From an uncultured Pelagibacteraceae bacterium (GTDB lineage Bacteria; Pseudomonadota; Alphaproteobacteria; Pelagibacterales; Pelagibacteraceae): 64,000 bases of DNA. Each line of letters starts with the position of its first letter. Within the stretch, counting starts at the first letter, position 1. The stretch covers positions 247,803 through 311,802 of the forward strand of contig CACDEB010000001.1 in the NCBI GenBank assembly GCA_902551755.1, read 5' to 3'. Under the pieces are notes generated by a model, which was not told the origin of the DNA, made no database searches, and worked only from the letters and a program-made list of their open reading frames with translations. This document shows positions 1 to 64,000 of the stretch, one piece after another. The position numbers and the translations under genes are program-made.

Positions 1-1331
1 CAACCTAAAACTGAAGCAGCTTTTTTTGCCTCAGTTATCACAGGACACAGTAGATGGGGTATTCCTTCATATGTCGAAAGCTCTAACATTTTAGGATCAA
101 TTAAGATGAACTTACAAATTTCTGGTTTGTGTCTATATAACAATGAAAGAATAATCGTATTTATACATACAGATTTACCAGAGCCGGTGGTACCAGCAAT
201 CAAAAGATGTGGCATTGAAGTTAAATCTCCAATTAATGGTTGACCAGAAATACTTTTACCAAGTGCTATCGGTAATTTTAAATCTTTATTGTTAAATTTT
301 GGACTAGATATTATTTCTCTTAACATAACATTGTCTCTAAATGAATTCGGGAGTTCAATACCGATTGTACTAGATCCTGGAATTGTAGAAATCCTCGCAG
401 ACTCAGAGCTTGTATTTCTCGCTATATCCTCTGAAAGGTTTACGATTTTTGAGACTTTAACTCCCGCAGCAGGTTCAAACTCGTTAAGTGTAACAACTGG
501 ACCCGTACTTATTTTCGTTATTTTTCCTTGTACACCAAAATCTAACAATACTTTTTCCAAAAAATCCGCATCAATTTTTTTTTCTTCTTTTGCATTTTTA
601 ACTTTCTTTTCTGGAATCTTAAGGAAATCAAGTGATGGAAGTTTGAAAGCACCTACCTTTTTAGGCTCAGAAATGGACTCACTAAGGTTAAAAGTTTCTT
701 GAACAGTTTCTTTTTCTTTAAATTTTGGATCTTGACTTATGATTTGATCTTTTACTTGATCATCTTTTTTCTTTCTTATGAATATTTTAATCCAATAAGA
801 ATTTGGATTTAAACTCAATACAAATAAAAGAATAAAAGCTATTAAAGAAAAATAATAAGTAATTTTATTATCCAAGAACTCAAGTTTTAAAAAAACTGAC
901 TCATTTAAAAAATTACCAACAAATCCACCATTTCCATTAATATAAAGAAAGTAGGGTGATGTTAAGAAAACACTTAAAAAGAAAGTTCCGATTAAACTAT
1001 AGCAAACTACTAAAAAAATATTATTTACAATAATACTTGGTGTCTTTTTAAAAAAAATATTAATTGCTGAAAAGATAATTGTTATAGGAATGAAATAACT
1101 TATTAATCCAACCGATTGAAAAAAAAAGTCTGATATTATACTTCCATTAATTCCGAGCAAATTTTTAACTTTTTGTCCCTCAGAAAATATAAAATTTGGA
1201 TCATCCGGTGTGTAAGTCATCATTGCCAAAGACAGTAAAATTGCCAACAGCAACAGCCCAATTGCAAAAATTTCAATTAAGCGATTAAATATAAATGCTT
1301 TTAGATCGATATTCTTAATTTTTAAATTCAT
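1..1331 (-). CDS. ftsK: DNA translocase FtsK (partial, N-terminal part)
   Basis: FtsK is a membrane-anchored DNA pump that clears and segregates chromosome ends at the division septum. The reading frame starts at the ATG complement at 1329-1331 and runs off the left end, so about 443 codons are present and the rest of the motor and the gamma domain lie outside. The N-terminus has several hydrophobic segments, the first at about residues 18-37, fitting the FtsK membrane domain. A charged, Lys/Pro-rich linker follows. A Walker A motif (GTTGSGKS) is encoded near 171-197, followed by a Walker B-like ILIDPK segment near 100-115, both typical of the FtsK/SpoIIIE motor. The truncation is only the window edge. 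The gene is divergent from the UbiH-like gene at 1392. Confidence 0.93.
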   Translation of the reverse strand, partial: MNLKIKNIDLKAFIFNRLIEIFAIGLLLLAILLSLAMMTYTPDDPNFIFSEGQKVKNLLGINGSIISDFFFQSVGLISYFIPITIIFSAINIFFKKTPSIIVNNIFLVVCYSLIGTFFLSVFLTSPYFLYINGNGGFVGNFLNESVFLKLEFLDNKITYYFSLIAFILLFVLSLNPNSYWIKIFIRKKKDDQVKDQIISQDPKFKEKETVQETFNLSESISEPKKVGAFKLPSLDFLKIPEKKVKNAKEEKKIDADFLEKVLLDFGVQGKITKISTGPVVTLNEFEPAAGVKVSKIVNLSEDIARNTSSESARISTIPGSSTIGIELPNSFRDNVMLREIISSPKFNNKDLKLPIALGKSISGQPLIGDLTSMPHLLIAGTTGSGKSVCINTIILSLLYRHKPEICKFILIDPKMLELSTYEGIPHLLCPVITEAKKAASVLG

Positions 1332-1391
1332 AAAGAATCAAATTTATCACTTTGTATCATTTAATATTTATTGTTAAAATTAAAAATATTT

Positions 1392-2480
1392 ATGAAAATT
1401 TGCTTATTTGGAAAAAACTTAACGAACTTAATTTTATCTCAAGTTTTAATTAAAAAAGGGATATCAGTTCATCTGTACCATCAAAAAAAAAATAAGTTAG
1501 CAAAAATTAACTATAACAGGACTATTGGATTATCTTTTGAAAATATTAAGTTTTTGAAAAAGTACGACTTAGATGTTGAAAAAATTGGTCAAAAAATAAG
1601 TAAAATTTTCCTTTATAAAAACGACTCCAAAGAAACTTTTTTAAAGTTTGATAATAAAAATTCGCTTTTCTTTATAGTGAAAAATCACCTTTTATTTGAC
1701 AGTGTTTATAAAAAATTAAAGAAAAGAAAAGATTTCAAAGAAAGCAATATCAAAAAGGATTCTGATTACTTAAAATTATTAAAGAAAAAAGATTTTCAAT
1801 TTTTTGTTAATTCAGAAACAAATAACATTATTAATAAAAAATTCTTTTTTCAAAACATAAAAAAAGATTACAAAAGCACATCCTATATTTCTGTGATTGA
1901 TCATCAAAAATTAAAAAATAATACATCAGTTCAGATTTTTACAAAAAGGGGCCCCTTAGCTTTCTTACCAATTTCTAATTCGAAAACTTCCTTAGTTTAT
2001 TCGGTAACCGACAAGCTAGATATAAATGAAAATGAATTTAAAGAGCTTGTTAAAAAATATAACAAATTTTATAAAATTAAAAAATTTTTTAATGTAGATA
2101 AATTTAAGTTAAATTTCTTTTTATCAAAAAAATATACTCATAAAAATATTTTATCCTTTGGAGACACTCTTCATAAAGTCCATCCTTTAGCAGGGCAGGG
2201 ATTTAACATGACAGTAAGAGATATAAAATCTTTAACTAATCAAATTCAAAAGAATATAGATCTAGGTTTAGAGCTATCAACTGCCATCATAGCTTTTGAA
2301 AAAGACAGGAAACATAATAATTTCTTTTTTGCGTATGGCATTGATTTTCTCCACACTTTTTTTGAAAAAGAAAACAGATTTAAAATACTAGATAACAAAA
2401 AAATTTCAGAGACTTTAGATAACAGTTTTTTCTTAAAGAAAATTTCAGAGAAATTTGCAAATAAGGGATTTAATTTTTAA
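1392..2480 (+). CDS. UbiH/UbiF/COQ6-like FAD-dependent monooxygenase (divergent)
   Basis: This is probably a flavoprotein hydroxylase of the UbiH/VisC/COQ6 family, which hydroxylates the ubiquinone ring. The best family signature is the C-terminal segment with GDTLHKVHPLAGQGFN (about residues 253-268), matching the second FAD-binding motif (GDAAH..HP..GQG.N) of the family. The N-terminal dinucleotide-binding motif is weak: after MKICLFG comes KNLTN in place of a glycine-rich GxGxxG loop. At about 362 residues it is somewhat shorter than typical family members, and the middle is very Lys/Asn-rich. I chose ATG at 1392 over an in-frame TTG at 1371 because it places MKICLFG, the first beta strand, at the start. 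It could be a strongly diverged or specialised Ubi hydroxylase, so the exact substrate is unknown. Confidence 0.6.
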   Translation: MKICLFGKNLTNLILSQVLIKKGISVHLYHQKKNKLAKINYNRTIGLSFENIKFLKKYDLDVEKIGQKISKIFLYKNDSKETFLKFDNKNSLFFIVKNHLLFDSVYKKLKKRKDFKESNIKKDSDYLKLLKKKDFQFFVNSETNNIINKKFFFQNIKKDYKSTSYISVIDHQKLKNNTSVQIFTKRGPLAFLPISNSKTSLVYSVTDKLDINENEFKELVKKYNKFYKIKKFFNVDKFKLNFFLSKKYTHKNILSFGDTLHKVHPLAGQGFNMTVRDIKSLTNQIQKNIDLGLELSTAIIAFEKDRKHNNFFFAYGIDFLHTFFEKENRFKILDNKKISETLDNSFFLKKISEKFANKGFNF

Positions 2481-3125
2481 TTACTGAATAGTTTTATTAC
2501 TAAAGTTATCTTTAAGATATGTGTTAATTATTTGTTCTAATTTTTCTTTTCTATAATTAAGATTCTTTGTTTCTAGAAGCATTTGTTTTTCTTCAAGTGT
2601 AAAAGGTGAAGCCATCGCTAAAGTATTAATTGTTTGACTTAAGTCTTGTTTCTCAAATTCTTTCCAATTAATCAAATATCCCTGCTTTTCGAATAATGAT
2701 CTTAAATTATCAAAGATAAGTCTTAAATCTGAAAATTTAATAGGTTCCTTTTTCTCACTAAGGTCTTGTTCAAAATCTTTATGATCAACTTCACACATTC
2801 TATATGATTTATCACTTTCAATTTCATTGATTATTTTAAATCTTATTAAACCATTTAAGATAACTATATACCTACCATCATCAGTCTCATTAAAACTTGT
2901 AATTTTTCCCATACATCCAATTTTAAATAGATCAGGTTTTTTTGTATCCCCAGATTTTTTTGGCTGTATCATTCCAATAATCCTGTCACTCTTCATACTG
3001 TCGTCTATCATTTGAATATATCTTGGTTCAAAAATATTTAGAGGAGCGCTTGTATTTGGAAAAAATATAAAATTTGATAAAGGAAAAACTGGTATTTTTT
3101 TTGGTAATTTTGTTTCGTTATTCAT
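2481..3125 (-). CDS. LON substrate-binding (LAN) domain protein
   Basis: This 214-residue protein resembles the stand-alone N-terminal substrate-binding domain of Lon protease. The start reads IPVFPLSNFIFFPNTSAPLNIFEPRY, which fits the Lon-N pattern (P-L-F-PLNIFEPRY), and the GCMGKITSFNETDDGRY segment around residues 70-86 is also typical. There is no AAA ATPase or protease domain. Such proteins are common in alphaproteobacteria as uncharacterised 'LON peptidase substrate-binding domain' proteins; the function is not established. The stop codon abuts the stop of the convergent monooxygenase gene with no spacer. The short spacer to tRNA-Gly holds its promoter region. Confidence 0.85.
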   Translation of the reverse strand: MNNETKLPKKIPVFPLSNFIFFPNTSAPLNIFEPRYIQMIDDSMKSDRIIGMIQPKKSGDTKKPDLFKIGCMGKITSFNETDDGRYIVILNGLIRFKIINEIESDKSYRMCEVDHKDFEQDLSEKKEPIKFSDLRLIFDNLRSLFEKQGYLINWKEFEKQDLSQTINTLAMASPFTLEEKQMLLETKNLNYRKEKLEQIINTYLKDNFSNKTIQ

Positions 3126-3206
3126 AAGTAAATTGTAGCAAAGAGTTTAAATAATATCTATACCAAAGCCTAAAGAATTCTTAATTTAGACTAATCAATT
3201 TGTCGC

Positions 3207-3235
3207 TTGCTTAATTTTTAAAAAGCCTTTAACTT
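3207..3235 (+). promoter_or_regulatory. Candidate sigma-70 promoter of tRNA-Gly
   Basis: TTGCTT (3207-3212) and TAACTT (3230-3235) are 17 bases apart and about 17 bases before the mature tRNA 5' end. Both boxes are imperfect matches and the region is A+T-rich, so this is a weak call based on spacing and position. Confidence 0.3.
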
Positions 3236-3251
3236 CAATTTAATTAAATAG

Positions 3252-3326
3252 GCGGGCATAGCTCAGTGGTAGAGCGTCTCGTTGCCAACGAGAAGGTCGT
3301 GGGTTCAAGTCCCATTGCCCGCTCCA
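3252..3326 (+). tRNA. tRNA-Gly (anticodon GCC)
   Basis: A full cloverleaf can be drawn. The acceptor arms GCGGGCA (3252-3258) and TGCCCGC (3316-3322) pair completely. The D-arm contains AGCTCAGTGGTAGAGC, the anticodon stem TCTCG/CGAGA encloses TTGCCAA with anticodon GCC at 3284-3286, and the T-arm contains GGTTCAAGTCC. The discriminator is T and CCA (3324-3326) is encoded in the DNA. It reads GGC and GGU codons. It lies 11 bases before the pterin dehydratase start, so the two may share a transcript. Confidence 0.97.
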
Positions 3327-3337
3327 TTTTAAGTATT

Positions 3338-3676
3338 ATGAGTGATTTAGCAGAAAAAAAATGTATTCCCTGCGAAGGTGGAATTCCAAGTTTTAAGATT
3401 GATGAGATACATAAATATCTTAAAAAAGTTGACGGTTGGGATGTTAAACCTGATGAAAGTAAAAACTATTATTTAATTAAAGAATTTAAATTTAAAAATT
3501 TTCTTGAAAGCCAGGAATTTGTCAACAAAGTTGGAGGCATTGCTGAAAGCGAAGGTCATCATCCTGATATTTGGTTTGGTTGGGGATATGCAAAAATTAA
3601 AATTTTTACTCACGCTATAAACGGTCTTGCCGAAAGTGACTTCATTCTTGCAGCTAAAATAGATAAAATTTCTTAA
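3338..3676 (+). CDS. phhB: 4a-hydroxytetrahydrobiopterin dehydratase (PCD/PhhB family)
   Basis: This 112-residue protein has the PCD fold signature: the EGHHPDI segment contains the catalytic histidine pair, followed by WGYAKIKIFTHAINGLAESDF, where the H in FTH is the third conserved histidine and the GL..SD ending is typical. The family dehydrates 4a-hydroxy-tetrahydropterin, recycling the pterin cofactor of aromatic amino acid hydroxylases. In many bacteria without phenylalanine hydroxylase it may serve molybdopterin or other pterin metabolism. I chose ATG at 3338 because the reading frame upstream runs through tRNA-Gly. The last 4 bases overlap the end of the convergent purH. Confidence 0.92.
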   Translation: MSDLAEKKCIPCEGGIPSFKIDEIHKYLKKVDGWDVKPDESKNYYLIKEFKFKNFLESQEFVNKVGGIAESEGHHPDIWFGWGYAKIKIFTHAINGLAESDFILAAKIDKIS

Positions 3677-5220
3677 TGTTTAAAATGTCTTGTCTTGGAA
3701 AAGACAAGAATAGTATTTGTTTTATTTGCAAAATTAATAATTTCTTTATCTCTAATAGATCCACTTGGTTGAATTATAGCCTCAACACCAGCTTGGACTA
3801 AAGTTTCAATTCCATCTACAAAAGGAAAAAAAGCGTCAGATGCAGCTACAACTTTTTCTTTACTATCTATTTTTTTTAATTTTTTCATTTTACTAACAGC
3901 AATCTTGCAGCTATCTAGTCTACTTGGTTGTCCTGATCCTATCCCAATAGTTGCATTATTTTGCGAGATTACAATTGCATTTGATTTTACAAATCTGCAA
4001 ACATTAAACGTAAATAAAAGATTGTTAAGGATTTCATTTGAAGGTTTGACTTTTGAAACAATCTTAAAATCACTTCTATTAAACATCTTAGTATCAGAAG
4101 ATTGTGAAAGAAAATTGTTCATAATTGATGTATTTTGTTCAAAATTAAGTTCTTTCAATGAACTAGAGTCAATCAACCTTAAATTTTTTTTTCTTTTTAA
4201 TATTTTTAAAGCACCACTCTCAAAGCCGTTTGCAACAACTACTTCATAGAACTTGCTTGAAATTTCTTTTGCAACAGTTTTATCAACTTTATAGTTACAT
4301 GAAATAATACCTCCAAAAGCACTTGTAGGGTCACACTGATATGCTTTAAGATAGCTATTGATTTTTCTTTTATCTAATGCAACTCCACAAGGGTTTGCAT
4401 GTTTGATAATTACTGTCGAATAATCTTTTATAAATGATTTTGATAAGGATACACCTGTAAATATATCGTTATAATTGTTGTAACTTAATTTTTTTCCATT
4501 TAGTTGTTTTATATTTATTTCTTTGTTTATAGAATAAACACTTGCGCCTTGGTGAGGATTTTCCCCATACCTTAAATTTTCAACTAAATTTCCACCAATT
4601 AGTTTCTTTTTCGGTGGTGGAGTGTCATTGTTAGCTTTATTCAAATATTCAGTAATTTTTGTATCGTAATATCCAGTTTCAAGAAAAGCGTCTCTTGATA
4701 ATATTTTTCTAAAATTAAGACTTGTTGATCCTCTATGTTTGTTCATTTCATTTTGAAGTGCAGTATATTGACTTATGTCTGTAATGACCGTTACATCCTC
4801 GTAATTTTTTGCTGCTGCTCTAACCAAAGTTGGTCCACCAATATCGATATTTTCAATTATTTTTTTATCATTTCCTGTTTTAACTGCCTCTTCAAAAGGG
4901 TAGAAATTTACAATAACTAAATCTATCTTTTTGATATCAATTTTTTTAATTTGTTTTTGGTGCTTCTTGTTGTTCCTTTTGAATAAGATTCCCCCATAAA
5001 GTTTTGGATGTAAGGTTTTTACTCTTCCATCTAGTATTTCTGGAGAATTAGTAAAATCACTTATTTCAATACTCTTATAACCAAGTCTCTTAATTTTTTT
5101 ATAAGTACCTCCAGAACTTAATATTTCAACTTTAAATTTTTTAAGAATTTTTAAAATTATTGTAAGCTCAGATTTGTCAGAAATTGAAATTAGGGCTCGA
5201 TTAATTTTTTTTAAATTCAT
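3673..5220 (-). CDS. purH: Bifunctional AICAR transformylase / IMP cyclohydrolase
   Basis: PurH catalyses the last two steps of purine synthesis: formylation of AICAR by 10-formyl-THF, then ring closure to IMP. The 515-residue length is normal for the family. The N-terminal MGS-like IMP cyclohydrolase domain (about 1-190) contains LSSGGTYKKIK and DGRVKTLHPKLYGGIL. The C-terminal transformylase has the KHANPCGVA motif (catalytic Lys-His) and SAFGGIISCN. The start overlaps the stop of the upstream heparinase-like gene by 4 bases (ATGA), so the two are translationally coupled. folD, which helps make its folate cofactor, lies about 12 kb away. Confidence 0.98.
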   Translation of the reverse strand: MNLKKINRALISISDKSELTIILKILKKFKVEILSSGGTYKKIKRLGYKSIEISDFTNSPEILDGRVKTLHPKLYGGILFKRNNKKHQKQIKKIDIKKIDLVIVNFYPFEEAVKTGNDKKIIENIDIGGPTLVRAAAKNYEDVTVITDISQYTALQNEMNKHRGSTSLNFRKILSRDAFLETGYYDTKITEYLNKANNDTPPPKKKLIGGNLVENLRYGENPHQGASVYSINKEINIKQLNGKKLSYNNYNDIFTGVSLSKSFIKDYSTVIIKHANPCGVALDKRKINSYLKAYQCDPTSAFGGIISCNYKVDKTVAKEISSKFYEVVVANGFESGALKILKRKKNLRLIDSSSLKELNFEQNTSIMNNFLSQSSDTKMFNRSDFKIVSKVKPSNEILNNLLFTFNVCRFVKSNAIVISQNNATIGIGSGQPSRLDSCKIAVSKMKKLKKIDSKEKVVAASDAFFPFVDGIETLVQAGVEAIIQPSGSIRDKEIINFANKTNTILVFSKTRHFKH

Positions 5221-6842
5221 ATTTTTTCAATCGACCAATTTATTTCTTCCTCTTCATTCGAGATAAATCCATTAATAAAAATATTTAGATTTTCTGAAAA
5301 AGAGTTTTTTCTTCCAAAATAAAGACCTTTTTCGATATCAAATATTTCTTTATCACAAGTAAATTTCCAACCAGATTTATTCAGCTGTATTAATATAGAT
5401 TTTTGGTCTTGTGTTTTAATTGCATTCGTTCCGGGCATAAGATGAAATCGAATTTCATATTCTAAATTTTGAAAGCCTCTTTTGGATATAATTTTATCAG
5501 TTCCAACTAATTTGTTTTCATTTTTGAAAAAAAGAAGATCTCTTTGAATATTAAGGCCATATTTTTTTTGGTAACCATCATGTCTAGCCGAGATATGCCA
5601 TTTATCTTGATTGTCCTCTATTTTTTTATCGAATATTTTTAGGTTACTTTTGAGAAAATTTTGACCATTAGGATTTTTTGAAAAAGAACATGAAGAACTG
5701 TCATCAATTGAAATAGTTGAATGTGATGCCGTTGATTTTGAAATAATATTTAATTTATGTTTAAAATCTTGATAGTACCCGCAATTAGTAATGAGTTTTT
5801 CATTGTCATAAAAAAATTCAAAAGATAATGCCCCAGATTGATATTCCGATGAATTTTTCTTTTCTGGGGATGAGCCAACATCCATTGCTAAACAATTTTT
5901 TTTATGTGAGAGAATTGCGTAACCACCTAAATTATTTAAGTTATTTTTAAATTTATAATCATGGATTTTAAGAAAATTTCGAAAATCACGGTTATTTATT
6001 TCTTGATTACCATTAAATAATAATTTCTTTTCATTTTCTTTAAAGAAAAATGCATAACATTTTCCTAAGTAATAGATAATTTCATTTAGATATTCAGGAA
6101 TCTCATTCTGTGAGTCTCTAAGAAGTTCCCTTATAAATATCAAATACTTCATGTAAAAAAGCAATTGTCTCGGACTTCTTGATTTTGGAAATCCATCTAA
6201 TTCAAAAGATGAATTAATAATTTTCTTCAGTAAATTTAATCCAAAGTCTAGATATTTTGTTTGACCATTAAAAGATAAACTGGCAAGAATTATCGCAGCA
6301 CACCCCAACATTTTGTCGTTTAAAGTTGAAGAGTTATCAATCTCATTAATTAAATGATTTACTTGTTTTTTAATGTTTCTAGAAAATAAAATTTTATAAT
6401 TTTCTGTCGCGTTTTCATAAGTAATCTGGCTATTAGCAATCCATGAGATAATTCTTTTTGCCAAAGTATCAGTTTCCCAACTTTTAGGTGAATAGCTTTC
6501 AAAATTTCCAATCCAGTTCGATATTATATTTTGAGTAATTTTTTTTGATGATTTTAAGTTAATTGTAAACAACCAATAAAAACTATGAATCTTTTTAAAA
6601 TCTTTATCATTAAGATCAATTTTGTTCCAAACATCTTCAAGACTAAAATCTTCAATCCTAAAATTTCTCTCTTTCGATTTAATTATACAATTTAGTAAAC
6701 TCAAATTTGGAACATAATTCAAGCCTCCGTCAAATACTCTAGATATCTTCCGGTTATAAATATTTGAGTTGAGATATACTTTTCTAATTTGTTTATAAAG
6801 ATAAGAAAGAGAATTATTTAAAAATTTTTCTTTAGCTATCAT
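5217..6842 (-). CDS. Heparinase II/III family protein
   Basis: This 541-residue protein has the two-part shape of the heparinase II/III family: an alpha-helical N-terminal half (about 1-270, with the FPKSRSPRQLLFYMKYL segment typical of these proteins) and a C-terminal beta-sandwich beginning near GGYAILSHKKNCLAMDVG. A SHSTISIDDSSSC segment contains the histidine and serines usual at this site. Characterised members are polysaccharide lyases, but this alphaproteobacterial subgroup, found next to purH, has no proven substrate. I see no signal peptide, so a cytoplasmic or envelope-associated role is unclear. It lies 6 bases after rpe and overlaps purH, forming an rpe-hepII/III-purH operon. Confidence 0.85.
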   Translation of the reverse strand: MIAKEKFLNNSLSYLYKQIRKVYLNSNIYNRKISRVFDGGLNYVPNLSLLNCIIKSKERNFRIEDFSLEDVWNKIDLNDKDFKKIHSFYWLFTINLKSSKKITQNIISNWIGNFESYSPKSWETDTLAKRIISWIANSQITYENATENYKILFSRNIKKQVNHLINEIDNSSTLNDKMLGCAAIILASLSFNGQTKYLDFGLNLLKKIINSSFELDGFPKSRSPRQLLFYMKYLIFIRELLRDSQNEIPEYLNEIIYYLGKCYAFFFKENEKKLLFNGNQEINNRDFRNFLKIHDYKFKNNLNNLGGYAILSHKKNCLAMDVGSSPEKKNSSEYQSGALSFEFFYDNEKLITNCGYYQDFKHKLNIISKSTASHSTISIDDSSSCSFSKNPNGQNFLKSNLKIFDKKIEDNQDKWHISARHDGYQKKYGLNIQRDLLFFKNENKLVGTDKIISKRGFQNLEYEIRFHLMPGTNAIKTQDQKSILIQLNKSGWKFTCDKEIFDIEKGLYFGRKNSFSENLNIFINGFISNEEEEINWSIEKI

Positions 6843-6848
6843 GATAAA

Positions 6849-7508
6849 TCAAATCGATTTAAGAAAATCTATATTCTTTTTTATATCTCCATCATTTTCT
6901 TTGAAAATTGTAGTCCCCGATACCAAGACATTTGCGCCAGCATCAATTACTGATTTGAAATTTGAAAAATTAATTCCACCATCAACTTCAATATCAAAAT
7001 TTAATTTTTTTTTATCTTTTAAATTTTTTAAGTTTTTAATTTTTTCTAAAACATCAGATATAAATTTCTGACCACCAAAACCTGGATAAACACTCATGAT
7101 AAGTATTAGATCTATTTTATCTAGATAATCTTCAACAATATCAATTTTGGTATCTGGATTTAAAGATATGCCTACTTTTTTTTTAAAAATTTTTATTTCA
7201 TCAATGGATTCTTGTAAATTAGGAGTAGCCTCTGGATGGATTGTAATAATATCTGCTCCTGCATTTGCAAAATCTTTTATATATTTATGAACTGGACTAA
7301 TCATTAAATGAACGTCAAATGGAAGCGAAGTTTTACTTCTAAGAGCTTTAATAACAGGTGGACCAATAGTAATATTGGGTACAAAGTGACCATCCATCAC
7401 ATCAACGTGAATCATGTCTGCTCCCGCCGTTTCGAGCTTTTTAATATCTTTTTCTAAATTACTGAAATCAGCCGAAAGAATTGATGGAGATATTTGAATT
7501 TTTTTCAT
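6849..7508 (-). CDS. rpe: Ribulose-phosphate 3-epimerase
   Basis: Rpe interconverts ribulose-5-phosphate and xylulose-5-phosphate in the pentose phosphate pathway. At 219 residues it has the normal TIM-barrel length. The start ISPSILSADFSNLE, the metal-binding HVDVMDGHFVPNIT segment, the VHLMI strand, MSVYPGFGGQKF and the C-terminal EVDGGIN are all diagnostic, with both catalytic aspartates present. It is the first gene of the operon with the heparinase-like gene and purH; supply of ribose phosphate for purine synthesis is a plausible logic. Confidence 0.97.
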   Translation of the reverse strand: MKKIQISPSILSADFSNLEKDIKKLETAGADMIHVDVMDGHFVPNITIGPPVIKALRSKTSLPFDVHLMISPVHKYIKDFANAGADIITIHPEATPNLQESIDEIKIFKKKVGISLNPDTKIDIVEDYLDKIDLILIMSVYPGFGGQKFISDVLEKIKNLKNLKDKKKLNFDIEVDGGINFSNFKSVIDAGANVLVSGTTIFKENDGDIKKNIDFLKSI

Positions 7509-7551
7509 TGATACTTAGAATACTAGTATCAATTTTTGTTTTTTTTTTGAA

Positions 7552-7902
7552 TCAATTTTTACCGAAAATTTGGTATATTTGAATAGCTATTTCACTTTCT
7601 AATGGAAATGATAACATTCCCATTACAGAATAGCCTAAAAGATAAGGCATTAAGTAAAATCTAAACATATAGAAGAACCAAGCAACATAAAGTGGCACCA
7701 AAGGCTTTATGATGAAGGATGGAGTGATAAATGCAAATATTCTTATAAATGGATCAGTCATCTTCACAAATATCTTCATAAAGAAGAAATTTGAGTCTTC
7801 TCTTTGAAATATGTTCATCGCAACTCTACCAATAAGCGTCCACATAATTACGCCCATGACGTAATCGATTAAATAAATCATTGGATGAAAGTTTGCGTAC
7901 AT
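7552..7902 (-). CDS. Small membrane protein, YggT-like
   Basis: This 116-residue protein has three hydrophobic segments, roughly residues 8-28, 47-66 and 68-95. The arrangement, a first helix followed by MTDPFIRIFAFITPSFIIKPLVPLYVAWF, resembles the YggT family pattern (…P.lrpiR…P…..D.sP…..l), and a clearer YggT protein is encoded at 17105-17392. Function is unknown; family members have been linked loosely to osmotic or ion stress. It follows the SSS symporter on the same strand after a strong hairpin (7918-7941), so it may be partly co-transcribed with it. The YggT assignment is tentative. Confidence 0.55.
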   Translation of the reverse strand: MYANFHPMIYLIDYVMGVIMWTLIGRVAMNIFQREDSNFFFMKIFVKMTDPFIRIFAFITPSFIIKPLVPLYVAWFFYMFRFYLMPYLLGYSVMGMLSFPLESEIAIQIYQIFGKN

Positions 7903-7917
7903 GAGTTTAAAAAGATT

Positions 7918-7941
7918 GAAGGGGCGAAAACTCGCCCCTTC
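7918..7941 (-). terminator. Hairpin after the SSS symporter gene (terminator or attenuator)
   Basis: A perfect 10-bp stem (7918-7927 with 7932-7941) encloses a 4-base loop. It lies 12 bases past the stop of the symporter. On the minus strand it is followed by AATCTTTTTAAA, a moderately U-rich tail. The stem is much richer in G+C than the surroundings. It lies just before the ATG of the small membrane protein, so it probably terminates or attenuates transcription, or protects the symporter mRNA end. Confidence 0.75.
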
Positions 7942-7953
7942 GAAAGTAATTAT

Positions 7954-9774
7954 TTAGTGTTGTTTACCAAGTATCGCTTTACCGCTAGGTATTCGTACTT
8001 CGTCAACCATTCTTTGAGTAGCAGCATCAGGTGCTTTAGTCATCAAGCTGACTACCACCATTAATACTAAGCTTACTAAAGATCCAACAATACCAAATGT
8101 TAATTGAGTAACTCCCCAGAATCCAGGGTAACCACTTCTTACAGCAATTAGATATGCTGAACCAGCGATTAAACCACCTAACATTCCAGCGACTGCTCCT
8201 TGAGCGTTAGCTCTCTTCCACCATACTCCTAATACAAGTGGGAAGAACAATCCTGACATTGCAAAGTCAAAAGCCCAGATGACTGAACCTAAGATACCTT
8301 GAATCTCAAGAGCTGCAATTGTTGCTCCTGCAAAACCAATTAATACAAGTAATACCCTTGCAACGATAAGTCTTTTCGCTGTCTCTGCTTTAGGGTTAAT
8401 CATCTTGTAGTAAATGTCGTGCGATAGAGCATTTGATATCGCTAACACTAATCCGTCAGCTGTTGACATGGCAGCAGCCATACCTCCAGCAGCAACTAGA
8501 CCAGAAATTACATATGGTAATCCTGCTATCTCTGGAGTAGCCAATACAACGGCTTTACCACCCATGAAAAACTCGTTTAATTCAAGTGTTCCATTTCCGT
8601 TAAAGTCGCTTACAAACATTAAGTTTGCTTGGTTCCAGTTTTGATACCAGTCAATCGCTTGAACTTCAGTGATTGATTTACCAATAATTCCAGTAGCTAA
8701 GTTTGGATCCATTAGTGATAGTTTAGACAAAGTCGCTAACATTGGTGCTGAAGAGTATAGTAGGAATATAAAGAATAGTGACCAACCTACTGATCTTCTT
8801 GCAGCTTTCACACTTGGAGTTGTGAAATATCTCATCATAACGTGTGGTAATGAAGCTGTTCCAGCCATCATACAAACCGCTAATGAAATAAATTTCCAAG
8901 GTGTTGTGTTAACTTCTGCGTGCGCTTTAGTTATACCTGCTAAGCCTTTTGGTACCTGTTTTAGGTCAGCTGCAGAGTTTTTAATTTCGCCAAGACCGAA
9001 CTGAGCTTCTAACTCAGCGATCCTCGCTACTTCATCTGCTAACATAAAGTGTGGAAATACTCCCGCACCCATTTTGTTACTGATCCAGAAAACTGGTAAC
9101 AAGTATGCTATAATCAGTACGATGTACTGTGCAACTTGCGTCCAAGTAACTGCTCTCATTCCACCAAGCATTGAACACATCAATATACTTGCAAGACCAA
9201 CGTACACAGCAATCTCGAAAGGAATATCAAGTGCAACTGATGCAATTGTTCCTGTCGCGTTTATCTGTGCAGTCACGTATGTGAATGATGCAACTGTTAA
9301 GACTATTACCGCAGATAGTCTAGCTAAGTTTCCGCCATATCTAGTTCCGATAAAATCTGGAACTGTGTAGCAACCAAACTTTCTTAAGTATGGTGCTAAT
9401 AGCGAAGCAACTAGTACGTATCCACCAGTCCAACCAACAAGCAATGCCATATAGCCGTAACCTTTGAAGTAAATTCCTCCAGCCATCGCAACGAATGAAG
9501 CACCAGACATCCAGTCTGCTGCAGTAGCCATTCCGTTAAATACTGTTGGAACCTGTCTTCCAGCTACGTAATATGCATCTGTTTGCATTGTACGTGATAG
9601 GTAACCAATCAACGCATAAATTAAAACTGTGAACGCAACAAAGAAAATACCAATTAACTTAGCCGACATTCCAGCTTGTTCAGCAATCGCCATTAAGATT
9701 ATGAAAACGATAAACCCGCCGGTGTATGTTCCATAAATCTTAGGAAGATTGTCTATAAATTTACCTTTAAACAT
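7954..9774 (-). CDS. Sodium:solute symporter, SSS family (VC_2705/ActP-like large subunit)
   Basis: This 606-residue membrane protein has about 13 hydrophobic segments and the SSS motifs YYVAGRQVPTVFNGMATAADWMSGASF near the start of the fold, GCYTVPDFIGTRYG and a Na-site region around SGLVAAGGMAAAMSTADGL. The family couples Na+ entry to uptake of small solutes. The preceding DUF4212 subunit marks it as the VC_2705-type two-component symporter, whose members are usually predicted to carry acetate or other short monocarboxylates; acetyl-CoA synthetase lies 1 kb away. An EF-hand-like loop is present at residues 390-401 (D, N, N, G, E, E spaced as in a calcium loop). Its codon use looks less A+T-biased than its neighbours, consistent with high expression. 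Start ATG overlaps the upstream stop by one base (TAATG). Confidence 0.92.
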   Translation of the reverse strand: MFKGKFIDNLPKIYGTYTGGFIVFIILMAIAEQAGMSAKLIGIFFVAFTVLIYALIGYLSRTMQTDAYYVAGRQVPTVFNGMATAADWMSGASFVAMAGGIYFKGYGYMALLVGWTGGYVLVASLLAPYLRKFGCYTVPDFIGTRYGGNLARLSAVIVLTVASFTYVTAQINATGTIASVALDIPFEIAVYVGLASILMCSMLGGMRAVTWTQVAQYIVLIIAYLLPVFWISNKMGAGVFPHFMLADEVARIAELEAQFGLGEIKNSAADLKQVPKGLAGITKAHAEVNTTPWKFISLAVCMMAGTASLPHVMMRYFTTPSVKAARRSVGWSLFFIFLLYSSAPMLATLSKLSLMDPNLATGIIGKSITEVQAIDWYQNWNQANLMFVSDFNGNGTLELNEFFMGGKAVVLATPEIAGLPYVISGLVAAGGMAAAMSTADGLVLAISNALSHDIYYKMINPKAETAKRLIVARVLLVLIGFAGATIAALEIQGILGSVIWAFDFAMSGLFFPLVLGVWWKRANAQGAVAGMLGGLIAGSAYLIAVRSGYPGFWGVTQLTFGIVGSLVSLVLMVVVSLMTKAPDAATQRMVDEVRIPSGKAILGKQH

Positions 9775-10037
9775 TAGTCATCCTCTCTTTCAGTGTAGCC
9801 GAACTCTTCATCAATTTTTTCTTGTCTATTCGCAAACCAGAAAATCAGTATTACGAAAATTCCAAGAGAACCTTGACATGTCATGTAATAAGACAACGGA
9901 TATCCTAGTGGTCTTATTGATGACGCTTCCATCTCGGCGCCGAAGAAAAAGATGCCAATAGAGAAAACAAACCAGATTGCTAATGTAACAAATAGCAACG
10001 TCCTAGTTTTTTCCCAGTGTTGTTGTTGTTTTGACAT
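9774..10037 (-). CDS. DUF4212 small subunit of the SSS symporter
   Basis: This 87-residue protein (from MSKQQQHWEKT) has two membrane segments, roughly residues 12-34 and 47-70, and the typical DUF4212 ending with FWFANRQEKIDEEFG. Members occur immediately upstream of VC_2705-type SSS transporters and are thought to be an accessory subunit. I chose ATG at 10037 rather than an upstream in-frame ATG at 10088 because a strong GGGAGGG ribosome binding site lies at 10045-10051, and because the homologous region starts there. Confidence 0.9.
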   Translation of the reverse strand: MSKQQQHWEKTRTLLFVTLAIWFVFSIGIFFFGAEMEASSIRPLGYPLSYYMTCQGSLGIFVILIFWFANRQEKIDEEFGYTEREDD

Positions 10038-10044
10038 TTTTTTT

Positions 10045-10051
10045 CCCTCCC
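10045..10051 (-). promoter_or_regulatory. Strong ribosome binding site deciding the DUF4212 start
   Basis: The minus strand reads GGGAGGG, then seven A residues, then ATG at 10037. It is one of the clearest Shine-Dalgarno sequences in this A+T-rich window and suggests high translation of the transporter. Confidence 0.75.
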
Positions 10052-10113
10052 TATAGGTTAAAAGACGAAACATTACCCAAAATGACATAGATTGGAACCC
10101 CTAAAAATGTTAC

Positions 10114-10137
10114 AATTGTGTGTGTTTTTACACAATT
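10114..10137. repeat. Inverted repeat between divergent symporter and hypothetical genes
   Basis: AATTGTGT (10114-10121) and ACACAATT (10130-10137) are perfect 8-bp inverted arms around an 8-base GTGTTTTT centre. It sits between the divergent symporter operon and the gene at 10160. It could be an operator for a dimeric regulator or part of an mRNA leader. No further support is visible. Confidence 0.45.
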
Positions 10138-10159
10138 AGACAACTTGAAGTAGAAAATA

Positions 10160-10783
10160 ATGCTAAAATACAAATTCAATCTAAAAGATATAAGTCTCGC
10201 TGATTTTAAAGTCTATTTGGTTGCAATGTTTAAAGCAGTGCTTCCAAAAAGTAAGTTGAGGAATTTAGACGACCTAAAAAAGTTTATTCAACAGAAATCG
10301 GCTTGGGTAACACAGGTTACTCTTTATAATTATTTAAAAACCAGAATGGGAACAAGATACGTTTTACATTTTGATAATGAAGTTTTTTTATCTTCTATAA
10401 ACAAAGCAAAATGGAATATTTATTATGTGGCCCTTCAAGATCTTACTTTCTACAGCTTCTCGTATTTAAATTATTTCTTTAAATACGAAGACACAGCCAA
10501 ATCGAAAATGATTTATGAAGAGATCTTGCACGATGAACTTAAGAATGGAATGCCAGATGATATAATTGCAAAAGGAAAAGCCACTTTTGACAAAAGATTA
10601 GAAGAAATTGATTGGAAAAAATACTTTAGCTCTTTGCCATTTAACAAAAGTGCTTTGGCATTGTATGAATGGGCGCCAATTGCTGAGGAACTAAAAACTT
10701 TGGATAGAAAAATTGTTTTGAACTCTATGATACTGAAGTGGGATAATATCAAAGAAGAATTCGAAAAGAGAATTAATTTTTAA
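10160..10783 (+). CDS. Conserved-looking hypothetical protein, 207 residues
   Basis: I do not recognise this protein. It is soluble, without a signal peptide or membrane segment, and mixed in charge. It is rich in aromatic residues, for example [23 protein letters not shown] around residues 90-112, and its second half looks mostly alpha-helical ([27 protein letters not shown]). ATG at 10160 starts a clean frame. It is divergent from the DUF4212/SSS operon and convergent with acetyl-CoA synthetase, overlapping its end by 4 bases. The position suggests a link to acetate or monocarboxylate use, but this is only inference from context. Confidence 0.7.
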
Positions 10784-12885
10784 ATATTTTTTCTTTCATC
10801 AACAAGACTTTTTACAACACTAGGATCTGCCAACGTTGTAGTATCACCAAGTTGATCATATTCATTTGCTGCAATCTTTCGTAAAATTCTTCTCATTATT
10901 TTTCCTGATCTAGTTTTAGGCAGTCCCGGAGAAAAATGAATTATATCAGGTGTTGCTATTGGTCCGATTTGTTTTCTTACCCAAAGCTTTAAATCTCTTT
11001 CTAAATCACCATCAGGATTTTCACCAACGTTGAGGGTTACATAACAATACAATCCATTTCCTTTTATGTCATGAGGATAGCCTACAACGGCAGCCTCTGC
11101 CACTTTAGGATGGGCAACAAAAGCACTTTCTATTTCAGCAGTTCCTAAGTTGTGACCCGATACGATTATAACATCATCAACTCTTCCAGTGATCCAATAA
11201 TAACCATCTTTATCTCTTCGACATCCATCACCTGTAAAATATTTTCCATCAAATTGAGAAAAATATGTTTCAATAAATCTATTGTGGTCTCCATAAACAG
11301 TTCTCATTTGTCCAGGCCATGATTGAGCAATACATAACCTACCTTGGGCTTCACCTTTTAAAACATTTCCATCTTTATCAACTATTACAGGTTTTATTCC
11401 ATAGAAAGGTTTAGTAGCTGAACCTGGTTTAAGATCTATTGCACCAGTCTGTGGGCTAATCAATATACCACCTGTTTCTGTTTGCCACCAAGTATCAACA
11501 ATTGGACACTTACTATCACCAACTGTTTTGTAATACCATTCCCATGCTTCGGGATTAATTGGTTCTCCTACAGTTCCTAAAAGTTTTAAGCTTTTTCTGG
11601 AAGTTTTTTTAACAGGTCCTTCTCCTTCTCTCATCAAAGCTCTAATTGCGGTAGGAGCTGTATAAAAAATGTTAACTTTATATTTATCAACAATTTGCCA
11701 CCACCTTGAGCTGTCAGGATAAGTTGGAATTCCTTCAAACATTATTGTTGTTGCTCCATTAGCTAAAGGTCCATAAATGATATAACTATGTCCTGTGATC
11801 CAACCAATATCTGCGGTACACCAATAAATATCTTTTTGTTTATAATTGAATATATACTGGTGAGTCATCGAGGCATACACCATATAACCACCCGTTGTAT
11901 GAAGCACACCTTTAGGCTTACCTGTTGAACCAGATGTATATAAAATAAAAAGAGGATCTTCTGCATTCATTTCCTCAGGTTCACACACAGCAGGAACATT
12001 TTTTGTTATGTCATGGTACCAGACATCTCTGTCTTCATTCCAATTAATTCTATTCCCTGTTCTTTTAACAACAACACATTTTTTTACGTTCGTGCAACTT
12101 AATAAGGCTTCATCTGTAATTTCTTTCAATGGAATTGTTTTTCCACCTCTGACCCCCTCATCAGCAGTTACAACATAATCTGAGTTACAGTCATTAATTC
12201 TACCGGCGATACTGTCGGGTGAAAAACCGCCAAAAATTATTGAGTGTATTGCACCAATCCTAGCACATGCAAGCATCGTGTATGCAAGTTCCGGTATCAT
12301 AGTCAAATAAATTGTTACTCTGTCACCTTTTTTAACACCAATATTTTTTAGTCCGTTTGCAATTTTAGATACTTCCAAGTGGAGTTGTTTGTAACTTATT
12401 TTCTTTTGAACTTTTGGATCATCCCCAACCCAAATTATTGCAGTCTTATCTTTATTGTTTTTAAGATGTCTATCTATACAATTTGCTGAAGCATTAAGTG
12501 TTCCGTCATAGAACCATTTAATGTGCACATCAGATTTACTGTACTTGACGTCCTTAATCTTAGAATATGGCTTAATCCAACTTATTCTTTTTCCTTCTTT
12601 TCTCCAAAAAGAGTCATTTTCTTTTAAAGATTGATTATATTTCTTTTCATACAAATTTTTTGTGACTAAAGCTCTTTTAATCCATTCAGATTTTGTTTTA
12701 TAAATTTTTTCACCATCTTCTTTTGGCTGACTAATAGATGTTTTTATTTTTTTCTTTGTTTTTCTCTTTTTAGGTTTTAAAGACCTTCTCTTCTTTATTT
12801 TACGAGAAACCTTTTTTTTTCTCTTTGCAGGTTTTCTTTTTTTAATCTTTTTCCCTTTTTTCTTTTTTCTAGATTTTTTCGGCAT
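10780..12885 (-). CDS. acs: Acetyl-CoA synthetase with polybasic N-terminal extension
   Basis: The enzyme activates acetate to acetyl-CoA through acetyl-AMP. Residues from about 60 onward follow Acs closely: [14 protein letters not shown] (phosphate-binding loop), WWQTETGG (adenine/acetyl pocket), [20 protein letters not shown] and the C-terminal [11 protein letters not shown], whose lysine is the usual acetylation-controlled residue. At 701 residues it is about 50 longer than usual. The excess is at the N-terminus, where 33 of the first 50 residues are Lys or Arg. No in-frame ATG exists between this tail and the enzyme core, so the tail appears genuine. The nearby symporter suggests an acetate uptake and activation unit. 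Confidence 0.95.
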
Positions 12886-12886
12886 A

Positions 12887-13300
12887 CTAAATATTACCCA
12901 TTTTATTTAATATTTTCCAGCTTTTAGAGTCAATTGGCATTACTGATAATCTGCTTTGTTTAATAAGGGGTATTTCAGTTAAAGAGCCGTTTTTTTTAAT
13001 ATCTTCTAATTTAATGGGTTTTTTTAATTTTTGTTTAAATCTCACTTTAACGGCCACAAACATCTTTTTTTTATCCGTTGGATCTAAGAAAGCTTCTTTT
13101 ATCACTTCTACTATACCAACAATTTCTTTTCCAATATTTGAATGGTAAAAAAAACAAAGATCACCGTTTTTCATTTTTTTCAAATTATTTCTTGCTTGAT
13201 AATTTCTTACACCATCCCATATCGCTCCTTTGACACCTGCTTTTTCCTGCTGGGTGAGTGACCATACATCTGGCTCTGACTTTATTAACCAATATTTCAT
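12887..13300 (-). CDS. EVE domain protein
   Basis: This 137-residue protein begins [15 protein letters not shown] and contains [27 protein letters not shown], the signature of the EVE domain (thymocyte nuclear protein 1 type). The fold is related to PUA and YTH domains and binds modified bases in RNA or DNA. The length covers a single complete domain. It lies immediately after tsaD (adjacent stop and start, no spacer) and just before acs. A role in nucleic-acid modification reading would fit the tRNA-modification gene beside it, but the physiological target is unknown. Confidence 0.92.
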
Positions 13301-14371
13301 TTAGATTTTTACCCCGGCGCCTTTAAGAAATTTTGCTTTATTGTCTAACTGCCATCTTGGGTTTGCCTCGAAATTATGTTTATCAAATTTTTTCTTCTTG
13401 TACCTTTCCAGACCTGCTAATGCTATCATCGCTGCATTATCGGTACACAATTTTAAATCAGGAAAGTAAATTTTAAATTTTTCATCTTGGCATAACTTTT
13501 TTAAAATAATTCTGATTTGTTTATTAGCAGCAACACCACCTGCAACTACCAAAGTTCTATTTTTTGGATAAAGTTCCATATGTTGTTCAATAGCTTTTTT
13601 TGTTTTCTTATACAAAATATCAAGAACAGTTTTTTGAAAACTTGCTGCAAGATCATTTTTGTCTTTGTCTGTCTTTATGAATTCTTTTACTCTTAAAATT
13701 GCTGTTTTAAGACCAGCAAAAGATAAGTTACACCCACCTCTATTTAAGATAGGTTTTGGTAGCACAAATCTATTCTCATCACCATTTCTTGCCAATTCTT
13801 CGATCTTAGGTCCACCTGGATAACCAAGATTTAAAAGTTTTGCTGTTTTATCGAATGCTTCACCAAGTGCATCATCTATCGTTGTACCAAGCCTTTTGTA
13901 GTCACCTAATTTTTTTACAGTTAAGTATTGAGTGTGTCCACCCGAAATTAAAAAAAGTAAATATGGATATTTGATATTAAAATTTAATTTTGGACTTAAG
14001 GCATGTCCCTCTAAATGATTTACAGCTATAAATGGTTTTTTTAATGATAAAGACAAAGCTTTTGCAAAATTTAAACCAACTGATAAACAAACTATTAAAC
14101 CCGGCCCAGCAGTTGCTGCAACAGCATCAATATCTTTCAATTTTACTTTACTAATTTTTAAAGCTTTCTTTGTCATGATATCAATCTTATCAAGATGCGC
14201 TCTTGCAGCTAAATCTGGAACTACACCACCAAATTTTTTATGAACTTCAAATTGACTTGAAACAACATTTGATAAAATTTTTGGTCTATTTTTTCCATTA
14301 TCTCTCAATATGGATACAGCAGTCTCATCACAACTAGTTTCTATGCCAATAATGATTGTTTTTTTTTTCAT
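13301..14371 (-). CDS. tsaD: tRNA N6-adenosine threonylcarbamoyltransferase
   Basis: TsaD (Kae1/YgjD) transfers the threonylcarbamoyl group to A37 of ANN-decoding tRNAs as part of the TsaBDE complex. The 356-residue protein has IIGIETSCDETAVSI at the start, the metal-binding VNHLEGHALSP (HxxxH), FLISGGHTQYL, and the C-terminal CTDNAAMIALAGLERY. These are all hallmark segments. It is divergent from hemC, an arrangement common in alphaproteobacteria, with only about 50 A+T-rich bases between the starts that must hold both promoters. Confidence 0.97.
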   Translation of the reverse strand: MKKKTIIIGIETSCDETAVSILRDNGKNRPKILSNVVSSQFEVHKKFGGVVPDLAARAHLDKIDIMTKKALKISKVKLKDIDAVAATAGPGLIVCLSVGLNFAKALSLSLKKPFIAVNHLEGHALSPKLNFNIKYPYLLFLISGGHTQYLTVKKLGDYKRLGTTIDDALGEAFDKTAKLLNLGYPGGPKIEELARNGDENRFVLPKPILNRGGCNLSFAGLKTAILRVKEFIKTDKDKNDLAASFQKTVLDILYKKTKKAIEQHMELYPKNRTLVVAGGVAANKQIRIILKKLCQDEKFKIYFPDLKLCTDNAAMIALAGLERYKKKKFDKHNFEANPRWQLDNKAKFLKGAGVKI

Positions 14372-14421
14372 AAAAAGTTTTTATTAATGTAATTTACTTT
14401 AAAAATAAAAAAATTAAATAA

Positions 14422-15321
14422 ATGGAAAAACTTATAATTGGTTCTAGAGGAAGTAAATTAGCATTAAAATATGCTGAAATTGCAAAAAAAGCTTTTCTTA
14501 AAGAACTAGATATTGAAATAGAAATTAAAAAAATTACGACAGAGGGAGATTTAATTTTAGATAGAAGGACTAGTGAAATTGGAGGTAAAGGGGAGTTCAT
14601 TAAAAATATTGAAAAAGAACTTATAAGCAAAAATATTGATATAGCTGTTCACTCTTTAAAAGACGTTCCATCTATCAAAACTAAAGGTCTTAAGATGGAA
14701 TGTTTTCTTAAAAGAAATGATCCTCAAGAAGTATTAATTAATAAAGAAAACTTAACACTTGATAAAATTAAAAAAAATTCAGTAATCGGCACTTCTTCAT
14801 TAAGAAGAGAATTTCAATTAAAACATTTGAGACCAGACTTAAAATTTAAATTAATTAGAGGAAATATAGACACCAGAATTAAAAAATTAGATGAGGATAA
14901 ATACGATTCGATTATTTTAGCGAAAGCTGGGTTAGTATCCTTATCTATAGAAAATAGAATTTCAGAGGTTTTCGAATGTAAGAAAATAGTTCCTCCAGCT
15001 GGTCAAGGAACAATCGTTCTTCAGTCTAGAGACGACGATGACAAAATAAATAGCATACTTTCAAAAATAAACCATTTTGAAACTTCAATTGAAGCAAAAG
15101 TTGAAAGGAAAATTTTAAGTGTTTTAGAGGGAGATTGTAATACAGCAGCGGGTATATATGCTAATATAAAAGGCAAGAACGTAAACATTATAGCTGAATT
15201 ATTTTCTGATAATGGTGATAAAAAATTTACTTATAAAGATGAATGCAAAATTGAAGAGGCTTTAAAAATTGCTGAGAAAGCTGGCAATGATTTAAAAAAG
15301 CAGTTTGAGATGGCTAAATAG
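14422..15321 (+). CDS. hemC: Porphobilinogen deaminase (hydroxymethylbilane synthase)
   Basis: HemC joins four porphobilinogen units into hydroxymethylbilane in heme synthesis. The 299-residue protein has the IGSRGSKLALKYAE start, IAVHSLKDVPS, SSLRREFQLKHLRPDL and RGNIDTRIKKLDE. The cysteine that holds the dipyrromethane cofactor is at residue 239 within LEGDCNTAAG. hemD follows with no spacer, so the two form a unit. The cytochrome c maturation genes and SDH elsewhere in the window would use the heme made. Confidence 0.97.
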   Translation: MEKLIIGSRGSKLALKYAEIAKKAFLKELDIEIEIKKITTEGDLILDRRTSEIGGKGEFIKNIEKELISKNIDIAVHSLKDVPSIKTKGLKMECFLKRNDPQEVLINKENLTLDKIKKNSVIGTSSLRREFQLKHLRPDLKFKLIRGNIDTRIKKLDEDKYDSIILAKAGLVSLSIENRISEVFECKKIVPPAGQGTIVLQSRDDDDKINSILSKINHFETSIEAKVERKILSVLEGDCNTAAGIYANIKGKNVNIIAELFSDNGDKKFTYKDECKIEEALKIAEKAGNDLKKQFEMAK

Positions 15322-16020
15322 ATGCATGTTTTGTTAACTAGGCCTTTAGAGGACTCAATAGATCTCATAAAGAGATTTAAAGACAAAGATATTACTGTAT
15401 CCCATCTTCCGTTAATAAAAATAAATAAATTAGATTACCCTAAACTTAAAAGTTCAGAATATAATGTAATTGTTTTTACTAGTTCAAATGCAATTAGAAA
15501 TTTAGATACTAAGGATTTTAATAAAAATACTCTTTGTTTTTGTGTTGGTAATGCAACAGAAAAAACTGCAAAACAAAAAGGTTTTCATAATACATTTTCG
15601 GCTGGTGGAAATGTGAGAAATTTACGAGAATTAATTTTACAAAACTTAGAAAAAAAAACTGATAAAATTTTGTATGTAAGTGGTGAATTAGTTTCATATG
15701 ATTTAGATAAAGACCTAATTAAAGAAGGGTTAAATGTTCAAAGATTAATTAATTATAGTGTCTCACATGTTAAAGACTTAAGTTCTGATTTTTTAAGTGA
15801 ATTAAAAAAAAAAATTCCCGATATTATTTATATCTACTCTCAAAATAGTGCAGTTAGTTTTTTAAATTTGATCAAAAAATATGAATTGGATGAATATTGG
15901 ATGAAAACCAATTTGATGTGTATAGGTGAAAAAACATCATCTGTATTAAATGAGCTAAAATGGAAGAAAATTTTCTTATTTAATCCTGGTGAAGAAGAAT
16001 TTTTATTATATAAAATTTAG
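15322..16020 (+). CDS. hemD: Uroporphyrinogen-III synthase
   Basis: HemD closes and rearranges hydroxymethylbilane to uroporphyrinogen III. The family is poorly conserved, but the N-terminal VLLTRPLEDSIDLIKRFK, the FTSSNAIRNL segment (about 49-58), LYVSGELVSYDL and YIYSQNSAVSFLNLI fit the two-domain HemD fold. Its 232-residue length is normal. Its position immediately after hemC, with adjacent stop and start codons, supports the call strongly. Confidence 0.9.
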   Translation: MHVLLTRPLEDSIDLIKRFKDKDITVSHLPLIKINKLDYPKLKSSEYNVIVFTSSNAIRNLDTKDFNKNTLCFCVGNATEKTAKQKGFHNTFSAGGNVRNLRELILQNLEKKTDKILYVSGELVSYDLDKDLIKEGLNVQRLINYSVSHVKDLSSDFLSELKKKIPDIIYIYSQNSAVSFLNLIKKYELDEYWMKTNLMCIGEKTSSVLNELKWKKIFLFNPGEEEFLLYKI

Positions 16021-16022
16021 AT

Positions 16023-17108
16023 ATGGAAGTTTTTATAAATTTTAAAGATTTATTTCTTTCGGTCTGGGACCAGGGAATTCTCGGAATTGATATTGGTCAA
16101 ATCCTAATTGGTTTAGGAATATTTTTAATATTTCTAATTTTCAGAGGCCTTATCAGCAAACTAATTCTTAAAAAATTGGAAATTATATCTAAAAAAACAA
16201 CTAATAAATTAGATGATACATTTGTGAAATCTTTAGTTGGTCCTGCAAGATTTTTGCCAATTGTGTTAGGTTTCTTTTTCGCAAGCTATTATATGACATT
16301 TAGTGATGAAACCAGCTCATTCGTTGATACTGTTAATAGAACATTAATAACTATATTATTGTTCTGGATTATTCATCAGATAATAGAACCAATTTCTTAC
16401 ATCTTAAGCGGATTAGATAGAATTTTAACTCGTGAATTAATTGGCTGGATAATTAAATCCCTAAAAATACTTATTTTTATACTTGGAGCTGCTGCCGTAT
16501 TAGAATTATGGGGAATTAAGATTGGTCCAATTATAGCAGGGCTTGGTTTGTTCGGTGTTGCAGTAGCACTAGGTGCACAAGATTTATTTAAAAACCTAAT
16601 TTCAGGAATTTTAGTTTTAGTTGAAAAAAGATTTAAAATGGGTGACTGGATTTTAGTTGAAGGCACAATAGAAGGCATTGTTGAGAAAATTGGATTTAGA
16701 TCAACTACAATAAGAAAGTTTGATAAATCTTTAGCCATAATACCAAATTTTCAATTTGCTGAAAATGCTGTGATAAATATCAGCCAAACAACAAATTGGT
16801 TAATAAGCTGGACAATCACCCTTCAGTACGACACCACTATAGAACAACTCAAAAATGTACGAGATCAAATTGAAAATTTTATTAAAGACAGCAAAGATTT
16901 TGATACAAGAGTTGGTTTAGCGGTAAGAGTAGATAAATTTTCAGATAGTTCCATCGATATGTATGTTAGATGTTTTACCCAAACAGGTAGTTGGAATGAA
17001 TGGCTTAAAGTTAAGGAAAGATTAGCTATAGGAATTAAAGAAATTGTAGAAAAAAATAAAGCATCGTTTGCATTTCCTAGTCAATCAATTTACGTAGAGA
17101 AAAAATGA
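16023..17108 (+). CDS. MscS family mechanosensitive channel
   Basis: The protein (361 residues) has about five N-terminal hydrophobic segments, the last being the pore helix region GPIIAGLGLFGVAVALGAQDLFKNLISG (around 172-199), followed by EKRFKMGDWI and the beta-domain signature VEKIGFRSTTIRKFDKSLAIIPN. MscS channels open under membrane tension to release solutes on osmotic downshock. Extra N-terminal segments make this longer than E. coli MscS. It starts 2 bases after hemD and overlaps the next gene by 4 bases, so it is likely translated from the hem operon. Confidence 0.93.
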   Translation: MEVFINFKDLFLSVWDQGILGIDIGQILIGLGIFLIFLIFRGLISKLILKKLEIISKKTTNKLDDTFVKSLVGPARFLPIVLGFFFASYYMTFSDETSSFVDTVNRTLITILLFWIIHQIIEPISYILSGLDRILTRELIGWIIKSLKILIFILGAAAVLELWGIKIGPIIAGLGLFGVAVALGAQDLFKNLISGILVLVEKRFKMGDWILVEGTIEGIVEKIGFRSTTIRKFDKSLAIIPNFQFAENAVINISQTTNWLISWTITLQYDTTIEQLKNVRDQIENFIKDSKDFDTRVGLAVRVDKFSDSSIDMYVRCFTQTGSWNEWLKVKERLAIGIKEIVEKNKASFAFPSQSIYVEKK

Positions 17109-17392
17109 TAATAATTTACATAGTTGCTATGACCATTCTAAAATATTATTCATACGTAGTAATTGCAAACGTTGTTTTAAGTTGGTTAGTAGCTTTTAAT
17201 GTAATTAATACTAGTAATAGATTTGTTTATTCTGTTTTAGATTTTACATACCGCATGACTGAACCTTTTTTAAAAAGAATAAGGGCTTTTTTACCAAATC
17301 TTGGTGCATTTGATATTTCACCTATAATATTACTTATGTTGATATGGATTATGCAAATGTGTATGGAATATTATATAAGACCAATTATATAA
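17105..17392 (+). CDS. YggT family membrane protein
   Basis: This 95-residue protein has two hydrophobic regions (about 3-28 and 70-90) separated by RMTEPFLKRIRAFLPNLGAFDISPI, the YggT signature (TEP.L.p.R...P..G..D.sPi). Function is unknown in most bacteria. The start overlaps the mechanosensitive channel stop by 4 bases, which supports a shared role in membrane or osmotic balance. Confidence 0.9.
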   Translation: MIIIYIVAMTILKYYSYVVIANVVLSWLVAFNVINTSNRFVYSVLDFTYRMTEPFLKRIRAFLPNLGAFDISPIILLMLIWIMQMCMEYYIRPII

Positions 17393-17393
17393 A

Positions 17394-18242
17394 ATGATTT
17401 TAATAGATGGAAAAAAAGAAGCAGGTTCACTTAGACTGAAACTTAAGGAAGAAGTTAATGAGTTGAAAAAAAAATTTAATGATGTACCCGGCCTAACCGT
17501 TATATTAATAGGTGAACTTGCACCAAGTCAAATTTACGTTAAAAATAAAGAAAAATCTGCAAAGGAAGTGGGATTAAATTCGGATGTAATAAAATACCCA
17601 GAAGATGTAGATGAGAAAATTGTTTTAAAAAAAATAAAAGATTTAAACGAAAATAAATCAATTTCTGGAATTCTTGTGCAATTACCTTTGCCAAAACACA
17701 TTGACAAAAAAAAGATAATTGACTCAATTATTCCAAGCAAAGACGTTGATGGTTTTCATCCTGTGAATGTAGGAAATTTATCTTCCGGTTACGAAAGCTC
17801 GGTACCATGTACCCCTCTTGGATGCTATCTTTTATTAAAAAAGGTTGAGCCAAATTTAAGTGGTAAAAAAGCAGTGATTATAGGTAGATCTAATTTAAAT
17901 GGAAAACCAATGGCTCAACTACTCCTTAAGGAAAATTGCACGGTTACAATTACTCATTCTAAAACAAAAAACTTAAAATCAGAATGTCTAGAAGCTGATA
18001 TTATAATTGCTGCAGTAGGTATCCCAAAATTAGTAAAAGGTGATTGGGTGAAAAAGGACTCGATAATTATCGACGTAGGCATTAATAAGACTGACGAGGG
18101 AATAGTTGGTGACGTAGATTTTGAGGAAGTTTCAAAAAAGGCAAAAGCATTAACTCCAGTTCCTGGAGGTGTTGGGCCAATGACAATTGCATGCTTGATA
18201 AAAAATACAATAGACTGTTTCAAAAGAATTAAGTCAAATTAA
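17394..18242 (+). CDS. folD: Methylenetetrahydrofolate dehydrogenase / cyclohydrolase
   Basis: FolD interconverts 5,10-methylene-, methenyl- and 10-formyl-tetrahydrofolate. The 282-residue sequence has the catalytic YVKNKEKSAKEVG (Tyr and Lys), GILVQLPLPKHID, PSKDVDGFHPVNVG, the NADP site VIIGRSNLNGKPMAQLL and TPVPGGVGPMTIA. In SAR11-type cells, one-carbon units come partly from methylated compounds; DmdA in this window delivers a methyl group to tetrahydrofolate, so the product could feed this pathway after further oxidation. Its end overlaps the convergent glycosyltransferase gene by 14 bases. Confidence 0.97.
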   Translation: MILIDGKKEAGSLRLKLKEEVNELKKKFNDVPGLTVILIGELAPSQIYVKNKEKSAKEVGLNSDVIKYPEDVDEKIVLKKIKDLNENKSISGILVQLPLPKHIDKKKIIDSIIPSKDVDGFHPVNVGNLSSGYESSVPCTPLGCYLLLKKVEPNLSGKKAVIIGRSNLNGKPMAQLLLKENCTVTITHSKTKNLKSECLEADIIIAAVGIPKLVKGDWVKKDSIIIDVGINKTDEGIVGDVDFEEVSKKAKALTPVPGGVGPMTIACLIKNTIDCFKRIKSN

Positions 18243-19914
18243 ATAAATTATTTATAATTTTGTTAAATTCTTCGCCCGCTTTTTTTGTATTAAACAACTT
18301 TTTTTCAGCCGCAGTTTTATAAGTATTTTTCAAAGCACTAATATCATCTCTATTTGCATAACTAACGGCCAAGTCTACATAATTCTTAATACTGGTTGCA
18401 ACAGGAGGATGCTCAATTTCCATTTGCTTATAAGCGCCTAATACTAACCTTGATTTGATGTGATCGGTAGGAAATGTAACAGTTGGTGTACCATAAAGCA
18501 TAGACTCAAAAAAAGAATTTCCAGCACCGTAAAAAAGCGGATCCAGCAAAACAGATGATCTTCCAAGATGTAGAAGATAATCCTCATAATTTAAAGGATC
18601 GATAAAAATAATTTTTTTTGAATCGTATTTTTTATTTGTGTTAAATCGTTTAACTAACTTTTTGTACCAAACCTTATTTCTATCTTTTATGAAATAAACA
18701 ATACCTTTGTTATCTTTTTCAAGTATATCAAAGATTATTTGATCAAAGTCTGGATGAATTTTAAATAAAGTTTGTGGGCAAGAGTAAATATTTTTTTTAT
18801 TAAGTTCATCTTGGGAAATTTTTTTTTTTGTAAATGGTTTGGGATAAATCATTGGCAAATAGTTCATTAAAAGTAATTTTTCAGAATAATGTTTTTGTGT
18901 ATTTTCGTTTACACAATTTTTTGATATCAAATAAAAATCAATAGAATTACTACCTGTCGTTTCTGGGTGGCCAAAAGTGGTAATTTGGTATTTTGCTAGT
19001 CGCATTAAAGCCAAATAATAAAATTCGAAAGATAAACCAATGTCAGGATAAAAAATTATATTTAACCTGAATTTTTTAATCAATTCAATTTTTTCTGAAA
19101 GTTTTATTGGAAGAATTTCATTTTTTAAAAGACCTTCTTTCTCTTTTTCTTTAAATTCATCAAATATTTCTCCAGCTCTAGTTTTCTGTGAGTGAAAAAT
19201 AAAAGTTTCAAACTTATTTTTATCAAGACTGAAGATAAGATCTTTATAAAGTTTACCAATTGTATGATCTGTTAAAAATTCAGAAATTACTCCAATTTTT
19301 ATTTTTCCTTTAATATCTTTTTCTATATAAGACTCATCATTTAAAATCTCATACAGTTTTTTAAATGCTAGTACATTTCTTTTGTTTAATTCAAGATTAT
19401 CCCAATCGTTATATGAGAGGTCAACATGGGGTGGAATAATTATTTGATCTTTATCATAATCTAATTTTGTCAGAAAACTTACATTTAATATTTTTTCAAT
19501 TTCTTTTTTAATTTTTTCTCTATACATTTTAATTTCCTCCTTATCTGAAGGAATTTTAGGAAAAAATAAATTTTTTTGTATCTCCCATTTTTTATTAATT
19601 AAATTTTTATCTAAAGCTTGATTTATAATTAAGGTAGCTTCCTCTAATTTGTCTTGATCTTTTAGTATTGAAGCAAGAGTTTGATATATAAAAGGTTCAT
19701 CTGGTTTGATACTGATTATTTTTTGAACAGTAGTTTCTGCTTTTTCAAGTTCTCCCAGGTAAATATAGCAGTGAGTTAAATTTCTTAATATTGAAAGATT
19801 TTCTGGGTAATCTTTAATAAGTTTTTCGAAGAGACCTGAAGATTTCCTAAAGTCTTTTTTTTGAAGATGAGCATATGCTATTTTAAAAAGCTCTTCTGCT
19901 GAATATTTTTTCAC
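18229..19914 (-). CDS. TPR protein with SPINDLY/O-GlcNAc-transferase-like domain
   Basis: The N-terminal 130 residues form about three tetratricopeptide repeats (AYAHLQKKDFRKSSGLFEKLI, then CYIYLGELEKAETTVQKII). The rest (about 190-561) resembles the C-terminal domain of SPINDLY/OGT-like glycosyltransferases: KIGVISEFLTDHTIGKLYKDLI, TTFGHPETTGSNSIDFYLIS and a donor-binding end with LHLGRSSVLLDPLFYGAGNSFFESMLYGTPTVTFP. In bacteria these enzymes modify proteins or glycans; the target is not known here. No signal peptide is seen. It stands apart from other glycan genes and is convergent with folD. Confidence 0.82.
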   Translation of the reverse strand: MKKYSAEELFKIAYAHLQKKDFRKSSGLFEKLIKDYPENLSILRNLTHCYIYLGELEKAETTVQKIISIKPDEPFIYQTLASILKDQDKLEEATLIINQALDKNLINKKWEIQKNLFFPKIPSDKEEIKMYREKIKKEIEKILNVSFLTKLDYDKDQIIIPPHVDLSYNDWDNLELNKRNVLAFKKLYEILNDESYIEKDIKGKIKIGVISEFLTDHTIGKLYKDLIFSLDKNKFETFIFHSQKTRAGEIFDEFKEKEKEGLLKNEILPIKLSEKIELIKKFRLNIIFYPDIGLSFEFYYLALMRLAKYQITTFGHPETTGSNSIDFYLISKNCVNENTQKHYSEKLLLMNYLPMIYPKPFTKKKISQDELNKKNIYSCPQTLFKIHPDFDQIIFDILEKDNKGIVYFIKDRNKVWYKKLVKRFNTNKKYDSKKIIFIDPLNYEDYLLHLGRSSVLLDPLFYGAGNSFFESMLYGTPTVTFPTDHIKSRLVLGAYKQMEIEHPPVATSIKNYVDLAVSYANRDDISALKNTYKTAAEKKLFNTKKAGEEFNKIINNLFNLT

Positions 19915-19967
19915 AATATTTTTAAGAATATATTATTTTATCAAAAAAGGTATTTTAATAATTTTGA

Positions 19968-20684
19968 TCAAGTTAGTTTTGATCTTCCACCATCTACGCC
20001 TATAATTTGACCAGTTATCCACGAACTTTCATCAGTTAATAAAAACTTTGCCATTGCAGCTGCGTCTTTACCTTCACCAATTCTTTTCATGGGATGTGCT
20101 TTAGCAATACCCTCCGCGATAAGTTTGTTCTTCAGCATTGGTTCAGCAATTTTGGACTTAGTTAAACTTGGAGCAATACAATTTACTCTTATATTTGGGG
20201 CAAATTCAGCAGCTAAAGATACTGTCAATCCCTCTAAAGCTCCTTTTACAGAAGCGATAATGCTATGATTGGTAAATCCTCTTCTGACTGCAACAGTTGA
20301 AAAAATTACAACAGAGCCTTTATTTTTTTTTAAACTTTCTTGGAAATTTTTAATTGTATCTACAATTGGGTAAAAATTTAAATCGAAACACTTTTGAAAG
20401 TCCTCTTTTTTTACCATTCTTAGTGGTTTAAGGTCTATTGAACCTACGCAATATGCAATTCCTTTTATTTCCTCATTTGCAAATTCATTTTTTAAACTCT
20501 CTATTTTTGCAGAGTCAAGAACATCTACGACAGTATATTTACAACCTGTTTCAGAAGAAATATTTTTTAAATTTTCTTCATCTCTTCCAATTAGTTGAAC
20601 ATCTTCATTATTTTCAGCCATCATTTTTGACAAATTTGAACCGATAGAACCTGTCGCACCAAATATTAAATATTTTCCTGACAT
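19968..20684 (-). CDS. Short-chain dehydrogenase/reductase (atypical active site)
   Basis: This 238-residue Rossmann protein has the SDR cofactor motif FGATGSIGSNLSKMM and the C-terminal SSWITGQIIGVDGGRSKL. The active-site stretch reads FSTVAV...HSIIASVKGALEGL: the Ser and Lys positions look present, but where the usual Tyr of YxxxK should be there is an Ile. It may use a different acid/base residue or be a non-catalytic or redox-sensing SDR. The gene is divergent from the photolyase gene (28 bases between starts), so a role linked to flavin or light repair is possible but not shown. Confidence 0.85.
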   Translation of the reverse strand: MSGKYLIFGATGSIGSNLSKMMAENNEDVQLIGRDEENLKNISSETGCKYTVVDVLDSAKIESLKNEFANEEIKGIAYCVGSIDLKPLRMVKKEDFQKCFDLNFYPIVDTIKNFQESLKKNKGSVVIFSTVAVRRGFTNHSIIASVKGALEGLTVSLAAEFAPNIRVNCIAPSLTKSKIAEPMLKNKLIAEGIAKAHPMKRIGEGKDAAAMAKFLLTDESSWITGQIIGVDGGRSKLT

Positions 20685-20712
20685 ATCTTATAATAGTATT
20701 TATAAATATATT

Positions 20713-22206
20713 ATGAAATTGTTTATTACACTTGGAAATCAACTATTTCCATTAAAATATTTAAGCCGCTTCAAAAATGACCATCTTTTTTTTATGGCAG
20801 AAGATTATGGCCTATGTACTTATGAAAAACATCATAAACTAAAAATACTACTATTTTTATCTTCGATGCGATCATATGCAGATAATTTAAAGAAAAATAG
20901 TTTTAAATTAATTTATTCAAAGATTGATAGCGCTGATTTTAAAAGTGATTATTTAACAAAATTACAAAAGATTTTAAAAAAGAATAAAATTAAAGAAATT
21001 TCTTTTTTTGAAATAGAAGACAAACCGTTTGAGAAGAAAATTTTAGATTTTGTAAAAAAAAATAAAACAAAATTAAATATAATCAAAACACCAATGTTTT
21101 TAAATTCTAGAGATGATTTTAAAAAATATTTATCTAAATCAAAAAAACCCTTCATGGCAGTGTTTTATAAAGAAACAAGAAAAAAAATGAATATTTTAAT
21201 GAATGGTGAAGATCCTGTTGGAGGAAAATGGAGTTTTGACGAAGATAATAGAAAAAAACTTCCTAAAGGAACTAAAATTCCAGTCTTCCCAAAAATAAAT
21301 GAAACTTCTCATACAAAAAATTTAAAAGAGATTATAGAAAAAAATTTTTCAAAACATCCTGGTTCAACAAAAAATTTCTGGTTTGCAACTGAATTTAAGG
21401 ATGTAACAAAATTATTAGACTTTTTCATTAAAGAAAAATCAAATTTGTTTGGGGATTATGAAGATGCTGTTGATCAGAGTAATAATATATTATTTCATAG
21501 TGCACTTAGTCCTTATTTAAACTTAGGGATAATTACACCTGAAATTATATTAGATAGAATTTTAGCCAGTCATAAAAAGAGAAAAATAAGAATTAATTCT
21601 TTGGAAGGTTACATTAGACAGTTAATAGGTTGGCGTGAGTTTATGAGAGGAATTTATCAAAACTTTGATAACAAATTAGAAACCGGAAATTTTTTTAAAC
21701 ATAACCGTAAAATGAAACCTTCATGGTATGAAGGAAACACAGGTTTGCCCCCTTTAGATTATGCAATTAAAAACGCTAACGATCATGGCTGGTCTCACCA
21801 TATAGAAAGACTAATGATTTTATCAAATATAATGAACCTTTGTGAGATCAAGCCAATCTTTGTTTATAAATGGTTTATGGAAATGTTTGTTGACTCATCT
21901 GACTGGGTAATGTCACCAAACGTTTACGGCATGGGGCTCTTTAGCGACGGAGGAATATTTGCAACGAAACCTTATATTTGTGGCTCAAGTTATTTTTTAA
22001 AAATGATGGATTTTAAAAAGGGTGATTGGTGCAATATTATGGATGGTCTTTATTGGAGATTTATCAATAAAAATAGAAAATTTTTTTTAAAAAACCCAAG
22101 ACTATCGATGATGGTGAGGATTTATGATAAAATGAATGCACCAAGAAAAAAGATGATTCTGGCTGCAGCAGATAAATTTATTAAAGAAAATACAAATGCC
22201 AATTAA
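20713..22206 (+). CDS. Prokaryotic (6-4)-photolyase / FeS-cryptochrome-type protein
   Basis: The 497-residue protein belongs to the deoxyribodipyrimidine photolyase-related family (PhrB/CryB type), flavoproteins that repair (6-4) photoproducts or sense light. The N-terminal Rossmann domain starts MKLFITLGNQLFP. The FAD domain has YIRQLIGWREFMRGIY, NDHGWSHHIERLMILSN (the catalytic-type His-His pair) and DWVMSPNVYGMGLFSDGG. Characterised relatives hold a 4Fe-4S cluster with four cysteines including a CxxC pair. Here I see single cysteines at residues 377, 423 and 440 but no CxxC, so the cluster may be absent. It overlaps the next gene by 11 bases. Confidence 0.9.
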   Translation: MKLFITLGNQLFPLKYLSRFKNDHLFFMAEDYGLCTYEKHHKLKILLFLSSMRSYADNLKKNSFKLIYSKIDSADFKSDYLTKLQKILKKNKIKEISFFEIEDKPFEKKILDFVKKNKTKLNIIKTPMFLNSRDDFKKYLSKSKKPFMAVFYKETRKKMNILMNGEDPVGGKWSFDEDNRKKLPKGTKIPVFPKINETSHTKNLKEIIEKNFSKHPGSTKNFWFATEFKDVTKLLDFFIKEKSNLFGDYEDAVDQSNNILFHSALSPYLNLGIITPEIILDRILASHKKRKIRINSLEGYIRQLIGWREFMRGIYQNFDNKLETGNFFKHNRKMKPSWYEGNTGLPPLDYAIKNANDHGWSHHIERLMILSNIMNLCEIKPIFVYKWFMEMFVDSSDWVMSPNVYGMGLFSDGGIFATKPYICGSSYFLKMMDFKKGDWCNIMDGLYWRFINKNRKFFLKNPRLSMMVRIYDKMNAPRKKMILAAADKFIKENTNAN

Positions 22207-22567
22207 AGTTTTTTTCAATAACTCCTGTAACATTTGTAAAATGGAAATTGATCATTATAAAAAAAATTCTGATGAAAACTTAGAGTGGGTTGATATTACA
22301 AATAATCAGGAAGCAATTAATTTGACTTCAAAAACCCAAGCAGAGCTTCTACGAAGATTGCATGTCATCGAAAATGGAGAAGTTATAGGCGGTGCAAAAG
22401 CATTTGTGATTATTTGGTCTAAAATTCCAAAATATAAATTTTTAGCTAAAATATTTAGTTTCAAACCTTTATTTATAATTTTTCATTATCTTTATGAATT
22501 TGTTGCCTACTTTCTTTTTTTGAAAAACAAACATCAACTTAATGAAGAAACAAAACCTTCCAACTAA
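22196..22567 (+). CDS. DCC family (DUF393) thiol-disulfide oxidoreductase-like protein
   Basis: This 123-residue protein begins [21 protein letters not shown], matching the DUF393 pattern in which a short N-terminal strand is followed by a CxxC pair (the first D of 'DCC' is replaced by S here). The remainder has [10 protein letters not shown] and [18 protein letters not shown], the other conserved parts, and a hydrophobic stretch at about 83-108. Family members are predicted thiol oxidoreductases of unknown substrate and frequently lie near photolyase genes. It overlaps both neighbours on the same strand. Confidence 0.88.
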
Positions 22568-22667
22568 AATTTGTCCAGTTTGTCAAAGGCCATTTAAATG
22601 GAGAAAAAAATGGAGATTGAATTGGGATAAAGTCAAATACTGTTCAAAAAGATGTTCGTCTAAATGA
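22542..22667 (+). CDS. DUF2256 mini-protein (41 residues, zinc-binding-like)
   Basis: This short frame starts with ATG at 22542 inside the end of the DCC gene and ends with TGA at 22665-22667. Its product has CPVC near residues 11-14 and CSKRC near 34-38, separated by [17 protein letters not shown]. This is the DUF2256 pattern, probably a four-cysteine zinc site. Such mini-proteins are commonly linked to cryptochrome/photolyase genes. The frame overlaps the convergent second photolyase by 8 bases. Its function is unknown. Confidence 0.85.
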
Positions 22668-23802
22668 ACATTGTAATAATTTTTGGAATATAATTTTTAA
22701 AATTAAAAAAACCTTTATTACAATACTGCCAGGAATACTGATCAAGCTTTCTGTACAAGAAGTTAAGTTTAATGTTATTTGAATTTAAATAATCTAAATT
22801 CTCACCAACTGTGGGATATAAACCAACAATATTTTCACCTATATTTTTTATCTCACTTATATCTTTAATCTCACACTCAATTGAGTGATTTCTTATTCTG
22901 TGTTCTTGGTCTTTAATTAAAAGGGATTTAAATTCGATTACTTTATCACTTAATTTGATGGATCTGTTTTCATTTTTATTAGATACCAAATAAATCTTTT
23001 TAAATTTAAAATCTTTAAAATCAGTTGTTTCAAAAGATAAGTTATTTTCAAAAACTAATAAATTATTTTGATCAATATCTTGAGAATTAGCAAAATTTTG
23101 TTTTACAATTGAGTATGTTTTTTCAGAAACTTTTGGGGGTGCGTTTTCATTTAATTTAATATTGTTAAATCTATTATTAGTAAATTTTTTAATATTCCAT
23201 TCACTTGCTAGATAATGTTTTCCTTGAGTTTGTACTCCAGCAACCCACCTCCATCCAAGTGTATTCGATGCAGCATCACCATCATATAGATGTTGCATAA
23301 AAAATTCTGCGCCTAATTGCCAAGGTAAATCCAACGTGAATATCCAGATACTTGCAAACCACATTCTTGTATGATTATGGAGATAATTATTTTCTTTTAA
23401 TTCTTTTACCCATTCATTAAAGCATTCGATATTAGTATTTCCCTCTATCGCATTTAAGTATTCTTTATTATTTTTAAATTTCTCTCTTACATTGGTTAAG
23501 TTTACTAAATAATCGGTCCATACGTTTGGTCTTAATTCAAGCCAACCTTTCCAATAAGTTCTCCAAAGAACCTCCTGTATAAACTTTTCATTTTTTGAGA
23601 AGGAAAACTTTGCTAGTGATTTTTTAATAATTTCAATTTCATTAAGAATCCCATGAGTAACATAGGGCGATAAGCACGAGACGTTATCTCTTTTATCAGG
23701 CCCAAAATCGAAGTTTCTCAACCTTGAATAATCCGAAAGATTTTTTTCTACAAAATTATTTAATTTATCAATAGCTTTCGCTCTGGATGCTTCGAAATTC
23801 AT
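22660..23802 (-). CDS. Photolyase-type FAD-binding protein with non-standard domain order
   Basis: The N-terminal 215 residues form a photolyase/cryptochrome FAD domain: [42 protein letters not shown] and [25 protein letters not shown] are all recognisable. The usual N-terminal antenna (DNA photolyase alpha/beta) domain is missing. Instead residues 240-380 carry an extra part of beta/alpha character ([43 protein letters not shown]). This could be a moved antenna-like domain, or an unrelated domain. At 380 residues it is shorter than class I photolyases (about 470). It is convergent with the DUF2256 gene and follows argG after 4 bases, so it is probably the end of the argG transcript. Confidence 0.85.
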
Positions 23803-23806
23803 ATTT

Positions 23807-24991
23807 TTACTTTATTTTTTTTTTATGGAATTTTATAAATCTTTCAACATTAGATTTGTTAAAAGTTTTATTTTCTTCAAAAGAAACTTTTTTCATGGAG
23901 TAAGCACTGCTTTTTGTCATTCTCGATTGAATTATAACATTCCCTTTGTAAAGTTTTAGCTTAACACTTCCATTTACCTTATTTTTTTTTAGATCCACTA
24001 TTTTTTGTAATTTAAACCTTTCTTTTGAAAACCAATAACCGTTATAAATTAATTCTGCGTATCTTGGCATAATGGAATCTTTTTTATGCATAGTATCTTT
24101 ATCTAAAGTAACAGATTCCATTGCTCTATGAGCGATTAAAAGTAATGTCCCACCTGGTGTTTCATAAACTCCTCTCGATTTAATTCCTATAAATCTATTT
24201 TCAACTAAATCAACTCTTCCAACTCCATTTTTTCCACCGATCTGATTTAGTTTTTCTAAAAGTTTTTCTGGATTTAATTTTTTTCCATTAATACTAACTG
24301 GATCACTGTTTTTAAAACCAATGGAAACATAAGTAGGTTTGTTAGGTGCCTTTTCCGGTGAAGTTGTTCTTTGAAAAATAAATTCAGGGGCTGAATTTTT
24401 TGGATTTTCTAAAACTTTACCTTCAGTGGATGTATGAAATAAATTGTCGTCTACTGAAAAAGGTGGTGCACCTTTCTTATCTTTTGGAATTGGAATGTTA
24501 TGTTTTTTTGCATAATTAATTAAATCTGTTCTTGATTTTAATTTCCAAATTCTCCAAGGAGCTATCACTTTTATTTTTGGACCAAAGTAATGATATCCAA
24601 GTTCAAATCTAACTTGATCATTACCTTTTCCAGTTGACCCATGCGAAACAGCAAAGGCTTTAAACTTTTTAGCAACCTTAATTTGATCTTTTGCAATTAA
24701 CGGTCTCGCAATTGATGTCCCAAGAAGGTAAACTCCTTCGTAAATTGCATGACCTCTAATCATTGGGAAGACATATTCTTTAACAAACGTATTTTTTAAA
24801 TTGTTAATTATTATTTTTTTAACACCAAGTTTTTTTGCATTTTTAACAATTTTTTTTTGGTCCATTTCTTGGCCGATGTCTGCAGTGTAGGCAATTACTT
24901 CGCTATCGTAATTTTCCTGCAACCATTTTAAAATAATAGATGTATCAAGTCCGCCTGAGTAGGCTAAAACAATTTTTTTGTTTTTTTTCAT
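23807..24991 (-). CDS. argG: Argininosuccinate synthase
   Basis: ArgG condenses citrulline and aspartate with ATP to argininosuccinate in arginine synthesis. The 394-residue sequence has the PP-loop ATPase motif LAYSGGLDTSI, the GTSIARPLIA segment, SHGSTGKGNDQVRFE, and VENRFIGIKSRGVYETPGGTLL, all diagnostic. Length is normal. It is on the minus strand between the photolyase gene and an IalB-like gene, with 4- and 8-base gaps. Confidence 0.98.
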   Translation of the reverse strand: MKKNKKIVLAYSGGLDTSIILKWLQENYDSEVIAYTADIGQEMDQKKIVKNAKKLGVKKIIINNLKNTFVKEYVFPMIRGHAIYEGVYLLGTSIARPLIAKDQIKVAKKFKAFAVSHGSTGKGNDQVRFELGYHYFGPKIKVIAPWRIWKLKSRTDLINYAKKHNIPIPKDKKGAPPFSVDDNLFHTSTEGKVLENPKNSAPEFIFQRTTSPEKAPNKPTYVSIGFKNSDPVSINGKKLNPEKLLEKLNQIGGKNGVGRVDLVENRFIGIKSRGVYETPGGTLLLIAHRAMESVTLDKDTMHKKDSIMPRYAELIYNGYWFSKERFKLQKIVDLKKNKVNGSVKLKLYKGNVIIQSRMTKSSAYSMKKVSFEENKTFNKSNVERFIKFHKKKIK

Positions 24992-24999
24992 TTAAGATA

Positions 25000-25506
25000 T
25001 TATGCGCAACTTTTTTTTGCAGTATTATAAGCCTTTGTGAAACCCATTAAAGAATAGTGGTCAATTGTTTGAGATCCAGATTGATTATATCCTGTGATCA
25101 TAATTCTTGATCCTTTTTTCATTACATTAACCATCTTTCTTTCTAAACCTGTGTCGCCTATCCAAGCAAAGTTTTCTTTTTTAACATCAAACTTAATTTT
25201 ATTTTTTCCAGATTTTGCTGTAATTGAATTTTGAGTATTGTATTGATAACCAGATGTAATACTGACTTCATCTTTAATTTTATCAGCTGGTCTAAAACTA
25301 ATAAATAATCTCGCCTCTCTTGGATTTTTTTTTGGTGATTGTAAAACTGGTTTCGATTGTGCAAAACATAGTTTTTTTGATCCATCAGTAACTACTATTG
25401 TTTCCCAATCTTTAAACTTACCAACTTTTTTAATCTCTTGAGCCGAGGCTTCAGAAACAATTAAAAGACAAAATAATAATACTGTGATTTTATTTATTAA
25501 GGACAT
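25000..25506 (-). CDS. IalB-like secreted protein (invasion associated locus B family)
   Basis: The 168-residue protein has an N-terminal signal peptide (NKITVLLFCLLIVSEASA, cleavage after ASA likely) and then GKFKDWETIVVTDGSKKLCFAQSKP, matching the IalB pattern of a 'W...C' start. Two cysteines (KLCFA and the C-terminal KSCA) could form a disulfide. Family members are common periplasmic proteins of alphaproteobacteria; the IalB name comes from Bartonella and does not imply invasion here. Its function is unknown. It overlaps the upstream aldo/keto reductase stop by 10 bases. Confidence 0.85.
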   Translation of the reverse strand: MSLINKITVLLFCLLIVSEASAQEIKKVGKFKDWETIVVTDGSKKLCFAQSKPVLQSPKKNPREARLFISFRPADKIKDEVSITSGYQYNTQNSITAKSGKNKIKFDVKKENFAWIGDTGLERKMVNVMKKGSRIMITGYNQSGSQTIDHYSLMGFTKAYNTAKKSCA

Positions 25507-26537
25507 GGATTTGGATATATTTTTTGAACTTCGTTAATTTCATTAATAATTTCATTATTTAATTTTACATTTACACTTTCTACATTTGTTTTCAACTGTT
25601 GCATAGTCGTAGCACCAATTATTACACTTGTTACAAAAGGCTGTATTTCACAAAATTTTATGGACATTTGAGCAAAATCCAAATTAAATTTTTGAGAAAT
25701 TTTGTAATATTCCTCAATAGCTTTAATGCTATTTTCATTATTGTAGCGAGTGAAATCTTTAAAAAGATCTATTCTTGAACCTTTTGGCATATTATTATTT
25801 CGATATTTTCCTGTGAGGTAACCAAAAGCTAATGGAGAGTAAGCCAACAAACCACTTTGTTCTCTTACCGAGATTTCGGCAAGACCAACTTCATAAGTTC
25901 TATTGAGTAAGTTGTAAGGATTTTGAACGGCCATCATCTTGGGTAAATTTTTTAATTTTGAAAGCTCAAGACATTTTGCTAAACCCCATGCAGTTTCGTT
26001 TGAAAGGCCCACATATCTAATTTTACCTGCATCCACGAATTTTTTTAAATTTTCTAAAATCTCCTCAAAAGCAATCCAATTTTTTTCATTTGAATCATGT
26101 TCGTATCCTTGCTTACCAAAAAAATTAGTATTCCTTTCAGGCCAATGTAATTGATATAAATCGATATAATCAGTTTGCATTCTTTTTAAACTTTTCTCTA
26201 ATGCCTCTGACATACTTTTTTTATCATAGCTGCATCCACCACCTCTGATGTATTCTTTACTAGTAGGACCCGAAACCTTTGTGGCTAAAATGACTTTGTC
26301 TCTCTTTTTTGTTTTTTTGAACCAATCACCTATGATGTTTTCAGTCTCACCATAAGTTTCTTCTCTCATGGGTATTGCATAGATTTCCGCTGTGTCCCAA
26401 AAATTCACCCCATTATCAATTGCATAATCCATTTGCTCAAAACCATCTGCCTTTGAGTTTTGCTCCCCCCAAGTCATGGTCCCGAGACAAATTGTACTCA
26501 CATCGACGTCTGTACTGCCTAGTTTCTTATAATTCAT
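25497..26537 (-). CDS. Aldo/keto reductase (Tas-like)
   Basis: The 346-residue TIM barrel has the AKR pattern: YKKLGSTDVDVSTICLGTMTWGEQN at the start, catalytic WDTAEIY (Asp, Tyr), ATKVSG (Lys) and YQLHWPERNTNFFG (His), and C-terminal SVIIGATTMQQLKTNV for NADP binding. It resembles the E. coli Tas/YghZ-like group. These enzymes reduce carbonyls using NADPH; the natural substrate is uncertain. It is divergent from the Bax-inhibitor-like gene. Confidence 0.93.
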   Translation of the reverse strand: MNYKKLGSTDVDVSTICLGTMTWGEQNSKADGFEQMDYAIDNGVNFWDTAEIYAIPMREETYGETENIIGDWFKKTKKRDKVILATKVSGPTSKEYIRGGGCSYDKKSMSEALEKSLKRMQTDYIDLYQLHWPERNTNFFGKQGYEHDSNEKNWIAFEEILENLKKFVDAGKIRYVGLSNETAWGLAKCLELSKLKNLPKMMAVQNPYNLLNRTYEVGLAEISVREQSGLLAYSPLAFGYLTGKYRNNNMPKGSRIDLFKDFTRYNNENSIKAIEEYYKISQKFNLDFAQMSIKFCEIQPFVTSVIIGATTMQQLKTNVESVNVKLNNEIINEINEVQKIYPNPCP

Positions 26538-26602
26538 AAAAATATAATATTTTGGTACCTTTAGACCATTGAAAATTTTTGTAAAATTAATATATTCAAA
26601 CT

Positions 26603-27355
26603 ATGGATTTTAACAGACAAAACATTTTCCAAGCAACATCTGCAAAAACTGCAGTTTGGGATGCTGGTTTAAGAGCTTACATGTTGAAAGTGTATAATTA
26701 CATGGCAACTGGAGTGCTTTTAACTGGAATAATTTCACTAATTTCTTTTAAAATGTCTGTTATTACGGACTCTGCAGGAGCGATCGCTTCATTTACGAGT
26801 TTCGGAAATGCAATTTTCTTTTCAGGTTTAAAATGGGTAATTATGCTAGCACCTTTAGCAATAGTTTTTTACATGAGTTTTGGTATTAACAAAATGTCAG
26901 CTGCCAAAGCACAAACGGTTTTCTGGGTATTTGCTTCTTTAATGGGATTATCGTTATCATGGATACTTTTAGTTTATACTGGAGTGAGTGTTGCAAGAGT
27001 ATTTTTTATTACATCAGCAACTTTTGGAGCCATGAGTATTTACGGTTACACAACTAAAAGAGATTTAACTAAGTTTGGTTCATTTTTAATGATGGGCTTG
27101 ATAGGAATTATAATTGCTTCATTAGTAAATATTTTTCTAAAATCTGCGATGATGTATTTTGTAATTTCAATTTTAGGTGTTTTAATTTTTGTCGGTTTGA
27201 CTGCATATGACACACAAAAAATTAAAAATATGTATTCAGCTTCAGATACTGTCGAAATATCAGGCAAAAAAGCAATAATGGGTGCATTAACACTTTACTT
27301 AGACTTTATAAACCTATTCATTATGCTTCTAAGACTTTTTGGTCAAAGAAGATAA
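26603..27355 (+). CDS. Bax inhibitor-1 / YccA family membrane protein
   Basis: The 250-residue protein has seven hydrophobic segments and BI-1 family features: LRAYMLKVYNYMATGVLLTG near the start, FITSATFGAMSIYGYTTKRDL in the middle, and LTAYDTQKIKNMY followed by ALTLYLDFINLFIMLLRLFG at the end. The conserved aspartates near the C-terminus are present. Bacterial members include YccA, which modulates the FtsH protease, and YetJ-type pH-sensitive calcium leak channels. Which role applies here is not clear. Confidence 0.95.
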   Translation: MDFNRQNIFQATSAKTAVWDAGLRAYMLKVYNYMATGVLLTGIISLISFKMSVITDSAGAIASFTSFGNAIFFSGLKWVIMLAPLAIVFYMSFGINKMSAAKAQTVFWVFASLMGLSLSWILLVYTGVSVARVFFITSATFGAMSIYGYTTKRDLTKFGSFLMMGLIGIIIASLVNIFLKSAMMYFVISILGVLIFVGLTAYDTQKIKNMYSASDTVEISGKKAIMGALTLYLDFINLFIMLLRLFGQRR

Positions 27356-27694
27356 TTAAAGTTTTTTCCAATTTATTTTATTAATCAAATTTTCAAGATC
27401 GTGTGAATTTTTTAATATTCGGCCCCTATTATCAGTAATACAGTACTTTAAGTTTTTACTATTTGGTTTAAAATTTTTGCAAATATTATAAATTGCATTT
27501 TCTGCAGCGTTTTTAAAAACACTAAATCTCACTTGTTTATTTGAAATGTTAAGACCATAATCTTTCCAAGATCCGTTCGAAACCATTTTTGCGTATAAAT
27601 CTAAAATAATTTTAAGCTCACTTTTTTCGAAAAAAAATTTTTCTTCATATTTTTTAATCGAGTTATTTATTACTAATTTTAAATTTCTATTCAT
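27356..27694 (-). CDS. DUF2794 protein
   Basis: The 112-residue protein matches the alphaproteobacterial DUF2794 family: FFEKSELKIILDLYAKMVSNGSWKDYGLNI, QVRFSVFKNAAENAIYNICK and the final GRILKNSHDLENLINKI. No function has been established. Its start overlaps the upstream yciB stop by 8 bases, so both are in one operon, and its stop abuts that of the Bax-inhibitor gene. Confidence 0.85.
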   Translation of the reverse strand: MNRNLKLVINNSIKKYEEKFFFEKSELKIILDLYAKMVSNGSWKDYGLNISNKQVRFSVFKNAAENAIYNICKNFKPNSKNLKYCITDNRGRILKNSHDLENLINKINWKKL

Positions 27695-28238
27695 TTTGTG
27701 AGTACTTTTTAATTAATGGAATTTGAAAAGCTGTGAAAATAAAAGTAATTGGTAGCATACCCCATACTTTAAAATTCACCCAAAATTCCTCAGTTTGTGT
27801 TCTCCAAATAATTTCGTTTAAAATGGCCAAGCCAAAGAAAAACCATATCCATCTAAAATTTAAAATATTCCATCCTTCATCATTTAAAGGTAGTGATTTT
27901 CCTAAAATTAATTTCAAAAGAGGCTCCTTGGTGAAATATTTTCCAAAAAAAAGGGATAAACCAAATAAAATATTAATTATTGTTGGTTTCATGTAAATAA
28001 ATATAGGGTTGTTGAAGTAGATAGTTAATCCTCCAAATAGAGTTATAAGAATACCTCCAATTAGAGGAACCATAGGAATTTTTTTTTCAAAAAACCAAAC
28101 GATCAAAATAGAAATTATTGTCGCAACTATAAGAGGCGGTATAGCTACCTGAAGATCTTTTCCAGAATTATAGTAAAAATAAAAGAAAATTACTAATGGA
28201 CCAAAGTCAGTTAAAAATTTTATTAGCGACTTATTCAC
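27687..28238 (-). CDS. yciB: Inner-membrane septation protein A homologue (YciB/IspZ)
   Basis: This 183-residue protein has five hydrophobic segments and the YciB pattern: LTDFGPLVIFFYFYYN at the start, KPTIINILFGLSLFFGKYF, and WNILNFRWIWFFFGLAILNEIIWRT near residues 122-146. YciB proteins influence septation and envelope integrity. In alphaproteobacteria the gene often lies beside ftsY or ccm genes; here ccm genes lie 0.6 kb away and ftsY 16 kb away. Confidence 0.92.
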   Translation of the reverse strand: MNKSLIKFLTDFGPLVIFFYFYYNSGKDLQVAIPPLIVATIISILIVWFFEKKIPMVPLIGGILITLFGGLTIYFNNPIFIYMKPTIINILFGLSLFFGKYFTKEPLLKLILGKSLPLNDEGWNILNFRWIWFFFGLAILNEIIWRTQTEEFWVNFKVWGMLPITFIFTAFQIPLIKKYSQNE

Positions 28239-28316
28239 AAATTAATATTATCAGATTTATAAACTTTTAATAATTTTTTTATTGATTTTTTATTCCAAAT
28301 ACCCATATTACTTAAT

Positions 28317-28637
28317 GTGAGTGTTCAAAAAGCAAAATTTTCAATTGGTGACGTTGTAAAGCATAAGCATTTTGATTTCAGAGGTGTTATTTACGATGTA
28401 GACTTTGAGTTTAATAATTCTGAAGAATGGTATGAGTCTATACCCAAAAATGTAAGACCTAGAAAAGACCAACCATTTTATCACCTATTAGCTGAAAATG
28501 AGGATGTAACTTATGAAGCATATGTTTCTGAGCAAAATCTTCTTAAAGACGACTCAAAAGAACCAATTAAACATCCATTGATTAATGAGATATTTTCTGG
28601 GAAAAAAGGCTCTTCATACTTCAAACAATCAAATTAA
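28317..28637 (+). CDS. hspQ: Heat shock protein HspQ (hemimethylated-DNA-binding family)
   Basis: The 106-residue sequence has KFSIGDVVKHKHFDFRGVIYDVDFEF, YESIPKNVRPRKDQPFYHLLAEN and YEAYVSEQNLLKDDSKEPIKHP, the HspQ/YccV signatures. HspQ is a Lon substrate and specificity enhancer in enterobacteria. The start is GTG at 28317, because the overlapping ATG at 28315 is followed directly by a stop. Note that a separate Lon-substrate-binding-domain protein is encoded at 2481-3125. Confidence 0.93.
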   Translation: MSVQKAKFSIGDVVKHKHFDFRGVIYDVDFEFNNSEEWYESIPKNVRPRKDQPFYHLLAENEDVTYEAYVSEQNLLKDDSKEPIKHPLINEIFSGKKGSSYFKQSN

Positions 28638-28705
28638 TTAGTAGGGTCATCATTTAAACACAATTCTCTCAAATCTTAGACATACCTTTGGTCTATATAT
28701 TACTT

Positions 28706-28763
28706 ACTGATCAAGGATGTTAAATATTTCCCAACATTATCTCCCTCAACGTTCTTGATCAGT
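28706..28763 (+). ncRNA. Candidate structured RNA upstream of ccmC
   Basis: The spacer between hspQ and ccmC is 162 bases long, large for this genome. It contains arms at 28706-28721 and 28748-28763 that pair over 16 positions (14 Watson-Crick and 2 G-U pairs, including the perfect 10-bp ACTGATCAAG/CTTGATCAGT). The loop is 26 bases. A shorter competing hairpin, ATGTT/AACAT (28717-28721 with 28733-28737), uses part of the same arm. A TATAAT box at 28773-28778 follows and could serve ccmC. No run of T follows either strand closely, so this is not a plain terminator. Which strand is transcribed is not certain; family unknown. Confidence 0.45.
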
Positions 28764-28772
28764 TAATTTCTT

Positions 28773-28778
28773 TATAAT
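28773..28778 (+). promoter_or_regulatory. Possible -10 box before ccmC
   Basis: A perfect TATAAT lies 22 bases before the ccmC ATG. No good -35 box is present at 17 bases upstream because the right arm of the inverted repeat occupies that site. This is a weak call in A+T-rich DNA. Confidence 0.3.
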
Positions 28779-28799
28779 AAAATCTTTTCAATTACACAA

Positions 28800-29507
28800 A
28801 TGTTAAACAAAATTTTCGAAACACTAAAAATAATTTCACTTTCAAAGTTAACGAGAATAATTGTGTTCTCACTTTTTGTTATTTTCCTTACCCTGGGTCT
28901 CTTAGAATCTCTAATATTATCTCCAGAGGATTATCTTCAGAGCGATGCAGTGAGAATTATGTACGTTCATGTCCCAGCAGCATGGATTTCTTTAGGAATT
29001 TTTTCATTTATAGCATCCCTATCATTAGGAATTTTTATTTTTAAAAATAAAAATTTTGTAATCATTGCAAAAAGTTTTGCACCATCGGGTTTGGTTTTTA
29101 ACCTTATTGCTTTAGTGACTGGATCTATTTGGGGTAAACCAACTTGGGGAACATGGTGGGCTTGGGATCCTAGAATTACTTCAATGTTGGTACTATTTTT
29201 GTTTTATATCCTTTATATCGCATCGTGGAGATTATTTGAAAATGATAAAGCTGCAAAAATTTCTAGTTTAGTAGCCATCGCTGGTTTCGTGAATGTGCCT
29301 ATAATTAAATTTTCTGTAGATTGGTGGGCTAGTCTTCATCAACCGTCTTCAGTCAAAATTCTTTCCGAAACTACAATTCATTCATCGATGTTGACACCAT
29401 TATTGCTAATGACTGCGGCATTTGCACTATTCTCAATATTAATTTTTTTAATGAAATATAATATAGAATTGATAAAAATTAAGACTAAAGGATTAGATAG
29501 ATTGTGA
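28800..29507 (+). CDS. ccmC: Heme export/handling protein CcmC
   Basis: CcmC is the six-helix membrane protein that presents heme to CcmE during cytochrome c maturation. The 235-residue sequence has the periplasmic tryptophan motif WGKPTWGTWWAWDPR (about 115-129) and conserved histidines (MYVHVPAAW near 57 and WWASLHQPSS near 182) that hold heme. It begins the ccmCDEFGH run; no ccmA or ccmB is seen upstream in the window. The stop overlaps ccmD by 4 bases. Confidence 0.96.
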   Translation: MLNKIFETLKIISLSKLTRIIVFSLFVIFLTLGLLESLILSPEDYLQSDAVRIMYVHVPAAWISLGIFSFIASLSLGIFIFKNKNFVIIAKSFAPSGLVFNLIALVTGSIWGKPTWGTWWAWDPRITSMLVLFLFYILYIASWRLFENDKAAKISSLVAIAGFVNVPIIKFSVDWWASLHQPSSVKILSETTIHSSMLTPLLLMTAAFALFSILIFLMKYNIELIKIKTKGLDRL

Positions 29508-29734
29508 TTAACTTATTAATAATGAATGGTTACGGATTGTTTGTATGGTCGGCGTTTGCATTTACGCTAATTAATTTTTTTACACTATATATAATAATCA
29601 ATAGACAATTAGTAAAAGAAAATAAAAAATTTGAATTAAAATTTAATCATTTAGAAAAAATTAAATACAAAGAGGCCTACAAACAGAGAACTAACCAGGT
29701 ATTAGTTTCAAGTAACGCTGCACAAAAAATCTAA
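29504..29734 (+). CDS. ccmD: CcmD-like small membrane protein
   Basis: This 76-residue protein has one membrane segment (about 10-30, YGLFVWSAFAFTLINFFTLYIII) preceded by a short periplasmic part and followed by a charged cytoplasmic tail. This shape is that of CcmD, which helps release holo-CcmE from CcmABC. The assignment rests on position between ccmC and ccmE, overlap with ccmC by 4 bases, and the topology; the family is poorly conserved. The tail is longer than usual. Confidence 0.85.
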   Translation: MINLLIMNGYGLFVWSAFAFTLINFFTLYIIINRQLVKENKKFELKFNHLEKIKYKEAYKQRTNQVLVSSNAAQKI

Positions 29735-29743
29735 TTATAATTA

Positions 29744-30160
29744 ATGTACAGCAAAAAAGCTAAGTTAAGATTCGTATTTATTGTCGTATTTTTAACATTA
29801 ATATCACTTACAACCTTTACAGTTCTTAAAGTTTTAAAAGATAATGTCGTATATTTTAAATCTCCAAGCGAAATAAATCTTTTGTCAGAGATTTCAAACA
29901 AAAAGATTAGAGTCGGAGGTATGGTAAAAAAGGACTCGGTTATGATGAACAATAACAAAATCAACTTCATAATTACTGATTTTAAAAATGAGTTATATGT
30001 AACTTTTTCTGGAACAGTTCCAAATTTATTTGAAGAAGAAAAGGGAGTTGTAGCAGAAGGATTTCTAAATGATAAAAAATTTCTGGTAGCGGATAAAATT
30101 TTAGCTAAGCATGATGAAAATTATATGCCACCAGAAGTTAAAAAATCTTTAGGAGAATAA
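29744..30160 (+). CDS. ccmE: Cytochrome c-type biogenesis heme chaperone CcmE
   Basis: CcmE binds heme covalently in the periplasm and passes it to CcmF. The 138-residue protein has an N-terminal anchor (about 9-27), the FKSPSEINL and [11 protein letters not shown] segments, [18 protein letters not shown], and the heme-binding [11 protein letters not shown] with the histidine at about residue 125 and the tyrosine following it. All are family hallmarks. Confidence 0.96.
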
Positions 30161-30161
30161 A

Positions 30162-32048
30162 TTGATCATTTCGCAATTAGGATATTATTCATTAATTTTC
30201 GGATTGTTGACATCAATATTTATTTTTTTTAATTCCTCAATTCAATTAAAAAAAAACAACTTGGTTATTTCTGATAAAACGTTTAGTTTAATTGGTTTCC
30301 AGTTTTTTTTCGTTTTAATTTCTTTTATTTCTTTAATTTATTCTTTTATAATTTCAGATTTTAGCAACGAGACTGTCTATAATAACTCTCACACAACAAA
30401 ACCCTTATTTTATAAAATTACAGGAACATGGGGAAATCATGAAGGCAGTTTACTTTTATGGTTATTGGTTCTAACTGGAGTGTTGTTAGGATTTATTTTC
30501 AAATCTAGAAATGAACCAAACAGTTACAGATTATTAACCACATTATTCCATCAAATTATTGTAATTGGTTTTTTCATCTTTGTTTTAAAAACATCAAATC
30601 CTTTTAACGAAATTTTTCCAGTTCAAACAGAAGGACTTGGGCTTAATCCTATTTTACAAGATCCAGCATTGGGTATTCATCCTCCAATTTTATATTTGGG
30701 TTATGTTGGAACATCGATAATTTTTTCAGCTGCATTAGCTTCAATGATCTCAAATTATGTGAACAAAAGTTGGGCTAAAAATATAAAATTTTGGATTTTA
30801 TTTTCTTGGATTTTTCTAACAGGTGGAATTCTATTAGGTTCGATTTGGGCATATTATGAACTTGGATGGGGTGGCTTTTGGTTTTGGGATCCAGTTGAAA
30901 ATGTATCTTTAATGCCATGGTTAAGTTTAACTGCATTACTTCACTGTATTGTAACTTTAGAAAAAAGAGAGCTATTTAAAAAATGGACAATTGTTTTATG
31001 TATAATCACCTTTGCACTGAGTATGGTTGGAACTTTCTTAGTAAGATCCGGAATTTTAAATTCAGTTCATACTTTCGCGAATGATCCATCTAGAGGAATT
31101 TATATATTAACATTTTTATTAGTCTTAGTTTTATTATCTTTTGTAATATTTATAATTTATGAGAATAAAAACTTTGCTCAAAAAAGTGAAATTTTTACGT
31201 TAAGTAAAGAAACTGCAGTTTTAATTAATAATTGGTTTATACTATATTTCTTAAGTGTTGTTTTAATTGGTACGATTTACCCGATATTTCTTGATGTAAT
31301 ATTAGACGAGCAAATTTCGGTGGGGCCGCCATTTTATAATAAACTTATTTTACCTTTCCTGATTCCATTCGTTCTTTTTATGTCTATTGGCCCTAGCATG
31401 AAATGGATTAAAACAAACTTTAAGTTTAGAGCTAAAAGTTTTTTTGTAATCGTATTTACAATGGTTTTATCTTTCTTTACTGTTTATTTTATCGGAGAAA
31501 AAAATATATTTATTCTTTTGTTGTTTATCGGGTTTTTTTATTTGCTTCTCAAAAGTTTAGATCAATTAAGAGAGAAAACAAAAAACTTTGCACAAATATT
31601 TTCACATACTGGATTTTCATTACTTTTAATATCAATATTATTAAATAGTTTTTCATCAAGAGAGATAGTTAAAAATATTCAAGTTGGCGAGAGTTTTGCT
31701 CTAAAAAATGAAAAGATAATTTTTAAAAAAATCGCAATAGAAAAAGAAAAAAATTATGAGTCTATTGTTGGTTTTTTTGAAATACTTGATGACAAAAATA
31801 CAATTATTAATCTTCAACCTGAGATTAGAATTTATAATGAACCAGAAATGGCTACTAGTGAAGCATCAATAAAAACAACATTATTTAAAGACCGATTTAT
31901 TACAATTAACATAATTAAAGATCAAAATTTTTTTAATGTAAGGTATCAACATAAGTCTTTTATGATTTGGATCTGGATTTCAACTTTAATAATTATGCTA
32001 GGAGGGATGTTTGCAATCTTTAGAAAAAATAAAGAAGTCAATATTTAG
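30162..32048 (+). CDS. ccmF: Heme lyase CcmF
   Basis: CcmF is the large membrane subunit that ligates heme to apocytochrome c. At 628 residues it is normal. It has GTWGNHEGSLLLWLL, the PPILYLGYVGTS segment, the WWD-type motif ELGWGGFWFWDPVENVSLMPW (about 226-246), and FLVRSGILNSVHTFA. Multiple membrane segments cover the length. The start is ATT or TTG-like rather than ATG (TTG at 30162). Its end overlaps ccmG by 38 bases. Confidence 0.96.
   Translation: MIISQLGYYSLIFGLLTSIFIFFNSSIQLKKNNLVISDKTFSLIGFQFFFVLISFISLIYSFIISDFSNETVYNNSHTTKPLFYKITGTWGNHEGSLLLWLLVLTGVLLGFIFKSRNEPNSYRLLTTLFHQIIVIGFFIFVLKTSNPFNEIFPVQTEGLGLNPILQDPALGIHPPILYLGYVGTSIIFSAALASMISNYVNKSWAKNIKFWILFSWIFLTGGILLGSIWAYYELGWGGFWFWDPVENVSLMPWLSLTALLHCIVTLEKRELFKKWTIVLCIITFALSMVGTFLVRSGILNSVHTFANDPSRGIYILTFLLVLVLLSFVIFIIYENKNFAQKSEIFTLSKETAVLINNWFILYFLSVVLIGTIYPIFLDVILDEQISVGPPFYNKLILPFLIPFVLFMSIGPSMKWIKTNFKFRAKSFFVIVFTMVLSFFTVYFIGEKNIFILLLFIGFFYLLLKSLDQLREKTKNFAQIFSHTGFSLLLISILLNSFSSREIVKNIQVGESFALKNEKIIFKKIAIEKEKNYESIVGFFEILDDKNTIINLQPEIRIYNEPEMATSEASIKTTLFKDRFITINIIKDQNFFNVRYQHKSFMIWIWISTLIIMLGGMFAIFRKNKEVNI
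32000..32006 (+). promoter_or_regulatory. Ribosome binding site that decides the ccmG start
   Basis: AGGAGGG lies within the end of ccmF, four bases before a TTG codon at 32011 that begins the ccmG frame. There is no useful ATG in the ccmG N-terminal region, so this strong site supports a TTG start. Confidence 0.6.
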
Positions 32049-32553
32049 TTTAATCATATTAATTTTTTTAATAATATCATTTTTTGTTTTTAAATTTGCA
32101 CTTCAAAAAGAAAAAATTTATTCCCCGAAAATTAGTGAAAATCAAATTTTTACTGATTTTGAAGTTGTAGGATTAGTTGAGGAAAAGCAAATAAATTTTA
32201 GCGAAGTGCTCACAGGAAAAAATTTTTATTTGATAAATATTTGGTCTTCGTGGTGTGAACCTTGTAAGGATGAAAGTGAATATCTTTTAGAATTGAAAAA
32301 AAATACTCCTGTTATGATGATTGGAGTAAATTATAAAGATAATAAGAAAAATGCATTAAACTTTTTAAAATTATATGGAAATCCATTTGACCAAATCTTT
32401 ATTGATAAACAGGGAACGATATCAATTAATTTTGGTGCTTACGGAGTTCCAGAAACATTTTTAATTAATGAGAAAAATAAAGTGTTGAAAAAATATATAG
32501 GACCATTAAATGACAAGGATGTTTATGAAATCAAAAATATTACTAACAATTAA
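32011..32553 (+). CDS. ccmG: Thiol:disulfide interchange protein CcmG/DsbE
   Basis: CcmG keeps the cytochrome heme-binding cysteines reduced in the periplasm. The 180-residue protein has one N-terminal anchor (about 10-30), then a thioredoxin fold with the active site WSSWCEPCKDE (CxxC, about residues 80-90) and GAYGVPETFLINEKN with the cis-proline. The TTG start and overlap of 38 bases with ccmF are supported by a strong ribosome binding site. Its end overlaps ccmH by 44 bases. Confidence 0.94.
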   Translation: MQSLEKIKKSIFSLIILIFLIISFFVFKFALQKEKIYSPKISENQIFTDFEVVGLVEEKQINFSEVLTGKNFYLINIWSSWCEPCKDESEYLLELKKNTPVMMIGVNYKDNKKNALNFLKLYGNPFDQIFIDKQGTISINFGAYGVPETFLINEKNKVLKKYIGPLNDKDVYEIKNITNN

Positions 32554-32914
32554 AATTTTAATAATTTTTATTTTAATTTCTTTTAATTTAAAAAATATCG
32601 GTGTGGCATCAACTTTTTCTGAAGAGCAAACAATAAATATCACTAAAAATCTGAGATGTTTAATTTGCCAGGGTCAAACAATTCACGAGTCTAACTCAGA
32701 TTTTGCTGAAAGTATGAAAAAATATATTAAAGGCGAAATAGAGAACGGGAAAACCGACGAGGAAATATTTTCATCTCTTGTCGAGAAATATGGTCAGTGG
32801 ATAGTATATGATCCAGGTATGTCAAAAAATACCTTCTTATTATGGACTTTGCCCTTATTGTTATTTTTAATTGGAGGTGCCATAATAGCTAATAAAATTT
32901 TAAAAAAAGTATGA
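32510..32914 (+). CDS. ccmH: Cytochrome c-type biogenesis protein CcmH
   Basis: The 134-residue protein has a signal/anchor region (about 8-33), the LRCLICQGQTIHESNSDFAESMK motif with the catalytic LRCxxCQ, YGQWIVYDPG and a C-terminal membrane helix (TFLLWTLPLLLFLIGGAII). This is the short CcmH type that reduces apocytochrome c. The CcmI-like TPR extension is not present in the window. The start could also be the ATGs at 32519 or 32525 in the same frame. The last 4 bases overlap the PagL-like gene. Confidence 0.95.
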   Translation: MTRMFMKSKILLTIKILIIFILISFNLKNIGVASTFSEEQTINITKNLRCLICQGQTIHESNSDFAESMKKYIKGEIENGKTDEEIFSSLVEKYGQWIVYDPGMSKNTFLLWTLPLLLFLIGGAIIANKILKKV

Positions 32915-33429
32915 AAAATAATATTATAAAAAACGTAATAGCTATTTTAATGCTAGTTGCATTGACAAAAAATATTTATGCTGATGAACTAAAGCCTTCT
33001 GATAATCACCAATTTAATTTCTTCTCAGGAGTTTTTGATTACAGCCATGATGGGAAAAATTCTGAACTTTTTGGTATTCAACATTCCAACGAGGATTTAT
33101 TTAAAGATACTTTTTTAGGAAAAATTAGTCCAATCACAGGCTTTATGATGACCGCAGACTCTGCAACCTATCTTTATACTGGTGTCCAAGCAGAATATGA
33201 AATAGGTAAACTGAATTTTACTCCAAGCTTCTCACCAGGTTATTATACTACAGGGGATGGAAAAGATTTAGGTTCTCCGTTAGAATTTAAGACTGAAGTG
33301 CAATTATCTCTTGAGCTTTTACCTGGCTCTAAATTAGGTTACTCGTATAATCACGTATCTAATGCAGGTTTAGGAGATAAAAATCCTGGGGCAAATAGTT
33401 ATATGTTCAATTTTATGAAAAGTTTCTAA
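32911..33429 (+). CDS. PagL-like acyloxyacyl hydrolase (outer-membrane lipid A 3-O-deacylase family)
   Basis: The 172-residue protein has an N-terminal signal peptide (about 1-24, ending NIYA), alternating beta-strand patterns typical of a small barrel, and a C-terminal YNHVSNAGLGDKNPGANSYMFNF segment resembling the PagL active-site region (His and Ser spaced as HxSN...NPG). The usual glutamate after NPG appears as Asn here, so catalysis is not certain. PagL removes a 3-O-acyl chain from lipid A. It overlaps ccmH by 4 bases; the functional link with cytochrome maturation is not obvious. Confidence 0.75.
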   Translation: MKNNIIKNVIAILMLVALTKNIYADELKPSDNHQFNFFSGVFDYSHDGKNSELFGIQHSNEDLFKDTFLGKISPITGFMMTADSATYLYTGVQAEYEIGKLNFTPSFSPGYYTTGDGKDLGSPLEFKTEVQLSLELLPGSKLGYSYNHVSNAGLGDKNPGANSYMFNFMKSF

Positions 33430-33438
33430 ACTATATCC

Positions 33439-34590
33439 ATGCGACTTTCAAATTGTCATAACTTTCAGGATTTTAGGAAACTAGCTAAGAAAAAACTTCC
33501 GTCACCGATATTCCATTATATTGATGGGGCGGCGGATGATGAAATTACTTATGCTAGAAACACAAGCGCATTTGATGATGTGGATTTAGTTCCAAATGTT
33601 TTAAGAGGTGTTGAGAATGTTGATCTATCAACAACTATATTTGGAAAAAAACTTGATCTACCTTTTTACTGTTCACCTACAGCACTTCAAAGACTTTTTC
33701 ACTATGATGGGGAAAGAGCTGTTGGAAAAGCAGCCCAAAAATTTAACACAATGTTTGGAGTTTCAGCCCTAGCAACAGTAAGTGTAGAGGAAATATCATC
33801 AATGATAGATACTCCTAAGATGTTTCAATTTTATTTTCATAAAGATAGAGGATTAAATACTTCTTGTTTGGAAAGAGCAAAAGCTGCAAAATTTGATGTC
33901 ATGGCCTTAACAGTTGATACTATTACTGGAGGGAATCGTGAAAGAGATTTGAGAACTGGTTTTACATCGCCTCCTAAGTTAACATTATCAAGTTTATTTA
34001 GTTTTGCTACTAAACCAATGTGGGGAATTAATTACTTAACAAAAGGTAAATTTGAACTACCACATCTTCAAGATTTCGTGAAGGAGGGAACAAGTACCAA
34101 TTCTTCTATCGGAAATTATTTTTCTACTATGTTAGATCAATCTATGAATTGGAAAGATGCAGAAAAACTTTGTTCTCAATGGGGAGGTCACTTTGCATTA
34201 AAAGGAATTATGAGCGTTGAGGACGCTAAAAAAGCTGTTGATATTGGATGCACAGGAATAATGGTTTCAAACCATGGAGGAAGACAACTTGATGGCTCAA
34301 GATCTCCTTTCGATCAACTTGCAGAAATTGTAGATGCAGTTGGCGATAAATTAGATGTTATCTGTGAGGGTGGATTTCAAAGAGGAACACACATGTTAAA
34401 AGCTTTATCTCTTGGGGCTAAGGCCTGCGCAGGAGGAAGATTATATCTTTACGCTTTAGCTGCAGCTGGTCAAGCAGGCGTTGAAAGGGCTTTAGGACAA
34501 TATAAAGCAGAATTACAAAGAAATATGAAATTAATGGGATGTACTAAAATTTCAGATCTCAATAGAAACAATTTGAGATTTAGAAGATAA
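33439..34590 (+). CDS. lldD: FMN-dependent alpha-hydroxy-acid oxidase / L-lactate dehydrogenase (LldD-like)
   Basis: The 383-residue protein has the family pattern: PSPIFHYIDGAADDE, FYCSPTALQRLFH, MFQFYFHKDRG, MALTVDTITGGNRERDLR and the catalytic SNHGGRQLDGSRSPFDQL (His and Arg). These enzymes oxidise L-lactate, glycolate or related acids with FMN and pass electrons to the chain. Which acid is used is not shown. It begins a block of 2-hydroxy/2-oxoacid genes that runs to the TRAP transporter. Confidence 0.9.
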   Translation: MRLSNCHNFQDFRKLAKKKLPSPIFHYIDGAADDEITYARNTSAFDDVDLVPNVLRGVENVDLSTTIFGKKLDLPFYCSPTALQRLFHYDGERAVGKAAQKFNTMFGVSALATVSVEEISSMIDTPKMFQFYFHKDRGLNTSCLERAKAAKFDVMALTVDTITGGNRERDLRTGFTSPPKLTLSSLFSFATKPMWGINYLTKGKFELPHLQDFVKEGTSTNSSIGNYFSTMLDQSMNWKDAEKLCSQWGGHFALKGIMSVEDAKKAVDIGCTGIMVSNHGGRQLDGSRSPFDQLAEIVDAVGDKLDVICEGGFQRGTHMLKALSLGAKACAGGRLYLYALAAAGQAGVERALGQYKAELQRNMKLMGCTKISDLNRNNLRFRR

Positions 34591-34629
34591 AGAGTTGAAT
34601 AGTTTTAAATTAATTTATAAAATAATTTT

Positions 34630-35793
34630 ATGAAACTAGCTAGAAGCTTAGATAGGTTAGGGACTGAGTCTGCATTTACCGTCCTCGCAGAGGCAAAAAA
34701 ATTAGAAGCCCAAGGTAAACCCATGATCCATTTAGGACTTGGTCAACCAGATTTTAAAACTCCAAAACATGTAGTTGAAGCAGCTAAGAAAGCACTTGAT
34801 GATGGACATCATGGATATGTAATGTCAAATGGTATTCCTGAATGTCGTCAGGCAGTCACAAGGTGGATAAAAAGACGTTACAATGTTGATATTGATTTCA
34901 ACAGAATTCTCATCATGCCAGGTGGAAAACCTACTATGAGCTATGCTATCCAATGTTTTGGTGAACCTGGAGCAGAAATAATACATCCTACACCCGCGTT
35001 TCCAATATATGAGTCGATGATAAATTATACTGGCTCAACATCTGTACCTTATGATTTAACAGAGGATAAAGATTTAAAATTTAACCCAGACAAAATATTA
35101 TCTTTAATTACTGATAAGACTAGATTGTTAGTCTTAATTAATCCAAACAATCCAACAGGAAGCTTTGTTGAAAAAAAAGATATTGATTTCTTAGCTGACG
35201 GTTTAAAAAAATATCCTCATGTAACAATATTGAGTGATGAAATTTATAGTAGACAAATTTTTGATAATAAAGAAATGCCATCTTTTTTCCATTATCCAGA
35301 ATTAAGAGAAAGATTAATTGTTTTAGAGGGATGGAGTAAAGCTTATTCAATGACAGGTTGGAGGCTTGGTTGGAGTTTTTGGCCTCAACACTTAATCGAG
35401 CACGTTAATAAATTATTAATCAATAGTGTTTCATGTGTTAATGCTGCAGCTCAGTTTGCAGGTATTGCCGCATTAGATGGACCAGATGACTCAATCAACA
35501 CAATGATGGAAAAATTTACTCAAAGGAGAGATTTAATTCATAAAGGGTTAAATGATTTACCAGGTGTCGAATGTAGCTTACCAGGTGGAGCTTTTTATGC
35601 ATTTCCAAAAGTAATTGGAACTGGCATGAACGGTGCTGAATTTGCGAGGAAGGCTATGCATGAAGCAGGAGTAGCAATAGTTCCTGGATCAGCTTTTGGC
35701 GAAACTTGCCAAAATTATGTAAGATTCAGTTTTGCTGCATCAAGAGATAATATTTCTCAGGCATTAGAAAATATCAAAAAAATGCTGAAATAG
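34630..35793 (+). CDS. PLP-dependent aminotransferase, class I/II
   Basis: The 387-residue fold-type I aminotransferase has MIHLGLGQPDFKTPKHV, LINPNNPTGSFV, SDEIYSRQIF and the PLP lysine in EGWSKAYSMTGWRLGW (about residues 233-248), plus the C-terminal YVRFSFAASRDN with the substrate-carboxylate arginine. Aspartate or aromatic aminotransferase-like. It probably links 2-oxo acids to amino acids in this block; substrate specificity cannot be read. Confidence 0.93.
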   Translation: MKLARSLDRLGTESAFTVLAEAKKLEAQGKPMIHLGLGQPDFKTPKHVVEAAKKALDDGHHGYVMSNGIPECRQAVTRWIKRRYNVDIDFNRILIMPGGKPTMSYAIQCFGEPGAEIIHPTPAFPIYESMINYTGSTSVPYDLTEDKDLKFNPDKILSLITDKTRLLVLINPNNPTGSFVEKKDIDFLADGLKKYPHVTILSDEIYSRQIFDNKEMPSFFHYPELRERLIVLEGWSKAYSMTGWRLGWSFWPQHLIEHVNKLLINSVSCVNAAAQFAGIAALDGPDDSINTMMEKFTQRRDLIHKGLNDLPGVECSLPGGAFYAFPKVIGTGMNGAEFARKAMHEAGVAIVPGSAFGETCQNYVRFSFAASRDNISQALENIKKMLK

Positions 35794-35836
35794 TTTTAAT
35801 AGTATTTCCAAAAAATATTAGATAATATCAAATCTT

Positions 35837-37210
35837 ATGAACACCATTCTTCAACAAGAATTAAAAAAAATTTTGAATGGCAGATTTTCCCAATCAGAGT
35901 CTACACGCTTAAATTATTCTAGGGGAGAAGATACTTACGATCCGATTTTATCTAAAGCAGTTGTTTTTCCAGAAACAAATGAAGAGGTGTCTAAAATATT
36001 GAAGCTTTGTAACGAACATAAAGTGCCAGTCGTTCCTTTTGGCACTGGTACATCCCTTGAAGGAAATGTAGTCGGTAATGATAAAGGCATAACAATTTCA
36101 TTAGAAAAAATGAATAAAATTTTAACTGTAAACACACAAGATTTCGACTGTAGAGTTCAAGCATGTGTTACAAGAGAACAACTAAATGATTATTTGAGAG
36201 AGGACGGTGTTTTTTTTCCAATTGATCCTGGTGCAAACGCTGCAATAGGAGGAATGGCTTCAACATCTGCCTCTGGAACGATGGCAGTTAAATACGGTAC
36301 CATGAAAACTGTAATAACTGGTTTAACAGTTGTCCTTCCTAATGGCGAAATAATGAATACAGGAGGAAGAACAAAAAAAACTTCTGCTGGATATAATTTA
36401 ACAAATTTATTTGTAGGATCAGAAGGTACTTTAGGAATTATAACTGAAATTCAATTAAGATTATCTCCTATTCCAGAAAGTATAATGAGTGCTGTTTGTC
36501 ATTTTTCAACTTTAGAAGATGCAGTGAAAACTGCACAAGAAGTTATTCAATATGGTATCCAAATTGCAAGAATTGAGATGCTCAATAAAGATCAAATGGA
36601 AATAAGTATTAACTATTCAAAACTGGAAGATGTTAAAGCGCTCCCGACATTATTTTTTGAATTTCATGGTTCAGAGGTATCAAATAAAGAGTCTATCAAA
36701 ACAGTGGAAGAATTATCAAAAAATAATAATGGAAGTTCATTCAAGTGGGCAAAAAGTTTAGAGGAAAGAAATAAATTATGGAAAGCTAGATGGGACGTTT
36801 ATTACTCGGTGAAAGCTTTAATAGATAATGGCAGGGTTTATTCAACAGATGTGTGTCTACCTATTTCAAAAATAACTGAATGTGTAAAATTTGCAGAGGA
36901 TGAGGTTAAAAAATTTGGATTAAGGGCCCCGATGGTAGGTCATTTAGGAGATGGAAATTTTCATGTCTTACTCCCTTACAATCCTGAAAAAAAAGAGACT
37001 TACGAAAAGATAAGAAAATTCAGTGACATTTTAATTGAGAAAACATTAGAACTTGAGGGAACGATCACTGGCGAACATGGAGTGGGATTACATAAAAAAG
37101 AGTACCTAAAAAAAGAACATGCCGATAATCTTCCAACAATGAAATTAATTAAAAGAACTATGGATCCAAACAACATAATGAATCCTGGTAAAATTTTTGA
37201 CCTAAATTAG
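35837..37210 (+). CDS. FAD-linked oxidase, D-lactate dehydrogenase / GlcD-like
   Basis: The 457-residue protein has the VAO-type FAD domain (VVPFGTGTSLEGNV, then DPGANAAIGGMASTSASGTMAVKYG and FVGSEGTLGIIT) and the C-terminal substrate cap ending TGEHGVGLHKKEYL, which gives metal or acid binding. Relatives oxidise D-lactate, glycolate or D-2-hydroxyglutarate. With the LldD-like oxidase upstream, the cell would be able to oxidise both stereoisomers of a 2-hydroxy acid. No GlcE or GlcF gene follows. Confidence 0.92.
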   Translation: MNTILQQELKKILNGRFSQSESTRLNYSRGEDTYDPILSKAVVFPETNEEVSKILKLCNEHKVPVVPFGTGTSLEGNVVGNDKGITISLEKMNKILTVNTQDFDCRVQACVTREQLNDYLREDGVFFPIDPGANAAIGGMASTSASGTMAVKYGTMKTVITGLTVVLPNGEIMNTGGRTKKTSAGYNLTNLFVGSEGTLGIITEIQLRLSPIPESIMSAVCHFSTLEDAVKTAQEVIQYGIQIARIEMLNKDQMEISINYSKLEDVKALPTLFFEFHGSEVSNKESIKTVEELSKNNNGSSFKWAKSLEERNKLWKARWDVYYSVKALIDNGRVYSTDVCLPISKITECVKFAEDEVKKFGLRAPMVGHLGDGNFHVLLPYNPEKKETYEKIRKFSDILIEKTLELEGTITGEHGVGLHKKEYLKKEHADNLPTMKLIKRTMDPNNIMNPGKIFDLN

Positions 37211-37217
37211 CTAAACT

Positions 37218-38171
37218 ATGAAAAAAATATTAGTTACTAGAAAATTACTTGACTCGAACGAGGAAAAATTAAAAAAACTTTATGATGTGAAACTAAATTC
37301 AAATGATGAATTATATTCTCAAAAAAAATTAATAGAAATGAGCCAAGGTTGTGACGGTATTCTTTCTGCATTGACTGATCAATTAGACAAAGAAACTATA
37401 AATTTGTTACCAGAAAGCGTGAAAATTCTTTCTAACTTTGCGGTTGGATTTGGTAACATTGACCTTGATGCTGCAAAAAAAAGAAATATTACCGTTACAA
37501 ATACACCAGAAGTTCTAACAGATGCTACAGCAGAAATAGGCATACTTTTAATTCTTGGGGCATGCAGAAGAGCTTCAGAGGGGATAGAGGGAGCAAGAGC
37601 TGGAGACTGGAAGTGGTCAGCAGACTATTTAATTGGAAAACAGCTGACAGGATCAAGGTTAGGTATTTTGGGAATGGGAAGAATTGGTCAAAAAATTGCT
37701 AAAATTGCAAAATCTTTAGGAATGATTATTCATTATCATAACAGATCAAAATTAAATTCTGAAAAAGAGCAAGGGGCCATCTATCATGAAAAATTAGAAA
37801 GTTTGTTGTCTGTTTCAGATGTTCTCTCAGTTTGTTGTCCTGCTTCAAAAGAAACAATTAATTTAATTAATAAGGATAGTTTAGAGCTTTTACCAAAAGG
37901 AGCAGTTGTCACCAATGTTGCAAGGGGAGATATTGTTGATGATGATGCTTTAATTGATGCATTAAATAGAAGAAAAGTTTATGCAGTTGGTTTAGATGTT
38001 TATAAAAATGAACCAAATCTAAATCCTGGTTATTTAAAACACAAAAGTGCTTTTATCCTTCCCCATTTAGGAAGTGCTACAAAAGAAACTAGAACCGCAA
38101 TGGCAAATTTAGCAATTGATAATATAAGCGAATTTTTTCAAACAGGTTCGTGCAAAAATAAAGTAAATTAA
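37218..38171 (+). CDS. D-2-hydroxyacid dehydrogenase (glyoxylate/hydroxypyruvate reductase-like)
   Basis: This 317-residue NAD(P)-dependent reductase has the ILSNFAVGFGNIDLDAAKKR N-terminal part, the cofactor-binding GMGRIGQKIAKIAKSLGM, VTNVARGDIVDDDALIDAL, GLDVYKNEP and the catalytic HLGSATKETR histidine. It probably interconverts glyoxylate/glycolate or hydroxypyruvate/glycerate. It begins 7 bases after the GlcD-like gene; the two may form a cycle or route for C2-C3 acids. Confidence 0.93.
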   Translation: MKKILVTRKLLDSNEEKLKKLYDVKLNSNDELYSQKKLIEMSQGCDGILSALTDQLDKETINLLPESVKILSNFAVGFGNIDLDAAKKRNITVTNTPEVLTDATAEIGILLILGACRRASEGIEGARAGDWKWSADYLIGKQLTGSRLGILGMGRIGQKIAKIAKSLGMIIHYHNRSKLNSEKEQGAIYHEKLESLLSVSDVLSVCCPASKETINLINKDSLELLPKGAVVTNVARGDIVDDDALIDALNRRKVYAVGLDVYKNEPNLNPGYLKHKSAFILPHLGSATKETRTAMANLAIDNISEFFQTGSCKNKVN

Positions 38172-38242
38172 TAAAATAATACCACTCATAGTTGTAAATA
38201 AATTACCTGGGCGCGAATTAACACTAGGACTCTTTTTCATTA

Positions 38243-38270
38243 TTGTGCTTAAATAGTTGCAAGTTAATTA
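38243..38270 (+). promoter_or_regulatory. Candidate promoter of dctP-like gene
   Basis: TTGTGC (38243-38248) and TAATTA (38265-38270) are 16 bases apart and lie about 22 bases before the gene start, followed by AGAGGAG, a strong ribosome binding site at about 38280-38286. The boxes are only partial matches, so the call is weak. The region upstream (38172-38242) is somewhat more mixed in base content, but I see no riboswitch in it. Confidence 0.3.
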
Positions 38271-38291
38271 ACTTAATAAGAGGAGAAAATA

Positions 38292-39446
38292 ATGATTAAA
38301 GAAAAAAAATCGTTGAAGGGAAAAATTCCTTCAAGACGTAAGTTCTTTAAGGCAGCGGCAGCGACTGGTGCAGCAGCAACAGCAGCAGTAGCAATGCCAA
38401 ACATTGCATTCGGAGCTCCACAAACTCTAAAAATGCAAGCTGCTTGGCCAAGTGGTGCTAACATCTTTTTTGAAATGGCAGGAGACTATTGCAAAATGGT
38501 TAGCGACATGTCTGGCGGTTCTTTAAAAATCGATCTTCAACCAGTTGGAGCAGTTGTTAAAACTAGTGAGATCGGTCAAGCTGTAAGCTCAGGTGCTGTT
38601 GATATGGGACACTGGGTAACTGCTTATTGGTATGGTAAAAATCCAGCCGCATCTTTATTCGGAACTGGACCATCATACGGAATGTCATCTCAAGAAGTTA
38701 TGGGATGGATGGAGTACGGTGGAGGAAGAAAACTGTATGAAGAAACTTTGAGAAAAGTTGGTTTTGACTACACAGGTGTTTTCCATATGCCTATGCCAGC
38801 TCAACCTTTCGGTTGGTTTAAAAAGAACGTAACAAAAGTATCTGATGTAAAAGGTATGAAGTACAGAACTGTTGGTCTTGCTACTAACGTTCTTACTGCA
38901 ATGGGAATGGTCGTAAGACAGTTACCAGGTGGTGAAATCCAGCCAGCTATGAAGACTGGTTTGATTGAGGCAGCTGAGTTTAACAACCCAACTTCAGACT
39001 CTCAGTTTGGTATGCAAGACGTTTCTAAGCATTATCACTTAGGAAGCTTCCACCAATCACAAGAGATGTTTGAAATACCAATTAACAATAAAACGTTTAA
39101 TGGTCTGTCACCAGCAAACCAAGCAATATTGAAAAATGCTGCTTATGCTGCGAACACAGATAACTACTTTAAAGCATTAGTAAGATATTCAGCAGATTTA
39201 TCTAAACTAATGAATCAACATAAAGTAAACGTTTACCAAACGTCTGATGAAATTTTAGCTCAACAATTAAAAGGTTGGGATAAAGTTATCGGTGATTTCA
39301 ATAAGAAAGATGCTTTCTTTAAGAAAATCGTCGATTCTCAAAAAGCATATGCTAAGAGAGTAATGAAGTACTTGCTGATGAATCAGCCTAATTACAGACT
39401 AGCTTATGAAAATGAGTTCGGACCTTTAGGAAAAGTTAAAATCTAA
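38292..39446 (+). CDS. dctP: TRAP transporter substrate-binding protein (DctP family, TakP-like)
   Basis: The 384-residue periplasmic protein starts with a twin-arginine-type signal (SRRKFFKAAAATGAAATAAVAMPNIAFGA, about 14-42). The mature part follows the DctP family with KMQAAWPSGANIFFEMA, DVKGMKYRTVGLATNVLTAMGM (the arginine that binds the substrate carboxylate) and AAEFNNPTSDSQFGM. The subgroup resembles binding proteins for 2-oxo or hydroxy acids. Its neighbours (LldD-like, GlcD-like and hydroxyacid reductase genes) support a monocarboxylate substrate. Its codons look more even and it has a strong ribosome binding site and terminator, in keeping with high expression. A Tat-exported protein suggests a folded or metal-bound binding protein. 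Confidence 0.95.
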   Translation: MIKEKKSLKGKIPSRRKFFKAAAATGAAATAAVAMPNIAFGAPQTLKMQAAWPSGANIFFEMAGDYCKMVSDMSGGSLKIDLQPVGAVVKTSEIGQAVSSGAVDMGHWVTAYWYGKNPAASLFGTGPSYGMSSQEVMGWMEYGGGRKLYEETLRKVGFDYTGVFHMPMPAQPFGWFKKNVTKVSDVKGMKYRTVGLATNVLTAMGMVVRQLPGGEIQPAMKTGLIEAAEFNNPTSDSQFGMQDVSKHYHLGSFHQSQEMFEIPINNKTFNGLSPANQAILKNAAYAANTDNYFKALVRYSADLSKLMNQHKVNVYQTSDEILAQQLKGWDKVIGDFNKKDAFFKKIVDSQKAYAKRVMKYLLMNQPNYRLAYENEFGPLGKVKI

Positions 39447-39468
39447 AGATTTATCTTAATTAAATTAA

Positions 39469-39494
39469 GGGGGCCTTTTGGCCCCCTTTTTTTT
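39469..39494 (+). terminator. Rho-independent terminator after dctP
   Basis: GGGGGCC (39469-39475), a TTTT loop and GGCCCCC (39480-39486), followed by eight T residues. It is a textbook terminator with a 7-bp G/C stem. It lies 22 bases after the binding-protein stop and before the permease genes, so the binding protein can be made in large excess over the membrane subunits. Confidence 0.95.
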
Positions 39495-39532
39495 GTTTGA
39501 TTAATAGGTAGAATTTAACATAAAGTAGTACT

Positions 39533-40120
39533 ATGAAATCTTTCATAAAATTTGCAGACACTTTAAGTGCATCAATGGGTAAAGCTTTTTCATGGTGCAT
39601 AGTAATTTTAATGGGTGGAACGTGCTATGAAGTAATAATGGCCTATGCTTTTAATAGCCCAACTTTATGGAATTTTGATTTTAGTTTGCAAATGTATGGA
39701 GCAATTTTCATGATGGCAGGCGCTTATTGTTTATCAACTGAAGCGCACGTTAGAGGAGATGTTATTTACAGATTATTTCCAACAAGAGTTCAAGGTTGGA
39801 TTGATTTAGTTTTATATTTTATCTTTTTCTTTCCAGGTATTTTAGCTTTAGTATTTTACGGATATGAATACGCAGCGCTCGCTTGGAAAATAAAAGAGAC
39901 TAGCTGGAATAGTCCAGCACAAATACAAATTTATATGGCAAAATCTATAATACCTTTGTCTGGAATATTATTAGCAATTCAGGGTATTAGTGAAGTGTGT
40001 AGAGCAATTATATGTATTAAAACAGGTCACTGGCCGGAAAGATTATCAGCAGACGCTGAGGAAACAGAAAAAGTATTAATGAGAACTTCACAAAAGGACG
40101 ATCAAGCAGATGTTATTTGA
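39533..40120 (+). CDS. dctQ: TRAP transporter small permease (DctQ)
   Basis: The 195-residue protein has four hydrophobic segments and the DctQ pattern, including RGDVIYRLFPTRVQGWIDL (about 79-97) between helices. It forms the small membrane subunit of the TRAP transporter, driven by ion gradient. It overlaps the large permease by 11 bases. Confidence 0.94.
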   Translation: MKSFIKFADTLSASMGKAFSWCIVILMGGTCYEVIMAYAFNSPTLWNFDFSLQMYGAIFMMAGAYCLSTEAHVRGDVIYRLFPTRVQGWIDLVLYFIFFFPGILALVFYGYEYAALAWKIKETSWNSPAQIQIYMAKSIIPLSGILLAIQGISEVCRAIICIKTGHWPERLSADAEETEKVLMRTSQKDDQADVI

Positions 40121-41471
40121 ACTTACAAATCCTGAGATAGCAATTTTAATGATGAGCTTATTTCTATTTACTGTCTTATTAGGTTTTCCAATTGCATTCA
40201 CTTTGTTAGCGATGGGAGTTGGATTTGGTTATTATGCATACTTTGATCCAAGCAGGATGGATCATTTACTCGATAATCGGATATTTTCTTTATTGGTTCA
40301 AAATACCTATACGATAATGGATAACACCGTTTTAACTGCAGTCCCCTTGTTTCTTTTTATGGGCTATCTCGTTGAAAGAGCAGGAATTGTTGCAAAATTA
40401 TTTTTTGCGATAAGATTAGCTTCTCATCGACTGCCAGCATCAATGGCGGTAGCAGCGCTAGTAACTTGTGCTTTATTTTCTACTGCAACAGGAATAATTG
40501 GTGCTGTTGTTACTTTAATGGGACTTCTTGCTTGGCCAGCTATGATACGAGCTGGATATGATAAAAAATTCGCATCAGGTGTAATTTGTTCCGGAGGTTG
40601 TTTAGGAATACTAATTCCTCCAAGCATTATGTTAATTGTTTATGCTGTTATAGCTCAGCTATCACCTTTGAGACTTTTTGCAGCTGCAATATTTCCAGGT
40701 TTAATGTTAGCTGGATTGTACATTCTTTATGTAATCATAAGAGCATATTTCAATCCATCTTTAGCACCTAGACCTGCCGCTGAGGAAATACCTCCTAGAG
40801 CGGAAATTTTAAAAGAGGTTTTAGTATCTTTTGTTCCATTATTTTCTTTGATAATTTTAGTACTTGGTACAATTTTGGCAGGACTTGCTACTCCAGCTGA
40901 GGCTGCAGCAGTTGGTGCTTTTGGAGCACTAGTGCTTTCATATTTTTATAAATCTTTAAAATGGAAAAACTTTAAAGAGTCGGTTTTTCTTACTGCAAAA
41001 ACAAGTGCAATGATAATGTGGTTGTTTGTGGGTTCATGGACCTTTGCTTCCGTATTTTCATACCTTGGAGGACATGAAGTTTTTGAAACTTTCTTTAAGT
41101 CAATGGATATTCAACCATGGCAATTTTTAGTAATTACACAAATAATAATCTTTTTGTTAGGATGGCCACTTGAGTGGACAGAAATTTTAATTATCTTTGT
41201 TCCAATATTCTTACCCCTTGTTGAATTTTTTGGAGTAAACCCTTATTTCTTTGCAATGTTAATTGCTTTAAATTTACAAACTTCTTTTTTAACACCACCC
41301 ATGGCAATGTCTGCTTACTACTTAAAAGGTGTTCAGAGTAGAAATGTAGAGCTAATGCAAATATTCACAGGTATAATGCCTTTCTTAGCGATAGTAATTC
41401 TTGCAATGGTTTTGATGTACATATTTCCTGGTATAGCTTTATGGCTACCTGATGTGTTATTTGCAGAGTAA
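40110..41471 (+). CDS. dctM: TRAP transporter large permease (DctM)
   Basis: This 453-residue protein has about 12 hydrophobic segments and typical DctM motifs: VPLFLFMGYLVERAGI, GIIGAVVTLMGLLAWPAMIRAGYD, GCLGILIPPSIMLIVYAVIA and GLATPAEAAAVGAFGAL. It is the translocating subunit. The three TRAP genes are followed 5 bases later by the amidase, which may process an imported compound. Confidence 0.96.
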   Translation: MLFELTNPEIAILMMSLFLFTVLLGFPIAFTLLAMGVGFGYYAYFDPSRMDHLLDNRIFSLLVQNTYTIMDNTVLTAVPLFLFMGYLVERAGIVAKLFFAIRLASHRLPASMAVAALVTCALFSTATGIIGAVVTLMGLLAWPAMIRAGYDKKFASGVICSGGCLGILIPPSIMLIVYAVIAQLSPLRLFAAAIFPGLMLAGLYILYVIIRAYFNPSLAPRPAAEEIPPRAEILKEVLVSFVPLFSLIILVLGTILAGLATPAEAAAVGAFGALVLSYFYKSLKWKNFKESVFLTAKTSAMIMWLFVGSWTFASVFSYLGGHEVFETFFKSMDIQPWQFLVITQIIIFLLGWPLEWTEILIIFVPIFLPLVEFFGVNPYFFAMLIALNLQTSFLTPPMAMSAYYLKGVQSRNVELMQIFTGIMPFLAIVILAMVLMYIFPGIALWLPDVLFAE

Positions 41472-41476
41472 ATTTA

Positions 41477-42814
41477 ATGTCCAATATCTTTTCATTATCA
41501 GTTTCCGAAATTGCGGAAAAAATCAGAAATTCAGATTTAAACTCAGTTGATTTGTGTAAATCATATATTGAGCAAATAAATAAATTCGAAAAAGATGTTA
41601 AGGCATGGGCACATTTTGACAAAAAGCTTCTTTTAGAAAAAGCTGAAGAGGCGGATGAACACAGACGATCTGGAAAGTCAGTTGGTCCTCTTCATGGTAT
41701 TCCAGTAGCTCTTAAAGATATAATAGGAACTTATGATATGCCCACAGAATGTGGTACCGTTTTAAGAAAAGGTAAAACAGAGTCTCAGAATGCTGAAATT
41801 GTAGATTTACTAAAATCCGCAGGAGCAATCATTATGGGTAAAACAAACACATCAGAACTAGCATTCCTTGCACCACCAGAGACTAAAAATCCTCATGATT
41901 ATTCTAGAACTCCAGGTGGATCTTCAAGTGGATCTGCTGCTGTTATAGCATCTCACATGGCACCACTATCAATTGGATCACAGACAGGAGGTTCGGTTAT
42001 AAGACCTGCATCTTACTGTGGAGTAGTTGGTTATAAACCAAGTTATGGTTTAATTTCGCGAAATGGGGTTTTAAGAACATCTTATCATTTGGATCATGTT
42101 GGAGTATTTGGAAAAACCGTCGAAGATGTTGCGTTATTAGCTAAAGTTTTAATTAAAAAAGACTCATACGATAAAGCGACCATTCATTATTCATCTGAAT
42201 TTATGTTAGAGGAATGTAAGAAAGGACCAATGTTTGATCCAAAATTTATTTTTTATAAAACTGAAAGTTGGAAAAAAATTGATAAAAAATCAAGAGAGTC
42301 CTTTGAATTTTTTATAAAATCTTTTAAAAAAAATATTGAGGTATTTGATACACCCTCTTATTTTAAAGATATTGATAAATATCATCGGATTATTCATGAA
42401 ACTGATTTAGCAAATAATTTTCAAGTTTATTACAAGAAATCTAAAAATAAACTTTCAAAAGAAATGCAAACAGCAATTTCTCGAGGAATGAAACATTCTG
42501 CAAAAGAATATCTTGATGCAGTCGACTTTATGAGCAGAAGTTATGAGTCATACAAAGAAGTTTTTGAGGACTATCATGGAGTATTAAGTCCTTGTAGCAC
42601 GGGTGTGGCTGATAAAGGTTTGAAAAGCACTGGAAGTGCTGATTTCAATAGAGTTTGGTCTTATATGCACACACCTGCAATTTCTCTTCCTTTACTTCAG
42701 GGAGAAAATAATTTACCATTAGGTCTTCAGTTAATTGGTGACAAATATGATGATCAAAGATTTTTAGGTGTTGCTAATTGGTTAGAAAAAGAAAGTAAAA
42801 AATTTAATGAATAA
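41477..42814 (+). CDS. Amidase (amidase-signature family)
   Basis: The 445-residue protein has the Ser-cisSer-Lys catalytic signature: the lysine in GIPVALKDIIGTYDMPTECG, and GGSSSGSAAVIASHMAPLSIGSQTGGSVIRPASYCGVVGYKPS, which holds both serines. It is an amide hydrolase, possibly for a small amide or for a carbamoyl/nitrile-derived compound; GatA is unlikely because no gatB or gatC is near and sequence at the C-terminus differs. It begins 5 bases after the TRAP permease. Confidence 0.92.
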   Translation: MSNIFSLSVSEIAEKIRNSDLNSVDLCKSYIEQINKFEKDVKAWAHFDKKLLLEKAEEADEHRRSGKSVGPLHGIPVALKDIIGTYDMPTECGTVLRKGKTESQNAEIVDLLKSAGAIIMGKTNTSELAFLAPPETKNPHDYSRTPGGSSSGSAAVIASHMAPLSIGSQTGGSVIRPASYCGVVGYKPSYGLISRNGVLRTSYHLDHVGVFGKTVEDVALLAKVLIKKDSYDKATIHYSSEFMLEECKKGPMFDPKFIFYKTESWKKIDKKSRESFEFFIKSFKKNIEVFDTPSYFKDIDKYHRIIHETDLANNFQVYYKKSKNKLSKEMQTAISRGMKHSAKEYLDAVDFMSRSYESYKEVFEDYHGVLSPCSTGVADKGLKSTGSADFNRVWSYMHTPAISLPLLQGENNLPLGLQLIGDKYDDQRFLGVANWLEKESKKFNE

Positions 42815-42986
42815 AATTACTACATTAGTTGGTTTATCTTTTGCGATCTTCTTTTTAATAGGACTAGCTACTACATTAACAAGATCAATGATGATTGGTT
42901 TTCTTGATGTTTTGCCTGTTTACATATTAATGGGCTGTGCAATTGTCATGATGATTTACGAAGCTTTTTTTGACAAGTCTAAGTAA
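42807..42986 (+). CDS. Small membrane protein, 59 residues
   Basis: The frame starts with ATG at 42807, overlapping the amidase stop by 8 bases, and ends with TAA at 42984-42986. It encodes two hydrophobic segments, at about 4-20 and 30-50, ending with EAFFDKSK. Function unknown; it is placed between the amidase and an EamA exporter. Its overlap with the amidase and its clean two-helix pattern support it as a gene. Confidence 0.65.
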   Translation: MNKITTLVGLSFAIFFLIGLATTLTRSMMIGFLDVLPVYILMGCAIVMMIYEAFFDKSK

Positions 42987-42990
42987 CTAA

Positions 42991-43875
42991 GTGAAAAAAA
43001 AGGATTTTTTACCTTACACACTTCTTTTTATTCAACCTATTTTTATGGCGAGCAATCTTGTTGTTGCAAGAGGGGGTGTAGAATTTGTTCCTCCTATCTC
43101 CCTAGCTTTTTGGAGATGGTTATCAGTATTTCTTTTATTGATGTTGTTCAATTACGGAATTTTATACAAAAAAAAAATTTTATTAAAAGAATATAAAGAA
43201 CTTTTCTTTTTAGGATTAATGGGATGTGGAGTTTGTGGAGCTTTTCCATTTATAGCTGGTCAGACAACCACAATAATAAATATGGGAATTATTTATACTT
43301 CTTCACCTATTTTTATAATTTTAATTTCTTATTTTTTTTTTAAAGAAAAAATGAATTTTTTCAAATTCATTGGCCTTTTATCATGCCTTCTAGGAGTTTT
43401 AATTATTATTGTAAGAGGTGAATATTCTACTTTGATATCTTTAAAATTTACAAAGGGAGATTTATGGATGTTAGGAGCTTCAATAGGCTGGGCATTATAT
43501 TCTATATTTCTTTTTAATTGGAAATCTTCCCTAAACGTTTTTGAAAGGTTTACAGCCATTTCTTTTTTTGGAGCATTAAGTTTGTTGCCATTTTATTTAT
43601 TTGAACAAAATTTTATCAACGTAACTACATTTAATTTGAAATTTTTCTTTTGGGTTATATTTGCAGCAATTTCACCAGGAATAATTGCTTTTATATTGTA
43701 CACTTACACTCAAAAATATCTTGGCGCTACAACGACAGGATTTACTTTGTATTTATTTACAGTTTATGGAGCATTTTATGGCATATTATTTTTTGGTGAG
43801 ACCTTAGAACTTTTCCATTTATATGGAACATTTCTTGTTTTCCTTGGAGTTTATCTGGTAAGAAAAAAAGCTTAG
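42991..43875 (+). CDS. DMT superfamily transporter (EamA family)
   Basis: The 294-residue protein has about ten hydrophobic segments in two EamA repeats, with FWRWLSVFLLLM in the first and the GWALYSIFLFNWKSS and LGVYLVRKKA parts in the second. Members export amino acids, nucleotides or other small metabolites. It starts with GTG at 42991, and its stop is 1 base before the next gene. Confidence 0.9.
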   Translation: MKKKDFLPYTLLFIQPIFMASNLVVARGGVEFVPPISLAFWRWLSVFLLLMLFNYGILYKKKILLKEYKELFFLGLMGCGVCGAFPFIAGQTTTIINMGIIYTSSPIFIILISYFFFKEKMNFFKFIGLLSCLLGVLIIIVRGEYSTLISLKFTKGDLWMLGASIGWALYSIFLFNWKSSLNVFERFTAISFFGALSLLPFYLFEQNFINVTTFNLKFFFWVIFAAISPGIIAFILYTYTQKYLGATTTGFTLYLFTVYGAFYGILFFGETLELFHLYGTFLVFLGVYLVRKKA

Positions 43876-43876
43876 A

Positions 43877-44689
43877 ATGTTTAATAAAAAAATTATGCTT
43901 ATCCTCAATATTTTAATTGGTTTAATCACTATTTATGTAATCATTTGTTTGGTAATTTTTCTGTCACAAAGAAAATTATTATATCATCCTAACGAAAATA
44001 ATTATTTAGATGAGAACAAACTGACACATAAGATTGAAAAGGTGTTCGTTAAGTCAGATAATAAATTAATTGGTTGGCACCATTTTAAAGACAGGAAATA
44101 TAAGACATTATTATTTTTTCATGGGAATGCAGGAAATCTACAAAATAGAATTTACAAATTAAACGAGATAGCTGAATTAGAGTTAAATTATCTAATTATT
44201 GCTTACAGAGGTTTCAGTGGAAATGAGGGAAAACCAACAGAAGAAGGTTTGTATAATGATTCAATGGCAGCGAAAAGGTGGTTAAATTCAAACAACATTG
44301 ATGATAGCAATATCATTCTTTACGGAGAATCTCTGGGAACAGCAGTTGCAGTGGACCTTGGTTCAAAATTTCCATTTGCAGGAATAATATTAGAGTCCCC
44401 TTTTACCTCAATGGCAGAACTTTCAAAAATTTATTATCCTTATTTACCAGTGAACTTACTTTTGAAAGATAGATATGACTCCATAAATAAAATTAGCAAA
44501 ATAACTTTCCCTAAACTCGTTATGCACGGAGATAAAGATAACATTGTTCCATTTAGTATGGGAAAAAGAATGTTTGAAAAATTTTCAGAACCAAAATTTA
44601 GTTATTTTAAGTCAGGCGATGATCACATGATGGATTTTGATCAAGAACTTTTAGGGAATCTAAAAAATTTTATCAACGAACTAAATTGA
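43877..44689 (+). CDS. Membrane-anchored alpha/beta hydrolase (ABHD13/BEM46-like)
   Basis: The 270-residue protein has an N-terminal membrane helix (about 6-30) followed by an alpha/beta hydrolase domain: LLFFHGNAGNLQNR (oxyanion), YRGFSGNEGKPTEEG, the nucleophile elbow GESLGTAVAVD, HGDKDNIVPF (Asp) and DDHMMDF (His). It matches the BEM46/ABHD13 group, which has not been assigned a clear substrate. It converges with ftsY, overlapping by 9 bases. Confidence 0.88.
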   Translation: MFNKKIMLILNILIGLITIYVIICLVIFLSQRKLLYHPNENNYLDENKLTHKIEKVFVKSDNKLIGWHHFKDRKYKTLLFFHGNAGNLQNRIYKLNEIAELELNYLIIAYRGFSGNEGKPTEEGLYNDSMAAKRWLNSNNIDDSNIILYGESLGTAVAVDLGSKFPFAGIILESPFTSMAELSKIYYPYLPVNLLLKDRYDSINKISKITFPKLVMHGDKDNIVPFSMGKRMFEKFSEPKFSYFKSGDDHMMDFDQELLGNLKNFINELN

Positions 44690-45610
44690 TTTTTCTATAT
44701 TTAAAAAATTTTCTGCAAAAGTTTCAGCATCAAAAGATTGTAAATCGTCCTCTTTTTCCCCAAGACCAATTGCAATTATTGGAAGTTTAAATTTTTTTGC
44801 AGCAGCAATTAGTATTCCTCCTTTTGCGGTTCCATCAAGTTTTGTCATAACAAGGCCAGTTAAAGGGATAATATTATTAAATTCTGTTACTTGATTTATT
44901 ACATTTTGTCCTGAGGTTGCATCCAAGATTAGAACAACATCATGAGGCGCATTGTTATCAACTTTTTTAACTACATTTGCAATTTTTTTATACTCATCCA
45001 TTAAGTTTTTCTTGTTCTGCAATCTACCTGCTGTGTCTATCAAAACTGTATGAATTTTATTTTTTTTTGAATATTCCATTGCCTTAAAAGCGACAGACGC
45101 AGGATCACTTCCTGCATCTGATTTTATTATTTCACTTCCAACTTTTTTTGACCAGTTTTCTAATTGATCTATTGCTGCAGCTCTAAAAGTGTCACAAGCA
45201 GCTAGTACTGTTTTATTATTATTATTTTGAAATATTTTAGACATTTTCCCAATTGTGGTTGTTTTTCCTACTCCATTGACACCTGAAACTAAAATTGTTC
45301 TATTCTCGTTGGATTGATGAAAAAAACTTTTATTTTCTAAAGGTTTCATTAATGAGAGAATATATTCTTTAAGGATTTTGTTAATCTCATCCAGTTTATT
45401 TTTACTTGGATTAATTCTGCTATTAGCTATTTGCTGTCTAATCTCTGATGAAGCCTCAACCCCAACATCTGATTGAATTAAAAATTCCTCAATTTCCTCT
45501 AAAGTTTTATCGTCAATTTCTTTGTTAACAACAATATCTTTTATACCTTTTGAAAAATTTGATGTAGTTTTTTTTAAGCCATCCTTAAATTTTTGAAAAA
45601 TATTAATCAT
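44681..45610 (-). CDS. ftsY: Signal recognition particle receptor FtsY
   Basis: FtsY is the membrane-associated GTPase that receives SRP-ribosome complexes. The 309-residue sequence has the NG domain: N-terminal helices around IEEFLIQSDVGVEASSEI, GTP-binding GVNGVGKTTTIGK, AACDTFRAAAIDQLENW, LIDTAGRLQNKKNLMDE and LVMTKLDGTAKGGI. The acidic A domain is nearly absent, as is common in alphaproteobacteria. The start overlaps dapF by 4 bases. Its partner ffh is divergent about 1 kb upstream. Confidence 0.96.
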   Translation of the reverse strand: MINIFQKFKDGLKKTTSNFSKGIKDIVVNKEIDDKTLEEIEEFLIQSDVGVEASSEIRQQIANSRINPSKNKLDEINKILKEYILSLMKPLENKSFFHQSNENRTILVSGVNGVGKTTTIGKMSKIFQNNNNKTVLAACDTFRAAAIDQLENWSKKVGSEIIKSDAGSDPASVAFKAMEYSKKNKIHTVLIDTAGRLQNKKNLMDEYKKIANVVKKVDNNAPHDVVLILDATSGQNVINQVTEFNNIIPLTGLVMTKLDGTAKGGILIAAAKKFKLPIIAIGLGEKEDDLQSFDAETFAENFLNIEKSI

Positions 45611-46419
45611 ATATTTATATTAATATCTTCAATTTCTGAGACTGAACCTTCCATAATAACGTTTCCTTGTTCATCTTTATTGATTTTAATTTTTCCTAAT
45701 TTAAATTCTATTTCAGTTGGAAATTTTGAAATACCATTTATTTCACCTGCTACAGCAGTTGCACATGCTGCAGTTCCACATGCTTTTGTAAGACCAGCTC
45801 CTCTTTCCCAGTGCAATACTTTAAAATGATTTTTACTTTGCTCTTTTGCAAAAGTAACATTAACTTTTTCAGGAAATAATTCATGATTTTCTAAGATCGG
45901 TCCAACTTTTTTAATTTCGATCTTTTCTAATTCGTTTATAAAAAAAATAATGTGAGGATTTCCAACATTAATTGCTGTTCCTAAAAACTCAATATCACCA
46001 ACCATAACTTTTATTTTTTTTGTATCAATTTTCTCGCTTAGAGGTATTTGATCCCAATTAGTTTTTGGTTTTCCAATATTTGTTTGAATCAAATTATTTT
46101 TTAATATTTTCGACTCTAATTTTCCTGAAGAAGTTTCAACAGTAATAAAGTTTTTTGAACTTTCTTTTGATAATAAGCTAGCTACACATCTAGTTCCATT
46201 TCCACATGCTGCGGAGTCCGAGCCATCTGAATTTTTAAAAGTGAGAAATGCATCAAATTTATCACTTTTATTTATAAGAATTAGTTGATCACAACCAATA
46301 TTGCCTCTGTCACAAATTTTTTTTATTTGAGAATTGTTTAGATCATATTTTTTTTCACGTTGATCAATTATGACGAAGTCATTTCCAAGTCCATCCATTT
46401 TATAAGCTTTAAAATCCAT
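45607..46419 (-). CDS. dapF: Diaminopimelate epimerase
   Basis: DapF converts LL- to meso-diaminopimelate for lysine and peptidoglycan synthesis. At 270 residues it is normal. Both active-site cysteines are present: AACGNGTRC (about 72-80) and KACGTAACATAV (about 217-228). MDGLGNDFVIID near the start is also typical. It lies upstream of ftsY in one operon and divergent from ffh, with a 157-base spacer that holds the leader of ffh. Confidence 0.97.
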   Translation of the reverse strand: MDFKAYKMDGLGNDFVIIDQREKKYDLNNSQIKKICDRGNIGCDQLILINKSDKFDAFLTFKNSDGSDSAACGNGTRCVASLLSKESSKNFITVETSSGKLESKILKNNLIQTNIGKPKTNWDQIPLSEKIDTKKIKVMVGDIEFLGTAINVGNPHIIFFINELEKIEIKKVGPILENHELFPEKVNVTFAKEQSKNHFKVLHWERGAGLTKACGTAACATAVAGEINGISKFPTEIEFKLGKIKINKDEQGNVIMEGSVSEIEDININI

Positions 46420-46475
46420 ATAATAATACTTAACTTATTTATTGACTTTTTGAACCTCTATTATAGTTTCTCACA

Positions 46476-46576
46476 ACTTCCGCAAAAACAGCATTTTGCG
46501 GTGTCTTTGGAAACAAAGAGATCGACACCAGTCAGCGAGGGTTCGCCCACTGGTGCGATTGCTGCTGGAAGAAATT
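46476..46576 (+). promoter_or_regulatory. Structured 5' leader of ffh (candidate cis-regulatory RNA)
   Basis: This region is much richer in G+C than its surroundings and lies directly before ffh. I see three hairpins: an 8-bp stem 46480-46487/46494-46501 with loop ACAGCA; a stem 46502-46505/46524-46527 with an inner CTTTG-GAAA-CAAAG; and a stem 46527-46532/46549-46554 topped by GGG-TTCG-CCC. The loop CAGCA (46489-46493) can pair with TGCTG (46560-46564), and CTTCC (46477-46481) is complementary to the ribosome binding site GGAAG (46567-46571). These pairings compete with the first hairpin. This arrangement suggests a translation-control switch or an SRP-related RNA. Confidence 0.65.
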
Positions 46577-47935
46577 ATGTTTGAAAATTTGACAAATAAA
46601 TTCGAGGGAATACTCGATACATTTAAAAAGGCGCCATCCCTAAATGAAAAACAGGTTGATGAGGGTCTTAGGCTTATTAGACAAGCTTTACTAGAAGCAG
46701 ATGTATCGCTAGAGGTAGTTAAAGACTTTGTAACAAAAGTTAAACCAAAATTATTAGGAAAAGAAATAATAAGATCCACAGCTCCAGGACAAATGGTTAT
46801 TAAAATTGTTCACGATGAGCTTGTTTCATTTTTAGGTGATAGCAATCAAGAAATTAATTTAAAGTCCAATCCACCGGTAACAATAATGATGGTTGGTTTA
46901 CAAGGTTCAGGAAAAACAACCACAACTGCAAAACTCTCAAAATTTTTAGAAAAAAATAATAAGAAAAAAATTATGATGGTAAGTTTAGATATTTATAGAC
47001 CAGCTGCTCAGGAACAACTAAAAATTTTGGGTGATCAAAATAATATCCAAACCTTGCCAGTGATAAAAGATCAAATTCCAGCTGACATTTGCAGAAGAGC
47101 CCTATCTGCAGCTAATTTAAATGGCTCTGATGTAATTATTTTTGATACCGCTGGAAGAACTCAAATAGATCTTCAGATGATGTCTGAGATAAAACAAATT
47201 GAAGAAGTAATTAAACCAACAGAGACTATACTTGTTGCGGACTCATTAACTGGACAAGTAGCAGCGAGTGTTGCAAAAGAATTTTCCAATACAGTAAAGG
47301 TTACTGGGATAATATTAACGCGAGCTGACGGTGATGGTAGAGGTGGAGCTGCATTGAGCATGAAACATATTGCCAATGTTCCAATTAAATTTTTAGGTAT
47401 TGGGGAAAAAATAGAAAATTTTGAAAGTTTTCATCCTGATAGAATTGCTAACAGAATTTTAGGAATGGGGGATATTGTATCTCTTGTTGAAAAAGCAGCT
47501 GACGAAATTGATGAAGAAAAACTTAAAAAAACTGAAGAGAGTTTAAGGAAAGGTCAGTTTTCTTTAGAAGATTATCTTTCTCAATTAAGACAAATGAAAA
47601 AAATGGGAGGACTAGAGGGCGTGATGTCTTTTTTGCCTGGAGTTTCAAAAATAAAATCGCAAATGGACCAAGCTGGTGTTGACGAAAAAATAATTACACA
47701 AAATGAAGCGGTAATACTTTCAATGACTAAAAAAGAAAGAGAAAATCCAAAAATTATCGATGGTTCAAGAAAAAAAAGAATTGCTAATGGCTCTGGAACA
47801 GATATTGCCACTATCAATAAATTGTTAAAACAATTTAAAATGATGTCTGACATGATGAAAAAGATGTCAAAAGGAAATACAAAAGGCTTAATGGAAAAAG
47901 GAATTCCACCTGAGCTATTCAATCAACTTAAATAA
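46577..47935 (+). CDS. ffh: Signal recognition particle protein Ffh
   Basis: Ffh is the SRP GTPase that binds 4.5S RNA and nascent membrane proteins. The protein (452 residues) begins [17 protein letters not shown] and has the N domain, GTP-binding [41 protein letters not shown] and [15 protein letters not shown], and a methionine-rich M domain near the C-terminus ([12 protein letters not shown]). I chose ATG at 46577 because it is where the family starts; the frame is also open upstream, but that part is the structured leader. rpsP follows after 13 bases. Confidence 0.97.
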
Positions 47936-47948
47936 AAAGGAGAAACAT

Positions 47949-48374
47949 ATGTTAAAGTTAAGATTATCAATGGGAGGAACAAAAAAAAGACCAGTTTATA
48001 AAATTGTGGTTGCAGACAGTAGATTCCCAAGAGATGGGAGATTTATAGAAAAATTAGGTTTTTTTAATCCTCTAATGCCAAAAGAAAAAAAGGAAAGAGT
48101 TGGATTGCAGCCAGAAAGAATAAAGTACTGGCTTAGCCAAGGAGCAAAGCCGACAACTAGAGTTGCTCGATTACTTGGAGAAAATAATTTAATGGAAATG
48201 CCTAAACCAGGAAATAATCCAAATAAAGCTGTTCCAAAAAAAGATAGAAAGAAAGACTCGTCTGATGCACCAAAAGAAGAAAAGAAAGCGGATGCACCTA
48301 AGGAAGAGAAAAAAACTGAAGCACCAAAAGCAGAAAAGAAAGCAGAGGCCCCTAAGGAAGAGAAGAAAAAATAA
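47949..48374 (+). CDS. rpsP: 30S ribosomal protein S16 with repetitive C-terminal tail
   Basis: The first 80 or so residues are S16: [40 protein letters not shown] and the [17 protein letters not shown] end. Residues from about 97 to 141 are an additional tail of Lys, Glu, Ala and Pro, with four copies of a nine-residue unit (APKEEKKAD-like) from residue 107. S16 is usually about 80-90 residues. A ribosome binding site AAGGAG precedes the ATG. trmD follows 2 bases later, without the rimM gene that often sits between them. Confidence 0.97.
48267..48371 (+). repeat. 27-bp tandem coding repeat in the rpsP tail
   Basis: Three full and one near-full copies of a 27-base unit encode AP-K-E/A-E-K-K-A/T-D/E. 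The bases differ slightly between copies while the peptide pattern is kept, which suggests selection on the protein rather than fresh slippage alone. Confidence 0.8.
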
Positions 48375-48376
48375 CT

Positions 48377-49063
48377 ATGTTTCAAGCGAAAATTTTTACT
48401 TTGTATCCTGAATATTTTCCAGGACCTTTCGAAATAGGTATTTGCAAAAAAGCTTTTGAAAAAAAGCTTTGGGATTTAAAACTTATAAATATTAGGGATT
48501 ACGCAGATGATAAACATAAAACTGTTGATGATACTCCATATGGCGGTGGTGTAGGCATGTTAATGAGACCAGATGTAGTAGCAAAATCTTTGGACGCAAA
48601 TTTGGATGAAAAAGAAACAGTTTATTATCTAACACCAAGAGGTAAAATTTTTAATCAAGATATTGCAAAGGATATTGTTAAAAAAAATAAAGTTAATATT
48701 TTATGTGGGCACTTCGAGGGAGTTGATCAACGAGTTCTAGACTCTAGAAATGTAGAGGAGATAAGTATAGGTGACTTTATCCTTTCTGGAGGAGAGATGG
48801 CTTCTTTTATTGTTTTAGACACAGTTTTAAGATTAGTACCTGGAGTGTTAGGAAATCTAAATTCTACAAAAGATGAAAGTTTTGAAAATGGGCTTTTAGA
48901 GTATCCACAATATACCAAACCTCAAATATGGGAGAAATTAAGTGTTCCTGACATACTTTTATCTGGAGATCATAACAAAATTAAAAGCTGGCGTTTGTCA
49001 CAATCTGAGGCTATAACACGGCACCGAAGACCTGATTTATGGCAAAAATATAAAAAGGATTAA
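48377..49063 (+). CDS. trmD: tRNA (guanine-N1)-methyltransferase
   Basis: TrmD methylates G37 of tRNAs with S-adenosylmethionine using a trefoil-knot fold. The 228-residue sequence has [46 protein letters not shown] and the SAM knot [15 protein letters not shown]...[15 protein letters not shown], which are diagnostic. rplS follows, so the cluster is rpsP-trmD-rplS. Confidence 0.97.
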
Positions 49064-49080
49064 AATTGCAAAATTTAAAC

Positions 49081-49614
49081 ATGAAAAATATTGAAGACAT
49101 AAATAAAGCAAATGTTAAAAAAATTTCAGCTGAAAAAAAACTCCCAGAGTTTTTTCCAGGAGATATTATAAAAGTTGGTGTTAAAATTACTGAAGGAAAA
49201 AGAGATAGAATTCAGTATTTTGAGGGTGTTTGCATAGCAAAGAAAAATAGAGACTTAAATTCATCCTTTACAGTTAGAAAAATTTCTTTTGGAGAAGGTG
49301 TTGAAAGAACTTTTGCACTTTATAGTCCAATAGTTGATACAATCAAAGTTATAAGATCTGGTAAAGTAAGACGTGCAAAATTATACTATTTAAGAGAAAG
49401 AACCGGTAAATCAGCAAGAATTGCAGAAAAGATAAAAAAGAAAATTGGTATTGATATTGAGGCCAAACCTGAGCAGGTTACAGAAGAAAATGTGTTACCA
49501 GCAACAGAACAAAAGAATACTGAGGAAAAAACCGAGACAAAAGTCGCTGAGACACCCAAAAAACTTGAAGAGAAAAAAGAAGATAGTAAGATTTCTACTG
49601 AATTAAAAAAATAA
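49081..49614 (+). CDS. rplS: 50S ribosomal protein L19 with charged C-terminal extension
   Basis: The L19 core (about 115 residues) is recognisable from [34 protein letters not shown] and [20 protein letters not shown]-like segments. Beyond residue 120 there is an additional Glu/Lys/Thr-rich tail of about 55 residues, similar in style to the S16 tail. I chose ATG at 49081 because family members start there. A TTG at 49066 in the same frame has an AAGGA site (49055-49059) at good distance, so the longer start by 5 residues is possible. Confidence 0.95.
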
Positions 49615-49625
49615 TCTTTTTTTAA

Positions 49626-51029
49626 ATGCCAAAGACTTTATACGATAAAATCTGGAGTGATCACTTAGTCCACCAACAGGATGACGGAACATCTTTGCTA
49701 TTTGTGGACAGACATTTGATACATGAGGTGACTAGCCCACAAGCTTTTGAAGGACTTAGAAATACTAAAAGAGATGTAAGACATCCAAACTTAACCCTTG
49801 CTGTTGTTGATCATAATATACCTACAACTGATAGATCTAAAGGAATTGATGACAACGACTCTAGAATTCAAGTCGAAACACTTGAAAAAAATTGCAAAGA
49901 CTTTGACATCAAACTTTTTGGAATGAATGATAAAAGACAAGGAATAGTTCATATAGTAGGACCCGAGCAAGGATTTACTCAACCAGGAACAGTTATTGTT
50001 TGCGGAGACAGTCACACAGCAACTCACGGCGCTTTTGGGGCCTTAGCGTTTGGAATAGGAACCTCAGAAGTTGAACACGTTTTAGCAACACAAACTCTTG
50101 TTCAGAAAAAAGCAAAAAATTTTAGAATTAATGTTAATGGAAAACTTCCTTTAGGAGTAACATCAAAAGATGTAATTCTTCAAATCATTGGCAAAATAGG
50201 AACTGCTGGAGGAACGGGATGTGTGTTAGAATATGCTGGTTCAGTCATATCTAATCTTTCTGTCGAACAGAGAATGACTATTTGTAATATGTCTATAGAA
50301 GGTGGAGCTAGAGCAGGATTAATCCAACCTGATGAAAAGATTTTTAATTATCTAAAAGATAGACCAATGTCTCCAAAAAAAGAAAACTGGGAAAAAGCAC
50401 TTGATTATTGGAGTAAATTAAAAAGTGATGGCGATGCAAAATTTGATAAAGAAATTAATTTAAAAGGTGATGAAATAGCGCCTATGGTTACATGGGGAAC
50501 TTCACCTGAGGACGTAGTTTCAATAAATGGAAAAATCCCCAATCCAGAAAATGAAAAAAATATTGATAAAAAGAATTCGATAAATAGATCTCTTGATTAT
50601 ATGGGGCTTAAACCTGATGTGAAAGTTCAAGACATTAAAATTGATAAAGTTTTTATAGGAAGTTGTACGAATGGAAGAATTGAGGACTTAAGAGAGGCTG
50701 CACAAATATTAAAAAATAAGAAAAAGGCTTCACATGTACATGGAATGGTCGTCCCTGGTTCTGGTTTAGTTAAAGAACAAGCTGAACAAGAAGGTCTAGA
50801 TAAAATATTTATAGAGTCCGGTTTCGAATGGAGAGAACCTGGATGTTCAATGTGTTTAGCAATGAATGCTGATAAATTAAAACCCCAAGAAAGATGTGCA
50901 TCTACTTCGAATAGAAACTTTGAAGGAAGACAGGGAAGAGGAGGAAGAACCCACTTAGTAAGCCCAGGTATGGCAGCTGCTGCAGCTATTGCTGGAAATC
51001 TAGATGATGTTAGAAAATATCAAAACTAA
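49626..51029 (+). CDS. leuC: 3-isopropylmalate dehydratase large subunit
   Basis: LeuC holds the 4Fe-4S cluster of isopropylmalate isomerase in leucine synthesis. The 467-residue protein has [34 protein letters not shown], and cluster-ligand cysteines in [14 protein letters not shown] and GCSMCLAMN. Length is normal. It follows rplS by 11 bases and overlaps leuD by 1 base. Confidence 0.98.
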
Positions 51030-51634
51030 TGAAAAAATTCACCTCACTTAAAAGCATTCCAGCTTATTTACCGATTGTAAATATAGACACAGACATGATT
51101 ATTCCTAAACAATTTTTAAAAACAATTAAAAGAACAGGATTAGGAAAAAACTTATTTCATGAAATGAGGTACGATGATGATGGAAAAAATATCGATAATT
51201 TCATTTTAAACAAATCCCCGTACAATAATTCAAAAATTTTAATAGCTGGAAATAATTTTGGATGTGGATCATCGAGAGAACATGCTCCGTGGGCACTTTT
51301 AGACTTCGGAATAACATGTGTTATAAGCTCAAGCTATGCAGACATTTTTTATAATAATTGCTTTAAAAATGGTATTTTGCCGATAATTCTTGAGGAGGAA
51401 AAAATAAAAGAGTTAGCTGAATATTCAAAAAGAAAAGAGGAAATTGAAATTGATTTAAAAGAAGAAAAAATTATTTTTGGAAATAATGAATTAAAATTTA
51501 AAATAGATCCCTTTAAAAAGAAATGCTTGATTGAAGGTCTAGATGATATTGCTTTATCATTAGAAAAATCATCACATATTAACGAATTTGAAAAAAAGGT
51601 TAAGTCAGCAAGGCCTTGGATTTTTAATGATTAA
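51029..51634 (+). CDS. leuD: 3-isopropylmalate dehydratase small subunit
   Basis: The 201-residue protein has the LeuD core: [22 protein letters not shown] near the start and [20 protein letters not shown], the swivel-domain substrate loop. It pairs with LeuC. Its end overlaps the leuB start by 8 bases (51627-51634). Confidence 0.98.
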
Positions 51635-52736
51635 AGTTAAAAAAAGAAAAATTCTTCTTTTACCAGGAGATGGAATAGGTCCAGAGGTTATCGCAGAAGT
51701 TAAAAAGATTATTCAGTGGTTTAACAAAAACAAATCCTTAGATTTTGAAATTGACGAAGATCTTGTTGGTGGAGCAGCGTATGATAAATACAAGACACCC
51801 ATAACAGATGAAGTGTTTTATAAAGCTTTAGAAAGTGAAGCAGTAATACTTGGTGCTGTAGGAGGACCTAAATGGGACAAGCTTGAATTCTCAAAAAAAC
51901 CTGAAAGAGCACTTCTTAAACTTAGAAAAGAATTAAAACTTTTTGCTAATTTAAGACCTGCCATTTGCTTTAAGCAATTAGTGGACGCTTCAAGTTTAAA
52001 ACCAGAAATTGTTTCAGGTTTAGATATTATGATAGTAAGGGAATTAACAGGCGGAATATATTTCGGGGAGCCTAGAGGGATCAAACCGATAGACAATGGT
52101 GAACGAAAAGGAATTAATACCCATACTTATACTACAAAAGAAATTGAAAGAGTTGCGCGAGTTGCTTTTGATTTAGCTAAAAAAAGAGGCAATAAAGTTA
52201 CATCTTGTGAAAAATCTAATGTGATGGAAGCAGGTCAGCTTTGGAAAGAAGAAGTTCAAATTTTACATGACAAAGAATATAAAGATGTAGAGCTAACTCA
52301 TATGTTAGCAGATAATTGTGCTATGCAATTATTAAGAAATCCAAAGCAATTTGATGTAATCGTAACTGATAATTTATTTGGAGATATCCTATCAGACGAA
52401 GCTGCAATGTTGACAGGCTCTTTAGGTTTATTACCATCTGCATCATTAGGAGCTAAAGACAAAGATGGAAATATGAGATCGATGTATGAGCCTGTACATG
52501 GTTCAGCTCCTGATATAACTGGTAAAGGAATTGCAAATCCTATTGCAACTATACTAAGTTTCTCAATGGCATTAAAATATTCATTAAATTTAGATAAAGA
52601 ATCTAAAGCCTTAGATAACGCTGTTCAAAAGGTATTGGATGATGGATTAAGGACAAAAGATATTATTTCAAAGGGAAAAAAAGAAGTTTCTACTTCAGAG
52701 ATGGGAGATGCGATTATTGCGTGTTTGCAAAAATAA
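51627..52736 (+). CDS. leuB: 3-isopropylmalate dehydrogenase
   Basis: LeuB oxidatively decarboxylates 3-isopropylmalate with NAD. The 369-residue product starts [21 protein letters not shown] and has [14 protein letters not shown], the metal/substrate [16 protein letters not shown] and [25 protein letters not shown] chose ATG at 51627 because the family begins just before the [10 protein letters not shown] motif. It overlaps leuD by 8 bases. Confidence 0.98.
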
Positions 52737-52770
52737 ATAAATTAACTTAACCTGGATAATTAGAAAAAAT

Positions 52771-54531
52771 ATGACTATTTATACTGCACCCGTTGAAGAA
52801 ATGATGTTCCTCTTTGATAATCTTAAAGATAATCAAAGATATAAAGAAATAGAAAAATACAAAGAAATTAATTCGGAACTTGTTAAAGGAATTTTAGAGG
52901 AAGCAGCAAAAATAAACCAAGAGCTTATTTTACCATTAGCTAAAGCAGGAGATGAAAATCCTTGCGTGTATGAAAATGGTGTTGTGAGAACACCCCCAGG
53001 CTATAAAGAAGTCTATAAAAAGTTTATAGAAGATGGCTGGACTTCCCTTTCTTGTGACCCAAAATACGGTGGTCAAGGTATCCCAAAAACTGTAAGCACT
53101 TTTTTTGAGGAAATGCTGTCATCATCAAGTTTAGCATTTAAATTATACAGTGAACTTAGTATTGGCGCTTATAATTGTATACTTACTCATGCTGAGCAAA
53201 GCATAAAAGACAAATTTCTTCCAAAAATAGTAGAGGGAAAATGGAGCGGAACAATGTGCTTAACAGAACCACAGTGTGGAACCGATTTAGGCTTATTAAA
53301 AACAAAAGCAGTTCCAAAAGGCAATGGAACCTATGAAATAACTGGACAAAAAATTTTTATTACCTCTGGGGACCATGATTTAACGGAAAATATAATTCAT
53401 TTAGTTTTAGCAAGAACAACAGATGCACCAAAAGGAACAAAGGGAATAAGTTTATTTCTTGTACCAAAATTTGAGGTCAGTGACGATGGAGTTGTAGGTT
53501 CTAGAAACGGTGTCAGCACAAACTCAATTGAGAGCAAGATGGGAATTAAAGGTTCACCAACTTGTGTTCTAAATTTTGAAAATTCGAAAGGTATTATGAT
53601 TGGACCTGAAAACAAAGGTTTGAACTCCATGTTCACAATGATGAATTTAGAAAGAATTGTAGTTGGTGTACAAGGTTTAGGAATTGCTGAAACTGCTTAC
53701 CAAAACGCTGTTGCATATTCAAAAGAGAGAAAGCAAGGAAAAGCAAACAACAGTAAAAATGGAGAAACAGATTTAATTATCAAACATGCAGACATAAGAC
53801 GAAGTCTAATGAATATGAAATCAATTATTGAGGGCCAAAGATCTTTTGCCTTTTGGTTGTCACAGCAAATTGATGTAAGTTTATCTCACGATGATAAAGA
53901 TGTAAGAGGTGATGCATCAAATATGGTTGCATTGCTCACTCCAGTTATTAAATCATTTTTTACAGATAATGGTGTAGAAATTACCAATGATGCAATTCAG
54001 GTATTTGGCGGCTATGGTTATACAAAAGATCAAGGGATCGAACAATTATTTCGAGATAATAGAATAACACCAATATACGAAGGTACAAACTCTGTTCAGG
54101 CAATTGACCTTGTGTACCGAAAAATTTCTTCAGAAGGCATATTCGAAAACTTTATAAAATCAATGGATAATGAAATCAAAAATTATAAAAACGAAAAAAA
54201 TTTAGAAAGTTTTTTAAACATTTTTGAAAAATATAAAGAAATCTTGGTATCTTTTACGAAGTGGATGAGAGAAAAAATCAATTCAAATAAGGATGATGCA
54301 AGTGCAGCATGTAATGATTATTTAAAAGTATTAGGTTACACAGCACTAGCTTTTGCTTGGATTAAAACTTTAAAAATTAGTTTTGAAAAACAAAATTCAA
54401 ATAAAGAATTTTATGAAGATAAAATTAATACAGGAAAGTATTATTTTGAAAAAATTTTACCAAGAGCACAGTCTCATTATGTTGTTGGAACAAGTGGCAG
54501 CCACACAACCATGAATGCTAAATTTAATTAA
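52771..54531 (+). CDS. dmdC: Acyl-CoA dehydrogenase, DmdC type (3-methylmercaptopropionyl-CoA dehydrogenase)
   Basis: The 586-residue flavoprotein is longer than ordinary acyl-CoA dehydrogenases, as in the DmdC/long-chain group. It has TMCLTEPQCGTDLGLLKTKA, ITGQKIFITSGDHD, MNLERIVVGVQGLGIAE and the catalytic-glutamate region YGYTKDQGIEQLFRDNRITPIYEGTNSVQAIDLV. In the DMSP demethylation pathway DmdC oxidises methylmercaptopropionyl-CoA to methylthioacryloyl-CoA. The DmdB and DmdA genes in the same run support the assignment, although general fatty acid use cannot be ruled out. Its stop overlaps dmdB by 1 base. Confidence 0.88.
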   Translation: MTIYTAPVEEMMFLFDNLKDNQRYKEIEKYKEINSELVKGILEEAAKINQELILPLAKAGDENPCVYENGVVRTPPGYKEVYKKFIEDGWTSLSCDPKYGGQGIPKTVSTFFEEMLSSSSLAFKLYSELSIGAYNCILTHAEQSIKDKFLPKIVEGKWSGTMCLTEPQCGTDLGLLKTKAVPKGNGTYEITGQKIFITSGDHDLTENIIHLVLARTTDAPKGTKGISLFLVPKFEVSDDGVVGSRNGVSTNSIESKMGIKGSPTCVLNFENSKGIMIGPENKGLNSMFTMMNLERIVVGVQGLGIAETAYQNAVAYSKERKQGKANNSKNGETDLIIKHADIRRSLMNMKSIIEGQRSFAFWLSQQIDVSLSHDDKDVRGDASNMVALLTPVIKSFFTDNGVEITNDAIQVFGGYGYTKDQGIEQLFRDNRITPIYEGTNSVQAIDLVYRKISSEGIFENFIKSMDNEIKNYKNEKNLESFLNIFEKYKEILVSFTKWMREKINSNKDDASAACNDYLKVLGYTALAFAWIKTLKISFEKQNSNKEFYEDKINTGKYYFEKILPRAQSHYVVGTSGSHTTMNAKFN

Positions 54532-56159
54532 TGAACAAATATAATCAAAATTTAGATAAAAATAATGCTAATTTTGTACCTTTAACTCCTCTAAGTTTTC
54601 TTGAAAGAGCAAAAGATATATATCCAGATTATGAAGCACTAGTATACGAAAATCGTTCTTATACTTGGTCACAAATTTACAATCGCTGTATTAAGTTTGC
54701 TAGTGCATTAGAGAAGATTGGAATTAAGGAGGGTGATACTGTTTCAGTGATGGCGTTTAATACTCCTGAAATATTTGAGGCTCACTATTCTGTTCCAATG
54801 ACTGGAGCAGTTCTAAATACCATCAACACAAGATTAGACGCAAAAACAGTCTCTTATATTTTGGACCACGCTGAGGCAAAAGTTCTTATAGTCGATAGAC
54901 AACTTCATTCAGTAGTAAATAAAGCATTAGAAAATGTAAAATCTAAGCCTTTGATCATTGATATTCAAGACGATAACGCAGATCAGTCTTTGCTTAAAAA
55001 AATTGGTGATAAAGAATACGAAGATTTTTTGAATACAGGAGATGAAAATTATGTTTGGAAAAAACCAAAAGATGAATGGCAAGCAATTTCGTTGAGTTAT
55101 ACTTCAGGTACAACAGGCAATCCAAAAGGCGTAGTATATCACCATAGAGGTTCTTATCTTATGTCAACTGGAAGTGCAGTTGCATGGAACATGCCTAATA
55201 GATTAAATTTTTTAACAGTTGTTCCAATGTTTCACTGTAATGGATGGGGATACCCTTGGACAATTCCAATGTTAAATGGAAAAACTATATGTTTAAGAGC
55301 CATAGACATTAAAAAAATTTTTGAATTAATTGAAAAACATGACATCAGTCACTTTGGTGGCGCACCAATAGTTCTTAATATGATTACAGGTGCTTCAGAA
55401 TCTGAAAGAAAAAAGCTAAAGAAAAAAGTTTTTGTTTTAACCGCTGGTGCTCCACCACCAAGTATAATTTTTAAAAAGATGGAAAATTTAGGTTTTGAAG
55501 TTATGCATGTTTATGGATTAACTGAAACTTATGGTCATATTTTACAGTGCGCGTGGAATGACGAATGGAATTCATTTGATGATGACAAAAAAAATGAAAT
55601 CAAAGCTAGACAAGGTGTTAGATATCCAAATACAGAAGATACAAAAGTAATAGATCCAGAAACTATGAAACCTGTGCCAAGAGATGGCAAAACAATTGGA
55701 GAAATTATGATTAAAGGAAACATCGTGATGAAAGGTTATTTTAAAGATAAAGATGCAACTGATAAAGCTATGGCTCATGGCTGGTTTCATTCTGGGGATT
55801 TAGCTGTAGTACACCCGGATGGTTACATAAAGATCAAAGATAGATCAAAAGATATAATAATTTCTGGTGGTGAGAACATATCTTCTATTGAAATAGAGAA
55901 TACTTTAGCCAAACACCCTAGTGTTTCAATAGCAGCAGTTGTTGCTAAACCAGATGAAAAATGGGGCGAAGTACCATGTGCTTTTATTGAAAAAGCAAAG
56001 GATAAAGAAACAACTGAGAAGGAACTTATAGATTTTTGTAGAGAAACATTAGCAGGCTTCAAAATTCCAAAAAAGATTGCATTTTGTGAATTGCCAAAAA
56101 CTTCAACAGGAAAAATTCAGAAATTTGAGTTAAGAAAAAAGGCCAAGGAATTAACTTGA
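54531..56159 (+). CDS. dmdB: Acyl-CoA synthetase, DmdB type (methylmercaptopropionate-CoA ligase)
   Basis: The 542-residue AMP-forming ligase has LSYTSGTTGNPKGVVYHHRG (phosphate loop), FHCNGWGYPWTIPM, VYGLTETYGH and GWFHSGDLAVVHPDGYIKIKDRSKDIIISGGENISSIE, then the C-terminal KTSTGKIQKFELR with the catalytic lysine. In the dmd pathway it activates methylmercaptopropionate. The family also covers medium-chain acids, so context gives the specific call. The stop overlaps the hydrolase start region by 4 bases. Confidence 0.9.
   Translation: MNKYNQNLDKNNANFVPLTPLSFLERAKDIYPDYEALVYENRSYTWSQIYNRCIKFASALEKIGIKEGDTVSVMAFNTPEIFEAHYSVPMTGAVLNTINTRLDAKTVSYILDHAEAKVLIVDRQLHSVVNKALENVKSKPLIIDIQDDNADQSLLKKIGDKEYEDFLNTGDENYVWKKPKDEWQAISLSYTSGTTGNPKGVVYHHRGSYLMSTGSAVAWNMPNRLNFLTVVPMFHCNGWGYPWTIPMLNGKTICLRAIDIKKIFELIEKHDISHFGGAPIVLNMITGASESERKKLKKKVFVLTAGAPPPSIIFKKMENLGFEVMHVYGLTETYGHILQCAWNDEWNSFDDDKKNEIKARQGVRYPNTEDTKVIDPETMKPVPRDGKTIGEIMIKGNIVMKGYFKDKDATDKAMAHGWFHSGDLAVVHPDGYIKIKDRSKDIIISGGENISSIEIENTLAKHPSVSIAAVVAKPDEKWGEVPCAFIEKAKDKETTEKELIDFCRETLAGFKIPKKIAFCELPKTSTGKIQKFELRKKAKELT
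56145..56149 (+). promoter_or_regulatory. Ribosome binding site deciding the hydrolase TTG start
   Basis: AAGGA at 56145-56149 inside the end of dmdB lies six bases before TTG at 56156. No ATG appears in the first part of the hydrolase frame that would leave the core intact, so this site supports the TTG start. Confidence 0.55.
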
Positions 56160-56932
56160 ATTTTGAAATAGATAAGAAGCAGGTATTTGCGTCTACAGCA
56201 GGGAAAGATTTTGATCAAGCAAAGCAAACAGTCTTTCTTTTGCATGGAAGTGGTTTATCTCACATTGTGTGGTCTCTTACCGAACAATTTTTATCTAACA
56301 AAGATCTAAATATTTTATCTTTAGATTTACCTGGTCATGGAAATTCAGAAGGTCCTTGTATTGACTCAATTGAAAAAATTGCAGATTGGATTGAAAGTGT
56401 AAGACTTTTTTTAAAAACTGAGAAGGTTTCAATAGTAGGACATTCACAAGGATGTTTAGAGGCTTTAGAATATGGTTCTCGTTTTAAAAAAAGTACACAC
56501 AAATTAGTTTTTTTAGCTGGTTCATATAAAATGCCAGTGAACCAAGATTTAATTGATCTCGCAGACTCCGGAGATAAAAAAGCTGTACATTTAATGATGA
56601 AATGGGGTTATGAAGGTTCAAGGAAATTTATAGGAGGTAACCCTGTTGAAAAAATTATAAATTCATCAAGAGAGGTTAAAGAAATATTAGCCACAGACTT
56701 AAAAGCTTGCAATAACTATAAAAATGGCAAAGAAGCCTCTGCAGCAATTGACTGTCCAACTTTACTAATTTTTGGGGCCCTTGATAAAATGGTTCCCTCT
56801 GAGAATGGAAAAAAATTCGCAAATTTAATTAAAAATTCAGAGACCCAAATAATTAATGAGTGCGGACATATGATTATGTTTGAAAAAGCTTTTGAAATGA
56901 GAGAAAAGGTAGCAGAATTTTTAAAAAAATGA
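56156..56932 (+). CDS. Alpha/beta hydrolase in the dmd operon
   Basis: The 258-residue protein has the alpha/beta hydrolase fold: [14 protein letters not shown] (oxyanion), [11 protein letters not shown], the nucleophile elbow [28 protein letters not shown] (Asp) and [11 protein letters not shown] (His). The full Ser-Asp-His triad is therefore visible. It has no signal peptide. Its start overlaps dmdB and its stop overlaps dmdA by 4 bases, so it is fixed within the DMSP operon. It is not a crotonase and thus not DmdD. Its substrate is not known; a thioester or an ester from the methylthio pathway is one inference. Confidence 0.85.
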
Positions 56933-58038
56933 AAAATTTTCCAATTATAAGATCACGAAGACTTAGAAGTACACCTTACACAGAAAGAATAGAAGCACAT
57001 GGTGTAAGCGGATATACAGTCTATAATCATATGTTATTACCAGTATCCTTCAAATCTATTGAAGATGACTATAATCATTTAAAAAAATATGTTCAAGTTT
57101 GGGATGTTGCTGCAGAAAGACAAGTAGAAATATCAGGTAAAGACTCAGCAGAACTTGTCCAATTAATGACATGTAGAGATTTGTCAAAATCTAAAATTGG
57201 AAAATGTTACTACGCTCCATTAATTGATCATGAAGGACGTTTAGTAAATGATCCAGTAATAAACAAATTGGAAAATGATAGATGGTGGCTTTCGATTGCT
57301 GATTCTGATGTTATTTTTTTTGCAAAAGGCTTAGCCGCAGGACACAATTTTGACGTCAAAATTCATGAGCCGAATGTTAATATACTTGCAATTCAAGGCC
57401 CTCTTTCAGATGACCTAATGGCTAAATTGTTTGGTGATGAAATAAGACAACTAAAATTTTTCAATTTTAATTACTTTGAATTTAAACAAGATAAATACTT
57501 TATAGCAAGATCTGGTTGGTCAAAACAAGGAGGATTTGAGGTATACGTTGAAAATGATTCTGCTGGTCAAAAATTATATGATAGCTTATTTGAATACGGC
57601 AAAGACCTTAATGTTAAAGCCGGTTGCCCAAATTTAATTGAAAGAATTGAGTCAGCGCTTTTATCTTATGGAAACGATTTTGATAATGGAGATAATCCAT
57701 TTGAAGCAAATTTCGATAAGTATATAAACTTAGATACCGATATTAAGTTTCTAGGAAAAGAAAAATTAAAAAAAATTAAAAAAGATGGAGTGTCTAGAAA
57801 ATTAATGGGTGTTAAAATTGATCATAACAAAATCAATATGAGCAAAGAAAAGGAATTGTTCGATGAAAAGAATAATATTGTTGGATATTTAAGATCAGCT
57901 GCTTATTCGCCAAATTTTAAAAAGATTATTGGTATTGCTATGATTAATAAACCTTATTGGGATGGCAAACATCAATTTAAGATCGAAATTAACGATAAAA
58001 CATATTTAGGAACAGTTTGCGATTTACCCTTCATCTAG
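56929..58038 (+). CDS. dmdA: Dimethylsulfoniopropionate (DMSP) demethylase DmdA
   Basis: DmdA moves a methyl group from DMSP to tetrahydrofolate, giving methylmercaptopropionate and 5-methyl-THF. The 369-residue GcvT-like protein matches what I recall of the Pelagibacter DmdA, including the opening [41 protein letters not shown], the [17 protein letters not shown] region, [20 protein letters not shown] and the ending VCDLPFI. Its length equals that of the known enzyme. A general glycine cleavage T-protein would differ strongly in the N-terminal part. It is last in the dmdC-dmdB-hydrolase-dmdA run. Confidence 0.96.
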
Positions 58039-58053
58039 TATAAGTAAAACATC

Positions 58054-59046
58054 ATGAATATTGCGATTGTAGGTGCCACAGGAAATGTTGGTAGGAAAAT
58101 AATTGAAGTTTTACATAATAAAAAAATTTCGATTGATAATTTATATTTTATAGCGTCGTCTAATAGCGCAGGATCTACTCTTAAATTTGGTGATAAAGAA
58201 ATCAAAGTTGAAAATTTGGAAAATTTTGATTTTTCAAAAGTGAATATTTCTTTTTTTTCAGCTGGAAAAACAATCTCTGAAAAATATGTTCCTCTAGCAG
58301 CAAAACATTCAGTTGTAATTGATAACTCAAGTTTTTTCAGAATGGACCCTGATGTACCTTTGATAGTTCCTCAAGTTAATAAAGACCATTTAAAAAACAT
58401 TAAAAAAAATATAATTGCAAATCCTAATTGTTCAACTGCACAGCTAGTCATTGTTTTAAAATCACTTAATGATAATTTCAAAATTAAAAGAATAGTGATT
58501 TCCACTTATCAGTCTACCTCTGGAGCTGGAAAAAAACCTATGGATGAGTTAATTGATCAAACAAAATCGATATTGAATAATAAAAGTTTTGAGGTAAAAA
58601 ATTTTACAAAACAAATAGCGTTTAATGCAATACCTCATATAGATAGTTTTTCTGACGATGGTTACACCAAAGAAGAACTAAAAATGATTAAAGAAACTAA
58701 TAAAATATTAGGTACTAAAATTGATATTACTGCAACATGTGTAAGAATTCCTGTTCTCGTTTCACATGCAGAGTCAGTAAATATTGAATTTGAAAATGAT
58801 TTCTCTATTAAAAAAGTAAAAGAATTATTAAATACTGCAGAGGGCTGTAAAGTAGTCGATGAGAATTCTGATGGTGGTTATATCACACCAGTAGATGCAG
58901 AGGGTAAAAACGAGACTTTTATTTCAAGAATTAGAAAAGATAATAGTAAGAAAAATTCTTTAAATATGTGGATTGTTTCTGACAATTTATTGAGGGGCGC
59001 AGCTTTAAATGCTGTTGAAATTGCTGAAGCTTATATTAAAAGATAA
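58054..59046 (+). CDS. asd: Aspartate-semialdehyde dehydrogenase
   Basis: Asd reduces aspartyl phosphate for lysine, threonine and methionine synthesis. The 330-residue protein has the NADP loop VGATGNVGRKIIEVL, the active-site cysteine in ANPNCSTAQLV (about residue 130), YQSTSGAGKKPMDEL and RIPVLVSHAESVN (catalytic His). It follows dmdA by 15 bases and precedes sdhC by 2 bases. dapF, also in the lysine path, is elsewhere in the window. Confidence 0.97.
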   Translation: MNIAIVGATGNVGRKIIEVLHNKKISIDNLYFIASSNSAGSTLKFGDKEIKVENLENFDFSKVNISFFSAGKTISEKYVPLAAKHSVVIDNSSFFRMDPDVPLIVPQVNKDHLKNIKKNIIANPNCSTAQLVIVLKSLNDNFKIKRIVISTYQSTSGAGKKPMDELIDQTKSILNNKSFEVKNFTKQIAFNAIPHIDSFSDDGYTKEELKMIKETNKILGTKIDITATCVRIPVLVSHAESVNIEFENDFSIKKVKELLNTAEGCKVVDENSDGGYITPVDAEGKNETFISRIRKDNSKKNSLNMWIVSDNLLRGAALNAVEIAEAYIKR

Positions 59047-59048
59047 AT

Positions 59049-59435
59049 ATGAAAGAAAACAATCCATTATCTCCTCATATTCAGATATACAATTGGCATG
59101 TGTCATCCCTTGTGTCTATTTCACATAGGATCACAGGTATTTTAAATTATTTTTTGTTAATTTTTATTTGTATTTGGGCTGGAAGTATATTTTTTGGTGA
59201 AGACGCATATGATATTTTCAAACTATTTTTAAATTCATTATTAGGAAAATTTTTTGTCATAGGTTTTATTTGGTCTTACCTTTTTCAAATTTTGAGTGAA
59301 ATAAGACATTGGTTTTGGGATGTTGGTTTAGGTTTTGAATTAAAAACTTCAAAAATAACAGGACTCTTAGTTATTTTTGGTTCTTTTCTATTAACAATAT
59401 TAATATATTCTTCTAGGGGTTTTTTACAATTATGA
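59049..59435 (+). CDS. sdhC: Succinate dehydrogenase cytochrome b556 subunit
   Basis: The 128-residue protein has the SdhC pattern SPHIQIYNWHVSSLVSISHRITGILN with the SHRxTG motif, three membrane segments and the conserved IRHWFWDVG segment containing a heme-ligand-type histidine. It anchors SdhAB in the membrane and binds ubiquinone. Overlaps sdhD by 4 bases. Confidence 0.95.
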   Translation: MKENNPLSPHIQIYNWHVSSLVSISHRITGILNYFLLIFICIWAGSIFFGEDAYDIFKLFLNSLLGKFFVIGFIWSYLFQILSEIRHWFWDVGLGFELKTSKITGLLVIFGSFLLTILIYSSRGFLQL

Positions 59436-59755
59436 TTAAAGCAACAAAGAAATGGCTTTTTTTAAAAATATCTTCTTTAGTAATGGTGCCTCTAATGCTG
59501 TGGTTCTTAGTGAATTTTGTTTCACTTTATGATTCTAGCTATAATGAAATCTTAGCTTTTTTATCTTCCCAACCTTCAAAATTATTTTTTTCTTTATTCC
59601 TTGTCTCAATGTTTTTTTATTCTGCTTTGAGCATAAGTGAAGTCTTTGAGGACTATATTCACGTAGAGAGCACAAAAAAGCTTCTAAATATTGGTGTTTT
59701 TTTGTCATCTTTGATTATTCCATTATTTACAATAATACTTATATCTAACTTATAA
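59432..59755 (+). CDS. sdhD: Succinate dehydrogenase membrane anchor subunit
   Basis: This 107-residue protein has three membrane segments and a mid-region VFEDYIHVESTKKL, matching the conserved SdhD 'DY...' part that faces the quinone and heme sites. The sequence is divergent as usual, but the position between sdhC and sdhA makes the call firm. Confidence 0.92.
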   Translation: MIKATKKWLFLKISSLVMVPLMLWFLVNFVSLYDSSYNEILAFLSSQPSKLFFSLFLVSMFFYSALSISEVFEDYIHVESTKKLLNIGVFLSSLIIPLFTIILISNL

Positions 59756-59758
59756 AAT

Positions 59759-61534
59759 ATGAAATCTTACAAAATTATCGACCACGAATATGATGTAGTT
59801 GTTTTAGGTGCAGGAGGCTCAGGTTTAAGAGCTGCGGTTGGATTAAGCGAAGCAGGATTAAAAACGGCATGTGTATCTAAAGTTTTTCCAACAAGAAGCC
59901 ACACTTCTGCAGCACAAGGTGGTATCTCTGCAGCCTTAGGTAATATGGGTGAAGATGATTGGAGATGGCATATGTACGATACTGTTAAAGGTTCAGATTG
60001 GTTAGGTGATCAAGATTGTATCGAGTATTTGTGTAAAGAAGCTCCAAGAGCAGTTTTAGAATTAGAAAAATATGGTGTTCCTTTCAGCAGGACTGAAGAT
60101 GGAAAAATATATCAGCGTCCTTTTGGAGGAATGACCAAGAACTACGGTAATGAGCCCGTTCAAAGAACTTGTGCTGCTGCAGATAGAACTGGCCATGCCA
60201 TTCTGCACACTTTATATGGTCAGGCTTTAAAACATAATACAGAATTTTTCATCGAGTATTTTGCATTGGATCTTTTAATGAAAGATGGCCAGTGCAAAGG
60301 TTTAATTGCTTGGAATTTAAATGATGGAACTATACATAGATTCAGATCGCACATAACAATAATTGCAACAGGTGGTTACGGAAAGGTTTATTACTCTGCA
60401 ACCTCAGCTCATACATGTACAGGAGACGGAAATGCAATGGTACTTAGAGCAGGATTGCCTTTACAAGACATGGAGTTTGTCCAATTTCATCCAACAGGAA
60501 TTTACGGTCATGGAACTTTAATTTCAGAAGGTGTAAGGGGCGAAGGAGGTTACTTAGTAAATTCTAAAGGTGAAAGATTTATGGAAAGATATGCTCCAAA
60601 AGCTAAAGATCTCGCTTCAAGAGATGTGGTAAGCAGATCGATAGCAGTTGAAATTAATGAAGGAAGAGGTGTTGGAAAAGAAAAAGATCATGTACATTTA
60701 CACTTAAACCATTTAGATCCAAAAGTTATAGAAGAAAGATTGCCAGGTATATCAGAGTCTTCAAGATTATTTGCTAATGTAGATGTAACAAAAGAACCTA
60801 TACCAGTAGTTCCAACTGTTCACTATAATATGGGAGGTATTCCTACAAATTATAAAGCTGAAGTTTTAACTTTAAACGGATCAGAAAAAACCGTTCCAGG
60901 GTTGATGGCGATTGGTGAGGCAGCCTGTGTGTCAGTTCACGGAGCTAACAGACTTGGATCAAATTCTTTAATTGATTTAGTGGTTTTTGGAAGAGCTGCT
61001 GCAAAACGAGCAGCGGAATTGGTAAAACCAGGGACACCACATGAAGAAATCTCGCAATCTGAGACTGACAAATGCCTAGAGAGATTTGATAGACTAAGAA
61101 ATGCATCTGGATCAAATAGTACTGCAGATTTAAGATTAGCAATGCAAAAAACAATGCAGTCTAAGTGTGCTGTTTTCAGAACTGAAAAAACTTTAAAAGA
61201 AGGTATAAATGAAATTAGAAAGCCTTTTGAAGGCATGGATGACCTTTCGGTAAAAGACAAGTCTCTTATTTTTAATACGGATTTAGTAGAGACATTAGAA
61301 TTCGATAATTTAATTAGACAGGCGATAACAACAATGGATTCTGCTTATCATAGGAAAGAAAGCAGAGGTGCTCACGCTAGGGAAGATTTTCCAAAACGTA
61401 ACGACGAAAAATTCATGCAGCATACATTATCATGGTGTGATGGTAAAAAGACTAAAATTGACTATAGACCTGTTCACAGATCAACGCTTTCAAATGATGT
61501 TCAATACTTTCCACCACAAGAAAGAGTTTATTGA
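59759..61534 (+). CDS. sdhA: Succinate dehydrogenase flavoprotein subunit
   Basis: SdhA oxidises succinate to fumarate with covalently bound FAD. The 591-residue protein has [19 protein letters not shown], the FAD-attachment histidine in [45 protein letters not shown] and the catalytic [11 protein letters not shown] and [13 protein letters not shown] segments. It overlaps sdhB by 1 base (TGATG). Confidence 0.98.
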
Positions 61535-62304
61535 TGGTACAAATAAACTTACCACAAAATTCCAAAGTTGAAAAAGGTAAGTATTTTAAAGATAAGACTG
61601 GCTCAAAAAACATTCGTAAAGTAAATATTTATAGATGGGATCCTTCTACCGGAGAAAATCCAAGGATTGATACTTACGAAGTAGACATGGATAATTGTCC
61701 TTCGAAAGTTTTAGATCTATTAAATAAAATTAAAAATGAGATAGATCCATCGATTGCCTACAGAAGGTCTTGTGCACATGGAGTATGCGGTTCTTGTGCT
61801 ATGAATATGGATGGTAAAAACGGATTAGCTTGTACGAAGCCACACTCAGAAATTAAAGGAGATATTAATATTTATCCATTACCACATTTGAAAGTTTTAA
61901 AAGACTTAATAGGTGATCTCAGTACTTTATACAAACAATATGAGTCTGTTGAACCTTGGTTAAAGACAACCTCAAAAACTGAAAAAGAGAATATTCAATC
62001 CAAGGAAGATAGAGCAAAACTAGATGGGCTTTACGAGTGTATAATGTGTGCATGCTGCTCAACATCTTGTCCAAGTTATTGGTGGAACGGTGATAAATAT
62101 TTAGGCCCTGCCGTTCTTTTACAGGCTTACAGATGGATAATTGATTCAAGAGACGAAGACAGAAAAGAGAGATTAAAAAAAGTTGCAGATGAACTAAAGT
62201 TATATAGGTGCCATACTATTATGAATTGTACTAATGCTTGCCCCAAAGGTTTAAATCCAGCAAAAGCAATAGCCTCAATTAAGAAAATGCTTGCAACTAG
62301 CTAA
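61534..62304 (+). CDS. sdhB: Succinate dehydrogenase iron-sulfur subunit
   Basis: The 256-residue SdhB has the 2Fe-2S motif [13 protein letters not shown] with the later C in GLACT, the 4Fe-4S motif [15 protein letters not shown] and the 3Fe-4S-type [15 protein letters not shown]. It passes electrons from FAD to ubiquinone. I chose ATG at 61534, overlapping the sdhA stop by one base, over the preceding TTG. Confidence 0.98.
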
Positions 62305-62328
62305 TTACTTAATTAAATAATTTCGCCG

Positions 62329-64000
<1,672 letters not shown>

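Follow-up and report, generated by a model that had tools for sequence, protein, structure and literature searches.

We propose that the structured leader in front of ffh in this SAR11 genome is the leader of the ribosomal protein S16 operon, a reading to which we give a probability of about 0.55 on comparative evidence. The leader is a member of a known RNA family, RF01793 (ffh RNA). It probably serves S16 rather than Ffh, because a family of genomes in which no signal recognition particle (SRP) was detected keeps the motif directly before rpsP. We put at roughly even odds the wider statement that the orphan ffh RNA is an S16-binding leader of an alphaproteobacterial rpsP operon that draws in ffh, and also that the free-living marine PS1 clade has lost the whole SRP, a natural deletion. 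The S16 reading depends on few evolutionary events, namely those of a single lineage lacking SRP and of a single genome with a rearrangement. The motif itself is conserved, covaries, stays linked to rpsP and persists where Ffh is not found.

The window, that is, the whole stretch of 64,000 nucleotides analysed, carries dapF and ftsY on its minus strand and a Pfam-confirmed run of four genes on its plus strand: ffh (46577..47935, ATG at 46577; an SRP54-type GTPase with M domain; PF00448, 232 bits; PF02978, 108 bits), rpsP (47949..48374; ribosomal protein S16, the proposed ligand, with a charged C-terminal tail; PF00886, 93.9 bits), trmD (48377..49063; PF01746, 181 bits) and rplS (49066..49614; ribosomal protein L19; PF01245, 152 bits). 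trmD begins 3 nt past the rpsP end; therefore, no rimM lies between rpsP and trmD in the window. The S16 tail is long, repetitive and charged/Ala/Pro-rich both in SAR11 (about 48240-48371 in the window) and in the PS1-clade family f42 (loci L148 and L167). The leader at 46476-46576 has a G+C content of 49.5% vs 31.0% for the window, where 149 of the 63,899 101-nt stretches are equally rich, and the segment 46460-46590 folds at -46.1 vs -29 ± 3.25 kcal/mol for shuffled sequences (z -5.26; 0/200 shuffles as stable). Thus, the G+C-rich, folded leader before ffh described in the sequence-only reading is borne out by composition and by the shuffled-fold comparison.

A promoter-like block (TTGACT ... 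TATAGT, 46442..46467, plus strand) was recognized by eye from SAR11 leaders and is, by eye, almost invariant in SAR11 f1; the transcript would start at about 46474. A consensus promoter scan gave no site at 46442..46467, where the spacer is 14 nt. Several SAR11 f2 leaders carry boxes resembling TTGACA-17-TAATTT (by eye). At the other end of the leader, a ribosome-binding-site-like GGAAG occupies 46567..46571 on the plus strand. Two other candidates were set aside. An in-frame upstream reading frame from TTG 46496 is open for at least 27 codons in 41% of the SAR11 leaders (140, counting duplicates), with a median of 16. A downstream UGC..UG element is a loose pattern in raw counts (29/75, 60/72, 10/20 and 8/12), for which we make no claim.

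Three hairpins lie on the plus strand where the sequence-only reading had placed them. They were scored in an alignment of 74 distinct SAR11 leaders, drawn from 94 SAR11 references with 20 f2 leaders excluded. P1 (46480..46501; CCGCAAAA/TTTTGCGG, loop ACAGCA) is paired in 95.9% of cells in this alignment, with both-side changes at 1/6 pairs, and is additionally flagged as terminator-like. P2 (46504..46519; TCTTTG/CAAAGA), with possible outer pairs GGT/ATC at 46500-46502 and 46521-46523 (plus strand), is paired in 99.8% of cells, with both-side changes at 4/6 pairs, each in just 2-3 sequences. Tested as six pairs in this register, P2 is found in 20/20 SAR11 f2 leaders (null 0.11), 51% of 68 other alphaproteobacteria (null 0.15), 8% of 75 SAR11 f1 leaders (null 0.06) and 0/12 f42 sequences (null 0.10); by this six-pair test, P2 is unproved in f42. 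The GAAA cap noted earlier stands as the P2 loop; the TTCG cap does not, since the P3 loop is GGGT (46539-46542) and TCGC is the 3' stem strand.

P3 (46526..46555, plus strand; CACCAGT/ACTGGTG and GCGA/TCGC) is the core of the ffh motif and contains a C·C mismatch (46533/46548) next to an A·C position (46534/46547). A descriptor of this hairpin has a single match in the window, with both strands searched. P3 is paired in 100% of cells in the 74 SAR11 leaders. Among 82 alphaproteobacterial sequences, PS1-clade members included, double changes occur at 10/12 scored pairs, and the covariation score is 0.489 vs 0.167 ± 0.010 for shuffles, a control that does not correct for relatedness. This alignment comprises 82 of 88 references, the six excluded being those with no C·C core (L199-L202, L237 and L255), and takes in only sequences free of N; it includes only 8 hand-picked SAR11 leaders, and most of its loci were recruited by the RF01793 model itself. 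L199-L202 were also excluded from the class-wide counts of P2 and of the A·C position, and L035 and L204 were dropped from the hairpin counts, as the finder matched the wrong place; in L035, the motif is beyond the 260 nt of upstream sequence used. The facing cytosines are C in 82/82 of the aligned alphaproteobacteria; among the 74 SAR11 leaders, 73 have C at one of the two positions and all 74 at the other. The position beside them is A·C in 135/175 sequences; another 19 have C-G, G·U or U-A there, and 8/12 f42 sequences have A·A. When this position is scored as a pair, 66 of the 82 sequences leave it unpaired. Extending P3 by GATCG/CGATT was rejected as a general feature: the five added pairs account for the unpaired cells and show little covariation. 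The extended helix as a whole is 96.0% paired in SAR11, and the extension is absent in f42 by eye; we take it as lineage-specific. In the acetic acid bacteria Gluconobacter/Neokomagataea (L199-L202, L237), a hairpin resembling P3 without the C·C core precedes ffh; Meyer et al. 2009 (PMC2704228) gave no ffh motif for Rhodospirillales.

The Rfam model RF01793 matches 46511..46563 on the plus strand over its full length (model 1-52; 58.3 bits, gathering 35, E 1.6e-8), and a scan of the window gave nothing else over cut-off except one tRNA. This match supports the statement of the sequence-only reading that structured ffh leaders had been noted before in marine sequences. The leader scores over the gathering threshold, has the bulged covarying hairpin with its bulge cytosines and lies before ffh; the last is not true of the f42 members, where the motif lies before rpsP. 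According to Meyer et al. (PMC2704228), the motif is widespread in Alphaproteobacteria, precedes ffh in nearly all examples and was published without a function, cis-regulation being a guess. Another view of the family is that it is a processed or self-standing small RNA that shares the promoter of the operon by chance. The Rfam type of RF01793 is Gene; sRNA, detection in metatranscriptomic small RNA is cited by Meyer et al. (PMC2704228), and two further sources list it, one among Bartonella sRNAs as ffH leader RNA and the other in a Mesorhizobium table. We consider this improbable, as the position 5' of the operon stays constant through the loss of ffh in f42.

The sequence-only reading went further and proposed a feedback in which Ffh or 4.5S RNA may control the translation of ffh by a two-state switch hiding the ribosome site. 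The complementarities that it invoked, CTTCC (46477-46481) with GGAAG (46567-46571) and CAGCA with TGCTG, are present in the window sequence. In the SAR11 alignment, P1-P3 proved conserved, and excess covariation of the long-range CAGCA/TGCTG pairing was not seen: it is 39.2% or 49.7% paired depending on the register, and its covariation score is matched by 135 and 422 of 500 shuffles in the two registers. CAGCA occurs in 23/74 SAR11 leaders, TGCTG in 56/74, and both in 22/74. The conservation of CTTCC/GGAAG was judged by GGAAG alone, which lies just 5' of the start codon in 3/74 leaders. With no excess covariation on one side and so rare a GGAAG on the other, the switch is not supported. The other identity considered for the leader, an SRP-type RNA, is rejected: RF00169 has no match over its cut-off in the window, and a separate 4.5S RNA candidate lies elsewhere in the genome (G000:C1:69475-69573, locus L001; CAGG/AGCA core). 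This SAR11 candidate scores 38.6 bits vs the RF00169 cut-off of 40, so annotation by cut-off alone would miss it.

The gene order bears on this feedback as well. ffh is the first searched gene after the motif in 57 of the 60 class loci that were fetched with flanks (one ffh truncated, L156), which speaks for Ffh or 4.5S RNA as the ligand and is a point against S16, as outside f42 the motif is nearly always before ffh. The other three loci (L144, L148 and L167) have no ffh after the motif, and all three belong to f42.

Family f42, the PS1 clade, is represented by 18 genomes (G183, G289, G370, G438, G500 and G531-G543), 6 of them with completeness of 90% or more and contamination of 5% or less, and none single-contig. 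The SRP54 GTPase family, which scores >230 bits on both the Ffh and the FtsY of the window, is over cut-off in 0/18 f42 genomes (controls 14/14); one genome, G533, has a weak 20.5-bit match. The Ffh M domain was found in 0/5 f42 genomes drawn and is present in 365/387 alphaproteobacteria, and the window's Ffh as a query gave no match in the same 5/5 genomes, a search without a positive control. 4.5S RNA (RF00169) was found in 0/18 (controls 11/14); this is the weakest of the three negatives, because RF00169 scores even the SAR11 gene below cut-off. On these searches, the PS1 clade appears to be without the whole SRP (Ffh, FtsY and 4.5S RNA), probably by one loss event. Within the open-licence literature, we found no report on the PS1 clade and the SRP, or on loss of ffh, ftsY or ffs.

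The motif remains in 14/18 f42 genomes, exactly the 14 in which S16 was found, and rpsP directly follows it in all 14 loci, with no ffh between. At L167, the motif stands divergent from dapF and is followed by rpsP, rimM, trmD, rplS, leuC, leuD and leuB (dapF, rpsP, trmD and rplS identified by similarity search, the remaining genes named by eye). In the 12 distinct sequences from f42, pairing of P3 is 100%, and 2/11 pairs are compensated; therefore, selection seems to continue after SRP loss. That a motif with compensated changes persists in genomes whose searches gave no Ffh, FtsY or 4.5S RNA makes it unlikely that Ffh or 4.5S RNA generally exerts the control, and together with the poor conservation of the switch pairs, we rate the feedback as very unlikely.

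In one rearranged genome, trmD and rplS have come apart from the motif. This is G382 (completeness 100%, in 3 contigs), where the motif is followed by ffh, rpsP and rimM, then by two opposite-strand genes (bestrophin-like and methyltransferase) and then by trmD, and rplS lies 2.03 Mb from the motif, probably through one rearrangement. Here 285 nt separate the motif from ffh, and by eye a small reading frame may lie in this interval. Since no ffh was found in f42, G382 has trmD and rplS apart and the window's unit has no rimM, only rpsP is common to all. The motif thus stays with rpsP through the loss or displacement of its other neighbours, in few independent events. It is worth asking whether L19, or TrmD or RimM, could be the ligand: rplS, trmD and often rimM stand in the same unit as the motif, and Firmicutes and Flavobacteria have a known L19 leader, according to PMC7247131. 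G382 keeps the motif with rplS far away and trmD beyond the two opposite-strand genes, and the window's unit has no rimM; these proteins are very improbable ligands. What is found in these cases is a conserved structured RNA 5' of a unit holding rpsP, as expected of a ribosomal protein leader, with co-transcription presumed.

Outside f42, further genomes have S16 and no detected Ffh M domain. Among alphaproteobacteria at least 90% complete, these are G204, G385, G452 (f63 g68) and G238 (f96), and likewise G187 (f46), G255, G339 (f113) and G201 (f60); from the M-domain search, which was the one applied, further SRP losses or a diverged Ffh are possible. In 7 of 8 S16 loci from non-f42 genomes without a detected M domain, there is no convincing motif before rpsP, and in six of the seven the stricter finder sees no C·C hairpin over a distance of 250 nt. 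L315 has a C·C hairpin whose outer stem is 5 bp long and which lacks the GCG/CGC core. At L304, the descriptor matches about 280 nt upstream in G+C-rich sequence, a match that looks like chance. In G201, a P3-like hairpin (L317, 1390-1419) precedes rpsP, and no ffh was seen over 1.5 kb of upstream sequence. It has the C·C mismatch and one bulged base, and is a weak witness, as the descriptor, which tolerates one bulged base (control 1/5000 simple shuffles), was written after seeing the sequence; the stricter finder and Rfam do not see it, and the fold of the region is unremarkable (z -1.43). Leaders of this type often, though not necessarily, resemble the site of their protein in rRNA. A comparison with rRNA gave no convincing 16S look-alike: the best strand pair shares 11/16 letters, in the 3' part of 16S, in a comparison where 3201/5801 bases read N, the 23S stretch among them, and where the shuffle control is invalid.

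RF01793 matches 114/150 relatives and, at E 1e-3, 112/387 class genomes, 86 of them over cut-off, with one match per matching genome at E 1e-3 among relatives, class and f42. The 275/387 alphaproteobacteria without a match at E 1e-3 suggest that S16 probably can do without the motif; the matches likely undercount it, as the searches used strict filters and missed weaker copies. An example is G150 (7% contamination), with two ffh starts that each carry the motif: the copy at a contig end scores 34.5 bits, and the copy before ffh-rpsP on another contig scores 28.4 bits and is absent from the class search. S16 is on the contig of the motif in 60/63 motif genomes tested (63 of the 112 matched). 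The three exceptions are G150 and G288, in both of which the contig breaks off at the motif, and G337, a bin without S16 in which the motif precedes a truncated ffh (L156). Apparent unlinking of rpsP or rplS in G150, G288, G306, G386, G490, G409 and G337 was attributed to assembly breaks or mixed bins and left unused, because a contig terminates at or close to the motif, rpsP or rplS. In SAR11, several contigs stop about 1.7-1.8 kb 3' of the motif, near the ffh end or in rpsP.

We infer the ligand, its binding, and the sign and mechanism of control from these comparisons, as follows. The leader would be the 5'-untranslated regulatory RNA of an ffh–rpsP–(rimM)–trmD–rplS operon, with P3 and its C·C mismatch as the core. 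Most likely, S16 in excess over 16S rRNA binds P3, and the bound S16 would lower the expression of its own operon. P3 ends 20–29 nt from the start codon in SAR11 f1 leaders, and S16 on P3 could block 30S entry there. The distance is 17–126 nt in the other alphaproteobacteria (non-SAR11, non-f42), so the output step may differ among them. The non-autogenous control of this operon in E. coli counts against this reading. An autogenous S16 leader would explain why P3 covaries, why its C·C core is kept and why the motif stays with rpsP. Less probably, the leader is read by a factor from outside the operon (a protein, metabolite, RNase or chaperone), with P3 setting how well the operon mRNA is translated or how stable it is. 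Many binders would suit a small hairpin whose C·C mismatch is fixed, and the variable distance outside SAR11 and f42 would suit such a factor; however, one operon and one match per matching genome are typical of autogenous leaders and less of a general regulator.

The element is known in kind, and what would be new is the f42 motif before rpsP in genomes that yielded no Ffh, FtsY or 4.5S RNA. If S16 is the ligand, one RNA ties the supply of the SRP protein to ribosome assembly in SAR11 and many other alphaproteobacteria. If the marine family is indeed without SRP, it lets inner-membrane protein targeting be studied without Ffh, FtsY and 4.5S RNA. RF01793 was named after ffh and published in 2009 without a function, and a 2024 review (PMC10931766) states that nothing is known on how this operon is regulated.

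Among known systems, the leader is closest to RF01793 itself, with a full-length match, a place before ffh and one bulged hairpin with conserved bulge cytosines. The RF01793 model leaves its 5' part unpaired, and here P1 and P2 are added for SAR11; its bulge proves to consist of a C·C mismatch and a mostly A·C position; and beyond its description, there is now a lineage with the motif before rpsP and no ffh found. The bacterial small SRP RNA (RF00169) has a superficial likeness, a CAG in an internal loop seen by eye, but it differs in having no over-cut-off match in the window and its own candidate elsewhere in the genome. The L19 leader of Firmicutes and Flavobacteria is likewise a ribosomal protein leader, and rplS is in the window's unit; unlike it, the motif is unlinked from L19 in G382, and the window has no L19-leader Rfam match. 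Our search of the open-licence literature found no assignment of the ffh motif to S16. The S16 leader proposed in Flavobacteria in 2020, as described in PMC7247131, has S16 as the proposed ligand and precedes rpsP, usually with rimM; it comes from another phylum and is likened here by gene context, and unlike it, the unit in most alphaproteobacteria examined has ffh first.
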